Notes under the pieces: generated by a model
What the model saw: the letters and a program-made list of their open reading frames with translations, nothing else
Database searches by the model: none
What the model was told of the DNA's origin: nothing
From: Alteromonas macleodii ATCC 27126
Lineage (GTDB): Bacteria > Pseudomonadota > Gammaproteobacteria > Enterobacterales > Alteromonadaceae
Assembly (NCBI RefSeq): GCF_000172635.2
Contig: NC_018632.1
Span: forward strand, 744,001 to 808,000
Direction: 5' to 3'
DNA: 64,000 nt
Position numbers and translations under genes: made by a program
In this document: positions 1 through 64,000 of the stretch, piece by piece
Numbering within the stretch: position 1 is the stretch's first letter
How the letters are laid out: each line of letters opens with the position of its first letter

Positions 1-2019
1 AATATGGATGACGCAACGCTTCAGGCAGCCTTGGTTTTTCCATATTGCGAACAGCACGCCTTAAGTGAAGACGATATTTATGAAGAATTCGGCGGGGAAA
101 TACGCGATTTGATCGTTGGCGTGCGCCGAATGGATGCCATCAAGTCGCTACATGCGCGTAAAGTAAAAGGCTCTGGCTTTGCAGAAAAGTCGGACGAACA
201 GCACATAGACAGTATTCGTCGTATGCTGCTTGCGATGGTAGAAGACGTGCGTGCCGTTGTGATCAAAATGGCAGAACGCATTTGTGCATTGCAACAGGTT
301 AAAAAAGCCGACGAAGAAACCCGCGTTATGGTGGCCCGCGAATGCGCTAGCATCTATGCGCCATTGGCAAACCGTTTGGGCATTGGCCAGTTAAAGTGGG
401 AGCTTGAAGACCTTGCGTTTCGCTATCTACACCCCATCACCTACAAGCAAATAGCTCATCAGCTTGACGGCAAGCGCCGAGAGCGTGCCGAGTACATAGA
501 AACCATAGTAGGCGACTTGCAAGGCTTGCTTGATAGCGAAGAAATTCGCGCAGAGGTTTACGGCCGTCCTAAGCACATATTCAGCATTTGGAAAAAAATG
601 CAGAAAAAGCGCCTTACGTTTGAGCAGCTTTTTGATATTCGTGCGGTGCGTATTATTGCCGAGCGACTTCAAGACTGTTACGCGGCGCTTGGTACGGTTC
701 ACGCCAGCTATAAGCACCTACCGAACGAATTCGACGACTACATTGCAACCCCAAAACCTAACGGTTACCAGTCTATTCACACGGTTATCGTGGGGCCTGA
801 AGGGAAGTCGGTAGAGATTCAAATTCGCACGCAGAAAATGCATCAGGATGCAGAATTGGGTGTGGCTGCTCACTGGAAATATAAAGAGGGCAGTACGGGC
901 AAGCAGTCAGGCTATGACGAGCGTATAAACTGGCTTCGTCGCATATTAGCGTGGCAAGAGGAAGTGGCCGAATCTGGCGATTTAGTTGAAGAACTTCGCA
1001 GCCAGGTGTTTGACGATAGGGTGTATGTGTTCACACCCAAAGGCGATGTTATTGACCTTCCCCAAGGCGCTACACCGCTTGATTTTGCTTACTACATTCA
1101 CAGTAACGTGGGACATCGTTGTATTGGCGCAAAAGTGAATGGGCGAATAGTGCCTTTCACTTATTTACTGCAAAGTGGCGATCAGATAGAAGTGCTCACC
1201 GGAAAAGAGCCAAACCCAAGCCGCGACTGGATGCACCCAGGACTTGGCTATGTGCATTCATCACGGGCGCGTGCCACTATCCATTCCTTCTTTAAAAAGC
1301 AGGACAGAGATAAAAACCTTGCTGCCGGTAAAGAGCTGCTAGAACGCGAACTTCAGCGTGCCCACTTACCTGCCAAAGTACCCAATGAGGCATTTGAGAA
1401 GTTTAACTTACAAACCCTCGATGACTTGTACACTGCGGTAGGTGCCGGTGATGTGCGCGTTATGCAGGTGATTAATTTTATTCATCATTTGCAGGAGCCC
1501 CCAGCCCCAGAACCCGAAATTAGCCCTAAGGTTAAAACGCGCAAAACTGCTGCCGGATCAGGCAAAAAAGATGCAGTGGTAGTGCAGGGCGTGGGTCACT
1601 TAATGAGCCAGCTGGCGAACTGCTGTAAGCCGGTACCAGGCGAAGCAATTTTAGGCTATATCACACAAGGCCGTGGTGTAAGCGTTCATAAAGAAAGCTG
1701 CGACCAGCTGCAACACTTGTTGTCACAACACCCTGAGCGTCAAATAGAAGTGAATTGGTCACAAGAGCTTAAAGTGGGCTTTGAGACAGGCATAGATATA
1801 TTCTGTCACGATAGAACTGGCCTGTTGCGAGATATTACTACGGTATTGGCGAATGAAAACGTGCCGCTTTTAGGCGTGAACAGCCTAAGTGATAAAAATA
1901 GACAGACGGCGCTTATCACCATTTCGATAGAGGTGCACGATCTCGACACCGTATCAAAAGTGTTAACCCGATTGCGACAGCTTAAAGGCGTGACTGATGC
2001 AAAACGCAAACAAAGCTAA
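1..2019 (+). CDS. relA: GTP pyrophosphokinase RelA (5' end cut by window)
   Basis: Ribosome-associated (p)ppGpp synthetase of the stringent response, making pppGpp/ppGpp from ATP and GTP/GDP when uncharged tRNA enters the A site. The reading frame is open at base 1. The ATG at base 4 lies inside the region matching E. coli RelA about 80 residues in, so it is not the real start. Visible order: degenerate HD domain (first ~120 residues), synthetase domain with YGRPKHIFSIWKKMQKK (~187-203) and an EFDD motif (~243-246), TGS domain (~340-400), a CC-containing zinc-finger-like region with ANCCKPVPGEAILGY (~539-553), and a C-terminal ACT domain. The EFDD form is that of monofunctional RelA rather than the RxKD of SpoT-type enzymes. 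The stop overlaps mazG by 23 bp. Confidence 0.97.
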   Translation, partial: NMDDATLQAALVFPYCEQHALSEDDIYEEFGGEIRDLIVGVRRMDAIKSLHARKVKGSGFAEKSDEQHIDSIRRMLLAMVEDVRAVVIKMAERICALQQVKKADEETRVMVARECASIYAPLANRLGIGQLKWELEDLAFRYLHPITYKQIAHQLDGKRRERAEYIETIVGDLQGLLDSEEIRAEVYGRPKHIFSIWKKMQKKRLTFEQLFDIRAVRIIAERLQDCYAALGTVHASYKHLPNEFDDYIATPKPNGYQSIHTVIVGPEGKSVEIQIRTQKMHQDAELGVAAHWKYKEGSTGKQSGYDERINWLRRILAWQEEVAESGDLVEELRSQVFDDRVYVFTPKGDVIDLPQGATPLDFAYYIHSNVGHRCIGAKVNGRIVPFTYLLQSGDQIEVLTGKEPNPSRDWMHPGLGYVHSSRARATIHSFFKKQDRDKNLAAGKELLERELQRAHLPAKVPNEAFEKFNLQTLDDLYTAVGAGDVRVMQVINFIHHLQEPPAPEPEISPKVKTRKTAAGSGKKDAVVVQGVGHLMSQLANCCKPVPGEAILGYITQGRGVSVHKESCDQLQHLLSQHPERQIEVNWSQELKVGFETGIDIFCHDRTGLLRDITTVLANENVPLLGVNSLSDKNRQTALITISIEVHDLDTVSKVLTRLRQLKGVTDAKRKQS

Positions 2020-2947
2020 GCTTAGTGAAACGCAGCGGCTGCTTGACATTATGGCGCAGCTGCGCGACCCGCAATCTGGGTGCCCGTGGGATGTAAAACA
2101 AACCATGGAAAGCCTAACTCGCTACACCATAGAAGAAGCCTACGAAGTGGCTGATGCTATTGCCACTGGTGATATGCATGACATTAAAGATGAGTTGGGT
2201 GATTTGCTGTTTCAAGTGGTGTTCTACGCACAGATAGCCAGTGAATCTAGTGCATTTACTTTTGACGATGTGGCGCAAAGCATTAGTGATAAGCTCGTGC
2301 GTCGCCACCCTCATGTGTTTGCGAACGCGCTTGCATCTGAAGGTGCAGGCGATACAAATGAAAACGTCACGGTCGAACGTACCCAATTGAACGACAGTGC
2401 TTTAAACGCGCAGTGGGATGCTATCAAAGCCCAAGAAAAGCAGCTTAAAAAGCAGCGTTTAAAGCAAGGCAACGAAGCAATAGAAAACAGTATTCTAGAT
2501 AATGTGCCTAAAGGTATGCCAGCACTTATGTACGCGCAAAAGCTGCAGAAAGCCTGTGCAAAGGTAGGATTTGATTGGCCTGATGCCGCACCTGTCATAG
2601 AGAAAGTGCGTGAGGAAGTGGAAGAGATTCAGCAAGAGCTGGATTTCAAACAGCGAGCACAAGGGGCACTGAATACTGGTATTGCACCTCTAAACAGTGG
2701 CGTGCCCGACAACCAAAAAGCCATTGAAGAAGAAATTGGTGATGCACTTTTTGCCATGGTTAACTTGGCAAGACATTGCAAGGTAGATGCTGATACCGCA
2801 CTTAGAAACGCCAGTAACAAGTTTGCTAACCGTTTTAAAGGCGTAGAGCGCTTAGCGGCTGAACAGGGCGACAAGCTCGACGTATTGACGCTTGATGAAA
2901 TGGAAGCGCTGTGGCAGCAGGTCAAGCAGTCGTCTAACACTAAGTAG
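1997..2947 (+). CDS. mazG: Nucleoside triphosphate pyrophosphohydrolase MazG
   Basis: All-alpha NTP pyrophosphatase that hydrolyses (d)NTPs to NMP plus PPi; in E. coli it lies beside relA and is linked to control of ppGpp levels. Two MazG helical repeats are visible. The N-terminal one has EEAYEVADAI and ELGDLLFQVVF (about residues 46-76). The C-terminal one has EVEEIQQELD and EEIGDALFAMVNLARH (about 207-260). The acidic EExxE and ExxD metal ligands are present in both. At 316 aa it is longer than the ~263 aa E. coli protein; the extra residues form a Lys/Gln-rich insert between the repeats and a second insert in the C-terminal half. The ATG overlaps the end of relA by 23 bp, which suggests translational coupling. 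Confidence 0.95.
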   Translation: MQNANKAKLSETQRLLDIMAQLRDPQSGCPWDVKQTMESLTRYTIEEAYEVADAIATGDMHDIKDELGDLLFQVVFYAQIASESSAFTFDDVAQSISDKLVRRHPHVFANALASEGAGDTNENVTVERTQLNDSALNAQWDAIKAQEKQLKKQRLKQGNEAIENSILDNVPKGMPALMYAQKLQKACAKVGFDWPDAAPVIEKVREEVEEIQQELDFKQRAQGALNTGIAPLNSGVPDNQKAIEEEIGDALFAMVNLARHCKVDADTALRNASNKFANRFKGVERLAAEQGDKLDVLTLDEMEALWQQVKQSSNTK

Positions 2948-3039
2948 TTGTACGGCGCAGCATACTAAAAGCGCCGCTTAGACTAATAACGTGAATGCCG
3001 CGTTAGTGCAGAGGTATGTGAGTCTTCAGTTAGAACGAA

Positions 3040-4248
3040 TTACAAATACCGCTGCAGCCAAAAGACAAAATAGACTAGTGCCAGAAGTAAGATGGGCAGC
3101 GTTCGCTTTTGTGTTTTGGTTAGAGCAGAGGATTTCGTACGCTTCCAAGTCATCATCACCCCCGTTGCAGAAAGCGTTGTTAAACCAACACCAAATACAA
3201 ACCAAATTAACTTAGTCAAAAGCCCACCGAAGTATCCAAAGTGCAGTGGGTCTGCGTATTCATTGAGGTAGTTAGTCCAGGCCATACTTTTGGGCTCTTG
3301 TACGCCAACAATACGCTGATTGGTTATATCAATATCTACTTTATGCGCGCGCTCACGTAGTAAAGGGTTATTGCCTATACCTGTGAATCGCAGTGCTGCT
3401 GTGTCTGAGGTAGGAAATAGTACACCGGTGATCTGCCAGTCCTCAATGGCTTGCGATGCCTTCTGAAACGCACTGGAAAACTGCGTGGTTGATACTGGGT
3501 TAACTTGCTCATAATTTGAAATGACGGTGGCCTTTGGTGGGCGAGGTTCAAATCGATTGCCTGCAACTGCGGCACCGAATTCAAATAAATACCACCAACT
3601 GGTTATAACAATGATAATGAAAAACCAGAGGCTCCACAGCCCAAGCAGTTTATGAAGGTCGCTCAGTAGTATTCTTGGGCCTTGGTTTAGGCGGAGACGG
3701 GTGATGGCGGTTTTCCAGTTTCGGGTTGTTTTTAGGCCCGTATACAGCGAGATAGCAAGAATGAATGCGAAAAAGGTAACCGTTGGTAAGCCAAGATAAT
3801 TAGGCATAAACAGATAGCGGTGAAAGTCTCGAAAGAACCGCTGAATCGTTAAAATAGGAATATCACCTGTCACTTCATAGGTGTACTGATCCACGTGGAT
3901 AAAGCGGTCATGACCATCGGGGAATTCTGCTCTGACACGGTAAGTGAAATTATCATGTCCCATGGTCGAGATGGATTTCATCTTTGCTTGTTCTGCATAG
4001 TTAAGCGTAGCCTCATAGATACTGTTCCACTTAACAATTTCATCATCGACGCTGTCTAGGCTGCTAGGAGGCGTATTAAACGTGCGCATTTCCTCAAACA
4101 CAAGCCAATCAATTTCATTGGATACCGTAGCAATAGTGCCCGTTGCAACAATAATAAAAAGCACAAGTGAGAGCTGAAAACCTACCCACGCGTGCAAGTT
4201 GTATAACTTCTTTAGGTACTTTCTTTGCGCGGTTTTATCGTTTGTCAT
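3040..4248 (-). CDS. PepSY-associated transmembrane protein
   Basis: Inner-membrane protein of the PepSY_TM family, often found beside TonB-dependent siderophore receptors and suspected to reduce ferric-siderophore in the periplasm; that role is family-level inference. It has a first membrane segment right after KKLYNLHAWVGFQLSLVL, a periplasmic PepSY-like stretch, further hydrophobic helices (around GLPTVTFFAFILAISLYTG and LLGLWSLWFFIIIVITSWW), a second periplasmic domain and a last helix at the C-terminus. His residues beside the helices could bind haem, as proposed for this family. Start: ATG at 4248 (402 aa) is preferred. An in-frame ATG at 4284 adds 12 residues but lies inside an inverted repeat; neither has a good Shine-Dalgarno. 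It sits 185 bp downstream of the receptor gene on the same strand. Confidence 0.85.
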   Translation of the reverse strand: MTNDKTAQRKYLKKLYNLHAWVGFQLSLVLFIIVATGTIATVSNEIDWLVFEEMRTFNTPPSSLDSVDDEIVKWNSIYEATLNYAEQAKMKSISTMGHDNFTYRVRAEFPDGHDRFIHVDQYTYEVTGDIPILTIQRFFRDFHRYLFMPNYLGLPTVTFFAFILAISLYTGLKTTRNWKTAITRLRLNQGPRILLSDLHKLLGLWSLWFFIIIVITSWWYLFEFGAAVAGNRFEPRPPKATVISNYEQVNPVSTTQFSSAFQKASQAIEDWQITGVLFPTSDTAALRFTGIGNNPLLRERAHKVDIDITNQRIVGVQEPKSMAWTNYLNEYADPLHFGYFGGLLTKLIWFVFGVGLTTLSATGVMMTWKRTKSSALTKTQKRTLPILLLALVYFVFWLQRYL

Positions 4249-4276
4249 GAAATACTTGTGTAAGGTAAAAGACAAT

Positions 4277-4293
4277 CCCTGCATGGTGCAGGG
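4277..4293 (-). promoter_or_regulatory. Perfect inverted repeat in leader of the PepSY gene
   Basis: The sequence CCCTGCA TGG TGCAGGG has 7-bp arms and a 3-nt centre. It overlaps the upstream alternative ATG (4284) and lies about 29-45 nt before the preferred start at 4248. On the minus strand it is followed by a T-containing stretch (ATTGTCTTTTACC), so it could be a weak terminator or attenuator between the receptor and PepSY genes, or an RNA hairpin. Seen directly; function is unknown. Confidence 0.4.
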
Positions 4294-4433
4294 AACATAG
4301 TAAAAAGCATGGCGTATAATTGAAAGAAAGAAGGGCTAAGCGCAAGAATTTAACTTAAAAGCGCTACTTATAAACAGAACTCTAAGCAGAATTCATGCGC
4401 ATAGCCAATCCCGAATTTTAAAAAACGCAGTGT

Positions 4434-6590
4434 TTACCACTTGTAGGTGAATTCTACAAAACCGTTCCTTGGGTTTCCGGGGAAGTGACCTGTGCGCTCA
4501 ATAAAGCCTGATTCGGCATACTCTTTATCAAATAGGTTATCTATTCTAAATAGTACGCTGTAGTTGTCTACTTCCCAAGTTATCGACGCATCTGCAATGA
4601 AATATGACTTCACGTTCTGACCAGACAGGCTCAGTTGGTCGTCAACATAGTTTCCACCAAAGGCAAAGGCAAGATCCCACTCAGGTATTTGGTAACGCGT
4701 CCAGAAACCAAATTGATTCTGAGGCGCATTAGCGAAGCGGTCGCCGACACTATTGCTAATACCGCCACCGCCATTATCTGCAGTGATTCTTGCGTCGTTG
4801 TAGCCGTAAGCTACGCTCAAGATCCAATTTGGCGTTATGTCAGTGATAACCTCAACTTCGAATCCGTCACTGGTCACCTCACCCACGGGCGCGACATTAT
4901 CAATGCCATCGCCTTCAGGGTCTTCGCCAGTAGACTGAAGGAGGTTTTGCCTAGTGATTTGATACACGGCCAATCGCAGTAAGGTGGTTTCATCGAACAG
5001 CTCTGCATTCACACCACCTTCAATAATATCTCCGGTCGTTGGTTCAAACGGTCCACCCGCCTGAACTTGCTGATTACTTACCGACTGTGGTTCGTATGAA
5101 TCTGCCCATTGACCATAAAGTGAAATATTAGCGCTAATTTTATAAATACCACCAACCCTGAAGCTTACGTTTGAATCGTCGAAAATGGCACTAGACGTTT
5201 CATCTTCAAACTGGTCGTAGCGCAAACCAGCAACAAAGGTAAACTGCTCCCAAGCGAGTTCATTCAGTACGTAGGCACCGTTTCGCGTTTGCTCGGTTGT
5301 GCTCAATGGTCTGAATTGTACATTGTAGTTTTCAGACTGCGTTATACCGTAGTTAGGGTTAGTAAGCGTTAGTGGAATGATATCTGATTCAAGTGAAGTC
5401 CCGCTTAGATAACGAAGAACGAAATCCTGCTGAAAAGCCGCAGCACCTAAAAGCGCGTCCTCTTTTCCTTTATAAAGGTCAATGCCGAACGCCGTTCTAT
5501 GGTCTGCACCCAACCACTCACCTGAATATACAAAGTTGGCGCCAAAGCTAAGTTGCTCTTGTTCGCGTAACTGATCTCTAAATTCACGGCCGACAAGGTC
5601 TATGTTCCCATCTCCATCGCTATCAATAAGAGCACGTGGCTCATGGTAGTTCTGCTCTTGTTCATTATCTATGTAGCGCAAACGTGTATTGTAGCTTACT
5701 GCATCGTTAAGCTGTCCTTCTAGAGAGAGCTGAACAGAGTCAGAGCGCAAATTTAGGAAGTCACTGGCTTCATTATGATTCCAGTCTGGATTTGTGAGAA
5801 AGTTACCGCTGTCGTCGACGGGCACTCCGCGCAGTCGATTAGCGCCCAAATCCTGTGAGTAATGAGTGTACTGAAGCGTTAGTAGGTGGCCTTGAAGGTC
5901 GTATGTATAGCCAGAATCGAAGATAAATACTTCACTGTCGCTGTTGTCTCGATAAGTATCTTGCTGCTCATAAAAAACACCTGCACGGGCGTTTTGGTCG
6001 TCATTAATTGCCCCATTTATTTCTGCTGAGCCTCCAAAGCGAGCATGCGAACCAGCAATTATTCTAGCGTTGGCGTCGAATTCTGACGTAGGTTTTTTTG
6101 TGACGTAGTTGAACAAGCCACCTGGCGCCCCCGGCCCATAGAGCATTCCGGCAGGGCCCTTTAAAAAGTCTACGCGCTCGATATTAAATAGTTGAGGTAC
6201 GTTAAAACCTACATAAGGGTCTCCGCGTAAGCCATCGAAGAAGATTTCCTCTTGTCTGAAACCCCTGGCGGTTACACCGGCATAGCTAAATTGGCTAACA
6301 CCAGCAATGTTACGATAAATATCTTTTGCATTGCGCGCACCCTGATCGCGTATCAAGCTTTCGTTGATTGTAGTGATTTGTTGGGTCGAATTAAGTGGGT
6401 CAACACTTAACTTACCTGTAGATGAGTTACCATTGCGATATAGATTGATCGCTCTACTAGTCACTACCACACGCTCTACTTGGTCGGATTTCGCGGGTGA
6501 TATTTCACGTGTATCCGAAGAGGTTTCAATGTCTTGTGATAAAGCAGGGGAGGTCAACGAAGCAGCTATTAACGCGGCTAAATATTTCAT
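4434..6590 (-). CDS. TonB-dependent siderophore receptor
   Basis: Outer-membrane 22-strand beta-barrel with N-terminal plug, importing a ferric siderophore with energy from TonB/ExbBD. The ATG at 6590 is chosen because it begins a typical signal peptide (MKYLAALIAASLTSPALSQ); upstream in-frame extension uses only a TTG. Next comes an acidic/Ser-rich stretch and ERVVVTSRAINLY, probably the TonB box region. The plug has ARGFRQEEIFFDGLRGD and NIERVDFLKGPAGMLYG followed by GGLFNYVTKKP, characteristic of the FhuE/FoxA/ferrichrome-type siderophore receptor family. The protein ends in an aromatic residue (FTYKW), as expected for Bam-assembled barrels. Length 718 aa is typical. A Fur-like box lies upstream and a PepSY membrane protein downstream. 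The ligand cannot be named. Confidence 0.92.
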   Translation of the reverse strand: MKYLAALIAASLTSPALSQDIETSSDTREISPAKSDQVERVVVTSRAINLYRNGNSSTGKLSVDPLNSTQQITTINESLIRDQGARNAKDIYRNIAGVSQFSYAGVTARGFRQEEIFFDGLRGDPYVGFNVPQLFNIERVDFLKGPAGMLYGPGAPGGLFNYVTKKPTSEFDANARIIAGSHARFGGSAEINGAINDDQNARAGVFYEQQDTYRDNSDSEVFIFDSGYTYDLQGHLLTLQYTHYSQDLGANRLRGVPVDDSGNFLTNPDWNHNEASDFLNLRSDSVQLSLEGQLNDAVSYNTRLRYIDNEQEQNYHEPRALIDSDGDGNIDLVGREFRDQLREQEQLSFGANFVYSGEWLGADHRTAFGIDLYKGKEDALLGAAAFQQDFVLRYLSGTSLESDIIPLTLTNPNYGITQSENYNVQFRPLSTTEQTRNGAYVLNELAWEQFTFVAGLRYDQFEDETSSAIFDDSNVSFRVGGIYKISANISLYGQWADSYEPQSVSNQQVQAGGPFEPTTGDIIEGGVNAELFDETTLLRLAVYQITRQNLLQSTGEDPEGDGIDNVAPVGEVTSDGFEVEVITDITPNWILSVAYGYNDARITADNGGGGISNSVGDRFANAPQNQFGFWTRYQIPEWDLAFAFGGNYVDDQLSLSGQNVKSYFIADASITWEVDNYSVLFRIDNLFDKEYAESGFIERTGHFPGNPRNGFVEFTYKW

Positions 6591-6656
6591 TGCAAAAAAA
6601 TCCAAGTGTTGTGTGATAAAAGGAGCGTGATGAAAAGCCAATACTTTAGTATAAAT

Positions 6657-6675
6657 GATAACAGTTTTTATTATC
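6657..6675 (-). promoter_or_regulatory. Putative Fur box upstream of the siderophore receptor
   Basis: GATAACAGTTTTTATTATC matches 13 of 19 positions of the E. coli Fur consensus, with both outer GATAA/TTATC half-sites perfect. It lies 67-85 bp before the receptor ATG at 6590, in the region expected for its promoter. Surrounding DNA is AT-rich with further GATAA-like stretches. Iron repression is inferred from this match and the gene's role. Confidence 0.55.
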
Positions 6676-6975
6676 GTTTATCTATAGTTGTATGCCATTT
6701 GTCGTGTTGTAATCAATATCAGTAAGCGAGAGTTATGGTGTGCAGCAACGTAGATGGATAGGTGTCAATTCGCATCAAAGTAAATTAGACCAATGTAGAT
6801 GGAAACTTCATTATTTTGGCGTATGGTTATAGAGTAGGTTTGATTTACGACAAAGCAATGTAGATCCACTTTATCTAATATCTGAGTATAAATTTGGCAT
6901 ATTGGAAGGGTGTGTCGCTGGTGTTAAGTCATGACACTTACCAAGGAATTGGACTGGATTGGGCGTTACTATTTC
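6676..6975. repeat. Intergenic region with three CAAYGTAGATSSA direct repeats
   Basis: About 300 bp without a gene between the divergent siderophore receptor and the DUF454 gene. It holds three copies of a 13-bp motif on the plus strand: CAACGTAGATGGA (6746-6758), CAATGTAGATGGA (6791-6803) and CAATGTAGATCCA (6856-6868), spaced 45 and 65 bp. The copies share 10 of 13 bases. They could be operator half-sites or decayed repeats. No RNA gene is recognised here. Confidence 0.5.
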
Positions 6976-7344
6976 ATGAAAAAAGTACTGTATTTATCAC
7001 TTGGGTTGTTTTTTACCCTTCTAGGTATTATTGGCGCATTCTTGCCGGTAATGCCAACAACTGTTTTTTTGATAGGTGCGCTTTTTTGTTTTACTCAATC
7101 TTCACCGCGCCTTGAAAACTGGTTACTTCAACACCCTAAATATGGCCCCAGTCTTGTTGCGTGGCGAAAACATGGTGCAATTTCGAAAAAAGTGAAATGC
7201 ATAGCGTGCTGCAGTATGTTGGTGAGCTTTATTCTGGTTTGCCTGTTCGCATCAATGCCTATTCCAGCGTACATAGGCATAGGTCTATTCATGGGAATAG
7301 GCGCGTACTTTGTTGTTACGCGCCCCAACGTCCCTGCTGTTTAG
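6976..7344 (+). CDS. DUF454 (YbaN-like) inner-membrane protein
   Basis: Small membrane protein resembling E. coli YbaN; molecular function unknown. ATG at 6976 (122 aa) aligns with the YbaN start. An earlier in-frame ATG at 6931 would add 15 polar residues and is less likely. Family hallmarks: a first hydrophobic helix, LGIIGAFLPVMPTTVFLIGA, then FCFTQSSPRLENWLLQHPKYG and a WRKHGAISKKVK basic loop, followed by two closely spaced hydrophobic segments. No convincing Shine-Dalgarno is seen. It converges with the HMG-CoA reductase gene, the stops being only 5 bp apart. Confident on family, no statement possible on role. Confidence 0.85.
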   Translation: MKKVLYLSLGLFFTLLGIIGAFLPVMPTTVFLIGALFCFTQSSPRLENWLLQHPKYGPSLVAWRKHGAISKKVKCIACCSMLVSFILVCLFASMPIPAYIGIGLFMGIGAYFVVTRPNVPAV

Positions 7345-7349
7345 CGCCT

Positions 7350-8516
7350 TTAACGGTTCCTACCTAGTCGCTCGTGACTGCTTACCCATTCATCCGCTAC
7401 AACAGCAGAACCCAGAGACAGATCGCCACATAGCACCGTCGCGGCAACAATTTCTGCAAACTTGTTAACGCTACCTCTTTCTGTGCACCCAAGTACGCTT
7501 AAACATTCATTTTGTGTAGCCAGACCCGTTCCACCTCCATAGGTAGCAACGATGAGCGATGGAATAGTAACAGAGAAGTAATAGTCACCATTTGGCATAA
7601 TTTCAGCGTAGGTAAACCCCGCCGACGACTCAGCCACATTAGCGACATCTTGCCCGCAAGCGATGAACATGGCGGTAATGCCGTTAGCGAAATGCGCACC
7701 ATTGTTAACGCTGCCTGCCATCAATGCGCCCATATTTGAATATTGGCGCTGTTTAAACAAAGCCTCTGGCGGGCAATGCATAATCTCCGTCATAAGTTGT
7801 TTTGGCAAGGTGATTTCTGCTACAACGCGCTTTCCGCGGGTATGCAGCGAGTTTAAGTGCGAGTGCTTTTTATCGGTATCAAGGTTTGCAGCCAGCACAA
7901 AGTGTTCAATAGGGCCCGAGTAGTTTGCCTGTATCCACTCGCAGCCTGCTTTGGTAGCTTTGCTTACCATGTTTTGCCCAGCTGCATCACCGCAGGTGAA
8001 GTTGAACCTAAGCCAACGAAGCTTGGAGGCAGCATATTGTTCAATATCCCTCAGCTTGCCCACGCTGGTGGTACTATCACAGGCTTGTTTAATGGCTTCA
8101 AAGTTTTGCTCAACCCATTTGCCAAATTCGAGGGCTTCTCTTGCGTTAGAAAACGCGAACATAGGCGCTCGCTGCATAGCATCGTCAATAACGGTGGTCG
8201 TTATACCGCCTGCTTCTCTTGTTAGACGCATGCCTCTGCTGTAGCTGGCTGTTAGTGTACCCTCTGTTGTGGCCATTGGAACGTAGAACTCGCCTTTGGC
8301 GTGCTCTCCGTTCACTAGCATCGGGCCTGCAAAGCCGATAGGAACCTGTGCAACGCCTGCGAAGTTTTCTATATTTCCCGACAAGGTTTCGGGCGGAATA
8401 GAATAGTGTCCTAAGTGGTTTAGCTGAGTGCCGGTCTCGCGCGCAATAAATTCGCGGCGTGTTCGGCTCATGTCATCGGTATAGTCGTTGTCTGAGGAAC
8501 GTGGGATTTTAGGCAT
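7350..8516 (-). CDS. Hydroxymethylglutaryl-CoA reductase, class I type
   Basis: Reduces HMG-CoA to mevalonate with two NAD(P)H, the committed step of the mevalonate pathway; the reverse direction would be degradative. Motifs in order: ENFAGVAQVPIGFAGP substrate-binding segment, ATTEGTLTAS with the catalytic Glu, CGDAAGQNMVSKAT, LDTDKK with the catalytic Lys, NMGALMAGSVNNGAHFAN, GQDVANVAESS with the catalytic Asp, GGGTGLATQ, and a C-terminal SSHERLG carrying the catalytic His. TDKK and the late His argue for class I. Start at 8516 (388 aa) is supported by AAGGAG 7-8 nt upstream; the ATG 24 bp further upstream (8540) has no Shine-Dalgarno. No other mevalonate-pathway gene lies nearby, so the pathway context is open. 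Confidence 0.92.
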   Translation of the reverse strand: MPKIPRSSDNDYTDDMSRTRREFIARETGTQLNHLGHYSIPPETLSGNIENFAGVAQVPIGFAGPMLVNGEHAKGEFYVPMATTEGTLTASYSRGMRLTREAGGITTTVIDDAMQRAPMFAFSNAREALEFGKWVEQNFEAIKQACDSTTSVGKLRDIEQYAASKLRWLRFNFTCGDAAGQNMVSKATKAGCEWIQANYSGPIEHFVLAANLDTDKKHSHLNSLHTRGKRVVAEITLPKQLMTEIMHCPPEALFKQRQYSNMGALMAGSVNNGAHFANGITAMFIACGQDVANVAESSAGFTYAEIMPNGDYYFSVTIPSLIVATYGGGTGLATQNECLSVLGCTERGSVNKFAEIVAATVLCGDLSLGSAVVADEWVSSHERLGRNR

Positions 8517-8770
8517 TGGGCCACTCCTTTTTTCTTTCATAATAGGAGTGCTGATACCGAATGAGAACTGTTTACAATTTATACATGGGGATAAACGTAG
8601 CCTATAAGAAGGACTTCAGAATTAAAAAGGGTATACGCCAGTAAGAGAATGCCAGTGAATATAAAGGAGTATGCTTTGAATGCATGATTTCACAAGGCAA
8701 AATTGTGTGAGCTTAATGGCAGACTATGATGTAATGCGCGTCCTACATACAATGGATTTTATGGACGGTC

Positions 8771-10783
8771 ATGCCAGCGACATTTTTCAGACCCTCGCTT
8801 TACCTCTTAGCGTTAACTGCATTTTATTCACCCTCTTCTGTGTTACACGCCCATGAAGACAAACACAGCGAACATGACGCTCACGAGGAAGAAAACGTCG
8901 AAAAGATAGTAGTTCAGGCTACCCGTTCAGGCCGCATAGCAGACGACCAACCTGTTCGCGTTGAATTGATTAATAGAGAAGAAATTCAAGAGAAAGCCGC
9001 GATGCGACCGGGTAACATTTCAATGCTTGTTGCTGAGACTGGCGGTGTCAGAATGCAAACTACATCACCTGCCCTTGGCAGTGCAAATATTCGTTTGCAA
9101 GGTCTATATGGCCGTTATACTCAGCTCCTTTCTGATGGGTTACCTCTTTACGGTAACCAATCTGCATCAATAGGCTTACTTCAAATTCCCCCTACAGACT
9201 TAGGGCGCGTTGAAATAATCAAAGGTTCCGCATCGTCATTGTATGGTGGCTCAGCACTTGGTGGTGTTATCAACCTTGTCTCTCGTCGCCCAAAAGATGA
9301 GTTTGAAGGAGAAGCGTTGGTAAATTTCACCACCCGTGACGGCCAGGATTTTACAACCTACATGGCTACACCTTTTAGTGACAGCCTAAGCGGCTCTGTG
9401 ACAGCTGGCGCGCACCATCAAAGTGAAGAAGATATTGATAATGACGGTTGGGCCGATTTAGCGGGTTATGAGCGTTATACGGTAAGACCTCGCGTCTTTT
9501 GGGAGGGCGATGATGGCGAGCGTCTATACTTCACAACCGGATATATGACGGAAAACCGACAAGGCGGAACTGTAGGAGATGCGACTGTAGGCATTGGAGA
9601 AACGGCAGCTCCTTTTATCCGCGGACTTGAGTCTGAGCGCATCGATAGTGGCCTTGTATTTGAAAAACCGCTTGGCGATACGCTTACCCTTAATTCACGC
9701 TTTTCAGCGATGTCACAGGAGCATGAGCATCAATTTGGCAATGAGTTGTCAGGTGTAGAAAATGATCAGCATGAAAGCTACCTCGCTGAAACCAGCTTAG
9801 CGGGCTACACCGAAAAGAGTGATTGGCTGGTGGGCGTAGCCTACCAATCTAATATTTATGACTCTGAGACGTTTGCGTCTTTTGACTACAGCTATGAAGT
9901 CCCAGGGGTTTTTACTCAAGTGGACTATCAAATAAGTGATGAATTTACAGCGTCAGGGAGTGCACGGTTAGATGACCACAGTGAATACGGTACTCAATTT
10001 AGCCCTAGAGTTTCATTCTTATATCGCCCAGGTGATGTCACCATAAGAGGATCGTACGGCGAAGGCTATTTCGCCCCTACGCCCTTTGTTGAGGAAATCG
10101 AGGCTGCTGGGTTATCACGCTTACTTCCTGTAGAAGGGCTTAAAGAAGAGCAGGCGCAAACCGCATCATTAGACGTAACCTATCGCTTTGATGATATAGA
10201 GACAAGCTTTACCCTATTTGGCTCAAATGTAGATAACGTAACGCGATTAGAAGCTGTGGATAGTAGCGATGGCACTCCGTCTACGAATGTACGTTTGGTG
10301 AACGCGCAAGGTGAATCAAAAATTCGAGGTTCGGAAGTTTTACTTCGTTATTATTGGGAAGACCTGAAGCTAACAGCGAGCTATCTTTACTTAGACGCCA
10401 CAGAAGAAGTTCCCGATGCTTCAGGGAGACGAAAGCTTGCGCTAACGCCGCAGCATTCTGCTGGTTTTGTCGCAATGTGGGAGCAGCACGGCAAGTTTAT
10501 GGTAGGGTTTGAGGCTTATTACACTGGCGTACAGCGAGTAGACGATAATCCATACATCACGCATACCAAGCCTTATTGGCATTTAGGTTTACTTGGGCAA
10601 ATAACGACAGGGCGTTACAGCTGGTTCTTAAACTTAGAAAACTTACTTGATGTTCAGCAAACCGATGAGCATCCTTTATTATTACAGTCACAGACACCAA
10701 GTGGACGTTGGACAACCGATATCTGGTCACGCAATGATGGCTTTATTGCCAATGCGGGTGTACGCATTAAATTTGGCGGCTAG
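8771..10783 (+). CDS. TonB-dependent receptor with His-rich N-terminus
   Basis: Outer-membrane gated porin. A signal peptide of about 27 residues (ending SSVLHA) is followed by HEDKHSEHDAHEEEN, a His/Asp/Glu-rich segment that could bind transition metal, then a TonB-box-like EKIVVQATRS. The plug includes RLQGLYGRYTQLLSDGLPLYG and GRVEIIKGSASSLYGGSALGGV, resembling the BtuB/FepA group; the barrel ends NAGVRIKFGG. 670 aa is normal for the family. The His-rich tract near the mature N-terminus resembles metal-uptake receptors, so Zn, Ni or Cu is a possible substrate, but this is inference and no Zur or Fur box was recognised in the 250 bp upstream. A hairpin terminator candidate follows. Confidence 0.9.
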   Translation: MPATFFRPSLYLLALTAFYSPSSVLHAHEDKHSEHDAHEEENVEKIVVQATRSGRIADDQPVRVELINREEIQEKAAMRPGNISMLVAETGGVRMQTTSPALGSANIRLQGLYGRYTQLLSDGLPLYGNQSASIGLLQIPPTDLGRVEIIKGSASSLYGGSALGGVINLVSRRPKDEFEGEALVNFTTRDGQDFTTYMATPFSDSLSGSVTAGAHHQSEEDIDNDGWADLAGYERYTVRPRVFWEGDDGERLYFTTGYMTENRQGGTVGDATVGIGETAAPFIRGLESERIDSGLVFEKPLGDTLTLNSRFSAMSQEHEHQFGNELSGVENDQHESYLAETSLAGYTEKSDWLVGVAYQSNIYDSETFASFDYSYEVPGVFTQVDYQISDEFTASGSARLDDHSEYGTQFSPRVSFLYRPGDVTIRGSYGEGYFAPTPFVEEIEAAGLSRLLPVEGLKEEQAQTASLDVTYRFDDIETSFTLFGSNVDNVTRLEAVDSSDGTPSTNVRLVNAQGESKIRGSEVLLRYYWEDLKLTASYLYLDATEEVPDASGRRKLALTPQHSAGFVAMWEQHGKFMVGFEAYYTGVQRVDDNPYITHTKPYWHLGLLGQITTGRYSWFLNLENLLDVQQTDEHPLLLQSQTPSGRWTTDIWSRNDGFIANAGVRIKFGG

Positions 10784-10887
10784 GTAAAGCTGAGAAGAAA
10801 GTGAAAAAGCACTTCCCCGAAACGCGCTGGCAAGCAAAGACAACAAGGCAAAAGTGATAAGCTATCGTTGGTAAGGGGAGTGTGTAA

Positions 10888-10928
10888 AGTAAAGGTGGAA
10901 CGTTAAAGATAACTGAACCACCTTTACT
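10888..10928. terminator. Bidirectional hairpin between convergent genes
   Basis: An 11-bp perfect inverted repeat (AGTAAAGGTGG ... CCACCTTTACT) with a 19-nt loop lies between the TonB receptor (plus) and the TPR protein (minus). It is well placed to stop transcription from both sides. The T-tract is short, so it is not a textbook intrinsic terminator. Confidence 0.5.
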
Positions 10929-10939
10929 AATCAGGCCGG

Positions 10940-11590
10940 CTAAGCTTTAGTATTTAGCTTTTCTTGAAGCGCAGCGATCTCTTCTCTGCGTTTTTTGTCT
11001 GCTAGTGGGCGATTGGCTTTTTCAGGCGCGTTTTGAGCGCGGGTTAAAAAAGCTTGGGCTTCTTTGTATTCACCTTCGTCGAAAAGGTACTCTGCATAAA
11101 AGAAGTTCTGGTCCATGCCATGTGGATTAACTTCAAGGGCACGCTTAAACAATTTTTCAGCTTTCTTGTCACTTCCGAAGCTGACAGGCCAGCCTGGTAC
11201 TTTGTGATAAAGGGCAGCTAAAACAGTTAACGCCGTGCCGTCTAGCACCGTTTCTTCTTTATCAATGGCGCGTTCCAAATTTTCCTTCGCACTTTCAGCA
11301 AAGTCTAAGGCGCCTAAACCTCCTTTGGCACTGGCTGTGCTGGATTGAGAAATAGCCAGCCAAGTAAGCGATTCTGCACTATTTCCCGATTGTTCTACGA
11401 GCGCTTTAGCTTGCTCAATAAGCTCTGAAAATGCGCTTAGTTGCGCGTCGCCATCTAGTTGATAATTCACTGTTGCCCACTGTTGTTGAAGCTCAAGTAA
11501 TTCACTAGAAGAGGCTGATACAGGAGATACAAGCGACGCTGATGTTATGCCTGCAATGAAAAGAGAAGAAAGTCGTTTTTTTAATGTCAT
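10940..11590 (-). CDS. Periplasmic TPR-repeat protein
   Basis: Predicted exported helical-repeat protein of unknown partner. The ATG at 11590 (216 aa) gives a clean signal peptide (MTLKKRLSSLFIAGITSASL, cleavage likely near VSA-SS). An in-frame extension to 11638 would put 16 hydrophobic/aromatic residues before it and is less likely. The mature part is alpha-helical with TPR-like units, best seen at KAEKLFKRALEVNPHGMDQN and FYAEYLFDEGEYKEAQAFL, and ends in a charged helix (KKRREEIAALQEKLN). It lies 84 bp downstream of the solute-binding-like gene on the same strand and may be co-transcribed with it. TPR proteins act as scaffolds; no enzymatic motif is seen. Confidence 0.75.
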   Translation of the reverse strand: MTLKKRLSSLFIAGITSASLVSPVSASSSELLELQQQWATVNYQLDGDAQLSAFSELIEQAKALVEQSGNSAESLTWLAISQSSTASAKGGLGALDFAESAKENLERAIDKEETVLDGTALTVLAALYHKVPGWPVSFGSDKKAEKLFKRALEVNPHGMDQNFFYAEYLFDEGEYKEAQAFLTRAQNAPEKANRPLADKKRREEIAALQEKLNTKA

Positions 11591-11674
11591 GAAAATTCCA
11601 AACAAATGAGTTTGATTAAATAAAAAACGCAGCAACACTTTAGTAGGTGTCGCTACGAATAGAAAAGCCTGTGA

Positions 11675-12568
11675 CTAATACTGGGTTTGCTTCAGCGTAT
11701 TGATAGCAAGATCGGTGTGTTTATCCCATCGTGCATAGGGTAGGGTGTAATCTATTGATGGATTCGTCAGCATGTGAACTTTGCGCATTTTGCCGTCAGC
11801 AATGCGTTGTGCTTTGCGGTGTGCATCAAACCGGTTGAAAATAGTCTCAAGTTCACCAGATTCGAGTACCCTAATCAGGCCAACGCGAAGTCTATTAGCC
11901 AAAGCAATGTTGTCGGGCTTTACGAAGAAGTATTCGTAATTGGGGTAAAAGAGAAGGTGATGCTTCTCTAAAGTGATAGCTTTCTCAGAATGTCGGGTAA
12001 GATCACGGTGTACTTCAATGATATTTCTCGGGAAAGCGTCAACTAGTCCCTTATCTACCATAGAGTACATAGAATGGAACCAAAGGCTCCAATCTTCACC
12101 GCTTACGTTATAGCCATTTGCTTTAAGTACATTTAAATCTGGCCAATCTGCGCCTTGAACCATGGTTGATTGCTTTAATGCTTCGCCGGTTTGTTGGGCA
12201 AAACTGGCCTGCTCAGAAGGGTTAATCACCAATACGCGATAACCTGAATAACCTTTCAGCAGTGGTAACTTAATGGGCAGAAGACGCTGCTCTCGGTTAC
12301 TGTTGGTGACACTCCACATTACATCCGCATCGCCCTTTAGCAAAGTAACAAGCTGACGACTCTGACTCATAGGATGGGGGTGAGGGAGTAAAGCAACATC
12401 ACCGTATTCAGGTGTTGCTGCGAAAACTGCATTGAGTACAGCTACGTGATAACTTCCATAATCATCATCGGCAAACGCACGTGTATATACTAACTCCTCA
12501 GCATTTACACTGGCCATAAGTAGCGTGTGTAGCATCATCATTGAAGCTACGAAGCGAGACATTTTCAT
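11675..12568 (-). CDS. Periplasmic solute-binding-like protein (type II fold)
   Basis: Exported protein with a signal peptide (MKMSRFVASMMMLHTLLMAS, then VNAEEL) and the overall look of family 3 extracellular solute-binding proteins: an N-terminal lobe with HPHPMSQSRQLVTLLKGDAD, a hinge region with WSLWFHSMYSMVDKGLVDAF, and a C-terminal lobe with ANRLRVGLIRVLESGELETIF. No permease or ATPase gene is next to it, so it may act with a distant sensor or be an orphan. Length 297 aa is near the family norm. Start could be ATG 12568 or 12562. The ligand is unknown and the family call rests on architecture rather than a diagnostic motif. Confidence 0.65.
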   Translation of the reverse strand: MKMSRFVASMMMLHTLLMASVNAEELVYTRAFADDDYGSYHVAVLNAVFAATPEYGDVALLPHPHPMSQSRQLVTLLKGDADVMWSVTNSNREQRLLPIKLPLLKGYSGYRVLVINPSEQASFAQQTGEALKQSTMVQGADWPDLNVLKANGYNVSGEDWSLWFHSMYSMVDKGLVDAFPRNIIEVHRDLTRHSEKAITLEKHHLLFYPNYEYFFVKPDNIALANRLRVGLIRVLESGELETIFNRFDAHRKAQRIADGKMRKVHMLTNPSIDYTLPYARWDKHTDLAINTLKQTQY

Positions 12569-12675
12569 TTTGTTTTTATAACGGTTCCAAATACAACGTT
12601 TTGACGTTACCTCAAATCGGTTTCTATGTCATCGGCAGATGATGGAATTTTATCCATATTTTTTGTTCTTAGGGG

Positions 12676-12703
12676 TTCGCATTTCCTTCAATTCCTGTAT
12701 AAT
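12676..12703 (+). promoter_or_regulatory. Probable sigma-70 promoter of rplM-rpsI
   Basis: TTCGCA (12676-12681), 16-bp spacer, then a perfect TATAAT (12698-12703). It lies about 140 bp upstream of the rplM start, leaving a leader of roughly 130 nt, which is consistent with the regulated leaders of ribosomal protein operons. It is the strongest -10 hexamer in this intergenic region. Confidence 0.6.
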
Positions 12704-12724
12704 TCGCGCCCTGCCCAGTTACGC

Positions 12725-12742
12725 CCACCTTTGGGAAGGTGG
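12725..12742 (+). promoter_or_regulatory. Hairpin in the rplM leader
   Basis: CCACCTT TGGG AAGGTGG forms a 7-bp stem with a 4-nt loop about 20 nt after the expected transcription start. In E. coli the rplM-rpsI operon is repressed by L13 acting on its leader mRNA. Whether this hairpin is the equivalent target here is an inference. Confidence 0.45.
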
Positions 12743-12840
12743 AAGAATCAGCCGGCTCGAAGGGGTCATTGTGTTGATTTTAAGGTGATTTCTGGTGTTC
12801 AGAAATCAGTAACGACGATATTATTCGGGTGAATTTGAAA

Positions 12841-13269
12841 ATGAAAACTTTTGTTGCTAAGCCAGAAACGGTACAACGTGACTGGTATGTGGTAGACGCC
12901 ACAGACAAAACTCTAGGCCGTTTGGCTTCTGAAATCGCACTACGCCTTCGTGGTAAGCACAAGCCAGAGTACACACCTCACGTGGACACTGGTGATTACA
13001 TCGTAGTAATCAATGCTGAGAAAGTTGCGGTAACAGGCCGTAAAGCGCAAGACAAAATGTACTATGCGCACTCTGGTTACCCAGGTGGTCTTAAAGAGAC
13101 AAACTTTGAAAAACTAATTGCTCACAAGCCAGAAATGGTTATTGAAAAAGCAGTTAAAGGCATGTTGCCAAAAGGCCCTCTAGGTCGCGCAATGTTCCGT
13201 AAAATGAAAGTTTACGCAGGTGCAGAGCACAAGCACACCGCACAGCAACCACAAGTTTTGGACATTTAA
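12841..13269 (+). CDS. rplM: 50S ribosomal protein L13
   Basis: Early-assembling 23S rRNA-binding protein of the large subunit. The ATG at 12841 gives 142 aa, exactly the E. coli length, and begins [20 protein letters not shown] as in E. coli; a GTG 12 bp upstream is not needed. Conserved blocks [58 protein letters not shown] and the C-terminal AQQPQVLDI are all intact. It is followed after 12 bp by rpsI, the usual bacterial pair. It is preceded by a strong promoter and a leader hairpin. Confidence 0.99.
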
Positions 13270-13281
13270 GGAGCTATTAAC

Positions 13282-13674
13282 ATGGCAGATACTCAATACT
13301 ACGGCACAGGCCGCCGCAAAAGTTCTACTGCTCGTGTGTTCCTACGTCCAGGCACAGGTAGCATTAAAGTAAACCAACGCGCTCTTGACGAGTACTTTGG
13401 TCGTGAAACAGAGTGCATGGTTGTTCGTCAGCCACTTGAACTTGTTGAAATGACTGAAAAGTTTGACGTATACATCACTGTTAAAGGTGGTGGTTCTAAC
13501 GGTCAAGCGGGTGCAATCCGTCACGGTCTTACTCGTGCTCTTATGGAGTATGATGAAGCACTACGTCCAGCACTTCGTAAAGCTGGCTTCGTTACTCGTG
13601 ACGCACGTCGCGTTGAACGTAAGAAAGTTGGTCTACACAAAGCGCGTAAGCGTCCACAATTCTCAAAGCGTTAA
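13282..13674 (+). CDS. rpsI: 30S ribosomal protein S9
   Basis: Small-subunit protein whose C-terminal tail reaches the P-site tRNA. The 130 aa length equals E. coli S9. It shows [19 protein letters not shown] at the N-terminus, [19 protein letters not shown] in the middle and the basic tail [17 protein letters not shown] with its conserved terminal Lys-Arg. An AGGAGC Shine-Dalgarno lies about 8 nt before the ATG. Second gene of the rplM operon; a strong intrinsic terminator follows. Confidence 0.99.
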
Positions 13675-13699
13675 TTTTTACGTTTTTTGTATTTGCAAA

Positions 13700-13723
13700 A
13701 ACCCGGCTTATGCCGGGTTTTTT
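13700..13723 (+). terminator. Intrinsic terminator of rplM-rpsI
   Basis: ACCCGGC TTAT GCCGGGT: a 7-bp GC-rich stem with a 4-nt loop, followed directly by a T-run (TTTTT), 26 bp after the rpsI stop. Classic Rho-independent terminator. Confidence 0.95.
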
Positions 13724-14111
13724 ATTGCTTTTTTTCTATTACAAGTTGCCTGCGTCCCACATTCAGTAAAGCCTTCAAGCCTCTACAATTCATAACAAAG
13801 GTTTAATTTGCTGGTGTTATCTAACCAAATATTCTTCAAAACCTTGATTTTAGGCCTTTCCCTCACTAAACCTAAACACACCTTTTGAATTAAATTATCG
13901 CTTAAATATCAGTAAAACCTTGTGTTTATAAGGGCTTTTCTTTTATCATTTGCGGTCGAAAATTTTGAAAACTTTCGTGACCTCGTAAACCAGTAAATTT
14001 TTACTGTTACGTCGCTGTCATGACAAGCCATATGATGCATGACGCAAGCGTGATAAAACCAGTATAAGCTTGGGTTACACATCATAATTATCCAAACCTG
14101 GAGAAATGTGG
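13724..14111 (+). promoter_or_regulatory. Intergenic region, likely petABC promoter
   Basis: About 390 bp of AT-rich non-coding DNA between the rpsI terminator and petA. The best promoter-like pair is ATGACG (14039-14044), 18-bp spacer, TATAAG (14063-14068), about 45 bp before petA. The petA Shine-Dalgarno GGAG is at 14100-14103. No RNA gene or repeat was recognised in the rest. Confidence 0.35.
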
Positions 14112-14744
14112 ATGAGCAATGTATCTGTAGATGCAACAGAGTCTGCACACAATGAAAACCAGCCAGAAAACAACACTCGTCGTCGGTTCTTGACCGTTGC
14201 CACGTCGGTAGTTGGTGGTGTAGGTGTCGTTGGTGCTGCTGTGCCTTTTATTGCGTCCTGGAATCCAAGCGCCAAAGCGAAAGCCGCTGGTGCTGACGTT
14301 GAAGTAGATATCAGCGGGATTGAGCCTGGACAGTTAGTACGTGTGATGTGGCGAAGCAAGCCTGTGTGGATTGTACGTCGTACGCCTGAAATTCTTGAAG
14401 AACTAGGCGCGCACGAAGATAAGCTGAAAGATCCTAACTCTGAAGCTGAGCAGCAGCCTGCCTTTGCTCAAAACCGTTTCCGTTCAATGAAGGAAGAGTA
14501 CCTTATCCTTGTTGGTATCTGTACTCACCTGGGTTGTTCTCCACAGCATCTTAAAGACGGTGCATTTGAAGAAGTGGTTGAAGGCGTTCCAGATGGATTC
14601 TTCTGCCCGTGCCACGGTTCGAAATTCGACATGGCTGGACGTGTATTCCAAAACGTTCCTGCACCGTTGAACCTGGTTGTACCGCCATATCAATTCGTTG
14701 ATGACAATAACATCATCATCGGTTCAGAAGCGGAGGCCGTGTAA
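14112..14744 (+). CDS. petA: Ubiquinol-cytochrome c reductase iron-sulfur (Rieske) subunit
   Basis: Rieske 2Fe-2S protein of the bc1 complex: takes one electron from ubiquinol and passes it to cytochrome c1. Near the N-terminus a twin-arginine motif (TRRRFLTVA) precedes the single membrane anchor (VGGVGVVGAAVPFIASW), the usual Tat-dependent arrangement. Cluster ligands lie in CTHLGC and CPCHGSKFD, with the two extra disulfide Cys present. ATG 14112 is chosen over ATG 14106 because GGAG (14100-14103) is 8 nt from the former and only 2 nt from the latter; this gives 210 aa. The stop is 1 nt before petB, so the operon is tightly coupled. Confidence 0.97.
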   Translation: MSNVSVDATESAHNENQPENNTRRRFLTVATSVVGGVGVVGAAVPFIASWNPSAKAKAAGADVEVDISGIEPGQLVRVMWRSKPVWIVRRTPEILEELGAHEDKLKDPNSEAEQQPAFAQNRFRSMKEEYLILVGICTHLGCSPQHLKDGAFEEVVEGVPDGFFCPCHGSKFDMAGRVFQNVPAPLNLVVPPYQFVDDNNIIIGSEAEAV

Positions 14745-14745
14745 T

Positions 14746-16011
14746 ATGAATGCTTTCCTAGGTTGGATTGAAGAACGCATCCCAATGATGCGCGTTGCGA
14801 ATATGCACGCTCTTCAATATCCTGCTCCAAAGAACATGAACTTCTGGTATGTGTTCGGTTTTCTAGCAACTATTGTTTTGGTAAACCAGATTGTTACTGG
14901 TATTTGGTTGACCATGAACTTCGTTCCATCTTCAGAAGGCGCATTTGCTTCTGTTGAATACATCATGCGTGAGATCGACTACGGTTGGATCATTCGTTAC
15001 ATGCACAGTACTGGCGCATCAGCGTTCTTTATTGTGGTATATCTACACATGTTCCGTGGCATGATTTACGGCTCTTATCAGAAGCCTCGTGAGCTTCTAT
15101 GGGTGTTTGGTATGTTTATTTACCTAGCGCTTATGGCAGAAGCTTTCATGGGTTACGTACTACCTTGGGGACAAATGTCTTACTGGGGTGCACAGGTAAT
15201 CGTATCGCTATTTGGTGCTATTCCTGTTGTTGGTCCTGATCTTGTTATCTGGCTACAGGGTGACTACGTAATCTCTGGCGCAACACTAAACCGCTTCTTC
15301 GCATTACACGTTATTGCGTTGCCATTGGTTATTGTTATTCTTGTGTTCCTTCACATCATCGCACTTCACGAAGTGGGTTCTAACAACCCTGATGGTATTG
15401 CTATCAAGCATAAGAAAGGTTCACTGCCTGAGTCTGAAAAGACGAAATATGAAATCCATGAATACTACACAAGCAAGTACGACATTGCCGATGACGTATT
15501 GCCTTTCTTCCCGCACATCGTACTTAAAGACCTTGTGGCGTTCTGTGTATTCCTAGCATTGTTCACTTACGTGCTGTTCTTTGCCCCTGAAATGGGCGGT
15601 AAATTCCTAGAGCACCCTAACTTTGAAATTGCTAACCCACTTAAAACACCTGAGCATATCTTCCCTGTTTGGTACTTCACACCGTTCTACGCGGTACTAA
15701 AAGCGGTTCCTGATAAGCTATTCGGTGTATTAGCGATGTTCGGTGCAATTGCTGCGCTATTTGCTCTGCCTTGGTTAGACCGTGGTCGTGTTAAGTCATG
15801 GCGCTATCGTTGTGGCCTACACAAAGTAAACCTTATCGTGTTTGCAATTGTGTTTATCTTCCTAGGTTACCTAGGTGGTACACCGCAAGAAAACTGGAAA
15901 ATCATTGCGTCGCAAGTTGCAACGGTAATGTACTTCGGTTTCTTCGTAGCACTGTTCTTGTACAGCAAAAACGAAAACACTAAACCTGTGCCAGAGAGGA
16001 TTTCTAAATGA
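14746..16011 (+). CDS. petB: Cytochrome b of the bc1 complex
   Basis: Eight-helix integral membrane subunit carrying haems bL and bH and the Qo/Qi quinone sites. ATG 14746 has GGAGG about 9 nt upstream and gives 421 aa; in-frame codons before it lie inside petA. Haem ligand histidines are in RYMHSTGASAFFIVVYLHMF (helix B) and RFFALHVIALPLVIVILVFL with the following HIIALHEVG (helix D). The Qo motif is PVWY (in FPVWYFTPFYA) instead of the common PEWY, a variant I recall from beta/gammaproteobacteria. It is a full-length cytochrome b, not the split b6/subunit IV form. It overlaps petC by 4 bp (ATGA). Confidence 0.97.
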   Translation: MNAFLGWIEERIPMMRVANMHALQYPAPKNMNFWYVFGFLATIVLVNQIVTGIWLTMNFVPSSEGAFASVEYIMREIDYGWIIRYMHSTGASAFFIVVYLHMFRGMIYGSYQKPRELLWVFGMFIYLALMAEAFMGYVLPWGQMSYWGAQVIVSLFGAIPVVGPDLVIWLQGDYVISGATLNRFFALHVIALPLVIVILVFLHIIALHEVGSNNPDGIAIKHKKGSLPESEKTKYEIHEYYTSKYDIADDVLPFFPHIVLKDLVAFCVFLALFTYVLFFAPEMGGKFLEHPNFEIANPLKTPEHIFPVWYFTPFYAVLKAVPDKLFGVLAMFGAIAALFALPWLDRGRVKSWRYRCGLHKVNLIVFAIVFIFLGYLGGTPQENWKIIASQVATVMYFGFFVALFLYSKNENTKPVPERISK

Positions 16012-16742
16012 AAAAAATGATGTGCTTTTTAGCCTTCTTCCTACCTGGCGTAGCGCTTGCGGCAGGCGGGAACGTACACCTAGATAAAGCGCCTATCGAT
16101 TTAACCGATAAGGCGTCTTTACAACGCGGTGCACAATTGTTCATGAACTACTGCTTAGGCTGTCACTCAATGAAGTATCAGCGCTATCAGCGTTCATTCC
16201 AAGACTTGGGTATTCCTGACGAACTAGGTCAAGAATACCTGCAGTTCACGGGTGAAAAAGTGTCTGACTACATCACTCGTGCAATGCCAGAAGAAGCCGC
16301 TGCTGGCTGGTTCGGTGCTGCTCCACCAGACCTAACGCTAGTGGCTCGTGTTCGTGGCGAAGACTGGATTTACACTTACCTGCGCTCTTTCTATGTTGAC
16401 GAAAGCCGCCCATTTGGTGTGAACAACACAGTATTCCCAGAAGTAGGTATGCCACACGTACTTCAACCACTTCAAGGTACGCCAACACGTACTTATGAAG
16501 AGCAAATGGTTGATGGAGAGATGGTTAAGCGTTATGTAGGCATTAAGTCAGATGGTACTGGCGCAATGTCTCCTGACGAGTACGACCAAGCTGTTGCCGA
16601 TATCGTGAACTTCCTAGAGTACACAGGTGAGCCTTCTAAACTTGAATCTCACAAAATCGGTAAGTGGGTACTTATCTTTATCGCAGTATTGTTTGTATTT
16701 GTTTACTTACTGAAGAAAGAATACTGGCGAGAAGTGCACTAA
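16008..16742 (+). CDS. petC: Cytochrome c1 of the bc1 complex
   Basis: Membrane-anchored c-type cytochrome that accepts electrons from the Rieske protein and reduces soluble or membrane cytochrome c. A Sec signal peptide (MKKMMCFLAFFLPGVALAAG) is followed by the haem-binding CLGCH (CxxCH) near residue 48-52. A likely Met axial ligand lies in the second half (DGTGAMSPDEYDQAV). The C-terminal membrane anchor is KIGKWVLIFIAVLFVFVYLL followed by basic residues. 244 aa is in the normal range. The start overlaps the petB stop by 4 bp. A strong terminator follows at 16767. Confidence 0.97.
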   Translation: MKKMMCFLAFFLPGVALAAGGNVHLDKAPIDLTDKASLQRGAQLFMNYCLGCHSMKYQRYQRSFQDLGIPDELGQEYLQFTGEKVSDYITRAMPEEAAAGWFGAAPPDLTLVARVRGEDWIYTYLRSFYVDESRPFGVNNTVFPEVGMPHVLQPLQGTPTRTYEEQMVDGEMVKRYVGIKSDGTGAMSPDEYDQAVADIVNFLEYTGEPSKLESHKIGKWVLIFIAVLFVFVYLLKKEYWREVH

Positions 16743-16766
16743 TCGCACAGATTTATGTATAATATG

Positions 16767-16793
16767 AAAAGGGGGCTTCTCGCCCCCTTTTTT
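16767..16793 (+). terminator. Intrinsic terminator of petABC
   Basis: GGGGGC TTCTC GCCCCC with flanking A-run and a following TTTTTT; ideal Rho-independent terminator 24 bp after the petC stop. Confidence 0.95.
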
Positions 16794-16800
16794 GGTATTT

Positions 16801-16851
16801 ACTCGTGCTATCTGAAAATCCTAATAAATAGGGTCTTCAGGTAGCACGAGT
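16801..16851. repeat. Long hairpin upstream of sspA
   Basis: Inverted repeat with arms ACTCGTGCTATCTGAA and TTCAGGTAGCACGAGT: 10 bp, one T/G wobble, 5 bp, then a 3x3 internal loop and a further CCTA/TAGG pair around a 5-nt loop. No T-run follows, so it is not an obvious terminator. It lies 58 bp before the sspA ATG and just after the petABC terminator. It may be an sspA leader structure, a binding site or a repeat-family member. Confidence 0.6.
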
Positions 16852-16862
16852 TAACGTAATAA

Positions 16863-16879
16863 GCTTACCGTTTGTAAGC
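16863..16879 (+). promoter_or_regulatory. Short hairpin in sspA leader
   Basis: GCTTAC CGTTT GTAAGC: 6-bp stem, 5-nt loop, about 20 nt before the sspA Shine-Dalgarno (GGAGG, 16898-16902). Second structured element in the same leader; function unknown. Confidence 0.4.
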
Positions 16880-16909
16880 GTAAACTTGTTTCTCGACGGA
16901 GGAAATTGA

Positions 16910-17542
16910 ATGGCCGTAGCCGCGAATAAACGTTCTATTATGACGTTGTTCTCTGACACAATTGATATTTATAGCCACCAGGTGCGTATTGTGTTGGCAG
17001 AAAAAGGTGTGGGTGTTGAAATCAGCTACACAGATCCTAGCAACTTGTCTGAAGATCTGTTGGAGCTTAACCCTTACGGTACTGTTCCAACTCTAGTTGA
17101 TCGCGAGCTTGTACTTTACAAGTCGCACATCATCATGGAATACCTTGATGAGCGTTTCCCTCATCCACCACTTATGCCGGTTTACCCAGTATCACGTGGT
17201 CAGAGCCGCCTTATGATGCACCGCATCGAGCAAGACTGGTACTCGCTTGCTGCCCGTATTTTCCGTGGCGAAGGTGATGTAGAAGCAGCACGTAACGAGC
17301 TGCGTGAAGCTTTGCTATCTCTTGCGCCTGTATTTGGTGAAATGCCTTACTTTATGAGCGAAGAGTTCAGCTTAGTTGATTGCTACCTTGCTCCGCTATT
17401 ATGGCGTTTACCTGCACTAGGTATTGAACTAAACGGTGCTGGCAGCAAAGAAATTAACGCTTACATGAACCGTATTTTCTCTCGTAGTTCATTTAAAGCG
17501 TCTTTGACTGACCAAGAGCGTGAGATCCACAACCCGCTATGA
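16910..17542 (+). CDS. sspA: Stringent starvation protein A
   Basis: RNA polymerase-associated protein with a glutathione S-transferase fold but no GST activity in E. coli, where it helps acid and stationary-phase survival. The N-terminal thioredoxin-like part contains MTLFSDTIDIYSHQVRIVLA and NPYGTVPTLVDRELVLYKS, followed by IIMEYLDERFPHPPLMPV. The all-helical C-terminal half has FSLVDCYLAPLLWRLPALG. Length 210 aa matches the family. GGAGG lies 7 nt before the ATG. It sits downstream of two hairpins and overlaps sspB by 4 bp (ATGA), the standard sspAB operon. Confidence 0.97.
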   Translation: MAVAANKRSIMTLFSDTIDIYSHQVRIVLAEKGVGVEISYTDPSNLSEDLLELNPYGTVPTLVDRELVLYKSHIIMEYLDERFPHPPLMPVYPVSRGQSRLMMHRIEQDWYSLAARIFRGEGDVEAARNELREALLSLAPVFGEMPYFMSEEFSLVDCYLAPLLWRLPALGIELNGAGSKEINAYMNRIFSRSSFKASLTDQEREIHNPL

Positions 17543-18012
17543 CATCTATGACGTCAAACCAGCCCTATTTGCTTAGGGCTTTTTATGAGTGGATTGTTGA
17601 TAACGACTTAACGCCGTACATTGTGGTAGATGCAACCAACGAGTTGGTTGAAGTGCCGCAGGAATTCGTTAAAGACGGCCAGATCGTTTTAAACGTATCA
17701 CCTAGTGCGTGTGTTAACTTTTCTCTTGATTTAGATGGCTTATCGTTTCAAGCGCGCTTCTCTGGGCAACCTAGAAGATTAAGTATGCCTTGTGAAGCGG
17801 TAATGGCTATTTACGCAAGAGAAAATGGTGCAGGTACAGTATTCGCCACTGAAGAAGATGTGGCTCGTGCGCAGCAAGAGCGTCCAGAAACATCTGAAGA
17901 TGTTTCTCAACCTAGCGGCCCGACGTCGCTGGAAGATGCTGATGCAAGCGACGTGAAAGACGCACCTGTTCCACCTAAGAAGGGTAAACCTACCCTTAAA
18001 GTTATTAAGTAG
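17539..18012 (+). CDS. sspB: ClpXP protease specificity-enhancing factor SspB
   Basis: Adaptor that tethers ssrA-tagged and other substrates to ClpXP. The folded substrate-binding domain (about residues 1-110) has PYLLRAFYEWIVDNDLTPYI and LNVSPSACVNFSLDLDGLSF. A long acidic, Ser/Pro-rich linker follows. The C-terminal ClpX-binding tail KGKPTLKVIK corresponds to the XB motif of E. coli SspB. The start overlaps the sspA stop by 4 bp; an alternative ATG is 9 bp in. The last three codons and the stop are the first unit of a four-fold 12-bp tandem repeat (18001-18048). Confidence 0.97.
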   Translation: MTSMTSNQPYLLRAFYEWIVDNDLTPYIVVDATNELVEVPQEFVKDGQIVLNVSPSACVNFSLDLDGLSFQARFSGQPRRLSMPCEAVMAIYARENGAGTVFATEEDVARAQQERPETSEDVSQPSGPTSLEDADASDVKDAPVPPKKGKPTLKVIK

Positions 18013-18048
18013 CTTATTAAGTAACTTATTAAATAGCTTATCAAATAA
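18001..18048 (+). repeat. 12-bp tandem repeat duplicating the sspB C-terminus and stop
   Basis: Four head-to-tail 12-bp units read in the sspB frame as (V/L)-I-K-stop: GTTATTAAGTAG, CTTATTAAGTAA, CTTATTAAATAG, CTTATCAAATAA. Differences after the first codon are all synonymous or stop-for-stop. The first unit is the real end of sspB. A degenerate fifth unit begins at 18049. Probably slippage-derived; see findings. Confidence 0.9.
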
Positions 18049-18147
18049 CGTATTAGCCTGGTTTTGTGAAGTTTATCTACTCAGCAAAGCCAGCGCTTAT
18101 CTTTCTTATTCCCGTTAAGTTTTATCTCCGTTTCCCCTTCGCACAAA

Positions 18148-18180
18148 AGTAAAAACACCCCATTACCTGAGTAATAGGGC
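18148..18180 (-). terminator. Terminator of the spondin-domain gene pair
   Basis: Read on the minus strand, CCCTATTAC TCAG GTAATGGGG forms a stem of about 8 bp with one bulged base, followed by a T-rich stretch (TGTTTTTACTTTTG). It lies 28-60 bp after the stop of the lipoprotein gene (minus). Confidence 0.55.
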
Positions 18181-18207
18181 GCTTTCACGTTTACTGTGTT
18201 TGACCAT

Positions 18208-19065
18208 TTAACGGGTTCGGGTAATCACCACGCGGCTCGTTGGGAAATCAAAGCGATGGGCCTCGGTTAGTACCGATGTAGATAGGCCCTCACGGCTTGG
18301 ATCGTCAGCGTTTGCACTAGTGACTACACCTTGGTGAAGTCTTACTGCATCGGCAAGATCATCCCTCACCACATCATAGCCCGCAGCTTCTCCGCCGCCA
18401 CCCGCTGCACTAGCGGCAGGGCCTGGCATAGTAGCAGCTGTTTCTGTGTTTGCTTCTGTACCCGCATCCCAAGTCACTGTCATGAACGTTTTTATATCAC
18501 CAACCGCCATGTTGCTTACATTCGCAGCGTTTAAGCCGGTGAATGCGTCGTTGGTGTTGACCAGCATGGTCGTTACCGTAAGGCGAAGGTCGTCAGCATC
18601 GAGTTCTGGAATCACAAGAGTTAGTTCTGCGCCCATTGAGCGAGGACCCAATATGCCCCCAGAGTTTTGCGCATCCAAAAAGTCCGTGGAGTCCATGGCT
18701 TCAGTAATGACCATAGACGGGTCACCGCCTTCAGCCATTATTTCAATGCCCATGCTGGCTGGCTCGCCTTCATTAAATGAATGGAAGCCTGACTCATGCA
18801 ATATGACTGCGGCAGGTGCAAAGGGCTGAGAGTAGGTTAAATTGGTAATTTGTACGGTATAAACCGCTGAATTACCGTTGATACCGTCTTGTCCGTCCGA
18901 ACCGTCCGAACCGTCCTGGCCATCCGTACCATCTTGTCCGTCAGTACCTGCTTCCCCCTGCGGACCCGCTGGTCCTTGAGGGCCTGTATCACCATCGTCG
19001 CCGCAGGCAGCAAGAAGCGCTGAAAGCATCAATAATGTACTGAGTTTAATTATTGGATTATTCAT
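18208..19065 (-). CDS. Spondin-domain lipoprotein with collagen-like repeat
   Basis: Predicted outer-membrane or surface lipoprotein. The signal peptide ends in a lipobox LLAAC (Cys21). Directly after it come about 14 Gly-X-Y triplets (GDD GDT GPQ GPA GPQ, then Asp-rich GTD/GQD/GSD), a bacterial collagen-like stalk. The rest (about residues 68-285) resembles the Spondin_N domain: VYTVQITNLTYSQPFAPAAV, GEPASMGIEIMAEGGD, then MLVNTNDAFTGLNA. A Gly/Ala linker and a FPTSRVVITRTR end strand follow. The neighbouring upstream gene encodes a second spondin-domain protein with the same order of motifs. Suggested role is display of an adhesive or ligand-binding domain on a stalk; this is inference. Confidence 0.8.
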   Translation of the reverse strand: MNNPIIKLSTLLMLSALLAACGDDGDTGPQGPAGPQGEAGTDGQDGTDGQDGSDGSDGQDGINGNSAVYTVQITNLTYSQPFAPAAVILHESGFHSFNEGEPASMGIEIMAEGGDPSMVITEAMDSTDFLDAQNSGGILGPRSMGAELTLVIPELDADDLRLTVTTMLVNTNDAFTGLNAANVSNMAVGDIKTFMTVTWDAGTEANTETAATMPGPAASAAGGGGEAAGYDVVRDDLADAVRLHQGVVTSANADDPSREGLSTSVLTEAHRFDFPTSRVVITRTR

Positions 19066-19077
19066 CGTATTGGCTCC

Positions 19078-19893
19078 TTAAGATGCAGGAACAGTAATAA
19101 CTACACGTGCTACTGGGTTCAACCAACGGTGTACGGTAGAGTCCAGATCACTGGCACCAGCGGCGCTATCAGTATCACCAAGCGCATTGCGGTGGATGTG
19201 TACTGGGCCATCTTCACCATCTTCAATTTCGCCATTAACGATTTGTGCACCCACACCCGTGCCACCTGTACCCAAATCAACAATACGAGTGGGAGCGCCG
19301 CCACCGGCAACACCCGGTACGCCATATCCACCCAGCGCGTTTCCGGTCCCAGCTTCAACAACATCTGTACGGGCACTATTTAATTCATCGTTAAGCTCAG
19401 TACCGGCGTCGTATGCATTAAGGTAATAAGTGTAGGTACCCGGCTCGGTTGGAATTTCAATACTGTCCATACCAACAAAAGCGTCGTTAGTAGGTATTAG
19501 CATGGAAAGTAGCGAAAGATATGGCTTGTCCATAGTATCGAAGGGATAGCTTAACGTAGCTTTCGGCGCGAGAAGTCCGCCAAAACGGTGCCACGTATTT
19601 GAACCATTGTCGGTATCAACAGGGCCGAGTAACGCTTCAAAGTTTGCGCCGCTTGAATCAGCATTTTGTTCGTCGTCAATAACACCAGCTTCAGCTAACC
19701 ACGCTAAAGCTGACGACGCAGGTTGCCCAACTTCAAAGGCATCGACGGTGTCATCGTGAGCTATGACTAAGCGCGGCGTAAAACTCTGCGCCTGAGTAAG
19801 GTTGGTAATTTCAACGTCTAAAGTGACAGCTTGGCTTACTGATACTGCAGCTAGCGACAAAAGCGTTGCGCTAGCAAGTTTAGTGAATTTCAT
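19078..19893 (-). CDS. Secreted spondin-domain protein
   Basis: Signal peptide MKFTKLASATLLSLAAVSVS (cleavage near SQA-V), then a spondin_N-type domain: LDVEITNLTQAQSFTPRLVI, VGQPASSALAWLAEAG, MLIPTNDAFVGMDSIEIP, YYLNAYDAGTELNDEL, a Gly-rich stretch, and NPVARVVITVPAS. It is a paralogue of the downstream lipoprotein (ITNLT-QSF-P, NDAF-G, DAGTE-N and VVIT motifs shared) but lacks the lipobox and collagen-like stalk. The two genes are 12 bp apart. The EDGPVHIHRNALGD segment resembles the conserved His/Asp-containing part of spondin domains. Divergent to an atypical response regulator. Length 271 aa. Confidence 0.8.
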   Translation of the reverse strand: MKFTKLASATLLSLAAVSVSQAVTLDVEITNLTQAQSFTPRLVIAHDDTVDAFEVGQPASSALAWLAEAGVIDDEQNADSSGANFEALLGPVDTDNGSNTWHRFGGLLAPKATLSYPFDTMDKPYLSLLSMLIPTNDAFVGMDSIEIPTEPGTYTYYLNAYDAGTELNDELNSARTDVVEAGTGNALGGYGVPGVAGGGAPTRIVDLGTGGTGVGAQIVNGEIEDGEDGPVHIHRNALGDTDSAAGASDLDSTVHRWLNPVARVVITVPAS

Positions 19894-19998
19894 TTTATTG
19901 TCCTTATTTATGGCTTAAATCGCATAAAAATTTAGGGCAGTAAAATGTCCAATTCATCACAGAACTTTCACAAAACGCACACAGATTCGTCTCAATAA

Positions 19999-20029
19999 AT
20001 AACAGTGCTGTTATAAATTCTGAATTTAT
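19999..20029. promoter_or_regulatory. Two abutting perfect palindromes, candidate operators
   Basis: ATAACAG TG CTGTTAT (19999-20014) and ATAAATTC T GAATTTAT (20013-20029) overlap by 2 bp in the 222-bp divergent region between the spondin genes and the response-regulator gene. A further pair CTTTCACA (19965-19972) / TGTGAAAG (20056-20063) frames them symmetrically. Such symmetry suggests dimeric regulator binding controlling both sides. Confidence 0.5.
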
Positions 20030-20115
20030 ATTTTTTATAAAAAAATTGTAATCACTGTGAAAGAAAACCACCAACGCACTGGTCTTGTTTTTTATTGGCG
20101 AATTAGGAGCGAGAT

Positions 20116-20868
20116 ATGATCCTTATCATCTACAGTGGAAATAAGTTTCAACAGAACATATCGCAATGCTTAAGTAAGCATAGCTTTCTTTACGACGCAG
20201 TCTCTAATTTTCAATCCGCAGAGTCGCTGCTTAAGACGCAGCATTATTCGCTCGTTATTGTTGAGTCGCATGGAAATATTATCTGTCTTAATCGTATAAA
20301 AGGCCTTGTTGATACGAACCCCGAAAGTTGGGTGATGGCAGTGGAAAGTGACGCGATGACAGACGATGTGGCCGACGAAGAGGTAGATGAAGCAAACTAC
20401 TATGAAGTAGGCGTAGATGATTATCTATCAGGGCCATTTGATGCACGTATGTTTATTGCCCGTATTCGCTCCCATATGCGCAGAAGTATGCCTAGCCAAG
20501 AACATTTAAGACCATCTCAAGGTAGTGAAGAGCGCATCGAAATAGGACCCCTTAAAATCGACCAGCGATTTCATAGCGTAACCTTAAATGGCCAAGTGCT
20601 AACGTTAACGGCTAGGGAGTTTGCGCTACTGGATTATTTTTGTCGTCATCCAAACCAAGTTTTTTCTCGCAATCAATTGCTCAGTGAGGTGTGGGGCTAT
20701 AACCACGAAGGCTACGAGCACACGGTGAATACCCATATAAATCGTTTACGCACTAAGCTTGATAAAATCAACAGTATTGAAAATGGTGGACAGCTAGTAG
20801 AAACCGTCTGGGGTGTGGGTTACAAGCTGAACGTCAATGGATATATAGCGAAAGCGCTTATTGCATGA
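20116..20868 (+). CDS. Atypical OmpR-family response regulator (degenerate receiver)
   Basis: DNA-binding regulator with an N-terminal receiver-like domain (about 1-120) and a C-terminal winged helix (about 140-242; LTAREFALLDYFCRHPNQVF, VNTHINRLRTKLDKI, VETVWGVGYKL). The receiver lacks the usual chemistry. The acidic pair after strand 1 is missing (ILIIYSGN), the phospho-acceptor Asp position reads Glu50 (LVIVESHGN), the Thr/Ser position reads Glu77 (VMAVES), and the Lys of the KPF motif is Gly106 (YLSGPF). No histidine kinase gene is adjacent. It probably works without phosphorylation, or Glu50 mimics the phosphorylated state. Divergent from the spondin genes, which are its likeliest targets along with itself. 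Confidence 0.9.
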   Translation: MILIIYSGNKFQQNISQCLSKHSFLYDAVSNFQSAESLLKTQHYSLVIVESHGNIICLNRIKGLVDTNPESWVMAVESDAMTDDVADEEVDEANYYEVGVDDYLSGPFDARMFIARIRSHMRRSMPSQEHLRPSQGSEERIEIGPLKIDQRFHSVTLNGQVLTLTAREFALLDYFCRHPNQVFSRNQLLSEVWGYNHEGYEHTVNTHINRLRTKLDKINSIENGGQLVETVWGVGYKLNVNGYIAKALIA

Positions 20869-20918
20869 GTATTTTTTAGCTCACCATGCCCTATCAGGCA
20901 TGAGAGTTCAAAATTAAC

Positions 20919-22277
20919 TTAAATTAGAAACAGCGTCGCAGTACCTAAGAAAGCAAAAATACCCACTACATCGGTTATCGTAGTTAAGATAACACTGCCA
21001 GCTAGGGCAGGGTCTATCTTAAGACGCTTCATGATCATAGGTAAGGTTGCACCCGCTAAAGCAGCCGCAATCATGTTTACCATCATGGCAAAGGCAATAA
21101 TTACGCCCAGCATGTAATCTTGTTTCCATAACGCGATGACAGAGGCAATAAGCACCGCCCAAATGGCACCGTTTAAAAAGCCGATGGATATTTCTTTACT
21201 GATAAGCCATCGTGAGTTACTCGCGTTAACATGGCCTAGTGCCATACCGCGAATAACTAGCGTTAGCGTCTGATTACCCGCTACACCGCCCATACTGGGG
21301 ACAATGGTATTTAATATAGCTAACACAGCCAGTTGGCTGAGCGTTGCTTCAAATAGATCACTCACCATCGCAGCCATTAGCGCCGTCACTAAGTTTACCG
21401 CCAGCCACACCGAGCGTCGTTTGGTACTTTGCATAACGGGTGCAAAGGTATCTTCGTCGTCATCAAGACCCGCCATACTCATCATCGAGTGCTCGGCGTC
21501 CTCACGAATAATATCAACCACGTCATCAATGGTAATTCGGCCCACTAAGCGATGGTTTTCATCTACAACAGGTGCTGAAAGCCAATTGTATCGCTCGAAC
21601 AGGCTCGCCACTTCGTCGTCTGGCATATTCACAGGAATCGCTTCAGATTCCTCGTCCATAACGTCAGACACTTTATCGTCGGTATCTGCGGTGAGTAAAC
21701 GGGTAACCGGAACAATACCAACAAGGTTGTCAGTTCGGTTTACCACGTAAAACGTATCCGTATTCTCAGGTAGCTCACCTTTTAAGCGGATATAGCGCAG
21801 AACCACGTCAATGGTCACATCTGGACGTAATGTGATGGTGTCGGTGTTCATGATGAAACCAGCGGTTTCCTCACCGTAAGACAGCGCTTGCTCTGCGCGC
21901 ACGCGATCTTGTGCATCCATCGAATCTAGAATATCGGCCAATACTGGCTCGGGAAGGCTGCTTAGCGTCTCTGCTAAGTCATCGGTATCCATCTCTTCAA
22001 GTGCGTCAACCACATTAGCGGGAAGCATTTTTGTAATGATACCGTTTCGAACATCGTCAGACAGTTCTTCTAAAATGTCGCCGTGAAAGTCACCATCAAT
22101 GAGCTCCCATAATTCGTCACGGGTTCTGCTAGGGCTAGATTCAAGAATGTGGGCGACGTCTGAAGGCGGTAATTCAAGCAGAAGCTTACGTACAGATACG
22201 AATTGACCGTTGGTCAACGCAGCGTTGAGTGCGCGTAACTGAGTTTGTACGTATTTAGAAACAAGCGCTTCTGCCAT
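20919..22277 (-). CDS. mgtE: Magnesium transporter MgtE
   Basis: Mg2+ channel/transporter. It has an N-terminal helical MgtE_N superhelix (about 20-130; LLELPPSDVAHILE, DDLAETLSSLPEPVLADILD), a pair of CBS domains that sense Mg2+ (about 135-260; NTDTITLRPDVTIDVVLRYI and RLVGRITIDDVVDIIREDAE) and five C-terminal membrane helices with the pore motif PSMGGVAGNQTLTL. Length 452 aa is normal. Last gene of the minus-strand rpoN/ptsN block, 174 bp after ptsO, with a 33-nt hairpin in that gap that may belong to its leader. The tail end lies 50 bp from the convergent response regulator gene. Confidence 0.96.
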   Translation of the reverse strand: MAEALVSKYVQTQLRALNAALTNGQFVSVRKLLLELPPSDVAHILESSPSRTRDELWELIDGDFHGDILEELSDDVRNGIITKMLPANVVDALEEMDTDDLAETLSSLPEPVLADILDSMDAQDRVRAEQALSYGEETAGFIMNTDTITLRPDVTIDVVLRYIRLKGELPENTDTFYVVNRTDNLVGIVPVTRLLTADTDDKVSDVMDEESEAIPVNMPDDEVASLFERYNWLSAPVVDENHRLVGRITIDDVVDIIREDAEHSMMSMAGLDDDEDTFAPVMQSTKRRSVWLAVNLVTALMAAMVSDLFEATLSQLAVLAILNTIVPSMGGVAGNQTLTLVIRGMALGHVNASNSRWLISKEISIGFLNGAIWAVLIASVIALWKQDYMLGVIIAFAMMVNMIAAALAGATLPMIMKRLKIDPALAGSVILTTITDVVGIFAFLGTATLFLI

Positions 22278-22345
22278 AAGGCGTTATTCCTACAAGCTAA
22301 AAGATGAACAATGCAGGCCATAGAGCCTAAGTGGGCGTAGAATAT

Positions 22346-22378
22346 CGCAATTATGATGAGTCTGTCATGATAATTGCG
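22346..22378 (-). promoter_or_regulatory. 33-nt hairpin upstream of mgtE
   Basis: Inverted repeat of 14-nt arms (CGCAATTATGATGA and TCATGATAATTGCG, 13 of 14 pairing) around GTCTG, about 70 nt before the mgtE start in the ptsO-mgtE gap. It could be an attenuator, an mRNA leader element or an operator. It does not resemble the Mg2+ riboswitch (M-box) in size. Confidence 0.5.
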
Positions 22379-22451
22379 TAGGTTTTGCGCAGGATTTTAA
22401 GATAACTGCGCTAAGTGTTGATTAATTGGTCAATGGATTGGGCAAGTAAGA

Positions 22452-22724
22452 CTATTCGTCTTCGTTAAATCTGCCCTCAATAAGCTCTTCAATAGCTGCA
22501 AGTGCATCAACAGCATCACTGCCGTCCACAATCACGTCTACCTGTTCACCTTGATGGCTTTCAAGCATCATTAATCCCAATACACTGCTTGCGTCTGCTT
22601 CTTTATCGCCTTTTTTTAAGATGATTTTAGCGTCGAATTGATTAGCCAGTTTAACCAGTTGGGTCGCCGCTCTTGCATGCAACCCTAACTTATTGACGAT
22701 AGTTAGCGTTTTTTGAATAGTCAT
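22452..22724 (-). CDS. ptsO: Phosphocarrier protein NPr (HPr family)
   Basis: Phosphocarrier of the nitrogen PTS, passing phosphate from EI-Ntr to EIIA-Ntr. The active-site His16 lies in KLGLHARAA. The regulatory-site region reads KEADASSVLGLMML. 90 aa is the expected size. The start overlaps the rapZ stop by one base and lies in the usual rpoN-hpf-ptsN-rapZ-ptsO order, so context and sequence agree. Confidence 0.95.
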   Translation of the reverse strand: MTIQKTLTIVNKLGLHARAATQLVKLANQFDAKIILKKGDKEADASSVLGLMMLESHQGEQVDVIVDGSDAVDALAAIEELIEGRFNEDE

Positions 22725-23569
22725 TACTGATTCAGCTCTCTATGACGAATTTGAACATCAGGGTGTATTTCACTGAAGGTTTTCGACAGGGTCTGTGCGA
22801 TATAAACCGAACGGTGTTGGCCACCAGTACAGCCAATCGCTACGGTTACGTAACTTCTGTTATTGCGCTCTAAATGAGGCAGCCATGTCGTTATTAAATT
22901 CTGAATTTGCCAAATGAACTTGGTCACTACAGGCTGCGACCCCAAAAATACTTCTACTGGTGCGTCTAATCCGGTCAGATGTTTAAGGTCGGGCTCCCAA
23001 TGGGGGTTAGGTAAAAAGCGGGCATCAAAAACGTAATCCGCATCTTTAGGAATACCGTGCTTAAAGCCAAACGACTCAAACACAAGCACAAGGCGTGAGC
23101 TTTTCTTACCCAAGATACGCTCTCGAATTAACTCTGCCAGTTGGTGAATGGTAAGCTTATCTGTGTCTAAATATAAATCTGCGCGTTCAGCAATAGGAGC
23201 AAGTAGGGCTGACTCGGCTTTAATGGCTTCTGAAAGCGATTTATTAAGCTTGGCGAGAGGGTGAAGACGACGTGTTTCGCTAAAACGCTTAACCAGTACA
23301 TCATCGCTCGCGTCAATGTAAACAATGGTCATCGACCACGAAGAAGGCAGGTAGTCTAGAATTTCTACCAAATCGTCAGGATTTTTAGGTAAGTTTCTCA
23401 CATCGATACTTACCGCAACCTGATCGTACTCGTCAACAACTGTATGGGTTAAGGTGGGAAGTAAGTTTACAGGGATATTATCAACACAGTAATAACCTAA
23501 ATCTTCCAATGCGCGAAGTGCGACAGACTTACCAGACCCCGAACGACCACTGATTATTATCAGCTTCAC
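22724..23569 (-). CDS. rapZ: RNase adapter protein RapZ
   Basis: P-loop protein that, in E. coli, binds the sRNAs GlmY/GlmZ and directs RNase E to GlmZ, controlling glucosamine-6-phosphate synthase. Walker A GRSGSGKS (8-15) is near the N-terminus. The C-terminal half carries FKHGIPKDADYVFDARFLPN and the RNA-binding part with TVAIGCTGGQHRSVYIAQTL. Length 281 aa is close to E. coli (284). Start codon GTG is supported by GGGAG 7 nt upstream. Part of the rpoN operon. Confidence 0.95.
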   Translation of the reverse strand: MKLIIISGRSGSGKSVALRALEDLGYYCVDNIPVNLLPTLTHTVVDEYDQVAVSIDVRNLPKNPDDLVEILDYLPSSWSMTIVYIDASDDVLVKRFSETRRLHPLAKLNKSLSEAIKAESALLAPIAERADLYLDTDKLTIHQLAELIRERILGKKSSRLVLVFESFGFKHGIPKDADYVFDARFLPNPHWEPDLKHLTGLDAPVEVFLGSQPVVTKFIWQIQNLITTWLPHLERNNRSYVTVAIGCTGGQHRSVYIAQTLSKTFSEIHPDVQIRHRELNQ

Positions 23570-23653
23570 CTACTTTCTCCCTAATACTCTGGTTTTATCA
23601 CATACGCGTTGTTGAATTAGGCGCCTACTAAACGGTTAATAGGCGCTTAATGT

Positions 23654-24097
23654 TTAACTTAATGCAGATAGAATATCGTCGCTTGTCGTTGCGCGACGTA
23701 TTGCTTTAATCGTTTCTTTGTCGCTTAGTTTACCAGCCACGGTGGCCAGCGTTTGAAGGTGTCCTTCGGTCTGTTCCTCGGGAACGAGTAGCGCAAAAAA
23801 GATGTCTACGGGTTTCTCGTCAAGGGCGTCAAAGTCGATTGCTGGCGTGCTGGTTACAACAATGGCAATCACTTTCTCAAGGCCCGGCAGGCGTCCGTGG
23901 GGCAGGGCGATACCATTGCCAATGCCTGTACTACCCATACGCTCTCGAGCCATCAAACTGTTGAGTATCGTTGCCTGATCAATGTTCTCGTTTTGCTTGG
24001 CAGCGATATCAGCGATGATCTCAAGAATTCGCTTTTTACTATTACACTGAACCGCACACTCGGTGCGGTCCAGACTTACGATGGCTTGTATATCCAT
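23654..24097 (-). CDS. ptsN: Nitrogen regulatory EIIA-Ntr protein
   Basis: Terminal phosphoacceptor of the nitrogen PTS; unphosphorylated forms regulate potassium transport and other targets in E. coli. PTS EIIA type-2 domain over the whole 147 aa, with phosphorylated His67 in GIALPHGRL and the conserved VDIFFALLVPEE strand and HLQTLATVAGKLSD helix. It follows hpf after 13 bp and precedes rapZ by 84 bp. No membrane-bound partner domain is present, in line with a regulatory role. Confidence 0.95.
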   Translation of the reverse strand: MDIQAIVSLDRTECAVQCNSKKRILEIIADIAAKQNENIDQATILNSLMARERMGSTGIGNGIALPHGRLPGLEKVIAIVVTSTPAIDFDALDEKPVDIFFALLVPEEQTEGHLQTLATVAGKLSDKETIKAIRRATTSDDILSALS

Positions 24098-24110
24098 GCT
24101 TAATTAACTA

Positions 24111-24398
24111 CTAATGTTTTTTCAGTTTTTCCTTATGCTTGATTACCTGCCGGTCGAGTTTATCAACCATGCTGTCAATCGCCGCATACATGTCGGTATT
24201 TTCTGAGGATGCGAATACTTCAGCGCCACTTAAATGAACGGTCGCTTCGGCTTTTTGATTTAATTTTTCAACGTTCAGGATGACATGCACATTAGAAATG
24301 TGATCAAAGTGACGTTCAAGTTTGCTGAACTTCGTATCGACATAATTACGCAAAGAGTCGGTGATTTCGACATGATGACCAGTAAGGTTGATTTGCAT
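24111..24398 (-). CDS. hpf: Ribosome hibernation promoting factor, short form
   Basis: Binds the 30S decoding centre in stationary phase and promotes 100S dimers. MQINLTGHHVEITDSLRNYV, FSKLERHFDHISNVHVILN and HLSGAEVFASSENTDMYAAI match HPF/YfiA family blocks. At 95 aa it is the short gammaproteobacterial form without the C-terminal dimerisation domain of long HPF. Located between rpoN and ptsN, the conserved position of this gene. Confidence 0.95.
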   Translation of the reverse strand: MQINLTGHHVEITDSLRNYVDTKFSKLERHFDHISNVHVILNVEKLNQKAEATVHLSGAEVFASSENTDMYAAIDSMVDKLDRQVIKHKEKLKKH

Positions 24399-24428
24399 AT
24401 TTCGTCTTCCTTATATTATTAAGCCCGA

Positions 24429-25910
24429 TTAAATAAGGCTTTTGCGTTGGTTCGACGGCGGGATCGACAACGATTCCCGGTACTTTGCTATTGTTCGCCG
24501 GGCAACTTTAATGCCTTGTTCGGCCAACAATGAAGCAATCTTGCTATCACTTAGCGGCTTGCTAGGCTTTTCAGCGGCCACTAATTTCTTGATCAATGCA
24601 CGAATCGCTGTAGATGAACATTCACCACCAGACTCTGTTGCAACGTGGCTTGAGAAGAAATACTTCAATTCGAAGATTCCACGTGGCGTATGCATGTACT
24701 TTTGCGTTGTCACTCGCGAAATAGTGGATTCGTGCATATCTACCATTTCTGCGACATCATTTAGCACCATTGGTTTCATCATTTCCGGGCCGTGCTCAAA
24801 AAAGCCCATTTGCTGCTGCACAATGCAGTTTGCAACCTTCATTAAGGTTTCGTTACGAGATTCAAGGCTCTTTATGAACCACTTAGCCTCTTGCATGTGT
24901 GAGCGGATGAATTGTGAATCGCTACTATTCTTGGCACGGCGACTCATTGCAGCGTATTGTTGATTTACGCTTAACTTAGGCAGACTGTCGGGGTTCAGCT
25001 CAACCACCCAACGGCCATTTTTCTTGGTTACTGAGACATCAGGAATAACGTACTCAGGCTCTTTAGTAACTAAAGCACTACCTGGGCGAGGATTCAAGGT
25101 TTGCAGTAAACGCATTGCCTCGCGTAGCTGATCTTCTTTCAATCGGCTTTTACGCATAAGCGTACGATAGTCTTTGCTGCTCAGTAAGTCAGAGTACTCT
25201 TCAATCAGTTGCTTTGCTTCAGCAAGCCACGGTGTGTCTTCTGAAAACTGGCGCAATTGCACCATCAAACATTCTTGTGGAGAGCGTGAGCCAGAACCAA
25301 TAGGGTCGAACATCTGAATGCGCTTAAGCACACATTCTATTTCGTCCATTTCAATCGGCTCTTCCATATCATCATCGTTAACCGCTTCTAAAATATCATC
25401 AAGGGTAACGGTTAAATAACCTGACTCGTCAATAGAGTCGATGATTGCTGTAGCGATTGCGCGATCGGTATCCGAGAAGTGGGTAAGGCGCATTTGCCAA
25501 AGAAGGTGCTCTTGAATATCTTCAGTAGTCTCACCTTGGAAGATTTGCTCGTCGTCATTGGATGGACCCGGAGCTGGCGAAGATGAAGCAGAGTAGTATT
25601 CGTCCCATGTGCTGTCGATTGGCAGCTCATCGGGAAGATCGTTTTTCTCAAGTGCATCGCCGGCTTCTAGTGTGTCACTAGATGCAGAAGCAGTGGCCTC
25701 AGAGCCGCTGTCATCGTTGTCGATATTGTTCTTTTCTAGTTGCGGCTCGTCGTTACCTTCTTCAACTTCTAATAGCGGATTAGAATCGAGCGCTTCTTGG
25801 ATCTCTTGTTGAAGATCAAGTGTAGAAAGCTGCAGCAGTTTAATGGCCTGCTGAAGCTGTGGTGTCATGGTAAGTTGTTGGCTAAATTTTAGCTGTAAAG
25901 ATGGTTTCAT
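24429..25910 (-). CDS. rpoN: RNA polymerase sigma-54 factor
   Basis: Alternative sigma factor recognising -24/-12 promoters and needing an AAA+ activator. Region I has the Gln/Leu-rich [20 protein letters not shown]. An acidic Asp/Glu/Ser-rich region II follows (about 50-130). Region III carries the core-binding part, the helix-turn-helix ([20 protein letters not shown]) and the C-terminal RpoN box [12 protein letters not shown]. 493 aa, slightly longer than E. coli (477), the excess lying in region II. It follows lptB by 73 bp, typical of the lptB-rpoN-hpf-ptsN cluster. Confidence 0.98.
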
Positions 25911-25983
25911 CTACGTCTTATTTAAATGCTCTAAATTGAATATACCAGAGCGAAACTGAAAAATGGCAATTCGGTTACATTAA

Positions 25984-26709
25984 CTATAGCCTGAATTGTT
26001 CGCCTAGGTATACATCCCTTACTTTTTGATTACTTAAAACCTGTTCCGCCGTTCCTTGCGCAATAAGCTCGCCATGACTCACAATGTACGCCTTTTCACA
26101 AACATCCAATGTCTCTCGTACGTTATGGTCTGTGATAAGGATTCCAATACCCCTATCGCGAAGATGTTGTATTATCTTCTTTATATCATTAACTGATATT
26201 GGATCAACACCAGCAAATGGTTCGTCTAACAAAATAAATTGCGGTTTTGCTGCCAGAGCGCGGGCAATCTCAACGCGACGGCGTTCGCCCCCTGACAAAC
26301 TCATCCCCGTACTATTACGTATATGGTTAATATTAAATTCATCAAGTAGCGCATCAGCTTCTTCTTCTTGCTGTTGTGAATTTAAATCTTTACGGGTTTG
26401 CAAAATGGCCATGATATTTTCATGCACTGTGAGCTTTCTGAAAATAGAGGCTTCCTGCGGTAGGTAGCCAATTCCGCGGCGTGCGCGCTCGTGCATGGGC
26501 TGATGAGTTAGCTCATTGTCGTCGATTTCAATCTTGCCTTTATCCAGATTCACTAAACCAACAATCATGTAGAATGTGGTGGTCTTACCAGCGCCATTTG
26601 GGCCAAGAAGACCAACAATTTGACCCGTTGAGACAGACAGACTTACATCTCGAACAACCTGTCTTGACTTGTAAGCCTTAGCAAGATTTTTAGCGCTCAA
26701 AGTTGCCAT
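25984..26709 (-). CDS. lptB: LPS export ABC transporter ATPase LptB
   Basis: Cytoplasmic ATPase of LptB2FGC, powering LPS extraction from the inner membrane. Walker [10 protein letters not shown] (36-44), Q-loop in [14 protein letters not shown], signature LSGGERRR, Walker [14 protein letters not shown] and switch His in ITDHNVRET are all present, so it should be active. 241 aa as in E. coli. The start is 2 nt after the lptA stop. The permeases LptF/LptG are not in this window. Confidence 0.98.
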
Positions 26710-26711
26710 TG

Positions 26712-27266
26712 CTATTCATTGCCCTCGTTGTCTTTTTTGTCTTTCTTAGACGAAGTTTTGCGAATGGTCTCAGGTGTGAATACTGTGGTCACTCGACCCT
26801 CACCATCCTTACCTGCGCCGCCAGTCGCTAGCAATTGCTCGGTAATCATATCGAACGTGATGTTGTCACCCTGTACTTTACTGGTGTCTTGTTTCAACTC
26901 TGCGTTTCCAGCAAGAGAAATCGTTCGGTTCACCACTTCATAGCGTATTTCATTAGCTTTTGCCGAAACTGGCGTGCCGTCTTCCAATTGCTGGGAATAG
27001 CTTGCAGGCTTTCCTCTAGCAATAAATATTTCACGACCACCACCGTCAGTGGCAATTACTTCCACTTCGTCAGCTTCAATAACCAAAGAGCCTTGAGTTA
27101 TGAGTACGTCGTCTTTGTACAACGCGGTTTTATTTTTACCGTCGATAAACTGGGTGTTCGAGCCTATTTTTATGGGCTGCGAAAAATCATCTTCACTGGC
27201 GTGTACCGCACCGCTAGCGATGGCAAGCAATAAACTAGTTGCTAGGGGAATAAGTGGTTTGTACAT
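26712..27266 (-). CDS. lptA: LPS transport periplasmic protein LptA
   Basis: Periplasmic beta-jellyroll bridge that carries LPS from LptC to the outer-membrane LptD/E. Signal peptide [20 protein letters not shown] is followed by [20 protein letters not shown] and the OstA-type repeats [15 protein letters not shown] and [15 protein letters not shown]. The charged C-terminal tail ([20 protein letters not shown], Lys-rich) is typical. 184 aa. The ATG lies inside the lptC 3' end (32-bp overlap), as expected for co-translated Lpt genes. Confidence 0.95.
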
Positions 27267-27813
27267 GATCTAAAAGCTCGTATTCTTGTGTGCGTAAATT
27301 CGCGTTAAACCCATTACTTAAAATGACATATTGGGTGCCCAGTATTTCAACGGGTTGGTCAGATGTCATTTGCTTGGTTTCTAAATTAATTTGAATGTAC
27401 TCGGTCGATATACTTCTGACAAAGTCATCGCCAGTTTGGTTCTCAATATTAACTTGGTTTTCCAGCTGGATTAGCTCGTTATTGTATAGTGTACCTTCAT
27501 CAGCGGTTACCACCCATGGTGATGACGCGTTTTCTGTATAAAGGGTGTATTTAGGTTGCTGAAACAATACAAAGCCAAGCTGGTCGTAATGCTCCATCGA
27601 CTCTGCAAATACTTTGTGATTTAACTCACCGTCTTGATTGTACAGCGTAGTGGTTAGATTTTTTGCTTTGTAGGCGGGCTTTAGCGCATCGTTTTCACGA
27701 TTCCCCTGCGTTTCAGGCTGCTCTTCCATCCACGTAGGGATGTACATCAGCATCGCCAGAATAAATAGCGCCGATATACTTAATCCTAAGCGATTAAAGC
27801 CAAACAGGCTCAT
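27235..27813 (-). CDS. lptC: LPS export protein LptC
   Basis: Single-pass inner-membrane protein whose periplasmic jellyroll passes LPS to LptA. N-terminal anchor FNRLGLSISALFILAMLMYI, then WMEEQPETQ and the OstA-like region (KAKNLTTTLYNQDGELNHKV, WVVTADEGTLYNNELIQLEN, VEILGTQYVILSNGFNANLR). 192 aa matches the family. The start overlaps kdsC by 4 bp and the end overlaps lptA by 32 bp, so kdsC-lptC-lptA-lptB form one translational unit. Confidence 0.95.
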   Translation of the reverse strand: MSLFGFNRLGLSISALFILAMLMYIPTWMEEQPETQGNRENDALKPAYKAKNLTTTLYNQDGELNHKVFAESMEHYDQLGFVLFQQPKYTLYTENASSPWVVTADEGTLYNNELIQLENQVNIENQTGDDFVRSISTEYIQINLETKQMTSDQPVEILGTQYVILSNGFNANLRTQEYELLDHVQTTYSPSN

Positions 27814-28358
27814 ACACTAGCTCCAAAAATCTCATTTGCTACCCCTTTGGCCTGCAAAATGGTATCCGATATTTCTCGGACCGCGCCAAACCCTCCGGGA
27901 AGGGTCGTAATCCAGTTTGCTTGTTTTGCTACGTAAGGATGGGCATCGGCAACCGCAATTTTAACCGCAACGTGCTTGTACATACCCGTATCTGGCATGT
28001 CATCACCTACCGCAGCCACTTCGTCAGTGTTTAACTCAAGGTGCTTCATCAGGTCGCTAAGCGCGTCTGCTTTATTCTCTTCGCCTTGAATTATATGTGC
28101 AACATTCAGTGCCTTCATTCTATTTTCAACAATGGCAGAGCGACGTCCAGTAATAACCGCGACATTCACTCCATTGCTCACTAGCGCTTTTACACCATAT
28201 CCATCACGGGTATGGAATGCTTTAAGTTCTTCACCGTCGTTACCTAAGTAAATTCGGCCATCTGAGAACACACCATCAACGTCGCATACCAGCAACTTTA
28301 TCTTGGCTAGTTTTGCGAAAAGCGAGTCATTTATTTCCGTGTACAAGGTGGTTGTCAT
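27810..28358 (-). CDS. kdsC: 3-deoxy-D-manno-octulosonate 8-phosphate phosphatase
   Basis: HAD-superfamily phosphatase (C0 class) that removes phosphate from Kdo-8-phosphate to give Kdo for LPS inner core. Catalytic DVDGV (nucleophile Asp26, acid/base Asp28), then FSDGRIYLGNDGEELKAFHT, motif II in VAVITGRRSAIVENR, and motif III in AAVGDDMPDTGMYKHV. 182 aa, normal. The coding region abuts the kdsD stop with no gap. Confidence 0.97.
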   Translation of the reverse strand: MTTTLYTEINDSLFAKLAKIKLLVCDVDGVFSDGRIYLGNDGEELKAFHTRDGYGVKALVSNGVNVAVITGRRSAIVENRMKALNVAHIIQGEENKADALSDLMKHLELNTDEVAAVGDDMPDTGMYKHVAVKIAVADAHPYVAKQANWITTLPGGFGAVREISDTILQAKGVANEIFGASV

Positions 28359-29339
28359 TTAAAGCACTCCTGCTTTTAGTAGCATATGCATGTTAAAAGC
28401 CCCAACAGGTTTGCGCTTATCGTCAGTAACCATTAACGCACTAATTTTATGGGTTTCCATCAAATTCAGGGCTTCTACAGCCAGCTGACCTGCGGTGGTA
28501 GTCTTGCCGCCTTTAGTCATTACTTCTTCTACTGTCGCACTGTGTACGTCTACGCGGGCATCGAGGATTCGTCGTAGGTCGCCATCCGTAAAGACGCCTG
28601 TCAGCGTACCGTCTGCCGCTATCACGCCTGTCATACCCAATCCCTTTTTAGATATTTCCAGCAGTGCGTCAGCGACAGAAGCACTGGCATGGACAAGGGG
28701 GATATCACTGCCGCTTAGCATGATATCGCTAACTTTAAGCAGAAGTTTTCTGCCTAAACTACCGCCTGGGTGCGAAAGCGCAAAGTCATCTGAGGTGAAA
28801 CCTTTTTGGTCGAGCAGTGCTACCGCAAGCGCATCACCCATAACCAGTGTGGCGGTTGTGCTTGACGTAGGAGCAAGACCTAGCGAACACGCTTCTTTTT
28901 CAACGCTGATATCAAGTACGACATCTGCGTGTTGCCCCAATGAACTGGAAGCACTGTTGGTCATGGCGACCACCTGTATGCCTAAGCGCTTAACTACGGG
29001 CAATAAGTTAACTAGCTCGTTAGTCTCGCCAGAATTAGAGATGGCGAGTAAGACATCGCCTTTGCTTAGCATGCCCAAGTCGCCATGGTTGGCTTCACCA
29101 GGGTGCATGAAAAATGCAGGAGTACCTGTACTGGCAAGCGTAGCGGCAATTTTATTTCCGATATGCCCAGACTTTCCCATACCACTCACGACAACTTTAC
29201 CCTTGCAGGCAAAGAGAATATTACAGGCAGCGATAAATTCATTGTTTAAGCGCTCTGCCAGATTAGCAATAGCCTGTGTTTCAATTTCAATAACGCGCTT
29301 CGCTGAGTCGATATAGTTCATCTGAGTTTGTGTATTCAT
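28359..29339 (-). CDS. kdsD: Arabinose-5-phosphate isomerase KdsD
   Basis: Interconverts D-ribulose-5-phosphate and D-arabinose-5-phosphate, the first step towards Kdo. SIS domain with GKVVVSGMGKSGHIGNKIAA, PGEANHGDLGML and LAISNSGETNE, followed by PTSSTTATLVMGDALAVALL, then two CBS domains (ending GVFTDGDLRRILDARVDV and HKISALMVTDD). ATG 29339 (326 aa) is 2 nt after the yrbG stop and close to the 328 aa of E. coli. A longer frame to 29378 would overlap yrbG and is not favoured. Confidence 0.96.
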   Translation of the reverse strand: MNTQTQMNYIDSAKRVIEIETQAIANLAERLNNEFIAACNILFACKGKVVVSGMGKSGHIGNKIAATLASTGTPAFFMHPGEANHGDLGMLSKGDVLLAISNSGETNELVNLLPVVKRLGIQVVAMTNSASSSLGQHADVVLDISVEKEACSLGLAPTSSTTATLVMGDALAVALLDQKGFTSDDFALSHPGGSLGRKLLLKVSDIMLSGSDIPLVHASASVADALLEISKKGLGMTGVIAADGTLTGVFTDGDLRRILDARVDVHSATVEEVMTKGGKTTTAGQLAVEALNLMETHKISALMVTDDKRKPVGAFNMHMLLKAGVL

Positions 29340-29341
29340 GA

Positions 29342-30298
29342 TTATCCGAATAGCCAGAATTGATAGCCGATAAAGCAAGCCAGAAGTATGAATCCATTTG
29401 TTCTTGATATTGTACGTTTGCCGATTAAATCGAAGCTGAACAAGAACAATAATAATGTTAAACCAAGCATTACGTACATATCTCGGTTGTAAACGTCAGG
29501 GTCCAGGATACCAGGCGCGATTAACCCAGGCATGCCAAGTACGGCAAGCAGGTTGAAGATATTTGAGCCGATGATATTACCCAGTGCTAAATCGTCTTCC
29601 CCTTTCAGTACACCAGCAACACTTGCTGCTAGTTCAGGTAGACTTGTACCAAACGCAATAATCGTTAGTCCGATAACCAAATCCGAAATGCCCATGTATC
29701 TGGCAATTTCTACTGCTGAGTTCACCAAAAAGTGAGCACTTAATGGCAGTATTACAAGGCCTACACCAATCCAAATGAGGGCTGACGTATTTGAAACGCC
29801 TTTGGGGATTTCATCTGCGGTTTCCGCAACCAGAGGATCTTCTTTATCTACCTGTAGCGACAACCACGCCATCATTGCCAGTACGAAAATGAACAGGCCT
29901 AGTAGGATAATACCTTCATAAGACTTAAGTTCACCGTCAAACATAAAGCCAATGGCAATCAATGAGATGATAAGGAGTGCTGGAAGCTCGCGCTTTAATG
30001 TTGTTGATGAAACAAGCAATGGTTTCACTAGCGCGGTTATACCTAAAACTAGCGCGATGTTCGTGATGTTAGAACCTAGCGCGTTACCCACGGCGGTGTT
30101 CATATTGCCATTTGCGGAGGCTATGGCGGAAACCACAATTTCAGGTGCCGAAGATCCCATAGCGACAATCGTTAGTCCGATCATCATTGGAGAAATGCCG
30201 ATGTTTTTTGCTAATGCTGAGGCGCCATATACAAACCGGTCAGCGCTCCAACTCAGTACAATCAGCCCAACAAGAAAAATGACAATGTTTAAAAGCAC
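29342..30298 (-). CDS. yrbG: Calcium/sodium antiporter family protein YrbG
   Basis: Inner-membrane CaCA-family exchanger of ten predicted helices built from two inverted repeats. The two alpha-repeat signatures are visible: MGSSAPEIVVSAIASANGN with GNALGSNITNIALVLGI in the first half, and AFGTSLPELAASVAGVLKGE with GNIIGSNIFNLLAVLG in the second. An acidic loop (QVDKEDPLVAETADE) separates the halves. 318 aa is typical. GTG is the likely start codon. First gene of the minus-strand LPS/rpoN block, as in E. coli where yrbG precedes kdsD; its physiological substrate remains unclear. Confidence 0.93.
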   Translation of the reverse strand: MLLNIVIFLVGLIVLSWSADRFVYGASALAKNIGISPMMIGLTIVAMGSSAPEIVVSAIASANGNMNTAVGNALGSNITNIALVLGITALVKPLLVSSTTLKRELPALLIISLIAIGFMFDGELKSYEGIILLGLFIFVLAMMAWLSLQVDKEDPLVAETADEIPKGVSNTSALIWIGVGLVILPLSAHFLVNSAVEIARYMGISDLVIGLTIIAFGTSLPELAASVAGVLKGEDDLALGNIIGSNIFNLLAVLGMPGLIAPGILDPDVYNRDMYVMLGLTLLLFLFSFDLIGKRTISRTNGFILLACFIGYQFWLFG

Positions 30299-30548
30299 AA
30301 CAACCTGTAATAGAAAGTATTTCGCTAGATTGTCGCAAAAAGAGTGCCATTTGCCTATGCTCGCAGCGTTTTATTTTCGCCAAATACTGTCAATTGACGT
30401 AAATTTCCGCTGAATACGCAAATTAGGTCGCACTTACACACACAAGACTTCATATTCAGTTTCAGTTAAGAAACAACAAAATAGGATGGTATTAGGATTG
30501 ATTTGGGAGGCTTGTAGGATACTAGATGGGCACTTGGGCGTGAGATAC
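30299..30548. other. Intergenic region upstream of yrbG
   Basis: First 250 bp of the 760-bp gap between divergent yrbG and mlaF. AT-rich, without a recognisable gene, RNA or clear inverted repeat; it should carry the promoter for the long minus-strand operon. A MITE-like palindromic element starts at 30549. Confidence 0.4.
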
Positions 30549-30739
30549 CGAATACCAGTCCGCATAGATAATTGCCCACTCAGAAGGCGCTGGCAAGTTT
30601 CCTAGCGAAGCGTGGGAATGCAGGAATGGCTGTTCCCTTTCAAATTCCCAGAATGAAGCTAGGAAGTTTCACGCCGCGATTACGAACATTTTAACTCTCG
30701 CTGCGTGGGTAATAATCTATACGGACTGGTATATATTCG
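30549..30739. mobile_element. MITE-like/BIME-like palindromic element, about 190 bp
   Basis: Outer inverted repeats 30552-30579 and 30705-30732 match at 25 of 28 positions (they begin ATACCAGTCCG and end CGGACTGGTAT). Inside are nested pairs: TTCCTAGC (30599-30606) with GCTAGGAA (30658-30665), TGGGAAT (30613-30619) with ATTCCCA (30644-30650), and GGAA (30623-30626) with TTCC (30633-30636). The whole could fold as one long hairpin. No open reading frame of note is inside. The compact structure in an intergenic region suggests a non-autonomous transposon remnant or a repeat mobilised by a REP-associated transposase. Confidence 0.7.
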
Positions 30740-30772
30740 TCTTAATCGAACATAACTTGTAACTTTTTGACT

Positions 30773-30801
30773 TTGGCGAGGGGCTTGAAAAAGCGTACAA
30801 T
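30773..30801 (+). promoter_or_regulatory. Candidate promoter of the mla operon
   Basis: TTGGCG (30773-30778), 17-bp spacer, TACAAT (30796-30801). It would give a leader of about 255 nt before mlaF. Just after the predicted start is a hairpin (CGCC-C-AGACA, 30817-30826, with TGTCTGGCG, 30842-30850). The rest of the leader holds three AGTAAAC copies (30878, 30909, 30921). A short RNA from this promoter is an alternative reading. Confidence 0.5.
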
Positions 30802-31062
30802 GCCCTTAAATTACACCGCCCAGACAAGGTGTTCTAAGCAATGTCTGGCGATATAAATTCAAAAAAGTACACTGGAGAGTAAACTTTTTTGATTTTATGC
30901 GCTCATAAAGTAAACTGTGCAGTAAACCTTAAGAGTGGATCAAGTGAAGGCACAGAAATTGAATACTCACTTACTCTTATAATTTTAAAATTTTCTAAGT
31001 GGATTGAACGCGTTATTTTATAAGGTCTCAATCCAACGTCAGGGGTCGACATTTAAGTAACT

Positions 31063-31863
31063 ATGGATCATTTAGTTGAAGTAGATAACCTTACCTTTAA
31101 GCGCGCTGATCGCATCATTTATGATGGGATATCGCTAAAGGTACCCAAAGGCAAAATTACTGCGGTAATGGGGCCAAGTGGTATAGGTAAAACCACGCTG
31201 CTGCGCCTTATTGGCGGGCAGTTAACGCCAGATGAAGGTGACGTTAGATTCGACGGCGATTCGATTGTTTCTATGTCGAGAAAAACGCTATATGAGACAC
31301 GTCGTAGAATGAGCATGCTTTTTCAAAGTGGTGCGCTTTTTACCGATATGAGTGTGTTCGATAACGTGGCGTTTCCACTTCGCGAACATACAAAACTTTC
31401 TGAAGACGTTATTGCGACAATTGTCGCTTTAAAGCTACAGGCAGTAGGATTGCGCGGTGCAGCTCAGTTAATGCCTAGTGAATTATCTGGTGGTATGGCG
31501 CGCAGGGCTGCTTTGGCTAGGGCGATTGCACTAGATCCAGATTTAATCATGTACGACGAACCCTTTGCAGGACAAGATCCTATATCAATGGGTGTGCTGG
31601 TTAAGCTTATTCGTGAATTAAACGACGCACTTAATCTAACCAGTATTGTGGTGACTCACGATGTCACTGAAGTACTGACCATTGCCGATTATATTTATAT
31701 CTTAGCTGACAAGCGGGTTATCGGTGAAGGAACGGCGCAGCAAATCAAAGAAAGTGACTCTGAATTAGTCCAACAGTTCTTGAAAGGAAAAGCAGATGGT
31801 CCGGTACCATTTCATTATCCTGCACCTGATTTGAAAGCAAGCTTCTTGGGGGCAGATAAATGA
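31063..31863 (+). CDS. mlaF: Phospholipid transport ABC ATPase MlaF
   Basis: ATPase of the MlaFEDB inner-membrane complex that maintains outer-membrane lipid asymmetry by moving phospholipids between membranes. Walker [10 protein letters not shown] (37-45), Q-loop in [20 protein letters not shown], signature [14 protein letters not shown], Walker [14 protein letters not shown] and switch His in VTHDVTEV are intact. 266 aa is normal. No clear Shine-Dalgarno precedes the ATG. It overlaps mlaE by 4 bp and starts the mlaFEDCB-ibaG-murA series. Confidence 0.97.
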
Positions 31864-32636
31864 AGTTCTTCCAATCAATAGGCGCTAAAACGATAGGGAA
31901 GGTCACTGCGGTTGGTCGAGCAGCTCTTATGTTATTCGGTGCGTTAATCGCTGTTCCTCGGCTTAAAAATGTACCGCTGGTGATTAAGCAATTGTATGTA
32001 GTGGGCGTTCAGTCGCTACTCATTATTATGGTGTCGGGGTTATTCATCGGCATGGTAATGGCGCTACAAGGCTACACCATTTTGGTTGATTATGGCGCAG
32101 AAGGTAGCTTAGGCCCCATGGTCGCACTTTCATTGTTAAGAGAGCTTGGTCCGGTAGTTACCGCATTGCTTTTTGCTGGGCGAGCTGGCTCAGCCTTAAC
32201 AGCTGAAATAGGCTTAATGAAAGCCACTGAGCAGCTGAGTAGTTTAGAGATGATGGCGGTAGACCCGCTACGACGTATTGTCGCACCGCGTTTTTGGGCG
32301 GGAATGTTAGCGATGCCTATGCTTGCCATTATTTTCAGTGCCATTGGTATTTTAGGCGGCCACTTAGTGGGTGTTGATTGGTTAGGCGTTGATGCAGGCA
32401 GCTACTGGTCAATTATGCAATCGACAGTAGATTGGAACCAGGATGTCATAAACGGCGTAATAAAAAGCCTCGTGTTTGCCTTGGTTGTGACGTGGATTGC
32501 CATATTTAAAGGTTACGATTCTATTCCAACATCGGAAGGGATCAGCAAAGCGACTACCGAAACGGTGGTCTATTCATCATTAGCAGTATTAGGGCTGGAC
32601 TTCGTGCTAACCGCCCTTATGTTTGGTATCGAGTAG
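31860..32636 (+). CDS. mlaE: Phospholipid transport permease MlaE
   Basis: Integral membrane subunit of the Mla ABC system. Characteristic MlaE blocks are [40 protein letters not shown] (with the [20 protein letters not shown] coupling helix after it) and [20 protein letters not shown] C-terminal helix. About five to six hydrophobic segments. 258 aa compares with 260 in E. coli. ATG overlaps mlaF stop by 4 bp; mlaD begins 9 bp after its stop. Confidence 0.97.
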
Positions 32637-32645
32637 GGGATTGGA

Positions 32646-33119
32646 ATGAGTAAGTATAAAACGGAAGTAATGGTTGGTGTGTTTGTCATGCTTACAATCG
32701 GTGCGTTGTTGTTATTGGCACTGAAAGTAGCAAACCAAACGGTAGCCACCGAAGGCGATACCTACACGTTATACGCAAAATTCGACAATATTGGCGGCTT
32801 AAAGCCGAGATCGGCAGTAAAGGTTGGTGGGGTAACGGTTGGCCGTGTGTCATCGATTACGCTAGACCAAGAAGATTTTACGCCAGTGGTTGAGCTGTCA
32901 ATTTTAAATGAATACAACGGCTTTCCAGAAACCAGCTCTGTGTCTATTTTGACCTCGGGTTTGCTAGGCGAACAGTATGTTGGCTTCCAACCTGGCTTCT
33001 CTTTCGACGGTGTCGCTAATTTACAGAATGGCGATTACCTTCAGGATACTAAGTCAGCTTTGGTTCTTGAAGATCTCATTGGTCAGTTCTTATTTAATCG
33101 CGGAAGCGACGAAGACTAA
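32646..33119 (+). CDS. mlaD: Phospholipid transport MCE-domain protein MlaD
   Basis: Inner-membrane-anchored MCE protein forming the hexameric periplasmic ring of the Mla complex. An N-terminal anchor (EVMVGVFVMLTIGALLLLAL) is followed by the MCE domain: YTLYAKFDNIGGLKPRSAVK, VGGVTVGRVSSI, then SVSILTSGLLGEQYVGFQPG. The C-terminal helix that lines the pore is short (LVLEDLIGQFLF). 157 aa, slightly shorter than E. coli (183). A 118-bp gap separates it from mlaC. Confidence 0.96.
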   Translation: MSKYKTEVMVGVFVMLTIGALLLLALKVANQTVATEGDTYTLYAKFDNIGGLKPRSAVKVGGVTVGRVSSITLDQEDFTPVVELSILNEYNGFPETSSVSILTSGLLGEQYVGFQPGFSFDGVANLQNGDYLQDTKSALVLEDLIGQFLFNRGSDED

Positions 33120-33237
33120 TCGCAGTATTACGGCCAGACGTATATTACCAGGTCGTTAAATTATTCCAGCGGGGTGATGAAACTTATTGGATTGCCATCA
33201 GGTCTGCTAAATAGAGTTTTAAGTTAGGAGAGTAATT

Positions 33238-33903
33238 TTGAAAAAGTTTATGGTAGCACTTGGCATCTTCATGATGTCTGTAGCGGGCATAGCGAATGCA
33301 CAAGAAGTTAATGAACAAAACCCGTATGAATTGGTTCAAGACGTAGCAAACCGCACGTTTGAGCGCATCAAAGCGAACCAAGCAGCGATCAAAGCTGATC
33401 CTGAAATGCTACGCACTATTATGGAAGAAGAATTAGTACCTCATATCGACTACAAATTCGCTGCTTTTATGGTACTAGGAAAACACTTTAAGTCAGTACC
33501 TCAAGAGAAGATGGGCGAGTACATCAGCGTATTTCGTCAATATTTGGTAACAACCTACGCTGTGGCAATGGGCTACTACGACAACCAAGAAGTCATCTTT
33601 GAGCCTGAATCATCTTTTGATGATAAAAAATCAGTAACAGTGCGTGCAGTGGTTCAAGATCCAAACCGCCCTGAAATCAAAATTGCTTTTAAAGTTCGTA
33701 AAGATAGTAAAACGAACGAGTGGAAAGCCTACGATATGGTTGCTGAAGGCATCAGCATGCTAAACAGCAAGCGTAGCGAATTTGAATCAATCCTTCGTCA
33801 AGACGGTATCGATGCAGTTATCGCACTAATGCGCGACAAAATTGGTAAGCCAGTTGAGCTTAAGCAAGGCGAGCCAATCGAAATCGAAGGAGAGGCTGAG
33901 TGA
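33238..33903 (+). CDS. mlaC: Phospholipid-binding periplasmic protein MlaC
   Basis: Soluble carrier moving phospholipids across the periplasm between MlaA-porin and MlaFEDB. Signal peptide MKKFMVALGIFMMSVAGIAN with cleavage near NA-QE; the mature part has NPYELVQDVANRTFERIKAN, HIDYKFAAFMVLGKHFKS and the conserved YDMVAEGISMLNSKRSEFES. Start codon TTG at 33238 is supported by AGGAG (33226-33230) 7 nt upstream and by the two Lys residues of the signal peptide; the ATG at 33250 would lack both. 221 aa. Confidence 0.95.
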   Translation: MKKFMVALGIFMMSVAGIANAQEVNEQNPYELVQDVANRTFERIKANQAAIKADPEMLRTIMEEELVPHIDYKFAAFMVLGKHFKSVPQEKMGEYISVFRQYLVTTYAVAMGYYDNQEVIFEPESSFDDKKSVTVRAVVQDPNRPEIKIAFKVRKDSKTNEWKAYDMVAEGISMLNSKRSEFESILRQDGIDAVIALMRDKIGKPVELKQGEPIEIEGEAE

Positions 33904-34208
33904 GCCTATTCGAGGTAAACGACAAAGGCAATGTAGTGGTTCACGGTCATCTTGACCGTGAAACGCTGTCGAAGAATTTCTGGGATAGTTTGGACGGAAA
34001 TGAGCGTAGTACCTTGATTAACAATAAAAGATGTCTTGTTGATTTAAGTGATGTTGAGCGCGCAGACAGTGCAGGTTTGGCTTGGCTTATTAATGCCGTT
34101 AGGGATGCAAAGCAAAATGGTGTTAGCATGAGCCTATATAAAATGCCTGAGAAGCTACGTAAGCTTGCTAAAATAAGCGACGCAGATAGCTTTTTACCCG
34201 TAGAATAA
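33900..34208 (+). CDS. mlaB: STAS-domain protein MlaB
   Basis: Cytoplasmic STAS-domain subunit that stabilises MlaF in the Mla complex. About 100 aa with NVVVHGHLDRETLSKNFWDS, the STAS loop CLVDLSDVERADSAGLAWL with conserved Ser of DSAG, and LYKMPEKLRKLAKISD. Starts with GTG overlapping the mlaC stop by 4 bp. 102 aa compares with 97 in E. coli. Confidence 0.94.
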   Translation: MSLFEVNDKGNVVVHGHLDRETLSKNFWDSLDGNERSTLINNKRCLVDLSDVERADSAGLAWLINAVRDAKQNGVSMSLYKMPEKLRKLAKISDADSFLPVE

Positions 34209-34237
34209 ACACCCGTTAGCGAATTAAGAAGTAAGTT

Positions 34238-34495
34238 ATGGAATTGTCTGAAATTGAAAAAATCTTGAAAGATGCGTTAGACCTTCACGAAGTCCATGTA
34301 AAGGGCGAAGGTTCGCATTTTAATATTATTGCGGTAAGCGATGCTTTTAATGGAATGAGCCGTGTGAAGCGCCAGCAAGCGGTATATGCGCCCTTGGCTG
34401 ATAAAATTGCAGACGGCAGCATGCATGCAATTACCATCAAGACGTTTTCAGTAAAAGACTGGGAGCGTGAGCGCCAGTTTAATATTCCTCAATAA
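34238..34495 (+). CDS. ibaG: BolA-family protein IbaG
   Basis: Small BolA/IbaG protein that partners monothiol glutaredoxin in iron-sulfur cluster handling; induced by acid in E. coli (YrbA). Features HEVHVKGEGSHFNIIAVSDA, FNGMSRVKRQQAVYAPLADK and MHAITIKTFSV. The conserved His of the TIKT/V-S region is replaced by the HAITIKTFS arrangement normal for the IbaG branch, and an HEVHVKGEGSHF His is present. 85 aa. Sits between mlaB and murA as in E. coli. Confidence 0.95.
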   Translation: MELSEIEKILKDALDLHEVHVKGEGSHFNIIAVSDAFNGMSRVKRQQAVYAPLADKIADGSMHAITIKTFSVKDWERERQFNIPQ

Positions 34496-34504
34496 TAGGC
34501 GTAG

Positions 34505-35770
<1,266 letters not shown>

Positions 35771-35792
35771 CTCAAGGTTTCGCACTTCTACG

Positions 35793-35831
35793 AAAAAGCG
35801 CCAGATAGCATATCTATCTGGCGCTTTTTTT
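35793..35831 (+). terminator. Intrinsic terminator of mla-murA
   Basis: GCGCCAGATAG, loop CATAT, CTATCTGGCGC, flanked by AAAAA and TTTTTTT. An 11-bp perfect stem with T-run 22 bp after the murA stop; its A-run makes it potentially bidirectional. Confidence 0.95.
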
Positions 35832-35915
35832 GTGTCTATTATCTATGCGGGCTGGTATTAAATCTTCACGTTTAAAACTCGGGAAGCCGAACTAATCTGC
35901 CAGCTCCAACAATAC

Positions 35916-36986
35916 TTATTGACCAGCGCGAAGCTCTGCGACCGTTGCCGTAAGAGTAATCGAACGCCCGTCGCGGCTGAGCTCAATTTCAAGTTCTGTA
36001 CCGGGCTCGGTTTCGGCAATCATATCCAACGTTTTTGATGCGCTTTCTAAACGTACGCCGTCTATGGCTACTATGATGTCGCCAGGGCGGATACCCGCGA
36101 TGTCGGCAGGGCTGCCTTTAGCTACTGCTGAAACGTCTATGCCTGGTCGGTTGCGGTTTTCACCGCCAACAAAACCAAGCTGCCCGCGAACAACACGTCC
36201 ATTGCTGATAATTTCATCCATGACTCGCTTAGCTAATTCGTAAGGCACGGCAAAGTTAATGCCGTCTACATTGCGAGCGCGATTATTTGAATCTAGCACT
36301 TGGAAGTTGGCGTTAGTGATACCCAGCAAAATACCATTGCTATCTACCAGTGCGCCACCAGAGTTACCTTGGTTCAAAACTGCGTCGGTTTGAATGAAAT
36401 CAACATAATTAGATAGACCATTTCGTCCGGCTCTGCTTACTATGCCTTGAGTAATGGTTTGTCCCAGATCGAAAGGATTACCAATCGCCATCACCACATC
36501 ACCCACATGGGTGTCAGGTTCTGACACCTGAGGAATAATGTGCAGGTTATCAGCGGTGACTTTTAACACGGCAAGGTCGGTCAGTGGGTCGGTGCCCACA
36601 ATTTGCGCTTCCAAAATACGTCCATCTTGAACCGCTACGTAAATGCTATCGGCATCTGCAACTACGTGGTGACAGGTAAGCAAATAGCCATTTTCTGTCA
36701 TGATAACGCCAGAACCCAAATTGGTGCGCCCACGAGATTGATTTCTGAATAGGCCTGAACCGTTCTCAATACTGACGCTGTAGATATTGACTACTGCAGG
36801 CGCAGAGCGGCTCAGGGCAGTAAAATAGCTTTCGCGACTAGCGCTTACTGATGGAGAGTTAAAGAATCCTTGAGCAAGGCCTTTGCCTTGACGTAGATCG
36901 GGTAGGAAAACTAACAGTAGTGCAGCAACAGCTACGCCAAGAAATACAGATTTTAGTAAGAAGTTAAAAATTGAGCGGCCAGTCAC
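35916..36986 (-). CDS. degS: Site-2-preceding periplasmic serine protease DegS
   Basis: Inner-membrane-anchored trypsin-like protease that cleaves the anti-sigma factor RseA on outer-membrane stress, starting the sigma-E cascade. N-terminal anchor (FNFLLKSVFLGVAVAALLLV), then the protease domain with catalytic His107 (TCHHVVADAD), Asp137 (PLTDLAVLK) and Ser209 (NQGNSGGALV), and one C-terminal PDZ domain (GIRPGDIIVAIDGVRLESAS). One PDZ and a membrane anchor instead of a signal peptide distinguish it from DegQ. 356 aa is standard. Likely GTG start. It is downstream of degQ on the same strand, separated by 420 bp. Confidence 0.94.
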   Translation of the reverse strand: MTGRSIFNFLLKSVFLGVAVAALLLVFLPDLRQGKGLAQGFFNSPSVSASRESYFTALSRSAPAVVNIYSVSIENGSGLFRNQSRGRTNLGSGVIMTENGYLLTCHHVVADADSIYVAVQDGRILEAQIVGTDPLTDLAVLKVTADNLHIIPQVSEPDTHVGDVVMAIGNPFDLGQTITQGIVSRAGRNGLSNYVDFIQTDAVLNQGNSGGALVDSNGILLGITNANFQVLDSNNRARNVDGINFAVPYELAKRVMDEIISNGRVVRGQLGFVGGENRNRPGIDVSAVAKGSPADIAGIRPGDIIVAIDGVRLESASKTLDMIAETEPGTELEIELSRDGRSITLTATVAELRAGQ

Positions 36987-37405
36987 AAATCACACTTTTT
37001 GTTATCTGTCGCACTTAATTAATACGTGCCGTTAACTTAGCACTACTTCACAATCTTAAAGCGCAACATTCTTAAATTATCATCTTACGGCAAAGGATAT
37101 CACTTTATTTAATAAACTACCGTAATGAAACGCAAATTTTGTGCAACTCAATTTGCACTAGCATGTACTTCAAAACCTTTCATGCTGTTCATACAGCCTT
37201 ATTTACGTGGACATAGGTGTAGCTTGAGAATGCGGCTTATCAGAGGAGCCCGTAAAGAAGCCCCGTTAGGAAGCTAGGAGCACACTGTTTTCAAAGGTTA
37301 TCATTTGAAAACAAAAACGGCGCTAATAAAGCGCCGTTTTTATGCTAATCCTCAGCTTGGACACTAACGCGTCTGAGCGGAGGATGTAATTGAAGAGCTA
37401 CATTG
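36987..37405 (-). terminator. degQ-degS gap with two adjacent hairpins
   Basis: 419 bp without a gene. The degQ terminator is AAAAACGGCGC TAATAAA GCGCCGTTTTT (37313-37341), symmetrical and so bidirectional. Immediately left of it is a second perfect hairpin, GTTTTCAAA GGTTATCA TTTGAAAAC (37287-37312). The rest is AT-rich and should carry the degS promoter; no RNA gene recognised. Confidence 0.8.
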
Positions 37406-38773
37406 CTACTGTCTGATTACCAAGTAAAGCGTAGAGTTTCCACGTTTTACATTTAGTGCGATAACGCCTTTGGCTTCGTCTAGTGCATTTCTGAACTCTG
37501 CAACCGTAGACGTACGTACGCGGTTAACGCCGATTATCACATCATCAGATTGAAGGCCTATTCGCGCCGCAGGCGCACCACGCTCGATATCAGAAACCAC
37601 TACGCCAGCATTACCAGCATCGTCAGTGCCGTTAGACAGGGTTGCACCTTCTAGGGCTGGGTGAATTTGAGCAGCCGTCACTGTCGTGTCTGTAGCGTCA
37701 TCTAATACAACGTCTACGTTCATTTTCTTACCTTTGCGCATTACCGTGAGCTCAACTTCAGCGCCCGCGCCCATACTCGCAATTTTTGCGCGCAGTTCTT
37801 GGAAGCTATGAAGTTTACGACCATTAATGGCAGTAATAATATCACCGGCTTGCAGACCACCTTTTTCAGCGGCAGAGTCTGGCTGCACTTCGCTCACGAA
37901 CGCACCAATGTTCACTTCCGCATTCATGGCTTCGGCAAGGCCCGCGTCAATATCGCTACCTAAAATGCCTAGAAGGCCACGGCGAACTTCACCAAATTCT
38001 GCAATTTGATCAATTAGGCTTTTCATCATATTGGCAGGAATAGCAAAACCAATACCGACGTTGCCGCCGTTAGGACCAAAAATAGCGGTGTTGATACCAA
38101 CCAGTTCACCGTGAAGGTTAACTAACGCACCGCCTGAGTTACCTCGGTTAATTGCTGCGTCGGTCTGAATAAAGTCTTCATAACCGCCAATGTTCAAGCC
38201 AGAGCGGCCCAGAGCGCTCACAATACCAGAGGTAACTGTTTGAGAAAGACCAAACGGATTACCTATTGCTACTACAAAGTCACCTACGCGCAGCGCGTCA
38301 GAATCGGCAAGCGGTAACGCTTTTAAATCATCAGGTTCTATTTTAAGTAACGCGATATCGCTTTGCTCGTCGGAGCCTAGCTTTTTCGCCTTAAACTCGC
38401 GACCGTCAGTTAACTTTACGGTGATTTCATCTGCATTATCAACAACGTGGTTGTTGGTAACGACATAACCTTTATCGGCATCAATGATGACACCAGAACC
38501 AAGACCTCGGAAAGGACGTTCTTGAACCTGCTCTTGCGGGGCGCCGAAGAAGTAGCGAAACATCTCGGGTACACGCTGCGTAGAGGTTTGTGTTCCTTCT
38601 ACCGCAATGCTCACTACCGCTGGGGTAGCTTCTTCTAGCATAGGGGCTAAAGAGGGAACTTCATCTTTCTTATCAGAAAAGAACGGTAACGCCGCCTGTG
38701 TGCTAGCAGTAAAGCCCAATGAACTTACAACAACGGCAGACGCCAATAGACAATGGCGGAAAGACATTTTCAT
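37406..38773 (-). CDS. degQ: Periplasmic serine endoprotease DegQ/DegP family
   Basis: Protease-chaperone that degrades misfolded periplasmic proteins as oligomeric cages. Signal peptide (CLLASAVVVSSLGFTAST, cleavage near TQA-AL), protease domain with catalytic His109 (TNNHVVDNAD), Asp139 (QSDIALLK) and Ser213 (GNSGGALV), then two PDZ domains (LQAGDIITAINGRKLHSFQ and LQSDDVIIGVNRVRTSTVAE). 455 aa equals the E. coli DegQ length, and placement beside degS favours DegQ over DegP. AAGGAG lies 11 nt before the ATG. Confidence 0.94.
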   Translation of the reverse strand: MKMSFRHCLLASAVVVSSLGFTASTQAALPFFSDKKDEVPSLAPMLEEATPAVVSIAVEGTQTSTQRVPEMFRYFFGAPQEQVQERPFRGLGSGVIIDADKGYVVTNNHVVDNADEITVKLTDGREFKAKKLGSDEQSDIALLKIEPDDLKALPLADSDALRVGDFVVAIGNPFGLSQTVTSGIVSALGRSGLNIGGYEDFIQTDAAINRGNSGGALVNLHGELVGINTAIFGPNGGNVGIGFAIPANMMKSLIDQIAEFGEVRRGLLGILGSDIDAGLAEAMNAEVNIGAFVSEVQPDSAAEKGGLQAGDIITAINGRKLHSFQELRAKIASMGAGAEVELTVMRKGKKMNVDVVLDDATDTTVTAAQIHPALEGATLSNGTDDAGNAGVVVSDIERGAPAARIGLQSDDVIIGVNRVRTSTVAEFRNALDEAKGVIALNVKRGNSTLYLVIRQ

Positions 38774-38855
38774 GTTCGCTTACACTCCTTCATGTTATAT
38801 GCGACATAGCATGGTTTCACTAAAAGAGTCCGAGGTCGTGATAAAGTTCCCGATG

Positions 38856-39290
38856 TTACTGTTTTTCTGCGGTATTCTTATCAGATCCGCCGACGAACAG
38901 CCCAGAACCCGAGTTAGCGAAGTCTCTTGGCTGTGTGTCAGATACACGCTGAACTCTCGATTTGTCAGACCCTTTTAGGTTGTTACGTAAATACGTAGTT
39001 GCTTGTTCCCCATAAAAAGGAACTTTGCTGTCATCATCGCTGCCTTGCTCAAGCAGCAATTCATACTCTTCAATTTGTTGCTTTAAGGTTTCGCACTGGC
39101 TTTCAATGCTCTCTAAGCTTTGACGAGTTTGATGAATGTGGTGTTGCGCCTGCTGTGCGAGGATCTCTTTAACTTGCTTCTCAGTCTGTGCAGTATTGCC
39201 TGCGCCCTGCTTTTGTTGAAAAAAGCGACCTGCGAAAAAGCCAATAATTAACCCAACTACTAACAAAGCAAGAGATACTAACAATTCCAT
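38856..39290 (-). CDS. zapG: Envelope/division protein ZapG (YhcB, DUF1043)
   Basis: Small single-pass inner-membrane protein linked to cell division and envelope growth. N-terminal helix LLVSLALLVVGLIIGFFAGR, then a coiled-coil rich in Gln/Glu (QQAQHHIHQTRQSLESIESQ, CETLKQQIEEYELLLEQG) and a disordered C-terminal part with QPRDFANSGSG, the conserved end of the family. 144 aa, similar to E. coli YhcB (132). Located between degQ and divergent zapE, the same neighbourhood as in E. coli. Confidence 0.9.
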   Translation of the reverse strand: MELLVSLALLVVGLIIGFFAGRFFQQKQGAGNTAQTEKQVKEILAQQAQHHIHQTRQSLESIESQCETLKQQIEEYELLLEQGSDDDSKVPFYGEQATTYLRNNLKGSDKSRVQRVSDTQPRDFANSGSGLFVGGSDKNTAEKQ

Positions 39291-39545
39291 TATATTCTCC
39301 GAATCAATCTACATCTTGCAGCCGACCTTTACTTCTACGATCTAAAAGCTGCTTTCGACCATACGCTGAATATAGCAAGGTCGAACCCGAAAAGCGCATA
39401 CATCGTGACATTTATTCGGTGTATGTCGAATTTCAATGTGAGATTCTACCGTGATTTCCATTAAAATTAAGGTCATAATTGAGAAATTCAAGCAGGTCGG
39501 TGCAGCAAGCGCCGCTATTGACTTTTGTACGGAGTGGTTTCGGCG

Positions 39546-40643
39546 ATGACGCCATGGGAAAAATATCAGCTAGATCTTCAGTCGTCTGACTTTCATTACG
39601 ACGCGGCGCAAGAAAATGCAGTAAAAGAACTTCAACGTTTGTTTGATGAACTTACCCAACCTGAAAAGAAAACGACGTGGCGGGTAAAGTTAAAAGCAGC
39701 GTTTGGGAAAGGCCATGCGAAGCCTGGTATCCAGGGCATTTACTTTTACGGTGGTGTAGGGCGAGGCAAAACCTATTTAGTAGATACATTCTACGACTGT
39801 TTGCCTTTCGAAAAGAAAATGCGCGTGCATTTTCACCGCTTTATGTACCGTGTACACGATGAACTAAAGCAGCTTAAAAACGCACAAGACCCGCTAAAGC
39901 TGGTAGCGGCTAAGTTAGCAAAAGAAGCGCGGGTAATATGCTTTGACGAGTTTTTCGTGTCTGATATAACCGATGCCATGATCTTAGGCACGTTAATGGA
40001 AGAGCTGTTTGGTCACGGTATTGTGCTGGTGGCGACGTCAAACATAGTCCCTGACGATTTGTATAAAAACGGATTGCAGCGTGCGCGGTTCTTACCTGCT
40101 ATCGATCTACTCAATCAGAATACCCGCGTGGTAAACGTTGATAGCGGTATTGATTATCGTCTTAGAACGTTAGAGCAAGCCGAAATTTATCACTACCCAC
40201 TTGATGGCGAAGCCACCGAAAACTTGCATAGCTACTTTTCTCAATTAGCTCCGGAAGAAGGCTCTAAAGGCGAAGATATTGAGGTGAACAACCGAAAAAT
40301 ACCGACGCTTAGAAACGCTGACGGGGTATTGATGATTGATTTTAAAGCCTTGTGTGGCGGGCCCAGAAGCCAGAGCGACTACATTGAGTTAAGCCGTTGT
40401 TATCACTCAGTGCTTTTAGCCAATGTTAGGGAAATGGGCCAGCATAATGACGATGTGGCGCGTCGTTTTATTGCGATGGTGGACGAATTTTACGAGCGAA
40501 ATGTAAAGCTGATCATATCTGCAGAAGTCGCGCTGGAAAGCTTGTACACCGAGGGGCTACTTAATTTTGAGTTCAGGCGCTGTCTTAGCCGCTTAAAGGA
40601 AATGCAGTCACACGACTACCTAGCAACCGAGCATTTGCCGTAA
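39546..40643 (+). CDS. zapE: Cell division ATPase ZapE (AFG1-like)
   Basis: AAA+-like P-loop ATPase that associates with the Z-ring in E. coli. Start ATG 39546 (MTPWEKYQLDLQSSDF, 365 aa) is preferred to in-frame non-ATG codons upstream; GGAG lies 11 nt before it. Walker A GGVGRGKTYLVD, helix FHRFMYRVHDELKQ, Walker B VICFDEFFVSDITDAMILG, sensor region VLVATSNIVPDDLYKNGLQR, and late YIELSRCYHSVLLANV. Divergent from zapG across 255 bp. Confidence 0.94.
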   Translation: MTPWEKYQLDLQSSDFHYDAAQENAVKELQRLFDELTQPEKKTTWRVKLKAAFGKGHAKPGIQGIYFYGGVGRGKTYLVDTFYDCLPFEKKMRVHFHRFMYRVHDELKQLKNAQDPLKLVAAKLAKEARVICFDEFFVSDITDAMILGTLMEELFGHGIVLVATSNIVPDDLYKNGLQRARFLPAIDLLNQNTRVVNVDSGIDYRLRTLEQAEIYHYPLDGEATENLHSYFSQLAPEEGSKGEDIEVNNRKIPTLRNADGVLMIDFKALCGGPRSQSDYIELSRCYHSVLLANVREMGQHNDDVARRFIAMVDEFYERNVKLIISAEVALESLYTEGLLNFEFRRCLSRLKEMQSHDYLATEHLP

Positions 40644-40973
40644 GCATAAATATGGGGTCAGAGTACATTTTGACCTCATTAAAAATGTGAAAGCTACTAA
40701 CCTACACCCTTTCTAGGGGCGTTCACATTGGTATTACACGAAAATTAAGGTAGAATTTCGCCCAAATTTTTTGTGTCGCTTAGCCTACCGTTATTTTGGG
40801 CAGTGTTTCGCTTGGCAATTTCTAGTACCGTCGCGTTCGACCATTTATTGAAACGTCGAGTTCGGCAATGCTACCAAGTAAGGCAGAGCGATGCGCCTGA
40901 TGAACGGTCAGGCAACAGGTAGCCCGATAAAACCCAACGCAGCATTTCAAATTGCGAGAAAGAGAATTTTAAG
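40644..40973 (+). promoter_or_regulatory. Gap with repeat remnant and yebC-family promoter
   Basis: 330 bp. A short inverted repeat TGGGGTCA (40653-40660) / TGACCTCA (40671-40678) contains GGGGTCAGAGTAC, a sequence I recall from intergenic repeats near IS200-like transposases in Gammaproteobacteria. A promoter-like pair TTGGTA (40728-40733), 17-bp spacer, TAGAAT (40751-40756) points to the downstream gene with a leader of about 210 nt. No RNA gene recognised. Confidence 0.45.
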
Positions 40974-41696
40974 ATGGGAAGAGCATTCGAAGTTCGTAAA
41001 AACGCCATGGCAAAAACTGCCGGCCAAAAAACTAAAGTTTATTCTAAATACGGTAAAGAAATTTACGTATGTGCGAAAAATGGTGGTGCCGATCCAGACA
41101 CCAACCTTTCACTTCGCCGCCTAATGGAAAAGGCGAAGAAAGACCAAGTACCAAGCCACGTTATTGAAAAAGCGATTGATAAAGCCGCTGGTGGCGCTGG
41201 CGAAGATTTCCAGCCTATGCGTTATGAAGGTTTTGGCCCAGGTAACTGCATGGTCATTGTTGACTGCTTGTCTGACAATGCAAACCGCACCATCACTGAA
41301 GTACGTAACTGCTTTACTAAAACCAACGCGAAACTTGGTGCACAGGGTGCGGTATCGCATATGTTCGATCACCAAGCGGTATTCCAGTTTGAAGGTGACG
41401 ACGAAGACGCTATCCTAGAAGTGCTAATGGAAGCCGACGTAGACGTAACTGATGTTGAAGTTGAAGACGGTAAAGTTACAGTTTACGCGCCACACACTGA
41501 ATTCTATCAAGTAAAAACAGCGCTAACTGAAGCCTACCCAGACATTAGCTTTATTGCAGAAGAAATGAGCTGGATGCCTCAGACCGAAACTGAGATAAGC
41601 GAAGAAGACATGCCGATGTTTGAAAAATTCATGGACATGCTTAACGACTGTGATGACGTGCAAGACGTTTACCACAACGCGATTACGCCTAACTAA
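40974..41696 (+). CDS. YebC/PmpR-TACO1 family protein (YeeN-like)
   Basis: Member of the family of proposed transcriptional regulators/translation activators. [94 protein letters not shown] and [17 protein letters not shown] are aligned blocks. The MGR start (rather than MAGHSKW) and internal blocks match E. coli YeeN more closely than YebC. 240 aa is standard. The acidic C-terminus ([12 protein letters not shown]) is typical. An ATG at the start is preceded by a weak GAGAAAG. Confidence 0.93.
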
Positions 41697-41730
41697 GTGT
41701 TCACAGTAATTAAGTTGTTTAAAATATAAT

Positions 41731-41754
41731 AGAAGCCCGAAATTTTGGGCTTCT
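41731..41754. terminator. Hairpin between convergent genes
   Basis: AGAAGCCC GAAATTTT GGGCTTCT: perfect 8-bp stem with 8-nt loop, 34 bp after the yebC-family stop. It is flanked by A-rich DNA to the right and AT-rich DNA to the left, so it may act in both directions. Confidence 0.6.
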
Positions 41755-41781
41755 AAAAAACTTTGGAAATAAATAAGCTTT

Positions 41782-42015
41782 TTAGCTGACGTTAGTTTCA
41801 TAACAACTAATTACTCCTTGTTCATCAAGCAACAATAAAATCTCTTCTGCAAACCTTTCTAAAATGACATTCATTGTCCATTTCTTTCTACCAAATTCAG
41901 TTCCTTTGAACTGGATTGCGATTTTTAAAGTTTTATTCCTAAATGAGTTGGGCACGATAGGCTTTAATACTTCGTCAGCGTGTATAATTTTGTCAATTAC
42001 TTGTTTTAACGTCAC
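41782..42015 (-). CDS. Small hypothetical protein in accessory islet
   Basis: Unrecognised 77-aa protein: MTLKQVIDKIIHADEVLKPI, a basic middle (FGRKKWTMNVILERF) and an acidic/hydrophobic helix (AEEILLLLDEQG), ending CYETNVS. Composition looks protein-like, with amphipathic helices and no signal peptide or membrane helix. GTG start with only a weak GAAAGA upstream. It lies in the AT-rich islet with the broken DUF3883 gene, convergent with the yebC-family gene. No function can be proposed. Confidence 0.45.
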   Translation of the reverse strand: MTLKQVIDKIIHADEVLKPIVPNSFRNKTLKIAIQFKGTEFGRKKWTMNVILERFAEEILLLLDEQGVISCYETNVS

Positions 42016-42141
42016 TGGTCTTTCTACAAGCTCGTTGTCATAGTATAGACTTTATGACTTACCAAGCTCGTAGATTGGAAATTTGATGACCTTTTGATAT
42101 ATGTTTACGCTCAATGCAATCGCAAGGCTAAGAAGGTTACT

Positions 42142-42303
42142 CTATGTAAGGCTTTCGACAGCACCAGAACAACTATTAGAAAAACGTAACCCTTTCCCAT
42201 CTTCAGAACAGTTACTAGTCGTATAAACTAACCCATGACAGATTAGGCATAGCCTCCTTATTTCGTCAAAGTCTTGCCTATGTTTACCTAGTACAAGTTG
42301 CAT
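42142..42303 (-). CDS. Possible 53-aa cysteine-containing small protein
   Basis: A short frame on the minus strand from ATG 42303 to TAG 42142 encodes 53 residues with four Cys (RRLCLICHGL, SNCSEDGKG, SNSCSGAVE). The balanced residue mix looks more coding-like than random AT-rich sequence, but there is no good Shine-Dalgarno and no recognised family. The remaining DNA of the 42016-42380 gap shows nothing clear. Could be chance. Confidence 0.25.
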   Translation of the reverse strand: MQLVLGKHRQDFDEIRRLCLICHGLVYTTSNCSEDGKGLRFSNSCSGAVESLT

Positions 42304-42380
42304 ACGTATCTACGTTTGAAGTTGTTAAGGAGAAAGGTCAGTGTTAATAATTAGCCGACAGTTTTTAATAGAGAGAAATT

Positions 42381-43356
42381 ATGAATTTTTTAGCCATTAG
42401 AGTTGGTTGGATGAAAGAGTATAAGGGAGTTACGCAAAGTGACTATATTATTGGCGGTGGTAAAAACCCAGAAGAGACTGGCCGCGGTGTGGAGGTGTGT
42501 AACTTTCTGACTCATACTGACGGATACGTTTACGGTAATGTTGGAGTTAAGAGAGATAATTTACCCGGTCACAAAGTTGAATTGTCCATAAATAGGTTAG
42601 GTGCTAATGATGAGGATGATTTTATTACTGATATTCCAATATTCTTTTTTGGCGGTAAACAATTTAAAGGAATAAATGAAAACCGTTTAATTGGATACTA
42701 CAAAAAAGCAATAGTGTATCGAAAATCGCAGCGGCTACCAGTAGATATGGTAACGCACGAAAAAAATCAACTAAAGTACTATCGATTTAAAGCGAAAGCT
42801 GAAGATGTCGTATTATTAAAACAAGTTGATCGGACTACTAAGTTTTCGCCCACGACCCAATCGCAATGGTGTTTTACTCCAAAGAAATATATTAACGTCG
42901 TTAAAAATTTCTCTTTTTCAAAAGGTTCCATAGAAAAAACTCTCCCAGAAAGTCTGGTAGAAAAATACACCTTATTTACAGCGTATTGAAGTTGAGCGGA
43001 AAGCTGTAGCATTAACGATAACGCATTATGAGGAGTTCGGTTATGAGTATATCAAATCCGTAGAAAGCGAAAACTGCGGTTATGATCTAGAGATAGGTAA
43101 GGGTAAAGGTAAACTATGTGTAGAAGTAAAAGGTAGAGGCCAACAATCTCCAGACATAACATTGACTCCGAACGAATATAAGTATTTTAAGGAAAGAAAG
43201 AAAAACTATCGACTCGTAATTGTTACAGGATGTATGACCGATGAACCAAAAATTTTTATTTGTAAATTTAAGGATAAGAAGTTAATTGTCATAAACAATC
43301 AAGAAATGTCAGTAGTTGGAAAGACTGTGGAATCTTTCAGGTTACAAATTAATTAA
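42381..43356 (+). pseudogene. DUF3883-domain protein gene, interrupted by a frameshift
   Basis: The first frame (42381-42989) encodes 202 aa starting MNFLAIRVGWMKEYKGVTQ and containing RLIGYYKKAIVYRKSQRLP, a pattern I associate with N-terminal modules of DUF3883 proteins. It stops at 42987-42989. A second frame, open from 42961 to 43356, encodes the C-terminal DUF3883 domain: VERKAVALTITHYEEFGYEY, ENCGYDLEI and CVEVKGRGQ, the D...ExK pattern of a PD-(D/E)XK-like fold. Dropping one A from the A5 run at 42961-42965 would fuse them into about 325 aa (LVENTPYLQRIEVERK). DUF3883 proteins are often linked to restriction and other defence loci, so a nucleic-acid role is inferred. Sequencing error, true pseudogene or programmed shift cannot be separated here. 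Confidence 0.7.
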
Positions 43357-43546
43357 TCATGGGGTGAGACTTTTCTAGATACTTTCAATAATTACAAGCT
43401 TAGTTTTTATATAATACAATATTTATAGAAAAACTCAGTAAAGTGATAGTCATGGCAACATTTTTACTTAGTACTACATAATTATAAAGTAGTTAAGTGT
43501 CTAGAGAGTTCTAGTCGATTCACTGGGCTAATAAATACACGCTTCC

Positions 43547-43978
43547 CTACAAGTATACCGTTTCGTATTTGATTGGCGCTAGCAGCTTGAGAATACGGTT
43601 TTCTTGCTGATAGGTTAGCCCCACATCGCGCATCGCGCCTTGGACATACTCCACCAATATGTAAAATTCACGCTCCTTAATATTGAGACCCGTGTGAGAC
43701 TCCAACATTGTTTTTCCATCATATTCGCAAGGCCCGCCAATAAGCTCGCATGTTTGCAATACAAGTTGATCTCTTAAATGTTTTTTGGGAACACCTTTGA
43801 AGTAATGACCAATTACGGGGTCAGTGTAAATTCGTGTAATCGCTACACCGTATATGGTATTGAGCGTTTTATGGCCGCCAATTTCTTCATAAAGGCTTTG
43901 TTCAGGAGCGCTGGCGCATGCGGTTATCAATACGCTTAACGCAGCAATTACCATTAACCGGAAGCAGTGTCTGATCAT
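43547..43978 (-). CDS. Group 1 truncated haemoglobin, predicted lipoprotein
   Basis: Haem protein of the 2-over-2 globin family fused to a lipoprotein signal: a short basic N-terminus, hydrophobic core and lipobox LITAC (Cys21). The globin part has SLYEEIGGHKTLNTIYGVAI, YTDPVIGHYFKGVPKKHLRD, CELIGGPCEYDGKTM and the proximal His in LESHTGLNI. 143 aa total with about 115 for the globin. Anchoring a truncated globin at the periplasmic face is unusual; oxygen, NO or peroxide handling there is inferred. It is 12 bp downstream of a DUF3034 gene on the same strand and probably co-transcribed. Confidence 0.9.
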   Translation of the reverse strand: MIRHCFRLMVIAALSVLITACASAPEQSLYEEIGGHKTLNTIYGVAITRIYTDPVIGHYFKGVPKKHLRDQLVLQTCELIGGPCEYDGKTMLESHTGLNIKEREFYILVEYVQGAMRDVGLTYQQENRILKLLAPIKYETVYL

Positions 43979-43990
43979 TTCGTTCCCCTA

Positions 43991-44938
43991 TCAAAAAGTG
44001 CTGTTTACCGTTAGATAAAATCCTGAAGAACTTTCTTGCAAAGGTAAATTGCCCAAATCCACATAGGCAGCGGTAATCGAAATAGATTTATTTGGGAAGT
44101 AGGCAATAAAGGCATCAACAACGGTGTCTTCTTCAGCTAAGCCTCCTAATCGATTGGTTTGCGTTCTAAACTCTGTGCCAATTGCTGTGGTAGGGCTAAT
44201 TAATACCGCTAAAGAGCCCTCCCATTCGAGCTTAGCGCTATCGTTGTTTTCAGAACCAAATCCAAGTAAGCCAAACACATTCGCCTTTGTATATCGCGCG
44301 GTAAGATTGGTGAGTAAATTATAACCTGATGAAGTGCCTAACCACAGTTTCGTGGCTGAAAGGTAAACGTCGGTACCACTGTCGTCTTTCGCACCTAGCA
44401 GCATTGGTACGCCTACGCCGGGCAAGGGGGTCGTACCGTCGGGTAGCGAAAGAGAGCTGTCGTAGTCTCTGTTTTTCTTGTATTGTGCGCCGATGGATAC
44501 TTGGGGTATCCATGAGTTTTGAGTAAAGACGCCATCGCCAAGAACCTTAACTTTTGCACCGATTATATCTTGCTCAATGGTGGTGCTGTTGGCGTTTGTA
44601 ATAGCACCTTCTGTGAGTAACGCGAAAACGTTGCTTGTTAACCCTGAAGCAATATCGAGGCGCTGTCGCTGCACGCTAAGCTCTATACGGTCAAACAAAC
44701 TAACACTTGCCCCTGCTGTTGTAAGGGAATAATCGCTTAGGCTTAAGTACTGAATATTTGCCGAATAACTGACCTCTTCTTTACTCGCGTATCCGCCAAT
44801 AAATGCCCAAGGCGTAATGCCGCCACCCGCAGTGCCTTCGAAACCTGTAATACCACCAGATGCAATTAAGCGAGATCCACTGTCTGCGAGTACGGGAGAA
44901 GATGCGAGAAAAAGAGGGAGGAGCAAATGCCTAATCAT
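43991..44938 (-). CDS. DUF3034 family outer-membrane protein
   Basis: Exported protein with signal peptide (MIRHLLLPLFLASSPVLADS) and a beta-rich body typical of DUF3034: SRLIASGGITGFEGTAGGGI, PWAFIGGYASKEEVSYSANI, then alternating strands and a C-terminal YLTVNSTF with terminal Phe, suggesting an outer-membrane barrel. 315 aa is in family range. The family has no assigned function. Its tight link (12 bp) to the globin lipoprotein suggests a two-protein envelope system. Divergent from the nitroreductase gene. Confidence 0.82.
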   Translation of the reverse strand: MIRHLLLPLFLASSPVLADSGSRLIASGGITGFEGTAGGGITPWAFIGGYASKEEVSYSANIQYLSLSDYSLTTAGASVSLFDRIELSVQRQRLDIASGLTSNVFALLTEGAITNANSTTIEQDIIGAKVKVLGDGVFTQNSWIPQVSIGAQYKKNRDYDSSLSLPDGTTPLPGVGVPMLLGAKDDSGTDVYLSATKLWLGTSSGYNLLTNLTARYTKANVFGLLGFGSENNDSAKLEWEGSLAVLISPTTAIGTEFRTQTNRLGGLAEEDTVVDAFIAYFPNKSISITAAYVDLGNLPLQESSSGFYLTVNSTF

Positions 44939-45211
44939 AAGGTAAGCCTAATGTTTTTAAATGGTTTTTTGTAATTCTATTAATCAGCATAGCGCCTATC
45001 CCATGAATTGTGAAATGCACGCTGCTGGCGATACTAGCTATTATCGAATTTTTATTATCAAAAAATATTTGAAACTGATTCGTTTTTTATAGGGCTTATC
45101 ATTGAAAAGCCGAATCTATACCATACACGCCATATTCATTGAGTACTTTAATTTTCTGTTCGCAGCATTCATGCGTGAACAACAAATAGCAGACGTATTG
45201 AGGAGTTAGTT

Positions 45212-45868
45212 GTGTCTCATCCAATTATTGAAGATTTAAATAAGCGTTACACGGTTAAACAGTACGATGCGAATAAACGCATTTCAGCTGATGATCTGGC
45301 GACAATTCTTGAGGCGTTGAGATTATCAGCGTCTTCAATCAACTCTCAGCCATGGAAATTTGTGGTTGTTGAAAGTGATGAAGCCAAGCAGCGTTTACAC
45401 GAAAGCTTTGCCAACAAGCATCAGTTCAATCAGCATCACGCTAAAGAAGCATCGCATACTATTCTGTTTGCTTATGATCCTAAATTTACGAAAGAGAAAT
45501 TTGTAAAGCGTGTCGATGCAGAAGTATCGTCTGGTCATTTACCCGAAGATATGCGTGAAAACTTCATGGGCGCTTACGCATTTGCTGAAGCGAACACCGA
45601 TGAGAACGGTAACAACGCGGCTTGGACCAAAGCGCAAGTTTATCTAGCGCTAGGCAATGTTCTTCACACGCTGGCGCGTTTAGGCATAGCGTCTACGCCG
45701 ATGGAAGGTGTTGACGCCGAATTGCTTGGCGAACAGTTTAAAGATGAGCTAGACGGCCACGTTTGCGAAGTGGCACTTGCCATGGGCTACCCAGATACAG
45801 AGCAAGATTGGAACCATGGTTTACCGAAAGCGCGCCTTGCAAAAGAAGATGTGATCGCGGTTGTGTAA
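45212..45868 (+). CDS. NAD(P)H nitroreductase (NfsB-like, FMN-dependent)
   Basis: Flavoprotein of the nitroreductase family, acting as a homodimer on nitro compounds or quinones. FMN-binding blocks: KRYTVKQYDANKRIS, LRLSASSINSQPWKFVVVES, then AQVYLALGNVLHTLARLGIA and TPMEGVDAELL, CEVALAMGYPD. 218 aa like E. coli NfsB (217). GTG start with AGGAG (45201-45205) 6 nt upstream. A strong terminator follows. Physiological substrate unknown. Confidence 0.93.
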   Translation: MSHPIIEDLNKRYTVKQYDANKRISADDLATILEALRLSASSINSQPWKFVVVESDEAKQRLHESFANKHQFNQHHAKEASHTILFAYDPKFTKEKFVKRVDAEVSSGHLPEDMRENFMGAYAFAEANTDENGNNAAWTKAQVYLALGNVLHTLARLGIASTPMEGVDAELLGEQFKDELDGHVCEVALAMGYPDTEQDWNHGLPKARLAKEDVIAVV

Positions 45869-45900
45869 TACCTGACAACACAAGCTTGCTATGAATATAA

Positions 45901-45936
45901 CAAAGCCCGCTTAGCGCGGGCTTTGTTTTGTTTTCT
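45901..45936 (+). terminator. Intrinsic terminator after nitroreductase
   Basis: CAAAGCCCGC TTAGC GCGGGCTTTG: 10-bp perfect stem, then TTTTGTTTTC. Placed 32 bp after the stop codon and before the end of the convergent minus-strand operon; may serve both. Confidence 0.93.
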
Positions 45937-46021
45937 TACTTTTATGTTCTGGCTTCCATTTCCTGTGTTCACTTATAACTTCTTTTGCTTTGCGCACCGA
46001 CAGACGCGGAAAAAACGCGCA

Positions 46022-46942
46022 CTAATGTAAGAAGTATTGCTCTGCGAGTTGTTGATGAATGTCGGCAAAATCAATTTGAAGCTCGTCGATATAGTTGTGA
46101 AGCGCTCGTCCTCGAAGTGTCGCAACTGGCTGCTTTTCTAAATCACTAATACTGTGGTCAATTCGCTCTATCATCGCTTCATTGTCGGGCAAGTTGAGGA
46201 ACAAACTCTTTAGTTTGTTCAAGCAGAACAACACACTTCGCGGAAACTCCTTGCTATGTAGCATAAATAACAACACATCGCCCGGACGTATGCGAACGCC
46301 CATTTTCTGGCGATACATTTGGTAGCCGCTCAGGCTTCTAAGTACGCTCATCCATAAGATGTTTTCGAATGGCAGGTCACTCATGTCTTCGGTAAGGGTC
46401 GATGAGCGAACGTCAATTATCCTTGATGTCATATCAGCCCGCTCCAATGCCGCACCAAAGCGCCAGAAGAAATAGCCTTCATCGTGGCTCATGCTGGCAT
46501 CCATGGTTCCAAACATTAGTAAACACTGATTGATTACCTGTTTTAAACTTGCAAAGCGCCCGCGTTTACTTAGAAAGCTTGTACTGTTCTCTTTTACCGA
46601 TAAGTGAAGTGCGTTCAGCGTTTCCCACACTTCTCTTGGAATAACGTCTCTGATTGTGCGCGCATTATCTCTTGCGTATTGAAGGGAATTTAATATGGAA
46701 GACGGATTGCGTGTGTCTACCGTAAGAAACTTAACGACATTCTTCTCGCTGTATTCATTATAAATGGCCTCAAATGGCTCGCGATTTCCCGTTATGTCTA
46801 GCAATGGCTCCCAGCCTGGCGAAAACCCTTTGGGTAAGTCCATCAGCAGGAGGTTGTTAACATTGATCAAGCGAGCGAGATTTTCAGCCCTTTCAACGTA
46901 GCGCGCCGTCCAATAAAGCGTTTCAGCAACTCGTGATAACAT
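46022..46942 (-). CDS. Alpha-E domain protein
   Basis: All-helical alpha-E (DUF403) domain protein of unknown chemistry, last gene of the transglutaminase/ATP-grasp/alpha-E operon. The opening MLSRVAETLYWTARYVERAE carries the family signature of an Arg, an Ala-Glu pair and Tyr-Trp followed by ERxEN. The rest is helical (NARTIRDVIPREVWETLNAL, FWRFGAALERADMTSRIIDV). ATG 46942 (306 aa) is set by AGGAGGG about 6 nt upstream; the in-frame extension upstream lacks this. It follows the ATP-grasp gene by 11 bp. The same signature recurs in the C-terminal half of the 865-aa protein further up the operon. Confidence 0.93.
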   Translation of the reverse strand: MLSRVAETLYWTARYVERAENLARLINVNNLLLMDLPKGFSPGWEPLLDITGNREPFEAIYNEYSEKNVVKFLTVDTRNPSSILNSLQYARDNARTIRDVIPREVWETLNALHLSVKENSTSFLSKRGRFASLKQVINQCLLMFGTMDASMSHDEGYFFWRFGAALERADMTSRIIDVRSSTLTEDMSDLPFENILWMSVLRSLSGYQMYRQKMGVRIRPGDVLLFMLHSKEFPRSVLFCLNKLKSLFLNLPDNEAMIERIDHSISDLEKQPVATLRGRALHNYIDELQIDFADIHQQLAEQYFLH

Positions 46943-46953
46943 GTCAGTCCCTC

Positions 46954-48429
46954 CTAATCCACAATCCAAGTATCTTTACTACCACCGCCTTGTGATGAAT
47001 TGACCACGAGGGAACCTTTAACAAGGGCAACCCTAGTGAGGCCTCCCGTTGTGACATAGGTGTGAGTACCTGATGAAAGGATGAAAGGGCGAAGATCCAC
47101 ATGTCGCCCTTCAATTGTAGAACCGTCAATAGTGGGGACGGTAGACAAATTCAAGGTAGGCTGTGCTATCCAGTTTCTGGGGTCAGCCTTTATTTGAGCA
47201 AGGGTTTCTTGCTGCTGCTTTTTGGTTGATTTCGGTCCAATCAGCAAGCCGTAGCCTCCCGATTCATTGGCAGGCTTTATTACAAGTTTGTCGATATTGG
47301 CTTCAACATATTTGAAGTCTTCGGGCTCATAACAACGGTAGGTCTCTACGTTAGGCAGCTTAATCTCTTCATCCAAATAATAGCGAATCATGTCAGGCAC
47401 ATAGGTGTACACCACTTTATCGTCTGCCACGCCAGCCCCCGGCGCGTTGATCAGCGTTACCTTGCCTTTACTCCACGCTCGCATTAGCCCGGGAACGCCC
47501 AGCATCGAATCAGGGTTAAACGCTTCTGGGTCTAAAAACATATCGTCAATACGGCGGTAGATAACGTCCACTCTGCGTAGGCCCTTAATCGTCTTCATAT
47601 ATACGCAGTCGTCTTTTTCTACGGTTAGATCTCGACCTTCTACTAGCTCACACCCCATTTCCTGAGCAAGATAGCAGTGTTCAAAGTAGGCAGAGTTGTA
47701 GATACCGGGTGTAAGTACCACAACTTCAGGTTTATCCTGAGGACGCGGTGATAGACTCGACAACATGTCGAACAGCTGTGAGGGATAGTCGTTTACGGGA
47801 AGAATATCCATTTTCTCGAACATGTCTGGAAAGACACGCTTCAGCACTGAGCGGTTTTCTAACATGTAAGACACGCCAGAAGGTACGCGCAGGTTGTCTT
47901 CCAGTACGTAAATGGTGCCGTCGCTATCTCGCACTAAATCAGAGCCGCAGATATGTGCCCAGATACCGTTTGGGGGAGAAACACCCACGCACTGCTTTCT
48001 AAAGTTCACGGACTTGTCGAGAAGCGCTTTAGGAAAAACGCCATCTTTAATAATCTTCTGATCGTGATACAGATCGTCGATGAACATATTAAGGGCTTTT
48101 ACGCGCTGTTTAAGCCCTTCTTCTACGCGTTGCCATTCTTTATTTGGGATAATGCGAGGAATGATATCGATGGGCCACGCTCGGTCTATTGAGCTTCCTT
48201 CACCATAAACCGTGAAGGTAATACCCATTTCTTTCACCACCAACTCGGCGGCGTCTTGCGCGTTTTTTAACTCTTCTTCACTTAATTGCGACAAATAATC
48301 CATTAACGGCGCACCGTGAGGGCGGGGTTTTCCATTTTTATCTATCAGTTCATCGTAAAACTCGGAAAAATTGCAGTGTTCCAGACTCACAGCTTTCGAT
48401 AACGTCTGACTTTGTTTTTGACTACTCAA
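46954..48429 (-). CDS. Circularly permuted ATP-grasp protein (type 2)
   Basis: Predicted ATP-dependent carboxylate-amine ligase with a permuted ATP-grasp fold. Blocks in order: FYDELIDKNGKPRPHGAPLM, GVSPPNGIWAHICGSDLVRD, RVDVIYRRIDDMFLDPEAF, LGVPGLMRAWSKGKVTLINA with APGAGVADDK, then LVIKPANESGGYGLLIG (the phosphate/ATP-binding loop with Lys) and RHVDLRPFILSSGTHTYVTT. The key Lys and Gly-rich loop are intact, so it should be active. TTG start is supported by AAGGAG 5-6 nt upstream (491 aa). It is 10 bp downstream of the small transglutaminase gene. The ligated substrates are unknown. Confidence 0.93.
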   Translation of the reverse strand: MSSQKQSQTLSKAVSLEHCNFSEFYDELIDKNGKPRPHGAPLMDYLSQLSEEELKNAQDAAELVVKEMGITFTVYGEGSSIDRAWPIDIIPRIIPNKEWQRVEEGLKQRVKALNMFIDDLYHDQKIIKDGVFPKALLDKSVNFRKQCVGVSPPNGIWAHICGSDLVRDSDGTIYVLEDNLRVPSGVSYMLENRSVLKRVFPDMFEKMDILPVNDYPSQLFDMLSSLSPRPQDKPEVVVLTPGIYNSAYFEHCYLAQEMGCELVEGRDLTVEKDDCVYMKTIKGLRRVDVIYRRIDDMFLDPEAFNPDSMLGVPGLMRAWSKGKVTLINAPGAGVADDKVVYTYVPDMIRYYLDEEIKLPNVETYRCYEPEDFKYVEANIDKLVIKPANESGGYGLLIGPKSTKKQQQETLAQIKADPRNWIAQPTLNLSTVPTIDGSTIEGRHVDLRPFILSSGTHTYVTTGGLTRVALVKGSLVVNSSQGGGSKDTWIVD

Positions 48430-48439
48430 ACTACGCTCC

Positions 48440-49318
48440 TTATTGTCCGCGATTCATATCCACTGAAACGTCTAAAACCTGATTTCCACCACCAAACATA
48501 ATGCCTTTAAGCGGTGTGATATCTGCAAAATCTCGTCCGACAGCTAACGTAACGTGCTGGTCGTAGGGTTTCAAATTGTTGGTCGGGTCGTAATCAATCC
48601 AACCAGAGCCCGGTACAAAAAGCGCAACCCAAGCGTGGGTGGCGTCTGCACCAGTAAGCTTTTCCTGACCCGGTGGTGGAATCGTTTCGATATATCCACT
48701 TACATAGCGCGCCGCCAAACCAATACTGCGTAAGCAAGTAAGTGTTAGGTGGGCATAGTCCTGACATACGCCCCGCTTGTGCTCAAACACGTGGCTTACT
48801 GGGGTGTTAATCGTCGAGAAGGACGGGTCAAAGGTAAAATCGTTAAAAATGCGGTTCATTAAGTCGTCGCACGACTCTACGATAGAGCGGCCAGGCGTAA
48901 ACGACATCAAGGTATAGTCTAAAATCGCTTTATTGGCCTGCGTTAAGCGAGTAGGAATACTGAAAAACTGCGCTGCCAACATGCTCTGATCTACTGGGTA
49001 GCGGATTTGATCTCTCACGCTTTCCCATTGTGTATTGTGCGCAAACAGACCTTGTAATGGTGCTCCTTGAATTTCAACTTCACTGGTTGCGATGACCTGC
49101 ATTTCTTCATGCAAAGTGGGTATTTCAAACACCGTTACCGTGTTGTCGAAGTAGTCTTTAAACTCTGCCTGATAGTCAGGTTCAGGCACAATGGTGACAC
49201 TGGCGCTAATCCTCTTTTGATTAAAGGTGTTTAGCGGTATTAGGCGGGCATGGTTTTGTGTCAGGCTCACCTTGTCGGAATACTTGTAGGTAGTGACGTG
49301 ACGAATGGTGTACTTCAT
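48440..49318 (-). CDS. Transglutaminase-like cysteine protease-fold protein
   Basis: Cytoplasmic protein with N-terminal bacterial transglutaminase domain (MKYTIRHVTTYKYSDKVSLT, NHARLIPLN) and transglutaminase core. The catalytic triad appears intact: Cys at about 182 (RGVCQDYAHL), His at about 226 (ATHAWVALF) and Asp at about 241 (IDYDPTN). No signal peptide. 292 aa. The start overlaps the upstream 865-aa gene by 4 bp. In this operon context a peptidase, transpeptidase or deamidase acting on a peptide product is the usual suggestion; no substrate is known. Confidence 0.93.
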   Translation of the reverse strand: MKYTIRHVTTYKYSDKVSLTQNHARLIPLNTFNQKRISASVTIVPEPDYQAEFKDYFDNTVTVFEIPTLHEEMQVIATSEVEIQGAPLQGLFAHNTQWESVRDQIRYPVDQSMLAAQFFSIPTRLTQANKAILDYTLMSFTPGRSIVESCDDLMNRIFNDFTFDPSFSTINTPVSHVFEHKRGVCQDYAHLTLTCLRSIGLAARYVSGYIETIPPPGQEKLTGADATHAWVALFVPGSGWIDYDPTNNLKPYDQHVTLAVGRDFADITPLKGIMFGGGNQVLDVSVDMNRGQ

Positions 49319-51912
49319 TTTTTCACCTCACTGTCATTCGGACTACTGGCATCAGGCGCACTAGCTAACGGAGCTGTCGCTTCCTCATCTATTGGTTTTT
49401 CGACGACCTGTACAGACGCGGTGCCAATGCCGGACCAGTGCAGTTGTGACGCAGGCTTAGTGTGGCTGAAGTATTGAGTTTGCATCATTTCGCTAAATTT
49501 CTGCAGTTGTGATGTCACGCTTTTTAGTAAAGACACTAAGCCCGAAGGTGCTTGATTAGTGTTGATATTTAAGGTCTGTCTGTCAGCCAGCGCGAAGCTT
49601 GCTTTTAACTGCAACAGAATTTTCTCTGTGGTACTTAAAAAACCGGGCTTGGCGCTTACCGGCAAGCTTTCGCAAAGCTCGGTAATTTTTTGGATTTGAT
49701 GAGCTAATGAGCGTGGGTACTCGGCATCTAAAAGCAATAGCTCTAATCCCGTTTCGATACTTTGAAACGCACGGTATCGACGCCTGTGGGTAATAGCGCT
49801 CACTTGCGCCACCAACACGATTTCCAGCACGTTTTGTTGCTCAGCCTCGGGCAGAGGGAATTGCAGCAGATTTTGCACCATAGACACAAGCTGTTTACTG
49901 CGCTCTAACCGTCGTCCAATTTCTATCATAAAGGCGCCATTACTTTTAGACAGGCTGTCTTGAATAGAGCCGTTAAACGCCATGGTAAGCCCAATTAATT
50001 TATCGAGTGTACTTTGTAATCTGTGCGTCGGCGTCTGCTCGGTAATGGTACTAAATTCGTGATGTTCCTCTTCTAGGCTTTCGATAATGCGCAAGCTGTC
50101 ATAAGAAAGTAGCTCTCTCACTTGCAGCGCGCTTTGCACCACCATATTAATGCTACTGTAAAGGCCGCCGGCGAAGGAGTTATCGTTAATTAGCGATATC
50201 ACTAATTCTTTGAATCCTCCTTCGTTGACGGTTATTTTCGCTGCGTCTGGTGTAAGGTAAGGGTAAATTAATGCCTGCTGTTCTAACCCAGATTTAAATC
50301 GTAGCAGGGCATTTCTGTGCGCCTCATCGGGATAAATGGCAAGCTCAGTGAATTTGTCTATAAATACCCTGACCAACCGAATCACGTTTTCACTTCGCTC
50401 TACGGCGCAGCCCAACCAAAATAGGTTTTCCGCCGTTCTGCTAGGCAGTAGCCCCTCGACTAGCGCTAAGTCTGCATCTGATTGCAGTGATTTGGGAATA
50501 GAAGGCGCACGCTCTTGTGGCGGACCTATGGTTTCAACCCACGTGTCCTTTATTTCTGTTTTGCCATCGGTGCGCGCTGCCTTGGGCGTAAAACACATGG
50601 CTGAGGGGAGAATAAAAACTTGCCCTTGTGAGTACAACGCATAGCAACGCATAATGACTGGCTTACTTACCAGCCCTTTATCGTGCCAAAATGGCGTATG
50701 CGAAAGATTCACTTTTTTTCGCCAGAATAGGTCGGTTAACGCTACCGTTTGTAGTGTATTTGCAATAGCGTCAGCGTCTTTTTCACCGTCGTATTTTAAT
50801 TCAGGGTCAACATAACTTAATAACTCATATCCCGACCAATCGCTTTGCGTAAGGTTTTCTGCGGGAAAGGTTTCTTGTTGGCGAAGCAGTAAAGATTCAC
50901 CATTAAAAAACTCAGCGGCCCTATGCAAGTTGTTTTTGATGGCAGGAATTTGAATAGCGCCATTGCCCAAGGGGTTGAGCAATACCACGTTCTGAGTTCG
51001 GACTGCATGAATAAGCCCGGGAATCCCGAACGCTGAGTAGTCAACTTGCTCCAGTGAATCTAAGAATCTGTCCTCAATCCAGCGCAAAATGACATCAACT
51101 TTTCGTAATCCGTCTAAAGCTTTAAGCCAGACTTGTCCTTTCCTCACCGTTAAATCAGCGCTTCTTACCAGGGTGTACCCCATGTAAGTGGCAAGATAGG
51201 CTTGCTCAGAATAATACTGATCGTCTGGACCTCTGCACAAAATAACAATGCGCGGGTCATTAATCGCAGCGGTTTCCTGGTCAATAGCATGCTGAAATTG
51301 CTCAAAAAAGCCTGCTATTCGCTGCACACCACATTCAGCAAACTCCTCACTCATTACCCTTCTTGCCACAATCCTGTTTTCCAGCAGCAGTCCAAGACCG
51401 CGAGGGAACTGGCAGTGATCGTTCAGCATGAAATACTCGCCGTTTACATCTTGGGCTATGTCAAACGCGCTTAGAAATACACCGTTGTTTAACGAGGAAA
51501 GCGTGTGGCTCTCGGCAAGATAGTAAGGATGACGCATCAAGTGGTCTGTAGAGAAAACGCCGTTGGTTAGCGTTTGCCTGTCTGAGTTAAGGTCTAATAG
51601 CACTTTATTGAGCAGTAAGACTCGCTGTTCAATGCCGCGGCTGAGCATTTCCCAGTCTTGGCTTGAAATGAGCATAGGCAAGGGATCTAGCTGCCAATTC
51701 TGGTGTTCATCGATATCCGCAAAACCACTGTTTCGCATTAGTCGGCGAATTTCATTTGCTCTAAAGGACAGCTCGTCACTGTTAAGGCCTGACAAACGAG
51801 AAAATAACGTATTGAGCAGACGTTTGCTCTCATCCGCAGCAGTGCTCGAATTGATATAGCTGCTAAGCCATTCTGGCATGGTGAAATCTTCACTCATAAA
51901 ATCGATTGTCAC
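49315..51912 (-). CDS. ATP-grasp-like/alpha-E fusion protein with degenerate ATP-grasp
   Basis: 865-aa fusion. The N-terminal ~480 residues match the permuted ATP-grasp protein encoded downstream (LLENRIVARRVMSEEFAECG, VDVILRWIEDRFLDSLEQVD, FGIPGLIHAVRTQNVVLLNP). However, the segment equivalent to KPANESGGYG is absent and the following strand reads SKPVIMRCYALY instead of RHVDLRPF. The ATP site is therefore probably dead or very altered. From about 487 comes the alpha-E domain (LPSRTAENLFWLGCAVERSE), then a Pro/Ala/Ser/Asp-rich tail. Start: GTG 51912 lies 5 nt after the upstream stop (coupled); ATG 51897 is an alternative. Neither has a good Shine-Dalgarno. Confidence 0.88.
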   Translation of the reverse strand: MTIDFMSEDFTMPEWLSSYINSSTAADESKRLLNTLFSRLSGLNSDELSFRANEIRRLMRNSGFADIDEHQNWQLDPLPMLISSQDWEMLSRGIEQRVLLLNKVLLDLNSDRQTLTNGVFSTDHLMRHPYYLAESHTLSSLNNGVFLSAFDIAQDVNGEYFMLNDHCQFPRGLGLLLENRIVARRVMSEEFAECGVQRIAGFFEQFQHAIDQETAAINDPRIVILCRGPDDQYYSEQAYLATYMGYTLVRSADLTVRKGQVWLKALDGLRKVDVILRWIEDRFLDSLEQVDYSAFGIPGLIHAVRTQNVVLLNPLGNGAIQIPAIKNNLHRAAEFFNGESLLLRQQETFPAENLTQSDWSGYELLSYVDPELKYDGEKDADAIANTLQTVALTDLFWRKKVNLSHTPFWHDKGLVSKPVIMRCYALYSQGQVFILPSAMCFTPKAARTDGKTEIKDTWVETIGPPQERAPSIPKSLQSDADLALVEGLLPSRTAENLFWLGCAVERSENVIRLVRVFIDKFTELAIYPDEAHRNALLRFKSGLEQQALIYPYLTPDAAKITVNEGGFKELVISLINDNSFAGGLYSSINMVVQSALQVRELLSYDSLRIIESLEEEHHEFSTITEQTPTHRLQSTLDKLIGLTMAFNGSIQDSLSKSNGAFMIEIGRRLERSKQLVSMVQNLLQFPLPEAEQQNVLEIVLVAQVSAITHRRRYRAFQSIETGLELLLLDAEYPRSLAHQIQKITELCESLPVSAKPGFLSTTEKILLQLKASFALADRQTLNINTNQAPSGLVSLLKSVTSQLQKFSEMMQTQYFSHTKPASQLHWSGIGTASVQVVEKPIDEEATAPLASAPDASSPNDSEVKK

Positions 51913-51917
51913 TTAAA

Positions 51918-54900
51918 CTATAGTGTAGGAGGCCGGCGCAAATCCAGCGTATTTGGATATTCTTCATTCTCGGCTTCTTCCAAAGGTAAATCAAAATCAC
52001 CGCGACCTTCATGGTCAACCACATACTGTGTAGCAAAGTGAGGCGACCACTCAGGCATGGAAGGCGATGCCACCGACGGGGTATGACCGTGATCCCAGAA
52101 TCTGGCAATACGCCTTCCTTCAGCCTCAAAAGCGTTGACCGGCATAGTAGAGAAATTGCGCCCGCCCGGGTGACTAACATGATAGGTAAATCCGCCTAAA
52201 GAGCGGCCCGCCCAGCTGTCGTAAACATCAAAGACCAACGGCGCGTGCACGCCAATGGTCGGGTGAAGCGCCGATGCAGGGTGCCACGCTCTAAAGCGAA
52301 TTCCGGCTACATGTTCTCCGCGAATATTGGTGGGTTTTAACGGTAATCTGCGGCCGTTACACGACACTATGTAACGGTCTGTATGCATGTTTGAAACAGT
52401 GAGCTGGACGCGTTCAAGTGAGCTGTCAACATAACGCGCAGTTCCGCTGCCTGTCGCTTCTTCACCCAATACATGCCATGGCTCAATAGCGCTAAAGAGA
52501 TCTAGCTTAATTTGACCGACTTCACGGCTACCGCAGCGAGGGAATCGAAACTCAAAAAACGGATCGAACCATTCAAGCTTAATGGGAAAGCCTGCTGCGT
52601 TTAGGTCGCTACATACTTCAGCGATGTCTTGCCGAACGTAATGGGGCAGCATAAAACGATCGTGAAGCTCTGTGCCCCACCGCACCAGTTTCTTCTTGTA
52701 TGGTTGTTTCCAAAACCACGCTAGCAGCGTGCGCAGAAGAAGCATTTGCATCAAACTCATTCTGGCGTGAGGAGGCATTTCAAAACCGCGAAACTCTACA
52801 ATGCCCAATCGCCCCGTGGGCGAGTCGGGGTTGAATAGTTTATCGATACAAAACTCTGCACGATGGGTATTCCCTGTCAGGTCAGTCAGCAAGTGCCGAA
52901 GGAGGCGGTCAACCAACCAAGGTGAGGGAACTTCGCTATCGGGAATTTGAGAGAATGCAATTTCCAGTTCGTACAGCCTTTCATCCCGCGCTTCATCGAC
53001 ACGAGGCGCTTGGCTAGTCGGGCCGATGAACAGGCTCGAAAACAAATAGGAAAGCCCAGGGTGATGCTGCCAATAGGTAATAAAGCTTCGCAGAATGTCT
53101 GGACGCTTTAAAAACGGGCTCTCTAACGGTGTCGGCCCACCCATTGTCACGTGATTTCCACCTCCTGTGCCGGCGTGCCGTCCATCAAGCATGAATTTTT
53201 CTGTACCGAGTCGACATGACTTGGCCATGGCATAAAGGGCATGGGTATTTTTTACCAGAGTATGCCAATCGGATGCAGGGTGAACATTGACCTCGATAAC
53301 ACCGGGGTCGGGGGTAACCGCAAACTTTTCAACGCGACTGTCGTAGGGCGGAGTATAGCCTTCTAATATCACGGGAATATCAAGTTTATCAGCGATGGAC
53401 TCAATAGCGTTCAGCAGCAGCGCATAATGTTCAAAGTGGCTTACAGGCGGCATAAATACGCATAACTTTCCGTCGCGCACTTCTAAACAAAGGGCGGTTA
53501 ATACTGACTTTTCACTAATATACCCTTTGTGAGACGTTGGGGATGAGAGCGTGCCGGTCATGTCAGCAGGATCCCGTTCTGCTAGCGCATCTGGACTACC
53601 TAAGCTACTCAACGGCAGCCGATAACCTAATGGAGAGTCGCCCGGTAACAAGAAGCAGTGTCCTCGTTTAAACGACCATACGCTACTTTGCCATCCGTCA
53701 AAAACCGTGTCGTAGGCGAGGGGAATAATAAAGCCCACGGGTGTATCTAAACCCTGTTCCAACTTGGCTAAAAAGCCTTTGCGGGTCATTGCGTGAAGCA
53801 GTTCTGGGGCGTCGGGTGACGGGTCTTGCGGAAGGTTACCCTCTTGCCATAAATGATACAGCACGTCTTCATAAGCGGTGACAACAACCTTTTCACTTAA
53901 ACCCAACGCCGTGGCTAGTTGAGTAGCAAATGTTTGCGCTTCGTTTTGTGAGAAAGAATAGGTGGCGTTGTTGTCAGCAAGTAGTGCTTGATTATGCCAG
54001 ATAGGCGTTCCGTCTTTACGCCAGTAACAGGCATATTGCCAGCGAGGTAATGGCTCTCCGGGATACCACTTACCCTGTCCATAATGGCGAAAGCCACTAT
54101 TACTAAAGCTTTCCACCATTTTCATGAAAAGCGTGTGCGCTAAAATGCGTTTCTCCTTGCCGTCGGCGGCGGTATTCCACTGTTCGCTTTCCATATCATC
54201 AATGGAAATAAACGTGGGTTCGCCGCCCATGGTGAGGGTTATCCCTGCATTAACTAAGTCTTTGTCTATTTGGCCTCCAAGCCTATCGATAGCGGCCCAC
54301 TGGGCATCGCTGTAAGGCTTGGTTACACGGGGCGGTTCGTGTAAACGTTGTACGTTGTTGTAGAAGCTAAACGTTGATTCACATTGATCGATGGCACCGG
54401 TAACCGGCGCTGCCGACAGTGGTTCGGGGGTACACGCCAATGGAATGTGCCCTTCACCTGCGAAAAGCCCAGACGTAGGGTCAAGGCCAATCCATCCCGC
54501 TCCGGGAACATATACCTCACACCATGCGTGCAGGTCGGTAAAGTCTTTTTCCGGGCCACTGGGGCCATCAAGAGACTTTTCATCACTTGCCAATTGAACC
54601 AGGTAGCCGGAAACAAAGCGCGATGCCAGCCCTAAATGCCGAAATAGCTGAACCAATAGCCAAGCCGAGTCACGACACGAGCCGCCTTTTTTCTGCAGAG
54701 TTTCGTCGATACTCTGGACTCCGGGCTCCATGCGCACACCGTATTCAATCAGGTCGTATACGGCGCGGTTTACACCCACTAAGAAATCTACGGTAGCAAC
54801 AGGCTCTTTAGGCTGCTGATTGTCAATTAACTGCTGAAACAAAGACGATGCATCTTCTGTCTCAAGGTAGGGTGTTAAGTCTCTCGCCAGCCGTTTTTCG

Positions 54901-55217
54901 TACGAAAACGGAAAGGTTTCAGCGTAAGACTCTAAAAAGAAGTCAAAGGGGTTAATAACCGTCAGTTCGGCAACAAGGTCTACGGTGAACCAGAACTTTT
55001 TAGTCTTCTCAGGAAATACTACGCGTGCAAGGTAGTTACCAAACGGGTCTTGCTGCCAATTGATAAAATGATTCTCAGGATAGACTTTTAAAGAGTAACT
55101 TTTTATTGGTGTTCGACTATGCGGAGCAGGGCGAAGGCGGAAAGTATGCGGTGACATACTGATACTTCTATCGTAGTGGTATTCAGTATGATGTGTGATC
55201 CCTACAGTGATTGTCAT
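51918..55217 (-). CDS. Transglutaminase-DUF2126 protein
   Basis: First gene of the operon, 1099 aa. N-terminal transglutaminase-N part (MTITVGITHHTEYHYDRSIS, FRLRPAPHS), transglutaminase core with Cys at about 177 (GGSCRDSAWL), His at about 229 (DLHAWCEVYV) and Asp at about 244 (GLDPTSGL), then the large DUF2126 region (about 320-1090; LTMGGEPTFISIDDMES, GTGGGNHVTMGGPTPLESPF, FRGFEMPPHARMSLMQMLLL, GFTYHVSHPGGRNFSTMPVN). DUF2126 contains GTGGGNH and related motifs resembling glutamine-synthetase-type amidoligases in part; that link is an inference. ATG 55217 is supported by GGAG 8 nt upstream. No signal peptide. Confidence 0.93.
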   Translation of the reverse strand: MTITVGITHHTEYHYDRSISMSPHTFRLRPAPHSRTPIKSYSLKVYPENHFINWQQDPFGNYLARVVFPEKTKKFWFTVDLVAELTVINPFDFFLESYAETFPFSYEKRLARDLTPYLETEDASSLFQQLIDNQQPKEPVATVDFLVGVNRAVYDLIEYGVRMEPGVQSIDETLQKKGGSCRDSAWLLVQLFRHLGLASRFVSGYLVQLASDEKSLDGPSGPEKDFTDLHAWCEVYVPGAGWIGLDPTSGLFAGEGHIPLACTPEPLSAAPVTGAIDQCESTFSFYNNVQRLHEPPRVTKPYSDAQWAAIDRLGGQIDKDLVNAGITLTMGGEPTFISIDDMESEQWNTAADGKEKRILAHTLFMKMVESFSNSGFRHYGQGKWYPGEPLPRWQYACYWRKDGTPIWHNQALLADNNATYSFSQNEAQTFATQLATALGLSEKVVVTAYEDVLYHLWQEGNLPQDPSPDAPELLHAMTRKGFLAKLEQGLDTPVGFIIPLAYDTVFDGWQSSVWSFKRGHCFLLPGDSPLGYRLPLSSLGSPDALAERDPADMTGTLSSPTSHKGYISEKSVLTALCLEVRDGKLCVFMPPVSHFEHYALLLNAIESIADKLDIPVILEGYTPPYDSRVEKFAVTPDPGVIEVNVHPASDWHTLVKNTHALYAMAKSCRLGTEKFMLDGRHAGTGGGNHVTMGGPTPLESPFLKRPDILRSFITYWQHHPGLSYLFSSLFIGPTSQAPRVDEARDERLYELEIAFSQIPDSEVPSPWLVDRLLRHLLTDLTGNTHRAEFCIDKLFNPDSPTGRLGIVEFRGFEMPPHARMSLMQMLLLRTLLAWFWKQPYKKKLVRWGTELHDRFMLPHYVRQDIAEVCSDLNAAGFPIKLEWFDPFFEFRFPRCGSREVGQIKLDLFSAIEPWHVLGEEATGSGTARYVDSSLERVQLTVSNMHTDRYIVSCNGRRLPLKPTNIRGEHVAGIRFRAWHPASALHPTIGVHAPLVFDVYDSWAGRSLGGFTYHVSHPGGRNFSTMPVNAFEAEGRRIARFWDHGHTPSVASPSMPEWSPHFATQYVVDHEGRGDFDLPLEEAENEEYPNTLDLRRPPTL

Positions 55218-55493
55218 GCTATGGCTCCATTGCCAATTGATATACAAACAGCACAAAAAATCACCTTATATCCAAGTGAGTAAACTTACAAGAAGAAGCG
55301 ATGGGCAGAAATGTAAAACCCAAAAATTATGTGCTTCAACGGTAATCTCGTTACTCACGATATTGAATAATGTATACTCACCCCAATATATGCGCTATAA
55401 AACAGCGCGTGTTTTAAGCGCGACTTTTCCTTCACAGATAGACAATTCACTACTTTGAGAGCACTAAACTTTCGCCACGGGTTTTCATCCTAC

Positions 55494-55820
55494 ATGCCGC
55501 TTTTCATGGCATGGGTACTCTCGTGCCTCATCCTTAGTGCAAGCTTCCAAAGTGGTCAAATTAATAATGAAGTTGAAGTAAGTCAGCAGTCACCACTTGC
55601 CCAATTTAACTACGCGGGCAAAAGCTATTCGTTACGGTTTACCGGCACTAAGCTAGAAAACAGTGACGATCAAGGCGATGGACCTGAGGCAATTGTTGAA
55701 TTGACCTTGGGGTTTATTGCTCTGGCTATTGTGTCGTGTTTGGGTATGGCAAATGTTGTACCCCGTGCTCGCAAACACTACCGCCAACCTTCTCGCGGCC
55801 CACCTTTATCCCTGAGCTAA
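55494..55820 (+). CDS. Hypothetical two-helix membrane protein
   Basis: Unrecognised small protein upstream of secDF. From ATG 55494 it is 108 aa: a hydrophobic N-terminal segment (PLFMAWVLSCLILSASFQSG), a polar middle (NNEVEVSQQSPLAQFNYAGK, LENSDDQGDGPEA) and a second hydrophobic helix (IVELTLGFIALAIVSCLGMA) followed by a basic tail. A TTG at 55455 would add 13 residues. It lies 85 bp before secDF and may be co-transcribed. The arrangement suggests a periplasmic loop between two inner-membrane helices. No function proposed. Confidence 0.6.
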   Translation: MPLFMAWVLSCLILSASFQSGQINNEVEVSQQSPLAQFNYAGKSYSLRFTGTKLENSDDQGDGPEAIVELTLGFIALAIVSCLGMANVVPRARKHYRQPSRGPPLSLS

Positions 55821-55905
55821 TTCTCTTTTTGCCTTAATGCGCTAGCACGTTCGCTTAGCTGCAAATTAAGGCGCTTCAAAAAATTAAATTATTCAGGATT
55901 TTAAA

Positions 55906-58473
55906 ATGGCACGATTTTCATTTCGTGGCTTTGTGTATGTGCTCATCGTTATGCTCGGTTTACTGAGCGCTGCGCCCAACATATTGCCACAATCAATTAA
56001 ACAGCAGTTACCTACGTGGTACACCACTTCCACACTATCTTTAGGCTTAGATTTGCAAGGTGGTTCGCATCTGCTATTAGCCGCAGACACCAACGCCTTG
56101 TTTGAAAAGCAACTCAACAGCTTTTCGAGCGACTTACTTAGCGAATTGCGCAGTCAAAACGTGCGCTATACAAAAACGTCTCATTCACTCACTCATAAAG
56201 ATAGTCGTTCTGGAAGTGTCGTCTTTACATTGCGTAGTGCAGATGATGCGAGAAAGGTAAAAGACACCGCATATCAAATTTCCGCTCAGCCAAATGGTTC
56301 AAGTGCACTTGATGTAGAGATAAAGCAAAGCACCGTTACCCTTACGCTTAACGAGCTATACACCGAACAACTGGTTAAAGACACGTTAAGCCGAAGTGTT
56401 GAAGTAGTTCGAAAGCGTTTGAACGAAACGGGGCTTACTGAGCCTAGTGTTACGCTACAAGGTAAAGACGCCATTTTAGTTCAGATGCCGGGTATGTCTG
56501 ACCCCACTCAAGTTAAAAAATTATTGGGCACTACCGCACAAATGACTTTTCACTGGGCCGCGAACAGCCAGTCTGAGCAGGTAATGAATAAGCAAGATGC
56601 GGCGGGTAATACCTATCGCTTAGAGCAAAAAGTGGCGCTAGAAGGTGAGCATATTACTGATGCGGCAGGTGTCTTAAGTAGTGAAAATGGCCAGCCAGTA
56701 GTGACGTTCCGATTAGACAGCGCAGGTGCCAAGCAGTTTGCCACTATGACACGTGACAACATCGGCCGTGTGCTTGCTATCGTCCTTGACGACAAAGTGG
56801 TTACAGCCCCCGTCATAAATAGCGTGATTCCGGGTGGTCGTGGTGAAATAACCGGTAACTTTACATTGCCCGAGGCGGGCAACACTGCACTAATGCTTCG
56901 CACAGGTGCGCTACCTGTGCCACTTACCATTATAGAAGAACGCACGGTGGGGCCTGATTTAGGCAGCGATGCAATTCAAACCGGAGTGGAAAGCGGTGTG
57001 GCAGGTGCGTTACTGGTATTGGCATTCATGGTAGCGATTTACGGCAGGTGGGGCGCTATCGCAAGTTTTGCTCTTTGTATCAATATGGCGTTGGTGTTTG
57101 GCGCATTAACCCTGTTTGGCGCAACCCTGACGTTACCGGGCATAGCAGGTTTGATCCTAACCATGGGCATGGCAGTCGATGCGAACATTTTGATTAATGA
57201 ACGTATTCGTGAAGAAAGTAAAAAAGGTCGTCCGGCAGCCAGTGCAATAGAAGTGGGTTTTGATAAAGCGTTCGCGACTATTGTGGATTCAAACTTCACC
57301 ACACTAATAGCGGTAAGCTTGTTGTTTATGTTTGGTAGCGGCCCTATTAAAGGGTTTGCAATTACAATTGCCCTTGGTCTGGTGTCTTCGGTATTTACTG
57401 CTGTAGCCCTAACTAAAATGTTAATGCTAAGAGTGGTTAAGTCGAAGCACAAGAATACGCAAGATCGCGCGCAGCAGCGCGTTCCTTTGCGCTTTTCATC
57501 ACCGCTTTTGCGGTTAAGCGATAAGCTAAGCGGTATTAATTTTCTGGCAAAGCGTAAAATTGCACTCGCTGTTTCGGTAGTGCTAACAGTGCTTTCAATC
57601 GGCTTGTTTGCTAAGCCTGGCTTACATTATGGCGTCGACTTTACCGGTGGCACCATGATTGAGTTGACCGCACCAACCCTTACTACCGATGAGCTAAGGA
57701 ATGTGATTGAAAGCAATGGCTTTGATCAGGTAGCAATTCAAGAATATGGCAGTGAACATCACTATTTATTGCGAGCCCCTGTTCTAGATAGCAGTGGCGA
57801 GCTTGAAAATAGCAACGCAAAGCAGACTGACGCACTAAAGCGTGCGATTTCGCAGGCCGACAGTGAGGTAAGTTTTGATAAAATTGATATGGTTGGACCC
57901 AAAGTCAGCGGAGGCTTTGCCGAGCTATCCATTCTAGCATTGCTTATCGCAGGTGGCGGCATGTTGGTGTATCTGTGGGCACGCTTTGAAGCGCATTTTG
58001 CGAGCGCAGCGCTGCTAACCGTGATACTCGATTTAACCAAAACCATAGGCTTTTTCGCGCTTACGGGTATCGAATTTAACTTAACGGCTGTCGCAGCACT
58101 ATTGGCGCTCATTGGTTACTCTATAAACGATAAGGTTGTGGTGCTTGATCGCATCCGTGAATTATTGCGTTTAGACCCAAACAAGCCATTGGCAGATACC
58201 ATTAATGAGGCCGTGAACAGCACGTTAAGCCGCACGGTATTCACTTCCGTTACCACGCTGTTGGCATTGTTACCGATGGCTATTTTTGGCGGTGATGCCG
58301 TAGAAAGTTTTGCAGTCCCTATGGTTTTTGCTGTCGTGATTGGCACGTCATCGACCTTGTTTATCACCTCTACGCTGTTGTATTTGTTGGGCAGTAGAAG
58401 AGAGAAACAAGGTAAAGCGCAGTTAAAGCCTACTGCAGAAGAGATTAAGGCTTCGTTGTCGCACATCCCTTAG
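55906..58473 (+). CDS. secDF: Fused protein translocase subunit SecDF
   Basis: Proton-motive-force-driven accessory subunit of Sec translocation, here as one 855-aa chain. SecD half: first helix (GFVYVLIVMLGLLSAAPNIL), LGLDLQGGSHLLLAAD, GLTEPSVTLQGKDAILVQMP and GMAVDANILINERIREESKK. SecF half from about 520: helix ALAVSVVLTVLSIGLFAK, YGVDFTGGTMIELTAPT and GYSINDKVVVLDRIRELLRL. Both halves keep the conserved Asp/Arg motifs. Most Gammaproteobacteria have separate secD and secF beside yajC, so this fused gene, not next to yajC or tgt, is probably an additional paralogue. AGGA lies 7 nt before the ATG. Confidence 0.95.
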   Translation: MARFSFRGFVYVLIVMLGLLSAAPNILPQSIKQQLPTWYTTSTLSLGLDLQGGSHLLLAADTNALFEKQLNSFSSDLLSELRSQNVRYTKTSHSLTHKDSRSGSVVFTLRSADDARKVKDTAYQISAQPNGSSALDVEIKQSTVTLTLNELYTEQLVKDTLSRSVEVVRKRLNETGLTEPSVTLQGKDAILVQMPGMSDPTQVKKLLGTTAQMTFHWAANSQSEQVMNKQDAAGNTYRLEQKVALEGEHITDAAGVLSSENGQPVVTFRLDSAGAKQFATMTRDNIGRVLAIVLDDKVVTAPVINSVIPGGRGEITGNFTLPEAGNTALMLRTGALPVPLTIIEERTVGPDLGSDAIQTGVESGVAGALLVLAFMVAIYGRWGAIASFALCINMALVFGALTLFGATLTLPGIAGLILTMGMAVDANILINERIREESKKGRPAASAIEVGFDKAFATIVDSNFTTLIAVSLLFMFGSGPIKGFAITIALGLVSSVFTAVALTKMLMLRVVKSKHKNTQDRAQQRVPLRFSSPLLRLSDKLSGINFLAKRKIALAVSVVLTVLSIGLFAKPGLHYGVDFTGGTMIELTAPTLTTDELRNVIESNGFDQVAIQEYGSEHHYLLRAPVLDSSGELENSNAKQTDALKRAISQADSEVSFDKIDMVGPKVSGGFAELSILALLIAGGGMLVYLWARFEAHFASAALLTVILDLTKTIGFFALTGIEFNLTAVAALLALIGYSINDKVVVLDRIRELLRLDPNKPLADTINEAVNSTLSRTVFTSVTTLLALLPMAIFGGDAVESFAVPMVFAVVIGTSSTLFITSTLLYLLGSRREKQGKAQLKPTAEEIKASLSHIP

Positions 58474-58504
58474 GCGGCACAAGTTCCTTAACCCCAATAC
58501 CTCA

Positions 58505-58542
58505 GCGTGCTTTTGTACCTCAATACATTGGTGCAAAAACGC
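58505..58542 (+). terminator. Imperfect hairpin after secDF
   Basis: GCGTGCTTTTGTACC and GGTGCAAAAACGC pair with two small irregularities around a 10-nt loop, 32 bp after the secDF stop. No strong T-run follows, so termination is a guess. Confidence 0.35.
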
Positions 58543-58567
58543 GGTAAGGTAGCAGTATTAACAGGAA

Positions 58568-58618
58568 CCCTTGATGCTCTCACGCATACCCAAATAATTT
58601 GCGTGAGAGCATCAAGGG
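58568..58618 (+). promoter_or_regulatory. Perfect 19-bp hairpin in the antiporter leader
   Basis: CCCTTGATGCTCTCACGCA (58568-58586), 13-nt loop, and its exact reverse complement (58600-58618). The 3' arm ends 5 nt before the AGGA Shine-Dalgarno (58624-58627) of the antiporter. No T-run follows. As RNA it would be a very stable structure next to the ribosome site. Confidence 0.75.
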
Positions 58619-58634
58619 CAATAAGGAACGTATA

Positions 58635-60098
58635 ATGTTTGCAGTTGATCACATTATTTTACTCAGTGCAGTGCTTGCCATTTTGGGCGTACTGGCCAGT
58701 AAATTGTCCCCGCGCTTTGGCGTACCTGTTTTAGTTTTATTCCTTGGTGTAGGTATGTTGGCTGGAGAAGATGGTATCGGCCGAATCTTCTTTGATAATG
58801 CTGATGCTGCGCATGCCATTGGTACATTTGCGCTTATTCTCATCCTATTTGATGGCGGTCTACAAACGTCAAAAAAGTCCATAGCGCAGGCGTGGAAACC
58901 CGCCGCGTTGCTCGCCACTTTTGGCGTAATTGGTACGGCAGTGGTCACCGGTATCGCCGCTATGGTTATTCTCGATTTACCGCTTTATAAGGGCTTATTG
59001 CTTGGTGCTATTGTAGGGTCGACAGACGCCGCAGCAGTGTTTTCTGTTCTGCGCAACGCTGGTATACGCATTCCTTCAAAAATAAAATCCACACTAGAGC
59101 TGGAAAGTGCGTCGAATGATCCAATGGCCATATTCCTCACAATCGGCCTTATTACGCTTATTCAAGACAGCACCACTAAGCCAGTTGACTTACTTTCGCT
59201 GTTTGCCAGTCAAATGGGAGTGGGAGCGATAGTGGGCCTTGCTATCGGCGATATTGCAGTATGGCTTTTCAGACGCGTCACCTTAATGGCCATCGGTTTG
59301 TACCCGGTATTTGTGATGTTGTTTGGTGTATTGTCTTTTGGCCTTGCTGCGAACTTAAATGGCAGCGGCTTTCTCGCTACCTTTATTACGGGTGTTGTCG
59401 TGGGTAACAGCCGCTTTGCTTATCAGCGTAATACGTTTGTGTTTCTGGATGGGCTGGCCTGGCTTGGGCAAATTGCCATGTTCGTTATCTTAGGTTTGTT
59501 GGTAACGCCCACCGAGCTGTTTGTTAATTGGAAAGAAGGCCTTTTAATTGCGTTTGTGCTTATTTTTATTGCACGTCCGCTGGTGGTTATGCCGATTTTA
59601 TTGCTTTCAAAATTCTCGTTCAAAGCATCGCTGCTTATATCATGGGTGGGTTTACGCGGTTCGGTGCCAATTATACTCGCTATATTTCCGCTAATATTCG
59701 GCATGCCATACGCCGAGCTCATTTTTAATGTCGTGTTCTTTATCGTGCTTATTTCTGCCTTGTTGCAAGGTTCCACCTTACCTTATGCGGCGCGTAAGTT
59801 AGGCTTAGTGTTGGACGATGAAGTAAAGGAATCGAGCACGCTGGAGATTGTAAAAGTCGCTAAGAGCAAGCGCGAGCTTATAGAAATAGAGGTATCTAAG
59901 TTATCGCCGGCACTACATAAAACCATTAGTGAATTAGCCCTTCCCGATAATACGGTAGTGGCGATGATTGCCCGCGGAGAAGAAACCCTTATACCCAAAG
60001 GAAGTACCAAAATAGAAATGGGCGATCAAATTTTCATTATCACCAAACTGCTTGATAAAAACGCCGTTGAGCACTGCTTTTACAGCGAGCAGGAATAG
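58635..60098 (+). CDS. nhaP2: Potassium/proton antiporter, CPA1 family (CvrA/NhaP2 type)
   Basis: Inner-membrane cation/H+ exchanger. About 12-13 hydrophobic helices: VLVLFLGVGMLAGEDGIGRI, ALILILFDGGLQTSKKS, LLGAIVGSTDAAAVFSVLRN (with the paired Asp region), LELESASNDPMAIFLTIGLI and LISWVGLRGSVPIILAIFPL. A cytoplasmic RCK_C-type domain follows (LIEIEVSKLSPALHKTISEL, GSTKIEMGDQIFIITKL), a hallmark of the CvrA/NhaP2 branch. ATG 58635 (487 aa) has AGGA 7 nt upstream; an in-frame start at 58599 would lie inside the hairpin loop. The 3' end lies just before rnpB. Confidence 0.9.
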   Translation: MFAVDHIILLSAVLAILGVLASKLSPRFGVPVLVLFLGVGMLAGEDGIGRIFFDNADAAHAIGTFALILILFDGGLQTSKKSIAQAWKPAALLATFGVIGTAVVTGIAAMVILDLPLYKGLLLGAIVGSTDAAAVFSVLRNAGIRIPSKIKSTLELESASNDPMAIFLTIGLITLIQDSTTKPVDLLSLFASQMGVGAIVGLAIGDIAVWLFRRVTLMAIGLYPVFVMLFGVLSFGLAANLNGSGFLATFITGVVVGNSRFAYQRNTFVFLDGLAWLGQIAMFVILGLLVTPTELFVNWKEGLLIAFVLIFIARPLVVMPILLLSKFSFKASLLISWVGLRGSVPIILAIFPLIFGMPYAELIFNVVFFIVLISALLQGSTLPYAARKLGLVLDDEVKESSTLEIVKVAKSKRELIEIEVSKLSPALHKTISELALPDNTVVAMIARGEETLIPKGSTKIEMGDQIFIITKLLDKNAVEHCFYSEQE

Positions 60099-60122
60099 GG
60101 TGCTATTGTAAGGTACTTCATG

Positions 60123-60128
60123 TAGAAT
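60123..60128 (+). promoter_or_regulatory. Probable -10 element of rnpB
   Basis: TAGAAT, with TG two bases upstream region-wise (TGTAGAAT), sits 7 nt before the predicted mature 5' end of RNase P RNA. No good -35 hexamer was seen at the right spacing. Confidence 0.4.
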
Positions 60129-60135
60129 GCGCCGC

Positions 60136-60486
<351 letters not shown>

Positions 60487-60507
60487 TTTTCCCAAAAGAA
60501 AGTGAAG

Positions 60508-60540
60508 CCTCTACCTGAAGGGATATTTCCTCAGGCAGAG
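60508..60540. terminator. Hairpin between rnpB and TonB receptor
   Basis: CCTCTACCTGA and TCAGGCAGAG pair with one mismatch around a 12-nt AT-rich loop. It follows the rnpB 3' end by about 22 nt. A smaller TCTTTT CCC AAAAGA hairpin (60485-60499) precedes it. T-run is lacking on the plus strand. Confidence 0.45.
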
Positions 60541-60554
60541 ACATTTATCGCTCG

Positions 60555-62951
60555 TTACTGGAAGAAGTAACGGAAAGTTGCGCCTACTGTACGAGGCTGG
60601 TTCACCGTAAATCCAAGCCGAGCTCGTCCACCACGTTCTCTATCAAAGGATAGCTGCGCGTTTTCGTCGAACAGGTTGTTTGCATACAGTAATATTTCAT
60701 AGTCATCGTAGGTAAGACCGAAGCTCATATTAAGCGTGCCGTAGTCGTCTAACAACAAGTCTAATTCCGTTGTTTCTGCGCCAGTGGCACCGCCAAAGGC
60801 AAGGCCTGAAGTGAATATACCTGCGCCCGCAACTTGGTCACTAGGCTGGGTTATACGATCACCCACATACTGGTAAGAGCCTTGGAAATAGGTGCTGTTT
60901 GAAGAGAATAAAGGCTGCGCTAAATCGTAGGTAAATGCGATGGCAAAGCTCTCTTCAGGTACTGAAGCTAAGCGGTTACCGTCTTCTACGCCACCTAGTA
61001 CCGCACCATCACCATCAACAACGGTTGAATCGAACTCGGCTTCAATGATGCTACCCGTTAATGAGAAAAAGAGCTGGTCAGTAAACTGACGCGTAAGCTC
61101 AAATTCAATACCTTGGGTGTGGGCGTCAGGCACGTTAAATGATACACGTGACGAGCAAGAACCAGCATCCAATGTAACCTGAAGATCTTCAATATCGTTA
61201 TAGAAAGCCGAGATGTTAGCTGACCATCCTCGACCTGATGATTTCATACCGATCTCATAGTTGGTGAGCTTTTCATCGTCATAGTCTTGGAACGAACCAA
61301 AGATGGCTTCATCTTGGTCGGTACACAGGCTTCTATTTAGCGGGTCGTTAACGCCGCCAAGTCTGAATCCTTGAGACACCTGAGCATTTAAATTCACGTT
61401 TTCGTTTACGCTATACTGGCCAATTACACGTGAAGTAAAACCGTCTGATTCTGTGGAATCGGTCTGGTTGTCGCCATTGGCAAACAAGCCTCCAGAGATA
61501 AACTGACGCTCTTCTTCGTAATCGTAAAAACGCGAGCCGACAGTCATTTTAAAGTCATCGTTCACTTGATAGTTCACTTCCCCAAACACAGCAAGCTGCT
61601 TCAAGTCGTACGGTAAATAGGCGTTGTAGGGAGAATCAGCTTCAAAACCATTGGCAACCGCTGCTGACGTGCCTTCACCTAAGGTGGCGTCGGTAAATGC
61701 GTCGTACCCAGGGGTAGGGAGTGATTGGTCGTAAACACGCTCTGTAGAAGAGTAGAAAGCGCCAACTAGCCAATCTAGCGCGCCATCGCCATTGGATGCG
61801 GCACGAAGTTCAAAGGTATCTTGCTCTACTTCTGTTCGGTCCAAAAGATTCGACGGTAATAGTACGGCTTCATCCGGAAACCCTAAATCGATACTTACAG
61901 AGCCCGAAAGCGCGCTGGCATCACGACTTACAAGAATATCGCGGTCGGTATAGCTATAAACAAAGGTAAAGTCAGCAACGTCAGCCTGATACTCTGCGGT
62001 AACATCAGCAATCAAGGTATCGTCAGAGAAGCCTTCTTCTAGCAGCAAGTACTGCTCACGCTCACCCAATTGTATGGGTGGGCGGGTCGTGGTGTATGGG
62101 TTAGCAAACACATTGTACACTTCCTGCCTGTTAAACCCGTTCATTTCCAATTCTTGGAAGATAAGTCGTGGTGTAATCGTGAGCTTATCGTTGGGTGCGA
62201 TAATGAAAGCTACGCGTCCGCCAGTTCTATCGCCGTCGTTAACGTCTTCGCTAAACGCGCCGTTTTCACCTAACGCATCTATAAAGCCTGCGTAATCAGT
62301 GCGGTATACCACCGCGCGCATGGCAATGGTGTCGGAAATAGGTACATTTACCATGCCCTTAACGTGACCGCCCACGCCACCGTCTGTCACACTATTAAGA
62401 TTAGCTTCAAACTTACCTTCAAAGGTATCTAACTCGGGCTGATTGGTGATGTAGCGAAGGGTTCCGCCGATAGAGCCAGATCCAAAAAGCGTACCTTGCG
62501 GACCGCGCAGGGTTTCAATGCGGTTAAGGTCGAAAAGGTCGAGATCTGGAGTAAATAAAGACAGCGAGATCACGCTTTCATCGAGGTATACGCCGACCTG
62601 CTCCTTAACGCCTGGTTGGTCTCGTACAATTTGACCCGCTGAAACGCCACGCATAGATACTTGGCTTTGGCCTGGTCCTAAGTTCTGAATTGATACGCTC
62701 GCCACGTTTCTTGCGACGTCTTCTAAGTTTCCTGCACCGCTGCGTTCAAAGTCTCGCTGCGTTTGTGCGTTGATTGAAAAAGGAATGTCTTCAATGGATT
62801 CTGCACGCTTTGTTGCAGTTACTATGATCTGCTCAAAGTCATCGTCATCCTTTTGTTGTGTGTCCTGCGCCATTGCACCGGAGCTAAGCAGCCCCATTAC
62901 CGCAACGCTAAGTGTGCTTCGTCTAAACGACGATTTTTCTATTTTAAACAT
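60555..62951 (-). CDS. TonB-dependent receptor
   Basis: Large outer-membrane receptor (798 aa from ATG 62951). That start gives MFKIEKSSFRRSTLSVAVMG and a signal peptide ending SSGAMA-QD; an in-frame extension upstream adds a non-signal-like segment. TonB box-like FEQIIVTATKRAESIEDIPF, plug with SVSIQNLGPGQSQVSMRGVS and LNRIETLRGPQGTLFGSGSI followed by GGTLRYITNQP, and a long barrel ending in Phe (TFRYFFQ). The IIVTATKR and GPQGTLFG-GGTLRY form belongs to the broad iron-complex/oligosaccharide-type TBDR group common in marine Gammaproteobacteria. No enzyme genes nearby hint at the ligand. Confidence 0.9.
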   Translation of the reverse strand: MFKIEKSSFRRSTLSVAVMGLLSSGAMAQDTQQKDDDDFEQIIVTATKRAESIEDIPFSINAQTQRDFERSGAGNLEDVARNVASVSIQNLGPGQSQVSMRGVSAGQIVRDQPGVKEQVGVYLDESVISLSLFTPDLDLFDLNRIETLRGPQGTLFGSGSIGGTLRYITNQPELDTFEGKFEANLNSVTDGGVGGHVKGMVNVPISDTIAMRAVVYRTDYAGFIDALGENGAFSEDVNDGDRTGGRVAFIIAPNDKLTITPRLIFQELEMNGFNRQEVYNVFANPYTTTRPPIQLGEREQYLLLEEGFSDDTLIADVTAEYQADVADFTFVYSYTDRDILVSRDASALSGSVSIDLGFPDEAVLLPSNLLDRTEVEQDTFELRAASNGDGALDWLVGAFYSSTERVYDQSLPTPGYDAFTDATLGEGTSAAVANGFEADSPYNAYLPYDLKQLAVFGEVNYQVNDDFKMTVGSRFYDYEEERQFISGGLFANGDNQTDSTESDGFTSRVIGQYSVNENVNLNAQVSQGFRLGGVNDPLNRSLCTDQDEAIFGSFQDYDDEKLTNYEIGMKSSGRGWSANISAFYNDIEDLQVTLDAGSCSSRVSFNVPDAHTQGIEFELTRQFTDQLFFSLTGSIIEAEFDSTVVDGDGAVLGGVEDGNRLASVPEESFAIAFTYDLAQPLFSSNSTYFQGSYQYVGDRITQPSDQVAGAGIFTSGLAFGGATGAETTELDLLLDDYGTLNMSFGLTYDDYEILLYANNLFDENAQLSFDRERGGRARLGFTVNQPRTVGATFRYFFQ

Positions 62952-63363
62952 AAGTCCATCCAGGTTGGTTGTTTCTATTTTGTTATCAGGCAAGGGCGTA
63001 ATGTGGCAAAAAAGTTGGGTTATTTCCATAACTTGCGAAACAAATATTTCACTTTTTGTTGTATCTAATGCGGTACGTTTTTCTTGTTAATTTAGTGTTA
63101 ATTGGAAGTGTGTGGGGAATGTGCGTCTAAAAGGTCAAAAGAAGCGTCTATCTGGCTAATTACAAAAGCAATAATCTAAGTATCATCTTTATGAGCGAGG
63201 TGTTGACCCTAAGAGCAAAAATGACTGAGTGATAAAAGCAAGCGGCAGCAATCGGTTTATATCAGCGTCACAGTAAAAGCTGATGGGTTAATTAGAAAGT
63301 ACAACATGAAAGCATTGTTCAACAGTTAAAGCTAAGAAGGTGAGTAATAGAGTGGAGAAGGCA
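62952..63363. other. Divergent intergenic region, nothing definite
   Basis: About 410 bp between the TonB receptor and the EamA-type gene. AT-rich, with two GTTAATT copies (63086-63092 and 63097-63103) 11 bp apart, roughly one helical turn. No RNA gene, terminator or large repeat was recognised; both promoters should be here. Confidence 0.35.
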
Positions 63364-64000
63364 GTGAATACAAGCGATGTAGTAAAAGGGGTCTTAGCAA
63401 TTGTTATCGCAAGCTTTCTGTGGGGGACAACAGGCACTGCCGCTCAGTTCGCTCCAGAAATCAGTCCTCTGGCAATTGGTGCCTTTGCAATGGGTATAGG
63501 TGGTGTATTGCTTTGTGTTAGTGCCCGAAAATCACTGGTAAAGGATGCACCTATTCTTTTTTCTACACCACTGACCTTTCTGTTTGGCAGTGCATGTGTT
63601 GCAATTTATCCGCTGGCCTTTTACAGCTCAATGCGTTTGTCAGGCGTTGCCATAGGCACCGTGGTTTCTATCGCCAGTGCACCACTATTCGCTGCGCTTT
63701 TAGAGTATTTTTTAAGTAAAAAGCCCGTGTCTTTAAAATGGTTTATTAGTTTTGTGTTTGGTGCGTTTGGGATTGGCATGTTAGCCATGGGTAAGGCACA
63801 CGACGCAATGGCGTTGTCAGCATCTAAAGATGATCAGGTGTTCGGCGTTATGTTGGGTTTAATTGCAGGTTTAACTTACGCTGGATACTCATGGGCCGCG
63901 AAGCAACACATTGACGCTGGCGCAAATTCAAAATCTGCCATGGCCGGACTTTTCGGTTGCGCTGCCGTTGCTCTGTTGCCTTCCCTCTGGTTTACCGGTC
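63364..64000 (+). CDS. EamA/DMT-family permease (3' end cut by window)
   Basis: Drug/metabolite transporter superfamily protein, running off the right edge after 212 codons. From GTG 63364: VNTSDVVKGVLAIVIASFLW, GTTGTAAQFAPEISPLAIG, FYSSMRLSGVAIGTVVSIAS with APLFAALLEYF, and GLIAGLTYAGYSWAAKQHID. This is the EamA pattern (W-G-x-x first helix, short alternating helices). GGAG at 63354-63357, 6 nt upstream, favours this GTG over GTG codons at 63340 and 63352. Six complete or partial helices are visible; a full protein would have ten. Substrate unknown. Confidence 0.85.
   Translation, partial: MNTSDVVKGVLAIVIASFLWGTTGTAAQFAPEISPLAIGAFAMGIGGVLLCVSARKSLVKDAPILFSTPLTFLFGSACVAIYPLAFYSSMRLSGVAIGTVVSIASAPLFAALLEYFLSKKPVSLKWFISFVFGAFGIGMLAMGKAHDAMALSASKDDQVFGVMLGLIAGLTYAGYSWAAKQHIDAGANSKSAMAGLFGCAAVALLPSLWFTG

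Follow-up and report, generated by a model that had tools for sequence, protein, structure and literature searches.

Background

Clusters of ATP-grasp, glutamine synthetase (GS)-like, alpha-E and transglutaminase (TGase) genes were reportedly predicted to be amidoligase systems by Iyer, Abhiman, Burroughs and Aravind in 2009. In excerpts of later papers, the prediction of such amide-bond forming and cleaving clusters is likewise credited to Iyer, Aravind and colleagues (as cited in PMC5666114, PMC6376114, PMC3597751).

The Anbu operon of Yersinia bercovieri and Pseudomonas putida (PP_2685-2688) contains, beside Anbu, a split ATP-grasp, an alpha-E protein and a TGase, PP_2687 and PP_2688 presumably being the alpha-E and ATP-grasp members, respectively. 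According to parts of PMC6376114, the Y. bercovieri ATP-grasp homologue frees phosphate from ATP, and specific binding of other operon proteins was not seen with YbAnbu as bait. The P. putida cluster is described, in the available text, as induced by nitrogen limitation; induction of PP_2686-2688 persists (14.16, 16.02 and 19.61) in the third strain column of the reported data, which the text identifies as the rpoN mutant, and this speaks against a strict need for sigma-54 in that species. In Burkholderia cenocepacia, excerpts report a related cluster, I35_5080-5083, as NtrC/sigma-54 dependent; its members are given as DUF404/407, DUF403, a TGase and a large TGase protein, the last of which probably carries DUF2126. 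An association with urea-use domains has been noted in marine metagenomes (PMC3597751, in part). No product of these clusters is named in the parts of the literature searched.

Results and discussion

An operon of the DUF2126 type

In the 64-kb window (the whole stretch of Alteromonas macleodii DNA that was analysed), ORF calling places five frames on the minus strand, at 51918-55256, 49315-51912, 48440-49318, 46954-48429 and 46022-46969; gene 1 starts at an ATG inside the first, at 55217, and gene 5 at an internal ATG of the last, at 46942 (Table 1). With these starts, successive genes are spaced by 5, -4, 10 and 11 bp, just as the original prediction had it. Pfam confirms the domain order also put forward there, namely Bact_transglu_N, Transglut_core and DUF2126 in gene 1, CP_ATPgrasp and Alpha-E in gene 2, Bact_transglu_N and Transglut_core in gene 3, CP_ATPgrasp in gene 4, and Alpha-E in gene 5, all with matches so far above the cut-off that chance can be dismissed. 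The claim that each module type occurs twice holds for three types, DUF2126, which had been left uncounted, occurring once. DUF2126, circularly permuted (CP) ATP-grasp, alpha-E and TGase genes are thus grouped on one strand, which places the operon among the DUF2126-type clusters.

Table 1. Features of the operon and its flanks (window coordinates)
Feature	Position	Strand	Basis or remark
Gene 1: papain-like TGase (residues ~1-290) fused to DUF2126	51918..55217	-	predicted GS-fold amidoligase, by model
Gene 2: fused putative pseudo-ATP-grasp/alpha-E protein, 865 aa	49315..51912	-	Pfam, site-residue loss, dN/dS
Gene 2, putative pseudo-ATP-grasp half, residues 1-470	50503..51912	-	site residues vs gene 4, dN/dS
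Gene 2, alpha-E half	49468..50448	-	Pfam, family residue conservation, dN/dS
Gene 3: stand-alone papain-like TGase	48440..49318	-	Pfam; triad Cys185/His228/Asp244
Gene 4: circularly permuted ATP-grasp ligase, split form, site conserved	46954..48429	-	Pfam, 3n6x match
Gene 5: alpha-E protein of the split form, modelled as all-helical	46022..46942	-	Pfam, structure model
Palindrome, 12-bp stem	45899..45927	.	between operon end and convergent nitroreductase gene; terminator-like on + strand
Intergenic region upstream of gene 1	55218..55454	-	no sigma-54 -24/-12 consensus match

The palindrome may serve as a terminator in both directions; across the region, neither terminator-like sites (12 against a mean of 11.6 in shuffles) nor sigma-70-like sites (9 against 13.0) exceed the shuffled background. 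In a 19-residue hydropathy scan of the five proteins, values stayed at or below 1.29 throughout and at or below 0.31 close to the N-termini, in line with the predicted lack of signal peptides and with the lack of membrane spans.

The component families and their close gene neighbourhood are common to this operon and to the clusters of Iyer et al., yet no Anbu NTN-hydrolase was found in the Alteromonas genome, the split ATP-grasp and alpha-E genes end the operon instead of starting it, and the fused ATP-grasp is without the predicted site (see below). The split ATP-grasp, alpha-E and TGase are shared with the Anbu operon, whereas here Anbu is missing and DUF2126 and the fused gene are extra. 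Going by their authors' descriptions, as excerpted, I35_5080-5083 cover four of the present five gene types, the one without a counterpart in that report being the fused ATP-grasp/alpha-E gene; in contrast to the reported sigma-54 dependence of that cluster, no sigma-54 site was found at the Alteromonas copy. To call the operon an undescribed system was therefore too strong, related clusters having been reported from B. cenocepacia and P. putida, whereas its reading as a system that forms and cleaves amide bonds, such as Iyer, Aravind and colleagues predicted, and that is probably cytoplasmic, is supported.

One ATP-grasp retains the predicted site

Gene 4 carries the conserved Mg/ATP-site residues and the Gly-rich loop of an ATP-grasp ligase and aligns from residue 25 to 490 of its 491 (E 4e-157) with PDB 3n6x, a putative glutathionylspermidine synthase of the CP-ATP-grasp type and its sole solved relative by sequence; gene 2 matches 3n6x over residues 74-354 only (E 9.5e-32). 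Since a profile-profile comparison of the ATP-grasps with glutathionylspermidine synthase was not significant, the mapping of the Mg/ATP residues rests on background chemistry and one MAFFT alignment, in which five residues conserved in these synthases, an Asp, a Glu, an Asn and two Lys, fall at D164, E177, N179, K338 and K385. Set beside gene 4, gene 2 keeps D164 and departs from it at E177 (N), N179 (H), R181 (Q), D336 (Q), D337 (I), K338 (P) and K385 (P), the Gly-loop columns 391 and 394 being gapped in its alignment with gene 4, so that most of the site residues and the loop of a ligase are missing from it.

The loss extends across the fused proteins compared, although these are drawn from a limited range of loci and a fused form with an intact site may occur elsewhere. 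A first residue pass covered 57 split and 55 fused proteins, rows beyond length and score limits having been removed; in the comparison of 61 proteins of each form, the fused ones being mostly from DUF2126-anchored loci and only four from plasmids (six of the 117 plasmid records with a match were taken into the study), the residues were kept in split and fused proteins as follows: E177 61 and 1, N179, D336, D337, K338 and G391 each 61 and 0, G394 61 and 1, and D445 60 and 0. Most of the predicted nucleotide-site residues are thus absent from all 61 fused proteins, and E177, N179, D336, D337, K338, G391 and D445 are each found in none or one of them and in gene 2 not at all. R447 (60 split, 61 fused) and K485 (59 and 58) are common to both forms. 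A protein classed as a pseudo-enzyme by its sequence, gene 2 included, may still bind nucleotide.

As to the remaining modules, DUF2126 of gene 1 adopts a glutamine-synthetase fold in the structure model, and E333, E642, N644, N688, H689, R786, E808 and R810 are invariant in 41/41 rows, residues which we take to resemble GS motifs. If DUF2126 is the GS-fold amidoligase that the model suggests, ATP-dependent ligation of carboxylate and amine would be predicted for it. The Cys-His-Asp triad is retained in both TGase families: in the stand-alone family, to which gene 3 belongs with an intact triad, by 64 (Cys), 65 (His) and 65 (Asp) of 65 rows, and in the DUF2126-linked family by 85, 85 and 84 of 85, with one gap. 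In the alpha-E family of gene 2, R27 and E176 are conserved, but the additional Arg/Asn/Trp set seen in the split form is absent. No convincing solved fold relative emerged for alpha-E: the all-helical model of gene 5 (mean pLDDT 92.8) had no Foldseek match in the PDB at E <= 0.001, and the alpha-E profile gave four weak matches among PDB sequences (best E 0.077), whose names mark them as designed helical proteins.

These results, together with the purifying selection on gene 2, the conserved letters peculiar to the fused group, the co-occurrence of the families and the old paralogy of the ATP-grasps (all described below), would fit, at roughly even chances, a single cytoplasmic machine for amide ligation and cleavage, with gene 2 as a conserved, non-catalytic binding or scaffold partner. 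Two ATP-using ligases of different folds, the split CP-ATP-grasp of gene 4 and the GS-fold DUF2126 of gene 1, would form amide bonds, and the papain-like TGase-type domains of genes 1 and 3 would cut or transfer them. The putative pseudo-ATP-grasp of gene 2, tied to alpha-E, is predicted to perform no ATP chemistry and to bind or scaffold instead; its partner would probably be the active ATP-grasp/alpha-E pair of genes 4 and 5, or else gene 1.

Nitrogen as a possible context

Compatible with a single machine, because it concerns the product, is the proposal that a soluble nitrogen-rich or gamma-linked peptide is made and then dismantled by the TGase-type amidases, serving nitrogen storage or scavenging and not protein tagging. 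It is a tentative proposal, encouraged by the nitrogen-limitation induction of the P. putida relatives, the NtrC dependence in B. cenocepacia and the urea-use association, as far as these are excerpted. In other lineages, a sigma-54-type motif lies upstream of 10/40 split ATP-grasp operon starts against 8/553 controls, in a scan of 169 cluster starts, each preceded by a gap of at least 50 bp; the loci include close relatives, so that the Fisher p overstates independence. Against the proposal, no nitrogen-metabolism family was found among the 10 scanned representatives, one per group, of 26 recurring neighbour groups, and consensus scans upstream of the operon matched neither the sigma-54 -24/-12 promoter (score 0) nor an NtrC-like site, the counts of both patterns across the window not exceeding those of shuffles. 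Nitrogen control of the Alteromonas copy was rejected on the latter ground. By analogy with the relatives, the operon may nonetheless be used under nitrogen limitation. Its product may be a peptide.

A possible different chemistry for the fused form

Rather unlikely is a re-purposed fused ATP-grasp, with another chemistry or nucleotide site built from R179, Q181, E336 and N337 in place of a scaffold. The fused group does have this signature of its own (R179 in 51, Q181 in 55, E336 in 52 and N337 in 39 of 61), and R447 and K485 are kept in nearly all its members; in gene 2, however, positions 179 and 336 are occupied by His and Gln, and the branch of its clade (seven rows) measures 2.57 changes per column. 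Yet gene 2 is under purifying selection: its frame is open, and dN/dS against the relative genome G020, beyond which dS is mostly saturated, is 0.055 (0.063 for residues 1-470 and 0.045 for residues 471-865). Letter changes, long branch and selection together are more readily accounted for by a role in binding than by a strict active site.

Two rounds or one

The original prediction saw in the operon two rounds of one series, one fused and one split, with matching motifs between the copies; both ATP-grasps would then be active ligases acting in succession. The duplicated module types and the TGase triads speak for it, and the motif claim stands for the TGases and in part for alpha-E, but fails for the ATP-grasp pair, whose fused member has lost its site residues. 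In the ATP-grasp tree, 55 fused and 57 split proteins from across phyla fall on opposite sides of one branch (SH-aLRT 100); the copies are not each other's nearest relatives, as tandem duplicates would be, and the ATP-grasps of genes 2 and 4 are old paralogues. Given this split, the site loss, the gapped Gly-rich loop of gene 2 and a GS-fold ligase left unpaired, two complete rounds are very unlikely.

Distribution and Anbu

In the class panel of 276 genomes, alpha-E is present in 84 and the fused gene in 26, of which 24 also have DUF2126 and all 26 split alpha-E (G266 sorted by hand). That the operon is a plain Anbu operon with its usual members is hardly credible: genes 3, 4 and 5 are of its TGase, ATP-grasp and alpha-E types, going by the excerpted descriptions, but the only match to the Proteasome family (PF00227) in the Alteromonas genome (88 bits) is of the strong class common to all 40 genomes, and the 20-kb locus L026 holds no Anbu-type ORF.

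The reading of weak PF00227 matches as Anbu is a judgement from their score, their range and the length of the frame. Within the set of 40 relatives, an Anbu-class match occurs in 10/10 single-alpha-E genomes and in 0/5 with DUF2126, a perfect exclusion which does not hold generally. In the class panel, counted without six weak matches removed by hand (G119, G130, G176, G198, G229, G237), Anbu lies near the cluster in 8/26 fused-gene genomes against 32/58 without the fused gene (Fisher p 0.058) and anywhere in the genome in 12/26 against 37/58 (p 0.155); likewise, 17/80 named DUF2126 loci carry an Anbu-type ORF.

Conclusions

The operon is of a known cluster kind, and its apparent second ATP-grasp is without the predicted ATP-binding residues, so that a functional ligase seems to be matched with a conserved, inactive counterpart. 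More speculatively, the widespread pseudo-ATP-grasp/alpha-E protein might be the dedicated non-catalytic partner in an asymmetric ligase, the pseudo half holding a carrier peptide or substrate that the GS-fold and ATP-grasp ligases extend, while the product is dismantled under nitrogen stress by hydrolases that can stand in for one another (Anbu, a zinc peptidase of PF15887, or TGases alone as here). Alpha-E is a marker of these clusters; if just one of the two ATP-grasps is catalytic and DUF2126 is a GS-fold ligase, the puzzle would narrow to which components use ATP and which bind, and to the product made under nitrogen limitation.

Operon layout and genomic setting

The window occupies positions 744001-808000 of a single-contig genome of 4.65 Mb. 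Reading of the open frames bears out the five minus-strand genes proposed at 46022-55217, spacings of 5, -4, 10 and 11 bp included, and each predicted module is matched by Pfam far above the cut-off, namely transglutaminase (TGase)-DUF2126 (gene 1), fused ATP-grasp/alpha-E (gene 2), TGase (gene 3) and the separate, or split, ATP-grasp and alpha-E (genes 4 and 5). Hydropathy, by which no membrane span or signal peptide was found in the operon proteins, agrees with the predicted absence of signal peptides. The nearest named locus is that of Alteromonas sp. KUL42, with 85 percent identity in gene 1.

Coordinates of features in the window and of scanned or annotated neighbours at homologous loci (L numbers)
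Feature	Position	Strand	Remark
Palindrome, 12-bp stem	window 45899-45927		between operon end and convergent neighbour
Bacterial-type globin gene adjoining DUF3034 gene	window 43547-44938	minus	
RNase P class A RNA gene	window 60136-60486	plus	
Putative zinc metallopeptidase (PF15887 + zinc ribbon)	L014:2017-3141		member scanned
Putative zinc metallopeptidase	L117:2234-3295		by annotation
Putative zinc metallopeptidase	L121:5366-6447		by annotation
Citrate synthase	L042:5561-6865		example of scanned member
Protein of about 420-436 aa	L037:2692-4002		adjoins cluster

Two forms of ATP-grasp

Judged by their sequences, the split and fused ATP-grasps are non-equivalent. A first set of 57 split and 55 fused proteins from loci L010-L106 (110 of 112 rows distinct) was enlarged to 61 of each with four split proteins (from plasmids of Tsukamurella and Hymenobacter and from panel genomes G129 and G050) and six fused ones (Azospirillum, Caballeronia, Shinella and Sphingomonas plasmids; the same two genomes). 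Residues E177, N179, D336, D337, K338, G391 and G394 are present in 61/61 split proteins and D445 in 60/61; among the 61 fused proteins E177 and G394 occur once each and the other six never, so that the matching motifs claimed for both ATP-grasp copies do not hold. In a MAFFT alignment with glutathionylspermidine synthases, D164, E177, N179, K338 and K385 line up with the Asp, Glu, Asn and two Lys that are conserved throughout that family, which I take to be the Mg/ATP ligands; a profile-profile test of the relation was not significant. Since D164 and K385 are kept in most fused proteins (51/61 and 46/61), part of the site survives in this group, which also has letters of its own (R179 in 51/61, Q181 in 55/61, E336 in 52/61). 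In the alignment, the gene 2 protein has lost K385 too, its Gly-rich loop is gapped, and of the three group letters it keeps Q181 alone.

That gene 2 is a decaying gene is ruled out by its open frame and a dN/dS of 0.055 against the relative G020 (ATP-grasp half 0.063, alpha-E half 0.045), the other four genes ranging from 0.012 to 0.064. It is nonetheless faster evolving: its identity to KUL42 is 77 percent, where genes 1, 4 and 5 reach 85 to 94 percent. In a maximum-likelihood tree one branch (SH-aLRT 100) divides the 57 split from the 55 fused rows, which rules out a duplication within the window operon; the paralogy is therefore old, or else the genes of the set have spread together. Seven fused rows of Alteromonas/Psychromonas type are on a branch of 2.57 changes per column; the tree was made by a quick method whose tool cautions on long branches. 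L081, a MAG contig assigned to Helicobacter pylori PMSS1, has a fused gene that groups in this tree with that of an Aliarcobacter MAG, and the species label looks doubtful.

Alpha-E and transglutaminases

The Cys-His-Asp triad is kept in both TGase families. In alpha-E, R27 and E176 are invariant in split and fused rows alike (55/55 each); R104, R183 and W206 are found in 55/55 split rows, whereas the commonest residues of the fused rows at these sites are different ones. The model of the split alpha-E structure is confident, as judged by a mean pLDDT of 92.8, and no convincing relative was found among solved structures.

Distribution and gene order

Among 40 near genomes, that of the window included, DUF2126 is present in 5 and alpha-E in 15; all five DUF2126 genomes carry two alpha-E genes and none an Anbu-class (NTN-hydrolase) match, and the ten with a single alpha-E have at least one such match each. 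In the class panel of 276 genomes DUF2126 occurs in 53, all with alpha-E, which totals 84. A fused gene, defined as an open frame of at least 840 residues with an alpha-E score below 250 bits (one long-framed match of 242 bits, in G266, being assigned to split by hand), was found in 26 genomes, 24 of them with DUF2126. Split alpha-E accompanies it in 26/26 (5/5 in near genomes), and the split form occurs without it in 58. Exclusion of Anbu by the fused set fails in the panel (near the cluster, 8/26 vs 32/58, p 0.058).

In eleven of 80 named loci the complete five-gene set is present and runs split ATP-grasp, alpha-E, gene 1, fused gene, TGase. The window order, with the split pair last, is found in four (L027, L028, L053 and L058), but L058 has a 334-bp gap; the remainder are split up, rearranged, lack a partner within the stretch, or are cut by contig ends.

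Neighbours of related clusters

The PF15887 zinc peptidase looks like a linked component, because all ten near genomes that encode it (9/10 Anbu-type genomes plus G033) carry alpha-E; the genome of the window gave no match to this family. The BLAST group of the scanned member, recurring beside clusters, covers 13 loci (L012, L014, L016-L022, L025, L053, L068 and L093). At seven loci of Methylococcaceae or Methylococcales (L031-L033, L035, L038, L042 and L043) a citrate synthase gene, identified from one scanned member, separates gene 1 from the fused gene. The L037 BLAST group spans nine loci, and Pfam gave no match for the one member scanned. DNA photolyase and photolyase-related genes, assigned from one scanned member per group, recur near same-genus Anbu-type clusters (L016, L017, L019-L022 and L025).

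Nitrogen regulation in relatives

In published work, Pseudomonas putida PP_2685-2688 are described as forming an operon induced by nitrogen limitation, likely under NtrB/NtrC control; the first column of the table gives 12.61, 11.04 and 14.66 for PP_2686-2688 and only 1.12 for PP_2685, and induction is still present in the column that the text implies to be the rpoN mutant (PMC7801951). In a Burkholderia cenocepacia study (PMC5491218), mutation of ntrC alters a four-gene cluster by log2 -6.0 to -9.4 when nitrogen is limiting, and the cluster is one of the listed targets common to sigma-54 and NtrC. In marine metagenomes the cluster domains are associated with urea domains (PMC3597751), and Anbu is reported as highly expressed in nitrogen starvation (PMC6376114). 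A sigma-54 motif (at least 10 of 12 positions) lies upstream of 10/40 split ATP-grasp starts, 4/61 gene 1 starts and 8/553 control genes, and of 0/37 fused, 0/19 Anbu and 0/12 other starts. None was found upstream of the window operon, and the nitrogen link therefore comes from relatives only.

Proposed working

A literature search for DUF2126 by name found no papers, and searches for the domain names, for inactive or pseudo ATP-grasps with alpha-E and for Anbu with ATP-grasp gave no statement that the fused ATP-grasp is inactive, though an earlier mention may exist in subscription papers or in Iyer et al. 2009. Two ATP-using ligases of different folds would probably form amide bonds, which the TGase-type domains probably cut or transfer; the product may be a free peptide or a protein tag. 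The pseudo-ATP-grasp/alpha-E fusion probably works alongside the active pair without catalysis of its own, as a partner, a reading suggested by the fact that in whole genomes no fused gene occurs without split alpha-E, while the split form does occur alone.
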